Origin: Candidatus Brocadiaceae bacterium
Lineage (GTDB): Bacteria > Planctomycetota > MHYJ01 > JACQXL01 > CAKKQI01
NCBI GenBank assembly: GCA_919901895.1
Contig: CAKKQI010000442.1
Span: forward strand, 1-10,053
Reading direction: 5' to 3'
DNA length: 10,053 nucleotides
Below the pieces are notes generated by a model. It made no database searches. It saw only the letters and a list, made by a program, of their open reading frames with translations, and was not told the DNA's origin. Below, in pieces: positions 1 through 10,053 of the stretch. How positions within the stretch are numbered: the first letter of the stretch is position 1; each line of letters begins with the position of its first letter. The position numbers and the translations under genes were made by a program.

Positions 1-42
1 ATGGGTGGTATGGGCGGTATGGGCGGCGGAATGCCTTATTAA
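1..42 (+). CDS. groEL: Chaperonin GroEL, C-terminal tail only (first of two tandem copies)
   Basis: The first 14 codons, in frame 1, read as Gly-Gly-Met repeats followed by Met-Pro-Tyr and a TAA stop. This flexible tail is typical of canonical GroEL subunits, where it projects into the folding cavity from the equatorial domain. The rest of the gene lies upstream of the window, so nothing can be said about its active site. A second groEL begins 46 bases downstream with no terminator hairpin between, so the two are probably cotranscribed. The tail alone makes the call quite safe, because few other bacterial proteins end in repeated GGM. Confidence 0.88.
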   Translation: MGGMGGMGGGMPY

Positions 43-88
43 TAAAAGATGATCCGATTACTCTGTATAATTATTAGGAGAACCGACT

Positions 89-1705
89 ATGGCTAAACAA
101 TTAATGTTTGACGAAGAGGCCAGGCAGAAAATCCAGAAAGGCGTCAATGCCGTTACCGAGGTAATGAGGATAACACTTGGCCCGAGCGGCCGCAATGTCA
201 TCCTGGAAAAAAAATTCGGCGCACCGGAATCAATTAAAGACGGCAATGATATTTCTAAGGAAATAGAACTGGTTGACCCTTTTGAAAATATGGGAGCTAA
301 AATGGTGGCCGAAGCCGCCTCCAGAACCTCCGATGTGGTCGGCGATGGAACCACGACTGCAGCGGTTTTGACCAGGGCCCTTTATGAAGAAGGGTTGAAA
401 TATCTGGCCGCCGGCGCAAACCCGATGCTGATTAAAAAGGGAATTGACCGGGCCGTTCAAACCGTTACCACCGAATTAAAAAAAATGAGCCGGCCGATAA
501 AAAATAAAACTGATTACCAACGCATCGCAACCATTTCAGCTCACTACTCCGATTTAATCGGACAACTGGTAGCTGATGCGATGGAAAAAGTGGGGACCGA
601 AGGAACTATTACCGTAGAAGAAGGAAAAGGCCGTGAAACAACCCTGGAATTCGTTGAAGGATTACAATTTGATAAAGGTTACCTCTCGCCTTATTTTATC
701 AATAACCCGGAAACACTTACCTGTACGCTGGATGATAGTTATATTCTTCTTTATGAAAAGAAAATTTCTAATGTTCAGGAAATATTGCCTTTATTAGAAG
801 CCGTCCATCAAACCGGCCGGCCTCTTTTAATTATTGCCGAAGAGGTGGAAGGCGAAGCGTTAACTTCCTTAATTCTTAATAAACTTAACGGAATTTTGCG
901 GGTGGCGGCCACCAAGGCGCCGGCCTTCGGCGACCGTAAAAAAGCGATGCTGGAGGATATCGCCGTTCTGACCGGCGGCCGGCTTATCTCCGATGAATTA
1001 GGGCTTAAACTGGAAAACATCACGCTGGATGACCTGGGACGGGCTCAGACCGTTCGTTGTGAAAAAGAAAATACCGCTATTGTCGGCGGCCAGGGCGACA
1101 AAAAGAAAATTGAAGAACGGATTCAACAGATCCGAAACCAGATCAAACAAACTACCTCGGATTATGACCGGGAAAAATTAGAAGAACGGTTGGCTAAATT
1201 AACCGGCGGCGTGGCCGTCATCAAAGTGGGCGCGCTGATGGAATCGGTGCTTAAAGAAAAAAAGGCGCTGGTTAATAATGCCGTTCATTCGGCTCAGGCC
1301 GCGCGCGAGGAAGGAATCCTGCCGGGCGGCGGAACGGCTTATTTGAAAACCATTCCGGTAATTAATAATCTGGCCGCGGCCACCGGAGATGAAAACGAAA
1401 AATTCGGAATTAATATTGTCGCCCGGGCCCTGGATGTCCCGTTAAAACAAATCGCGGCTAATGCCGGTTTTGACGGCGGCATTATCGTTGAGGAACTTAA
1501 AGAACGAAACGAACCGCATCTCGGCTTTGATGCCGTTTCCGGCAAATTCGTCAATATGCTGGAGACCGGAATAATTGATTCCACTAAATTTCTCCGGGTC
1601 GCGTTACAGAATGCAGCCAGTATCGCCGGCCTGATGCTTACTTCCTGCACACTCGTAACGGATCTGAAAGAAAAGAAGAAAAAGATTGAAGGCAGCGTCA
1701 GGTAA
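89..1705 (+). CDS. groEL: Divergent second GroEL-type chaperonin (60 kDa), probable slow or inactive ATPase
   Basis: A full-length group I chaperonin of 538 residues; the family normally has about 540-550. The ATG follows a TAGGAG ribosome site at 75-80 with 8 bases of spacing. Conserved equatorial elements are the TLGP loop (29-32), KDG with D51 (E. coli D52) and GDGTTTA (85-91, D86 = E. coli D87). The apical GYLSPYF stretch and the hydrophobic helix positions that bind substrate and GroES are kept (E. coli Y199, Y203, F204, L234, L237, L259, V263, V264 equivalents). Three departures stand out. N397 replaces the catalytic D398 (AAT at 1277-1279). S154 and L394 replace the D155/R395 salt-bridge pair. 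The protein ends in a lysine-rich tail instead of GGM repeats. I infer a paralogue with altered ATP cycling that may work alone or in mixed rings with the upstream GroEL. The family is certain; the functional change is inferred from an alignment made from memory. Confidence 0.96.
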
Positions 1706-1870
1706 TGGATAATTCTTGGAACTCTTAGATGCCGATCTATTACAGAGCCAGAGAAACTTAGCGAATGACTATCGCAAAATAAGCACTCCTGTTTACTTAA
1801 AATCATCCACTCCTCGTTATCGGTGCTGGTCTGTGAAAAAATTTGCGCCCCTTTGTGAAATATATAAATT

Positions 1871-2965
1871 ATGCGTGATTATTATGAAATTTTAGGAGTC
1901 CCCAAAACCGCTTCAACCGAGGACATCAAAAAATCGTTTCGCCAGTTAGCGTTAAAATACCATCCGGACCGGAATCCCGATAACAAAGAAGAAAACGAGA
2001 AAAAATTTAAAGAAATCGCCGAGGCGTATGAAATATTAAGTGACCAGGAAAAACGGGCCGGTTACGACCGGTTTGGCCACGAGGGGTTAAAAGGATTCAC
2101 CAGCCGCGGGTTCACCGGTTTTGAAGATATTTTTGAAACCTTTCAGGATGTTTTCAGCGGTAATAGCATCTTTGACGGTTTTTTTGGGGGCACTCAACGC
2201 GGTCACCGGAACCGTCCGAGTGGAACGCATTTACGGGTAGAAATTACTATTTCTTTTAAAGAAGCCGCAACCGGAACGAACAAAACCATTACACTAAAAC
2301 GGAATGAAATCTGTGCGGCCTGCTCGGGCCGGGGCGCTAAGGGTAAAGATGCTATTATTGCTTGCTCCACCTGTCACGGACACGGCGTAATTATCCAGGG
2401 ACAGGGATTTTTCAGCATTCAATCTACCTGCCCGCGCTGCCAGGGCCAAGGTGAAATGATTAAAACACCCTGCTCGGTTTGCCAGGGCACCGGCCGGGTA
2501 CGTAAAGAAAAGGAAATTACCGTTAAAATTCCGGCCGGGATTGAAGATGGAACCCGGATGCGCATTACCCGTGAGGGTGAACCATCCCGTGATGGTTCGG
2601 TGCGCGGAGACCTTTATTGCGATATTTTCGTGGCACCCGACCAGGTTTTTGAGCGGCACGGAAACGACCTTATTTATGAGTTGCCGGTTTCGTTTACTCA
2701 GGCAACTTTCGGGACCGAGGTAAACATTCCAACTCTGGATGGACCGGTTTCGCTAAAAATAATAAGCGGGACAAAAAGCGGCGAAATCATCACCGTTAAA
2801 AAACACGGCCTGCCTGACATCCACAGTCATCATAAAGGCAATTTATTAGTTCGGGTGATAATTGAAACGCCGGCCGGGATTTCCTCTGAACAGGAAAAAA
2901 TTTTAAAAGAGTTTGCCAAAACCGAAGATTATAGTACAATAAACGTCCCCCGAAAAATAAGATAG
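1871..2965 (+). CDS. dnaJ: Chaperone protein DnaJ (type I Hsp40)
   Basis: Cytoplasmic co-chaperone that delivers unfolded proteins to DnaK and stimulates its ATPase. The 364-residue protein has all type I parts in order. The J-domain (about 1-66) carries the HPD triad at 31-33. A Gly/Phe-rich linker (about 69-107) follows. The zinc domain has four CxxCxGxG-type motifs (C148/C151, C165/C168, C187/C190, C201/C204). The C-terminal substrate-binding beta domains run to the end. The start is fixed by the classic [10 protein letters not shown] opening and an in-frame TAA at 1865-1867, two codons upstream. No Shine-Dalgarno sequence precedes it; the leader is AT-rich. The 165-base gap after groEL2 shows no terminator and no convincing promoter. 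grpE follows after 16 bases, so these two are an operon. dnaK is not in view, and dnaJ before grpE is not the commonest order. Confidence 0.98.
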
Positions 2966-2981
2966 TTACCGGGGAAATTTT

Positions 2982-3623
2982 ATGCAACAGAAAAAGAAAG
3001 AAACACCTGAATCGGAAAAACTAAACCGAGCAAAACAGGGAAATGACCGCGAAGACGAACCCGGGAAAATACCGGCTGAAACTCCCGCCGGCCCGGTCTG
3101 CGAAACGGTTCAGGAGGAAGAAACAATCCTTGCCCGGAAACTTCAGAAAGAAATAGACGAATTGAAAAAATTAGCCCTGGAACGCGATGAATTCCTGGCC
3201 ATGCTCCAGCGAGTTCAGGCCGATTTTTCGAATTATCAAAAAAGGAGCCGGCAGGAAAAAATTTGCTGGGAACAATACCGGGATGAAGAGATCCTGAAAG
3301 AATTATTGCCGGCTTTTGATAATCTGGAACGAACTGTTAAAATAAAATGCGAATCCCGGGACGCCGTTTGTCTTCAAGAAGGAATTGACTTAACCGAAAA
3401 AGAAATTTTTCGGATTCTGGAAAAACGCAAGGTGATCCGGATAAAAACAATCGGGGAAAAATTTAATCCGGCTCGGCACGAAGCCGTCGGGATTAGGGAA
3501 ACCGTTGAGTCTGAACCGGGAATAATTGTAGAGGAAATCAGGGCGGGTTATCTTTTACAGGAGCGGATTCTGCGTCCGGCCCAGGTAATAATTTCAGCTA
3601 ACCCGCAACAACAAAAGTTATGA
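2982..3623 (+). CDS. grpE: Nucleotide exchange factor GrpE
   Basis: GrpE releases ADP from DnaK and completes the Hsp70 cycle with DnaJ. The 213-residue protein has a charged, disordered N-terminus (1-42) and a long helix or coiled coil (about 43-105) used for dimerisation. It then has the ELLPAFDNLER signature (107-117), the GEKFNPARHEAV segment (158-169) and the C-terminal beta-wing motif GYLLQERILRPAQV (189-202), which contacts DnaK. The ATG lies 16 bases after the dnaJ stop, with a GGGGA ribosome site at 2971-2975. Pairing with dnaJ implies stoichiometric expression for a DnaK encoded elsewhere. No CIRCE operator (TTAGCACTC-N9-GAGTGCTAA) is visible before the pair. Three cysteines (40, 123, 130) are a minor oddity. 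Identification is secure. Confidence 0.97.
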   Translation: MQQKKKETPESEKLNRAKQGNDREDEPGKIPAETPAGPVCETVQEEETILARKLQKEIDELKKLALERDEFLAMLQRVQADFSNYQKRSRQEKICWEQYRDEEILKELLPAFDNLERTVKIKCESRDAVCLQEGIDLTEKEIFRILEKRKVIRIKTIGEKFNPARHEAVGIRETVESEPGIIVEEIRAGYLLQERILRPAQVIISANPQQQKL

Positions 3624-3698
3624 ACCACTAGGCTTGACCTTAAATTCCGCTAATATTTCGGGATTTCATTTATTTCGCGTTTTCGTGTTAAAAAATTG

Positions 3699-3727
3699 TT
3701 GACAGAGTTTCTTAAATACGTTATTCT
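3699..3727 (+). promoter_or_regulatory. Sigma-70-type promoter for the membrane-protein/rpmB unit
   Basis: TTGACA at 3699-3704 is a perfect -35 match. A 17-base spacer separates it from TATTCT at 3722-3727, a four-of-six -10 match. Transcription would begin near 3734, giving a leader of about 108 bases before the ATG at 3842. It lies in the 218-base gap after grpE, where no terminator hairpin is visible, so some readthrough from grpE is possible. Confidence 0.7.
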
Positions 3728-3775
3728 AATAAGCAAAATTTGGCATAGTAAATTTTCGTAAAAGAAATAATACGA

Positions 3776-3823
3776 TCACCCCGCCATGCGGTGAGGTCCA
3801 ATTCGTCCCGATGTATATCGGGG
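3776..3823 (+). repeat. Two small hairpins in the 5' leader of the membrane-protein gene
   Basis: The first hairpin pairs TCACC..GC (3776-3784) with GCGGTGA (3788-3794) around a CAT loop, with a two-base CC bulge. The second pairs CCCGAT (3807-3812) with ATCGGG (3817-3822) around a four-base loop, extendable by a T-G wobble. The second resembles the CCCG/CGGG palindromes found elsewhere in the window. Both lie between the promoter and the AGGAGG ribosome site (3832-3837). They could be palindromic repeats or a translational control leader; neither is followed by a T-run, so they are not terminators. Confidence 0.55.
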
Positions 3824-3841
3824 CTCAGATGAGGAGGAATT

Positions 3842-4915
3842 ATGCGAGAACTAAAAGGTAATTGGCGTGATATTTTTAACGGATTTTCCGTTGCCCTGGA
3901 CTTTAAAAAATTATTAGCCGGGTTTATCGGAATGGTGTTAACTCTGGTGGTGGTTGGCGGTATCCCTTTTTTAACCACTTCTTATAAATTAACACCCAAT
4001 AACTTTTCAGCCGTCTGGACTAATTACGGTTATGCCTGGACCGAAATTTTAAATTTTCCCTGGTGGAAAAGTACCTTAATAATTGCCAGCGTTTATTTTT
4101 TGACATTGCTAATCTGGTCTTATTTCGGCGGAGTCATCAGCCGGATTGCGGCGGTAAACCTAACCAAAGACGAAGGGTTGGAGTTTTCCAAAGCGCTTTC
4201 TTTCGGCACCCAAAAATACCTGTCTTATTTTTTCCCCTGGATTATCCCCGTCATCGGTTTTCTTTTCTTTTGGCTGTGTAATTTCGCCGGCGGGTTAGTC
4301 GGGCAAATTCCGGTAATCGGCGAATTTTTGGTCGTCCTATTTTTACCGTTGGCTATTCTTTCCGGTTTTATTATGGTTTTTATTGCCGTGGGGTTTGTTT
4401 TTGGTGGATGTTTATTTACGCCGACTATCAGCGTGGAAGGAAGCGATAGTTTTGATGCGATTAGCCGGAGTTTTTCTTACCTTTACGCCCGGCCGTGGCA
4501 TTATATTTTTTACCAAATCACCTCTCTTGTTTACGGCGTAATCACGACGGCTTTCGTCTGGACCTTCGGTCTTTTAATGCTCTGGACCGCTTTCCGGGCT
4601 GTTCATTCAGGGATGGGAGACAAGTTCAGGCAAATGTTCATCGTACTTGAGGGCGGGCAAGAAACTATTCCGCTCACGGTCCAAATTTCTGCTTATATTA
4701 TGGGGATCTGGTTAATCCTTATCCTTGGATTGATGCTGGCTTATGTTATTTCTTATAAATATACCTCGCAAAGTATCATTTACCTTTTGATGAGAAAGAA
4801 AGTAGATGATATTGATGTCAAAGAGATCTACGAAGAAACGGAAGAAGAACTGCCTTTAACCGGTTCGGATGAACTAAAATCAGAAGAGAAGCCGGTCGAA
4901 ACAGAAACGAAATAA
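3842..4915 (+). CDS. Uncharacterised six-helix integral membrane protein
   Basis: I cannot name a function. The 357-residue protein has about six hydrophobic segments: 24-44, 76-97, 128-152, 158-190 (long, possibly two helices), 220-246 and 285-305. A strongly acidic, probably cytoplasmic tail follows (about 316-357, rich in Glu with Lys). The N-terminal 23 residues are amphipathic, with no signal peptidase site. A segment near 195-220, reading SVEGSDSFDAISRSFSY then RPWHY, strongly resembles a conserved stretch I recall from hypothetical membrane proteins of Planctomycetota and related phyla. The layout is broadly like polytopic proteins such as the glycerophosphodiesterase membrane domain or DUF975 families, but I would not assign either. 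The start is set by an excellent AGGAGG at 3832-3837. It has its own promoter (3699-3727), and rpmB follows after 50 bases. Confidence 0.85.
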   Translation: MRELKGNWRDIFNGFSVALDFKKLLAGFIGMVLTLVVVGGIPFLTTSYKLTPNNFSAVWTNYGYAWTEILNFPWWKSTLIIASVYFLTLLIWSYFGGVISRIAAVNLTKDEGLEFSKALSFGTQKYLSYFFPWIIPVIGFLFFWLCNFAGGLVGQIPVIGEFLVVLFLPLAILSGFIMVFIAVGFVFGGCLFTPTISVEGSDSFDAISRSFSYLYARPWHYIFYQITSLVYGVITTAFVWTFGLLMLWTAFRAVHSGMGDKFRQMFIVLEGGQETIPLTVQISAYIMGIWLILILGLMLAYVISYKYTSQSIIYLLMRKKVDDIDVKEIYEETEEELPLTGSDELKSEEKPVETETK

Positions 4916-4937
4916 AGGCGGCTCCGCCTAAGGCGGA
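4916..4937 (+). repeat. GC-rich palindromic repeat between the membrane-protein gene and rpmB
   Basis: Immediately after the stop codon, three alternating arms read AGGCGG, CCGCCT and AGGCGGA. The 15-base core TCCGCCTAAGGCGGA (4923-4937) is an odd palindrome with a single central base. It is the exact reverse complement of 9057-9071 inside the AsmA-like gene. The middle arm can pair with either neighbour, giving two mutually exclusive hairpins. No T-run follows, so it is not a classic terminator, and rpmB starts only 28 bases later. Confidence 0.75.
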
Positions 4938-4965
4938 TTATCACCGCTTATACAAGGAAGAATCT

Positions 4966-5229
4966 ATGTCTCAAGTTTGCACCATCTGCGGTAAAACAAG
5001 ATCAGTTGGTCACCAGATTGTCCGCCGGGGGTTAGCCAAGAAAAAAGGCGGGGTCGGTAAAAAAATTAGCGGTATTACCAAACGTGTTTTTAGACCGAAT
5101 CTGCAAAAAATCAGGGTCTTAATTAACGGACGAACTGAACGCTTAAGAGTCTGCACTTCCTGCATTAAAGCCGGGAAAATCACCAAGCCACCGATAAAAT
5201 CGGGGCAAACCACCGATAAAATTTCCTAA
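4966..5229 (+). CDS. rpmB: 50S ribosomal protein bL28, zinc-ribbon form
   Basis: Structural protein of the large ribosomal subunit. The 87-residue product opens MSQVCTICGK and contains the family signature TKRVFRPNLQKIRV (38-51) and the C-terminal RVCTSCIKAGK block. Two Cys pairs (C5/C8 and C63/C66) form the four-cysteine zinc site of the C+ form of L28; many bacteria carry a cysteine-free paralogue used in zinc shortage. It is longer than typical 60-78-residue versions. The extra length is a Lys/Gly-rich loop (about 22-37) before the signature and a short polar C-terminal extension. An AAGGAAG ribosome site (4954-4960) precedes the ATG. It is probably cotranscribed with the membrane-protein gene from 3699-3727. 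Confidence 0.96.
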   Translation: MSQVCTICGKTRSVGHQIVRRGLAKKKGGVGKKISGITKRVFRPNLQKIRVLINGRTERLRVCTSCIKAGKITKPPIKSGQTTDKIS

Positions 5230-5337
5230 GAGCGCTGGTTTCAACCCGCCTTCTTTACTCTTTCTCTTTTCCCGCCTCTTTTGTTCAAACATTTTTTATA
5301 TTTATTGGCTAACTTGTTGTTAATAGAACATCTCAGT

Positions 5338-5365
5338 GTCGTGACGACCCCGTTATTCAACGGGG
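5338..5365 (+). repeat. Two adjacent palindromes in the rpmB-argS spacer
   Basis: GTCGTGACGAC (5338-5348) is an odd palindrome with one central base. It is followed by CCCCGTT (5348-5354) and AACGGGG (5359-5365), a seven-base-pair hairpin with an ATTC loop. The two share a C at 5348. No T-run follows the second stem, so termination is unlikely. They belong in style with the other short GC-rich palindromes of the window, though the first could alternatively be a protein-binding site. Confidence 0.6.
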
Positions 5366-5476
5366 CAAGCTCTTTGCGGAACGCCAAAATCAATATAATG
5401 AAAAAAATAACTGTGGCACGGGAATGGGACCCACCCCGCAACTACGGGATTAAGAGCCTTCCTAAAACCTCGAGGG

Positions 5477-5537
5477 TAGAAACATCCCGCCTCGGCGGGA
5501 CAGACCTGTTTCTATTCATTATTTCGGGTCTCCCGCC
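5477..5537 (+). repeat. Overlapping, mutually exclusive inverted repeats
   Basis: Structure A has an outer stem TAGAAACA (5477-5484) / TGTTTCTA (5507-5514) and an inner stem TCCCGCC (5485-5491) / GGCGGGA (5494-5500), with CAGACC bulged. Structure B pairs the same GGCGGGA plus GACC (5494-5506, two-base bulge) with GGTCTCCCGCC (5527-5537), an 11-base-pair stem. The GGCGGGA arm cannot be in both. This is either two overlapping palindromic repeats or a switch-like RNA. The nearest T-run (5560-5564) is 22 bases past structure B, too far for a classic terminator. Confidence 0.65.
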
Positions 5538-5591
5538 AGGACAGGACGAAATTACCCTCTTTTTAGGATAGGTTCTATGTCTAAATTTAAT

Positions 5592-5620
5592 TTGATAAAC
5601 ATCAGCGAAGATAGTATAAT
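5592..5620 (+). promoter_or_regulatory. Near-consensus sigma-70-type promoter for argS
   Basis: TTGATA (5592-5597, five of six) and a perfect TATAAT (5615-5620) are separated by 17 bases. Transcription would begin near 5627, about 210 bases upstream of the argS start. The inverted-repeat element at 5632-5783 begins only a few bases inside the predicted transcript. This is the best -35/-10 pair in the window. Confidence 0.72.
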
Positions 5621-5631
5621 AAATAAAAATC

Positions 5632-5783
5632 GTAAGCGTTCACGGAGTGACCCAAAAGTGTCATTCTGAGCCCGTAGGGCGAAGAATCTCTGCCCAGAAC
5701 CGCAATAAAAATGAGATTCTTCACTCCTCTTCGCTCCGTTCAGAATGACAGGCAGGGTTTTTGGACACCCCGTAAACGCTTAC
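5632..5783. mobile_element. MITE-like nested inverted-repeat element in the argS leader
   Basis: The outer arms GTAAGCGTTCACGGAGTG (5632-5649) and CACCCCGTAAACGCTTAC (5766-5783) are inverted copies, with 16 of 18 positions matching. Inside them, TGTCATTCTGAG...GAAGAATCTC (5659-5690) is mirrored by GAGATTCTTC...CAGAATGACA (5713-5750), leaving a 22-base loop. The right half is longer by about 12 bases. There is no transposase frame, so if mobile it is non-autonomous. I recall CATTCTGAG...GAAGAATCT-type repeats as common dispersed elements in several bacterial phyla; that is memory, not a search. No clear target-site duplication is visible. In the predicted argS mRNA it would fold into a long hairpin. 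Confidence 0.75.
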
Positions 5784-5792
5784 TAAAAATCC

Positions 5793-5818
5793 TGCCTGCA
5801 TGAGACCACGCACAGGCA
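5793..5818 (+). repeat. Small inverted repeat just upstream of argS
   Basis: TGCCTG (5793-5798) and CAGGCA (5813-5818) are complementary arms around 14 bases. They lie 10 bases after the MITE-like element and 19 bases before the argS ATG, in a leader that otherwise ends in an AT-rich, SD-less stretch. A hairpin here could affect argS translation, or it may be another palindromic repeat remnant. Confidence 0.4.
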
Positions 5819-5837
5819 ATTATGAAATAATTTTTTT

Positions 5838-7610
5838 ATGCTGAAAGAGGAAATTGTTAAATTAATTACCGCCCAATCTGATTTATCCTCAGATGAAATT
5901 GCCGAACTTCTGGAAAAACCGCACGTCCTACGTCCCGCCATTGGCGGGATTACGGAGTGTGGAAATAATGAAACTAAGGGTGATTATGCTTTAGCCTGTT
6001 TTAAATTAACCCAAAAAATAAAAAAATCACCTCAAGCCATTGCTTCCGAATTAGCCGGGCAACTCAAACCGGCTCCAGATAGTTTAATTGCTTCGGTTAA
6101 ACCGGCCGGCGGGTATATTAATTTTTTTGCCAACCCGGTTAAATTAACTCCGCTCATACTGGAAGCAATCCGGCAAAAAGGCAGTCAATACGGCTGTTCT
6201 GAATCCGGGCGGGGAAAAACCATTGTAATAGATTATTCATCCCCTAATATTGCCAAGCCGTTCGGCATCGGACATCTCCGCTCTACCGTTATCGGCCACG
6301 CCCTTTACAACATCTATGCGGCCTCGGGATATAAATGTGTCGGTCTGAATTATCTGGGAGATTGGGGTACGCAATTCGGAATGTTAATTGCCGACTATAA
6401 AAGAAATCGGGAATTATACCAACAGCTTTTATATAAAAAATTTCAATTCATTACCGTTTCTCTGGCTGAGCGGTATGCCGCGTATAACGAAGAAACCAAA
6501 AGCAACCCTGATTTATTAGACCAAGCTCGCCTGGAGTTCCAGAAATTAGAACAAGGCGACCCGGAAAACCTTGAGTTATGGCGTAACTTTAAGGAACTCA
6601 GTCTCACGGAATTCCAGCGAATCTATAAATTACTCGGGGTGGAATTTGATAAATATTCCGGCGAGTCTGAAGTAAACCGAGATATTGATCGGGTGATTGG
6701 TGAAATACAGCGGAAAGGATTATCGGAAATCAGCGACGGCGCTCTGGTCGTTAAACTTGAAAAATACGGAATGCCGCCCTGTCTTTTACGTAAAAGTGAT
6801 GGAGCGACCCTGTATGCGGCCCGGGATATTACCGCGGCGGTTCAACGTTATGAAACCTACAAATTCCATAAACTTATTTACGTGGTCGGCGCCGACCAGA
6901 AACTTCATTTCCGGCAGGTTTTTAAGGTCCTGGATTTAATGGGTTACGACTGGGCTAAAGATTGCGTGCACGTTGATTTCGGCCTGGTGCGGCTCTCGGG
7001 TGAAAAAATGTCCACCCGTAAAGGACAAACCGTTTTATTAGAAGAAGTCCTGGATAAAACTATTGAATTATCCCGGCTCGCCATGCAAAACCGGACCGCT
7101 GAATTAAAGGATAAGGTTGAGCCGTCTAAAGTTGAAACAGTCGCCCGGACCGTCGGTATCGGGGCCGTTGTTTTCAACGACCTTAAAAACCAGCGCATTA
7201 AAGATGTTGATTTCAACTGGGAGCAAATCCTATCTTTTGATGGCGAAACCGGCCCGTATTTGCAATATACGCATACCAGATTAGCCAGCTTGATGAAGAA
7301 ATATGATAGCAGCCTCCCCCCGGCCGGTCCCGGCTCAGAATATAAATTACCTGAAGAGGTTAATTTAATTAAACAAATGGGTGATTTCCCGGAAATCATT
7401 CAGCGCGCGGCCGATAAATATGAGCCGTCAATTATTTCTAATTACCTTTTAAACCTGGCTGGTTCATTTAACCGTTATTACCGTTATCATCGGATTATTT
7501 CCGATGATGCCGTCTTAACTCAGTCCAGAATTACCTTAGGCCGGTATTTACAACAAATTATATCTCAGGGTTTGAATCTGCTGGGAATTAAACTTCCGGA
7601 AGCAATGTAA
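5838..7610 (+). CDS. argS: Arginine-tRNA ligase (ArgRS, class I)
   Basis: Charges tRNA-Arg with arginine using ATP, in the cytoplasm. The 590-residue enzyme is complete. The N-terminal Add-1 domain contains GDYALACFKL (48-57). The Rossmann catalytic core carries SSPNIAKPFGIGHLRST (134-150), where the HIGH-box reads GIGH (143-146), and NYLGDWGTQFG (171-181). GADQKLHFRQ (351-360) and a KMS-type loop EKMSTRKG (389-396) follow. The DALR anticodon-binding domain begins near GETGPYLQYTHTR (469-481) and ends LLGIKLPEAM. An in-frame TGA at 5823-5825 limits the start to this ATG, but no Shine-Dalgarno precedes it. Residues about 29-44 look like extra sequence between LLEKP and ETKGDYAL. They are encoded by a palindromic stretch (5922-5961), which suggests an in-frame insertion in the tRNA-elbow-contacting domain. 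The gene is likely transcribed from 5592-5620 and coupled to the AsmA-like gene, whose ATG directly follows the argS stop. Confidence 0.97.
   Translation: MLKEEIVKLITAQSDLSSDEIAELLEKPHVLRPAIGGITECGNNETKGDYALACFKLTQKIKKSPQAIASELAGQLKPAPDSLIASVKPAGGYINFFANPVKLTPLILEAIRQKGSQYGCSESGRGKTIVIDYSSPNIAKPFGIGHLRSTVIGHALYNIYAASGYKCVGLNYLGDWGTQFGMLIADYKRNRELYQQLLYKKFQFITVSLAERYAAYNEETKSNPDLLDQARLEFQKLEQGDPENLELWRNFKELSLTEFQRIYKLLGVEFDKYSGESEVNRDIDRVIGEIQRKGLSEISDGALVVKLEKYGMPPCLLRKSDGATLYAARDITAAVQRYETYKFHKLIYVVGADQKLHFRQVFKVLDLMGYDWAKDCVHVDFGLVRLSGEKMSTRKGQTVLLEEVLDKTIELSRLAMQNRTAELKDKVEPSKVETVARTVGIGAVVFNDLKNQRIKDVDFNWEQILSFDGETGPYLQYTHTRLASLMKKYDSSLPPAGPGSEYKLPEEVNLIKQMGDFPEIIQRAADKYEPSIISNYLLNLAGSFNRYYRYHRIISDDAVLTQSRITLGRYLQQIISQGLNLLGIKLPEAM
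5922..5961 (+). repeat. Palindromic element inserted in frame in argS
   Basis: The core TCCCGCC (5933-5939) / GGCGGGA (5943-5949) is a perfect seven-base-pair stem with an ATT loop. It is flanked by imperfectly mirrored arms (CACGTCCTACG against TTACGGAGTGTG), so the whole 40-base stretch is an inverted repeat. It encodes roughly HVLRPAIGGITECG, which interrupts the usual ArgRS pattern of a short Pro-containing linker before GDYA. The core matches TCCCGCC/GGCGGGA in the spacer at 5485-5500. Confidence 0.65.
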
Positions 7611-9938
7611 ATGAAAAGAAAGCGATTAGTTATTTATCTTTTATTTCTGCTGGCCTTTTTAATCTTGCTGGTCGGGATTAATTTGCAGGTGCTGACCACT
7701 CAATTGGTAACCAAGGAACGGGTCGCTGAAGCGTTACAATCAATTTTTGAACAGCCGGTCCGGATCGGGGAAGTAAAATTCCGCTGGTTGAAAGGCATTG
7801 AAATTTACCGGTTGGAAATCCTTTCCGATGACGAAAACAATAAATTATTAAATGCCGACCTGGTAAAAATTAGTTATAATAAAATAGCCCTGCTGGAACG
7901 AAAACTGGCGCTGGAAGAAATAGAGTTTGTTTCCCCCGAATTGAATTTATTAGGCTGGCAGATTCAGAAGAAAAAACGCCCTCAGACGCAGATTACTTCA
8001 TTGCCGCATATTATTATTCGTAACGGAAAAGTTTCGCTGGCGGAAACACTTTTTTTTAAAAAAGATTACGTCCAGGTTCTGGAAAAAGTCAACCTGGATT
8101 TTTACCCTTTTTCCAATAATCGTTATTTAGTGGAAGGACAGATTGAAGCCGGCCTGTTCGGCTCATGGAGTATTAAAGGTGAAATGGACCTGACCTACCA
8201 GAATACCACCCTGACGGCCTTATCTAAAAATATCAATTTAAACGAACCTTTTCTGGAACGACTATCGGAACCGTTAAAACATATCTGGAACCGGTATCAA
8301 CCTCAAGGACTGGTTAATCTGGCGTTTAATATCAATTACCAGGAAAACCGGCCGAAACCTCTTGATGTCCAGGCGATTATTGATTGCCAGAATACCCGAA
8401 TGACTTTTATCGGTTTTCCTTACCAGGTTTCCAATCTGACCGGCCGGATTGAACTTCACGAAAGCGGTTTGTTGATAAAAAACCTTCAGGGTAAAAACGG
8501 CCAAACTGTTGTAAATATCAACGGTCATTCTGATGGTTATAATAAAGAGGCCGGTTTTGTCATTTCCCTGAACATTAAAAATCTTAATTTTGACCAGAAA
8601 CTTCATCTGGCTTTAAATGATAATTTAAAAAATGTCTGGAAAAATATTAATCCAGCCGGGATGATTGATGTCGCCGGAGAAATCACCCGGCCGGCCGGTC
8701 CCGACCACCACGAAAATTACCGCCTTAATTTTTCCTGCCAAAATAATCAGTTTAAAATAGCGTCTTTTCCTTATCCCCTGAGTGAGGTCCAGGGTGAAAT
8801 TGAATTTAAGGACAATGTGGTAAAAATCAAATCGCTTCTGGCCCGGAGAGATAAAACTAAAATAAAAATTGCCGGGGAATGGGATGGGTTGACTCAAAAC
8901 GCCGGCTATCTTTTAAATATTGAAGCCGTTGATGTAGAATTAAAAGATTACGCCCTGAAAGACGCTTTTACTCAACTCGCGAAAGGAGGGGCAAAATTGT
9001 GGGAAGAGAGCCAGCCGTCCGGTCCGGTTGATTTACGCCTGCAACTGAAACGGCCGTCCGCCTTAGGCGGAGGTCTTAACCAGAAAACAACCACCCGGCT
9101 GTTTCTTGATTGTAAAAGCATTAGTTTAAAATACGGCCCTTCGCAATATCCGTTATCAGGACTAACCGGGCAGATTGAATATTATGACCCGCCGTCCGGA
9201 GACGCACCGATAAAAAAAACGACCGGTCCGGAAGCGCACCTAAAACGGCTGGTCGCCCGAAACCAGAAAACCAATTTTGAAATAACCGGCAAAGTTCGCC
9301 TGCCCGATTCTTTTGAGACAACGGACCTTTTCCAGCAATATGAAATTAATATTAACGGAACCGATGTTCCGGTTGATGCCGGCGTTAAAAACTTATTACC
9401 CGATTCGTTAAAGAATTTTTTTAACCAGATTTCCCTGGCCGGCGAGGTTGATTTTTCCCTGGAATTAGATAAAAAATTAATTGCTTCAGCCCAACGGCCT
9501 GAGGAAAATGATTATCAAACGAATTACAAAGTATTGCTGAAATTATTAGATTGCTCGGCTGAGCCGGGAATTTCTTTAACTAAACTGAACGGAAATATTG
9601 ATATCCTGGGCGAAATATTAAAACAGGATTCTTCTTCAAAAGGAATATTGAAATTAAATCACGCGAAAACAGCCGATAAAGTTTTTGAAAACATCTCTTG
9701 TTCTTTTACGCAACACGGCAATCGTTTTAATTTTTATAATGTTCAGGGGACAATCTATAAAGGCATTGCCGCGTCCTCGCTGGTCATTACCACAACTGAT
9801 TATAGTTATCTAGGAGAAATAGATATTAGGGGCGTTGATATTAAAGAATTAGCCCGGGATACTTTTATGGCCGGACAGGATATCTCCGGACAATTGGCGG
9901 TGAAACTTGAGTTTTCCGGTCTGGGCAAAGACCCGTAA
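7611..9938 (+). CDS. AsmA/YhdP-like envelope protein with four degenerate repeats, ending at an in-frame TAA
   Basis: A 775-residue protein with a single N-terminal membrane helix (6-28) preceded by basic residues. A long beta-rich, presumably periplasmic region follows, the layout of the AsmA/TamB/YhdP superfamily linked to lipid transfer between inner and outer membranes. I count four degenerate repeats at about 211-325, 329-445, 445-587 and 587-745. Each has an L...W/F....P/S.G.V motif (W226, W343, W464, F604), a lone Cys (259, 376, 501, 648) and a G.I(E/D) motif (278, 395, 520, 661). The Trp-to-GxIE distance is 52 in repeats 1 and 2 but 56 in repeat 3, where a palindrome encodes SALGG. 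The ATG directly follows the argS stop, with GGAAG at 7598-7602, so translation is probably coupled. The TAA at 9936-9938 appears to truncate a longer protein, since the frame continues meaningfully. The superfamily call is by architecture; the exact substrate is unknown. Confidence 0.85.
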   Translation: MKRKRLVIYLLFLLAFLILLVGINLQVLTTQLVTKERVAEALQSIFEQPVRIGEVKFRWLKGIEIYRLEILSDDENNKLLNADLVKISYNKIALLERKLALEEIEFVSPELNLLGWQIQKKKRPQTQITSLPHIIIRNGKVSLAETLFFKKDYVQVLEKVNLDFYPFSNNRYLVEGQIEAGLFGSWSIKGEMDLTYQNTTLTALSKNINLNEPFLERLSEPLKHIWNRYQPQGLVNLAFNINYQENRPKPLDVQAIIDCQNTRMTFIGFPYQVSNLTGRIELHESGLLIKNLQGKNGQTVVNINGHSDGYNKEAGFVISLNIKNLNFDQKLHLALNDNLKNVWKNINPAGMIDVAGEITRPAGPDHHENYRLNFSCQNNQFKIASFPYPLSEVQGEIEFKDNVVKIKSLLARRDKTKIKIAGEWDGLTQNAGYLLNIEAVDVELKDYALKDAFTQLAKGGAKLWEESQPSGPVDLRLQLKRPSALGGGLNQKTTTRLFLDCKSISLKYGPSQYPLSGLTGQIEYYDPPSGDAPIKKTTGPEAHLKRLVARNQKTNFEITGKVRLPDSFETTDLFQQYEININGTDVPVDAGVKNLLPDSLKNFFNQISLAGEVDFSLELDKKLIASAQRPEENDYQTNYKVLLKLLDCSAEPGISLTKLNGNIDILGEILKQDSSSKGILKLNHAKTADKVFENISCSFTQHGNRFNFYNVQGTIYKGIAASSLVITTTDYSYLGEIDIRGVDIKELARDTFMAGQDISGQLAVKLEFSGLGKDP
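9057..9071 (+). repeat. Palindromic repeat inside the AsmA-like gene
   Basis: TCCGCCTTAGGCGGA is a 15-base odd palindrome, exactly five in-frame codons (Ser-Ala-Leu-Gly-Gly, residues 483-487). It is the exact reverse complement of 4923-4937 in the spacer before rpmB. It lies in the one segment where repeat 3 of the protein is four residues longer than repeats 1 and 2, consistent with insertion into a surface loop. Confidence 0.7.
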
Positions 9939-10053
9939 GAGTTAACCGGTTTAAACGGACGGCTTTATATTACCGACGCCCGCTTATGGGAAGTCCCGTT
10001 ATTCTTGAGTATTTTCCAGCGTTTATCCCTGTCCGAAAAACCTGTTTTTGAGG
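9939..10053 (+). pseudogene. Same-frame continuation of the AsmA-like gene after the TAA
   Basis: Directly after the TAA at 9936-9938 the same frame stays open for the remaining 38 codons. It reads ELTGLNGRLYITDARLWEVP and then LFLSIFQRLSLSEKPVFE up to the window edge. That is the kind of segment found near the C-terminus of AsmA/YhdP-type proteins: a gain of G.L/I.DG.LW.(L/V)P, then a hydrophobic stretch. There is no new start codon or ribosome site at the break. I infer that one reading frame was split by a nonsense change (CAA to TAA needs a single C-to-T), or that the assembly has an error there. It is a broken downstream fragment, not a separate gene. Confidence 0.6.

What the first reader, a model, noticed from the sequence alone, without database searches (positions are those of the whole stretch)
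1274..1282. Second GroEL has asparagine in place of the catalytic aspartate (E. coli D398)
Codons AAT AAT GCC give N396-N397-A398 where canonical GroEL has E/D-D-A before LH.TRAA..EG. D51 (D52) and D86 (D87) are intact, so nucleotide and metal binding should persist, but D398 positions the attacking water and its loss in E. coli GroEL nearly abolishes hydrolysis. A natural D-to-N chaperonin beside a normal GroEL could act as a slow-timer ring, a holdase, or a regulatory subunit in mixed rings.
Basis: partly seen in the sequence, partly recalled or inferred. Interest (0 to 1): 0.75.

Follow-up and report, generated by a model that had tools for sequence, protein, structure and literature searches.

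The report
Tandem GroELs lacking the catalytic aspartate
In one little-known group of planctomycete bacteria, a pair of GroEL protein-folding machines encoded side by side appear to have swapped the amino acid that fires ATP hydrolysis for asparagine or serine, so they probably work as very slow folding chambers, and one draft genome shows no normal GroEL at all.

Summary
In detail: codons 396-398 (window 1274-1282) read N-N-A, and N397 aligns with E. coli D398; D51/D86 (= D52/D87) are intact. It is not a private mutation. Asn marks a whole clade of GroELs (18 of 307 homologues listed) found in 8 of 9 held genomes of the window's order, with synonymous codon variation and dN/dS 0.06. In the window's genome that gene is split off; its fragment is 80% identical to a Ser-type GroEL. 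A canonical groES-groEL lies elsewhere (contig C45). Both clades descend from the planctomycete tandem groEL-groES-groEL-dnaJ; position 398 changed at least three times in this class. One relative (94% complete draft) shows only the Asn and Ser GroELs, and a groES without groEL beside it. Best reading: a neofunctionalised tandem pair that still binds ATP, probably GroES, and hydrolyses very slowly (E. coli D398A: 2-3% ATPase, still folds). Mixed rings, holdase action and D52-driven hydrolysis are not excluded. Nothing biochemical was tested.

The parts
1..42 (+). C-terminal tail (MGGMGGMGGGMPY, stop) of the upstream tandem GroEL; rest of the gene is off the contig, its first 150 codons probably at the end of contig C54
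   Evidence: Sequence read directly. C54 7978-8427 encodes 150 residues, 80% identical to the Ser GroEL of G001 and at most 67% to the other rows listed, with T at position 92 as in 13 of 13 Ser rows and 0 of 97 readable other rows outside the Asn clade; the same small gene lies beside it in G000 and G001. The join and residue 398 are not shown.
89..1705 (+). Asn-type GroEL (D398N), 538 aa, no Gly-Met tail (ends KIEGSVR)
   Evidence: ORF; PF00118 249 bits, TIGR02348 744 bits against cut-off 582; AF2 mean pLDDT 84.7, Foldseek best hits open-state GroEL chains, TM (query) 0.84-0.91, GroES-bound chains about 0.64
1277..1279 (+). Codon AAT, N397 = E. coli D398, second residue of the catalytic aspartate dyad
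   Evidence: Alignment with E. coli GroEL and 307 homologues
1274..1276 (+). Codon AAT, N396 = E. coli E397 (not fixed in the clade: E, N, Q or D)
239..241 (+). Codon GAC, D51 = E. coli D52, the remaining dyad aspartate
245..247 (+). Codon AAT, N53 = E. coli V54, polar in every Asn-clade row; next to the dyad loop
   Evidence: V in 0 of 19 Asn rows
344..346 (+). Codon GAT, D86 = E. coli D87 (metal), within intact GDGTTT
   Evidence: D87 in 307 of 307
887..889 (+). Codon AAC, N267 = E. coli R268 (substrate contact, inter-subunit salt bridge partner); replaced also in some D398-type relatives
   Evidence: role from passages of PMC10723157 and PMC2664929
1871..2965 (+). DnaJ, co-directional, directly downstream as in relatives
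2982..3623 (+). GrpE, co-directional

Best explanation
The window GroEL is one half of a tandem pair (upstream Ser-type, downstream Asn-type) derived from the planctomycete groEL-groES-groEL-dnaJ cluster. In this order both tandem copies lost D398 and had it replaced by one specific residue each, while most genomes keep a separate canonical groES-groEL. Shown: the substitutions, their fixation in two clades over an order, their separate origins, purifying selection, intact ATP-binding residues in this protein. Inferred: each still binds ATP and GroES, closes the chamber on ATP binding, but hydrolyses slowly because the water-activating dyad is reduced to D52, so that the folding cage stays shut for a long time (slow timer) for a subset of clients.
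For: The Asn clade (19 rows) and the Ser clade (13 rows) each have 100 support and hold no row with another residue at 398, while neighbouring residues (397, 401-404) vary. Codons differ synonymously (AAT/AAC; TCA/TCC/TCT). dN/dS 0.056 (Asn, G003/G005) and 0.09 (Ser, 178 codons), like DnaJ 0.047. In the Asn rows T30, G32, P33, D87 are invariant, D52 is kept in all but one, D495 in all that cover it. Groove residues stay hydrophobic (199, 203, 204, 234, 237, 259, 263). E. coli D398A binds ATP normally, has 2-3% ATPase, encapsulates and folds (PMC3326522, PMC3813556 passages). Gene order Ser-groEL, (groES), Asn-groEL, dnaJ, grpE; in D398-type relatives groES lies between the two groELs in 34 of 34 tandem loci fetched outside the order. 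In Planctopirus limnophila a group of three GroEL paralogues contains three essential proteins (PMC10632474 section 10), so planctomycete GroEL copies need not be redundant.
Against: No ATPase or folding measured. DFT work on human Hsp60 calls the equivalent of D398 a poor base and lets the D52 equivalent act (PMC12557358 passages), so Asn might slow hydrolysis less than Ala does. In the Asn clade T90 is kept in only 8 of 19 rows and T91 in 12 of 19, and one member has D52G, which points beyond a mere timer change in those members. GroES is absent between the two groELs in G000, G006 and G007.
Confidence: 0.5

Rival explanations
1. Hydrolysis is retained at a useful rate: D52 acts as the base, Asn (or Ser) still holds the water, and residue 54 (Val in ordinary GroEL, polar here) helps. 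The pair is then just a divergent but ordinary GroEL.
For: V54 is replaced in all 19 Asn and 12 Ser rows. Of 12 upstream copies read in class genomes outside the order, 10 have V54A and 1 V54S, 11 of the 12 with D398 still present, so in the upstream lineage the pocket changed before D398 was lost. DFT on Hsp60 suggests the D52 equivalent can be the base (PMC12557358).
Against: D398A in E. coli leaves 2-3% activity with D52 intact. Residue 54 is not one fixed residue (N, H, K, R, S, E, Q in Asn rows; N, A, D, H in Ser rows), unlike a new catalytic group.
Confidence: 0.2
2. The Ser- and Asn-type subunits assemble with each other into mixed rings, a bacterial counterpart of the alpha/beta chloroplast chaperonin.
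For: Adjacent co-directional genes. Both lost D398 in the same order, while 13 of 14 other class genomes keep it in every tandem copy that was read.
Against: The Gly-Met tail difference (8 of 13 Ser, 0 of 19 Asn rows) is ancestral to the tandem pair (upstream 13 of 16, downstream 0 of 28), so it is no sign of new partnership. Bacterial paralogues are said to prefer homo-oligomers (PMC5904260 passage). In G009 only the upstream copy lost D398.
Confidence: 0.3
3. The Asn-type protein is a holdase or scaffold that no longer needs an ATP cycle.
For: T90 replaced by A or V in 11 of 19 Asn rows, D52G in P0013; no Gly-Met tail, which matters for function in E. coli (PMC11978752 passages).
Against: This window's protein keeps GDGTTT, D52, D87, D495. 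Tail loss predates D398 loss. GroES is encoded inside the cluster in G003, G004 and G005.
Confidence: 0.2
4. Decay: the pair is redundant next to the canonical GroEL and is losing function.
For: dN of the tandem genes is 2.0-2.8 times that of the canonical GroEL of the same genome pairs (G004/G006: 0.206 and 0.169 against 0.074; G004/G008: 0.181 against 0.089).
Against: Open frames without stops in the order's Asn and Ser genes, dN/dS 0.06-0.09, clade-invariant replacement residues, and no canonical GroEL found in G001.
Confidence: 0.04
5. Sequencing, assembly or alignment artefact.
For: MAG of 509 contigs; the window starts inside a Gly-Met repeat.
Against: Asn in 18 cluster representatives from several sources, in 8 genomes; conserved residues on both sides of the site are in register.
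Confidence: 0.01

Closest known systems
GroEL / group I chaperonin (TIGR02348, PF00118)
   Same: Full-length homologue, 52% identical to E. coli GroEL, above both curated cut-offs, same predicted fold, D52, D87 and GDGTTT
   Different: D398 replaced by Asn; V54 and R268 replaced; no Gly-Met tail; tandem partner of the Ser type
E. coli GroEL D398A (laboratory mutant, PMC3326522 and PMC3813556)
   Same: Same position lost, D52 kept
   Different: Natural, fixed, Asn or Ser rather than Ala, with many further differences; no rate measured
Upstream and downstream tandem GroELs of Planctomycetota (e.g. Brocadia, Scalindua, Phycisphaerae)
   Same: Direct relatives: same two clades; groES between the pair in 35 of 36 tandem loci and dnaJ downstream in 34 of 36
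   Different: They keep D398 in every row read outside the order, except the upstream copy of G009
Chlamydial GroEL2 and GroEL3 (NCBIfam 'variant chaperonin' exceptions NF038370, NF038369)
   Same: Divergent extra GroEL paralogues kept beside a normal one
   Different: Window protein scores 208 and 243 bits, far below their cut-off of 600; it is much less divergent from GroEL. Their residue 398 was not checked

Membership tests
GroEL (TIGR02348 equivalog) | Profile score over curated cut-off | tested here: met
   744 against 582 bits
GroEL (TIGR02348 equivalog) | Group I chaperonin fold | tested here: met
   AF2 pLDDT 84.7; Foldseek TM (query) 0.84-0.91 to open GroEL chains, about 0.64 to GroES-bound chains
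GroEL (TIGR02348 equivalog) | ATP/Mg site: D52, D87, GDGTTT | tested here: met
GroEL (TIGR02348 equivalog) | Catalytic D398 | tested here: not met
   Asn at 1277-1279; Asp in 280 of 307 homologues listed in three searches, the other 27 being the Asn (18) and Ser (9) clades
GroEL (TIGR02348 equivalog) | Double heptameric ring, GroES-dependent folding, ATPase | not testable with these tools
   no biochemistry
Chlamydial variant GroEL2/GroEL3 | Score over the exception-model cut-off (600) | tested here: not met
   208 and 243 bits
Hetero-oligomeric group I chaperonin (chloroplast Cpn60 alpha/beta type) | Mixed rings of two subunit types | not testable with these tools
   only gene adjacency and parallel change

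The most novel reading that the evidence does not exclude
Some members of this order (G001 at least) run on D398-less GroELs alone: a Ser-type and an Asn-type subunit, possibly in one mixed complex, that fold proteins with ATP binding and only very slow hydrolysis. That would make fast D398-driven ATP hydrolysis dispensable for GroEL function in a living cell.
Probability: 0.18. Interest if true: 0.88.

Novelty: new variant of a known kind. Interest (0 to 1): 0.62.

Why it matters
D398 is the residue whose laboratory removal gives the slow GroEL used to study the ATP-bound states. A natural, conserved set of D398-less GroELs lets one ask what the ATP timer is for: whether a slow cage is useful for certain clients, and whether a cell can live on it. 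The class also offers a stepwise series (V54A with D398; D52E; D398N; D398S) for enzymology of the aspartate dyad. Where the sources name these proteins at all, they call them plain 'chaperonin GroEL'.

Tried and rejected
Sequencing error: rejected. Apparent joint loss of V54, R268 and D398 in both clades (3 of 117 conserved columns fully lost in both, hypergeometric p 0.0007): weakened by my own later calls. The 353 D-type rows left out partial upstream copies; of 12 class-level upstream copies read, 10 have V54A and 1 V54S, 11 of 12 with D398 kept, and R268 is Q in 14 of 67 further D398-type homologues. I therefore do not claim V54 or R268 as part of one linked event. An earlier thought that KDGAS marks the Ser type was dropped: class upstream copies with D398 have it too; T92 and 80% identity are used instead. 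CIRCE element: none within 5 mismatches in 14 loci, except one 5-mismatch hit over 4 kb from the genes. Decay: judged unlikely. Viral or plasmid origin: not pursued. Rows dropped: one search left out ORFs under 450 aa and cut proteins over 700 aa; its 26 Asn and 15 Ser rows hold truncated duplicates of the same genes, so 19 and 12 or 13 are used. One search had organism labels for only 70 loci, so class genomes outside the order were redone. The single S in the tally is the 24%-identity protein L188, not a GroEL of this kind; 5 pieces there do not cover position 398, and for G017 and G019 no upstream copy was read. Trees are the quick method (SH-aLRT only). Homologue searches list only the best 120 of about 8000 scored, so Asn or Ser at 398 in distant GroELs is not excluded. 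Literature: the listings (titles and starts of abstracts) showed no report of a natural D398 loss in bacterial GroEL; the library is open-access PMC only.

Full report
What is there. The window is the whole contig C442 of a 2.50-Mb genome in 509 contigs (93% complete). It opens inside the Gly-Met tail of one GroEL (1-42), then carries a complete 538-aa GroEL (89-1705), DnaJ, GrpE, a protein without family match, bL28, ArgS and a YhdP-like protein. Codons 396-398 are AAT AAT GCC. Against E. coli GroEL, N397 is D398; D52, D87 and GDGTTT are kept.

How widespread. In the first homologue search the top 18 of 120 listed proteins (61-100% identity) all have Asn at 398 and the other 102 have Asp; D87 is kept in 120 and D52 in 119. 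A profile search with the Asn clade returned the same 18 on top, with a drop from 936 to 808 bits to the next protein. Over the 307 distinct proteins of the three searches: 280 Asp, 18 Asn, 9 Ser. These lists are the nearest relatives only, not a sample of all GroELs. Among the 23 genomes held for the class, window-like Asn-type genes occur in 8, all in the window's order of 9.

The neighbour is not normal. In L009 the gene directly upstream of the Asn GroEL is a GroEL with Ser at 398. Searching with it gave a second coherent set: 9 of 120 listed proteins with Ser, the other 111 with Asp. In the order, Ser was read in G001, G003, G004, G005, G006 and G007 (6 of 9). G008's contig ends before the gene. 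G002 shows a single upstream-type GroEL, with Asp, near a contig edge. In the window's own genome the upstream gene is split: C54 ends in 150 N-terminal residues of such a GroEL. That fragment is 80% identical to the Ser GroEL of G001 (others listed: 67% or less), has T92 as all 13 Ser rows do and none of 97 readable rows outside the two clades, and has the same small gene beside it as in G001, with a ClpC-like gene on the same contig in both (ClpC is my reading of the translation). Residue 398 of the window's own partner is not covered. The canonical GroEL (EDALHAT) sits with groES on C45.

Cluster. In the 80 loci, 36 hold two groELs in a row; groES lies between them in 35 and dnaJ downstream in 34 (in 2 the contig ends within 300 bases), so groEL-groES-groEL-dnaJ is the ancestral arrangement. 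The order keeps it with Ser and Asn copies and grpE in G003, G004 and G005; groES is missing from between the two in G006, G007 and, with a 46-bp gap, in the window. Six of nine genomes also show a canonical groES-groEL (G000, G003, G004, G006, G007, G008). G001 (94% complete) shows two GroELs only, Ser and Asn. Its one groES, nearer to the canonical-type GroES proteins (60-65%) than to the tandem types (55-58%), is followed 12 bp downstream by another gene, which reads like an arginine decarboxylase, instead of groEL (the name is my own reading). This suggests true loss but remains an absence in a draft assembly. In G005 (56% complete) a canonical copy was not found either, which says little.

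Evolution. A tree of 87 rows puts all 19 Asn rows in one clade within the downstream tandem copies, and all 13 Ser rows in one clade within the upstream copies (100 support each). With 50 class-level GroELs added (131 rows) position 398 needs three changes: Asn in the order's downstream copy, Ser in its upstream copy, and Asn in the upstream copy of G009, a class member outside the order. Of 12 upstream copies read in the class outside the order, 10 have V54A, one V54S together with D52E (G013), one keeps V54 (G015): a graded series of dyad-loop changes, mostly with D398 in place. The Ser codons are TCN, two changes from an Asp codon, so an intermediate existed; Ala or Tyr by the code.

Selection. 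Asn codons are AAT or AAC, Ser codons TCA, TCC or TCT. dN/dS between two species of one genus is 0.056 for the Asn gene, 0.09 for 178 codons of the Ser gene, 0.047 for DnaJ; window against G001 gives 0.07 with dS 2.4, near saturation. The tandem genes have 2.0-2.8 times the dN of the canonical GroEL for the same genome pairs. So the proteins are maintained, under looser sequence constraint than housekeeping GroEL.

Mechanism. In GroEL a density between D52 and D398 was assigned to the attacking water (PMC10723157 passage). D398A keeps ATP binding, has 2-3% ATPase, encapsulates and folds (PMC3326522 and PMC3813556 passages), although one apical transition is slowed more than sixty-fold and release of unfolded protein 4- to 15-fold. 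With D52, D87 and the phosphate loop intact and the groove residues still hydrophobic, the likeliest behaviour of the window protein is an ATP-driven, slowly resetting cage. Steps shown: sequence, phylogeny, selection. Steps inferred: ATP and GroES binding, slow hydrolysis, client set. Against a uniform picture: T90 is lost in 11 of 19 Asn rows and D52 in one, and computed chemistry for Hsp60 gives the D398 equivalent a weak role as base (PMC12557358 passages).

Is the pair functional as a pair? The shared cluster and the loss of D398 in both copies in one order suggest joint work; G009 (only the upstream copy changed) shows the losses are separable. Planctomycete GroEL copies are not interchangeable in at least one cultured species: a GroEL group of Planctopirus limnophila contains three essential proteins (PMC10632474, section 10 read). 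Whether those include the orthologues of this pair was not checked; one protein of that species was listed in the search with the Ser type (P0200).

Literature seen: passages only of PMC3326522, PMC12557358, PMC1892554, PMC11978752, PMC5904260, PMC5143341, PMC5941174, PMC10723157, PMC2664929, PMC3813556, PMC5636168; one passage and section 10 of PMC10632474; abstract and outline of PMC5406781.

Verdict. Observation confirmed; interpretation corrected from 'odd GroEL beside a normal one' to 'tandem GroEL pair of which both have lost D398'. A new variant of a known kind, of good interest because it makes the role of the GroEL ATP timer testable in nature.

Noticed in passing
L186 (G009 C364) 375-2117: Upstream tandem GroEL of a class member outside the order with Asn at 398 (DNALSS) and V54A, while its downstream neighbour keeps Asp: an independent loss.
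   Followed up: yes
L214 (G013 C115) 498-2177: Upstream tandem GroEL with Glu in place of D52 (TTEGSA) but D398 kept: the other half of the dyad altered.
   Followed up: partly
G001 C233 (L164) 3207-4058: groES without groEL beside it; the gene 12 bp downstream reads like a pyruvoyl-dependent arginine decarboxylase (not searched); no canonical GroEL found in this 94% complete genome.
   Followed up: partly
G009 C211 (L188) 1206-2357: Protein 24% identical to GroEL over about 390 residues, without the D52, D87 and D398 motifs: a very divergent chaperonin-like protein.
   Followed up: no
L010 540-2427: Two overlapping ORFs of KYDDKGN-type repeats between the Ser GroEL and groES.
   Followed up: no
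window 3842-4912: 357-aa protein with several apparent membrane segments and no Pfam or NCBIfam match, conserved at the same place in G001 (58%), between grpE and bL28.
   Followed up: no
L129 6921-7316 and L165 2130-2513: Small protein of about 130 aa with an N-terminal membrane-like segment next to the upstream tandem GroEL in G000 and G001.
   Followed up: no
L005 about 2455-2525: Canonical GroEL of the window's genome is interrupted by a run of N in the assembly (two ORF pieces).
   Followed up: no
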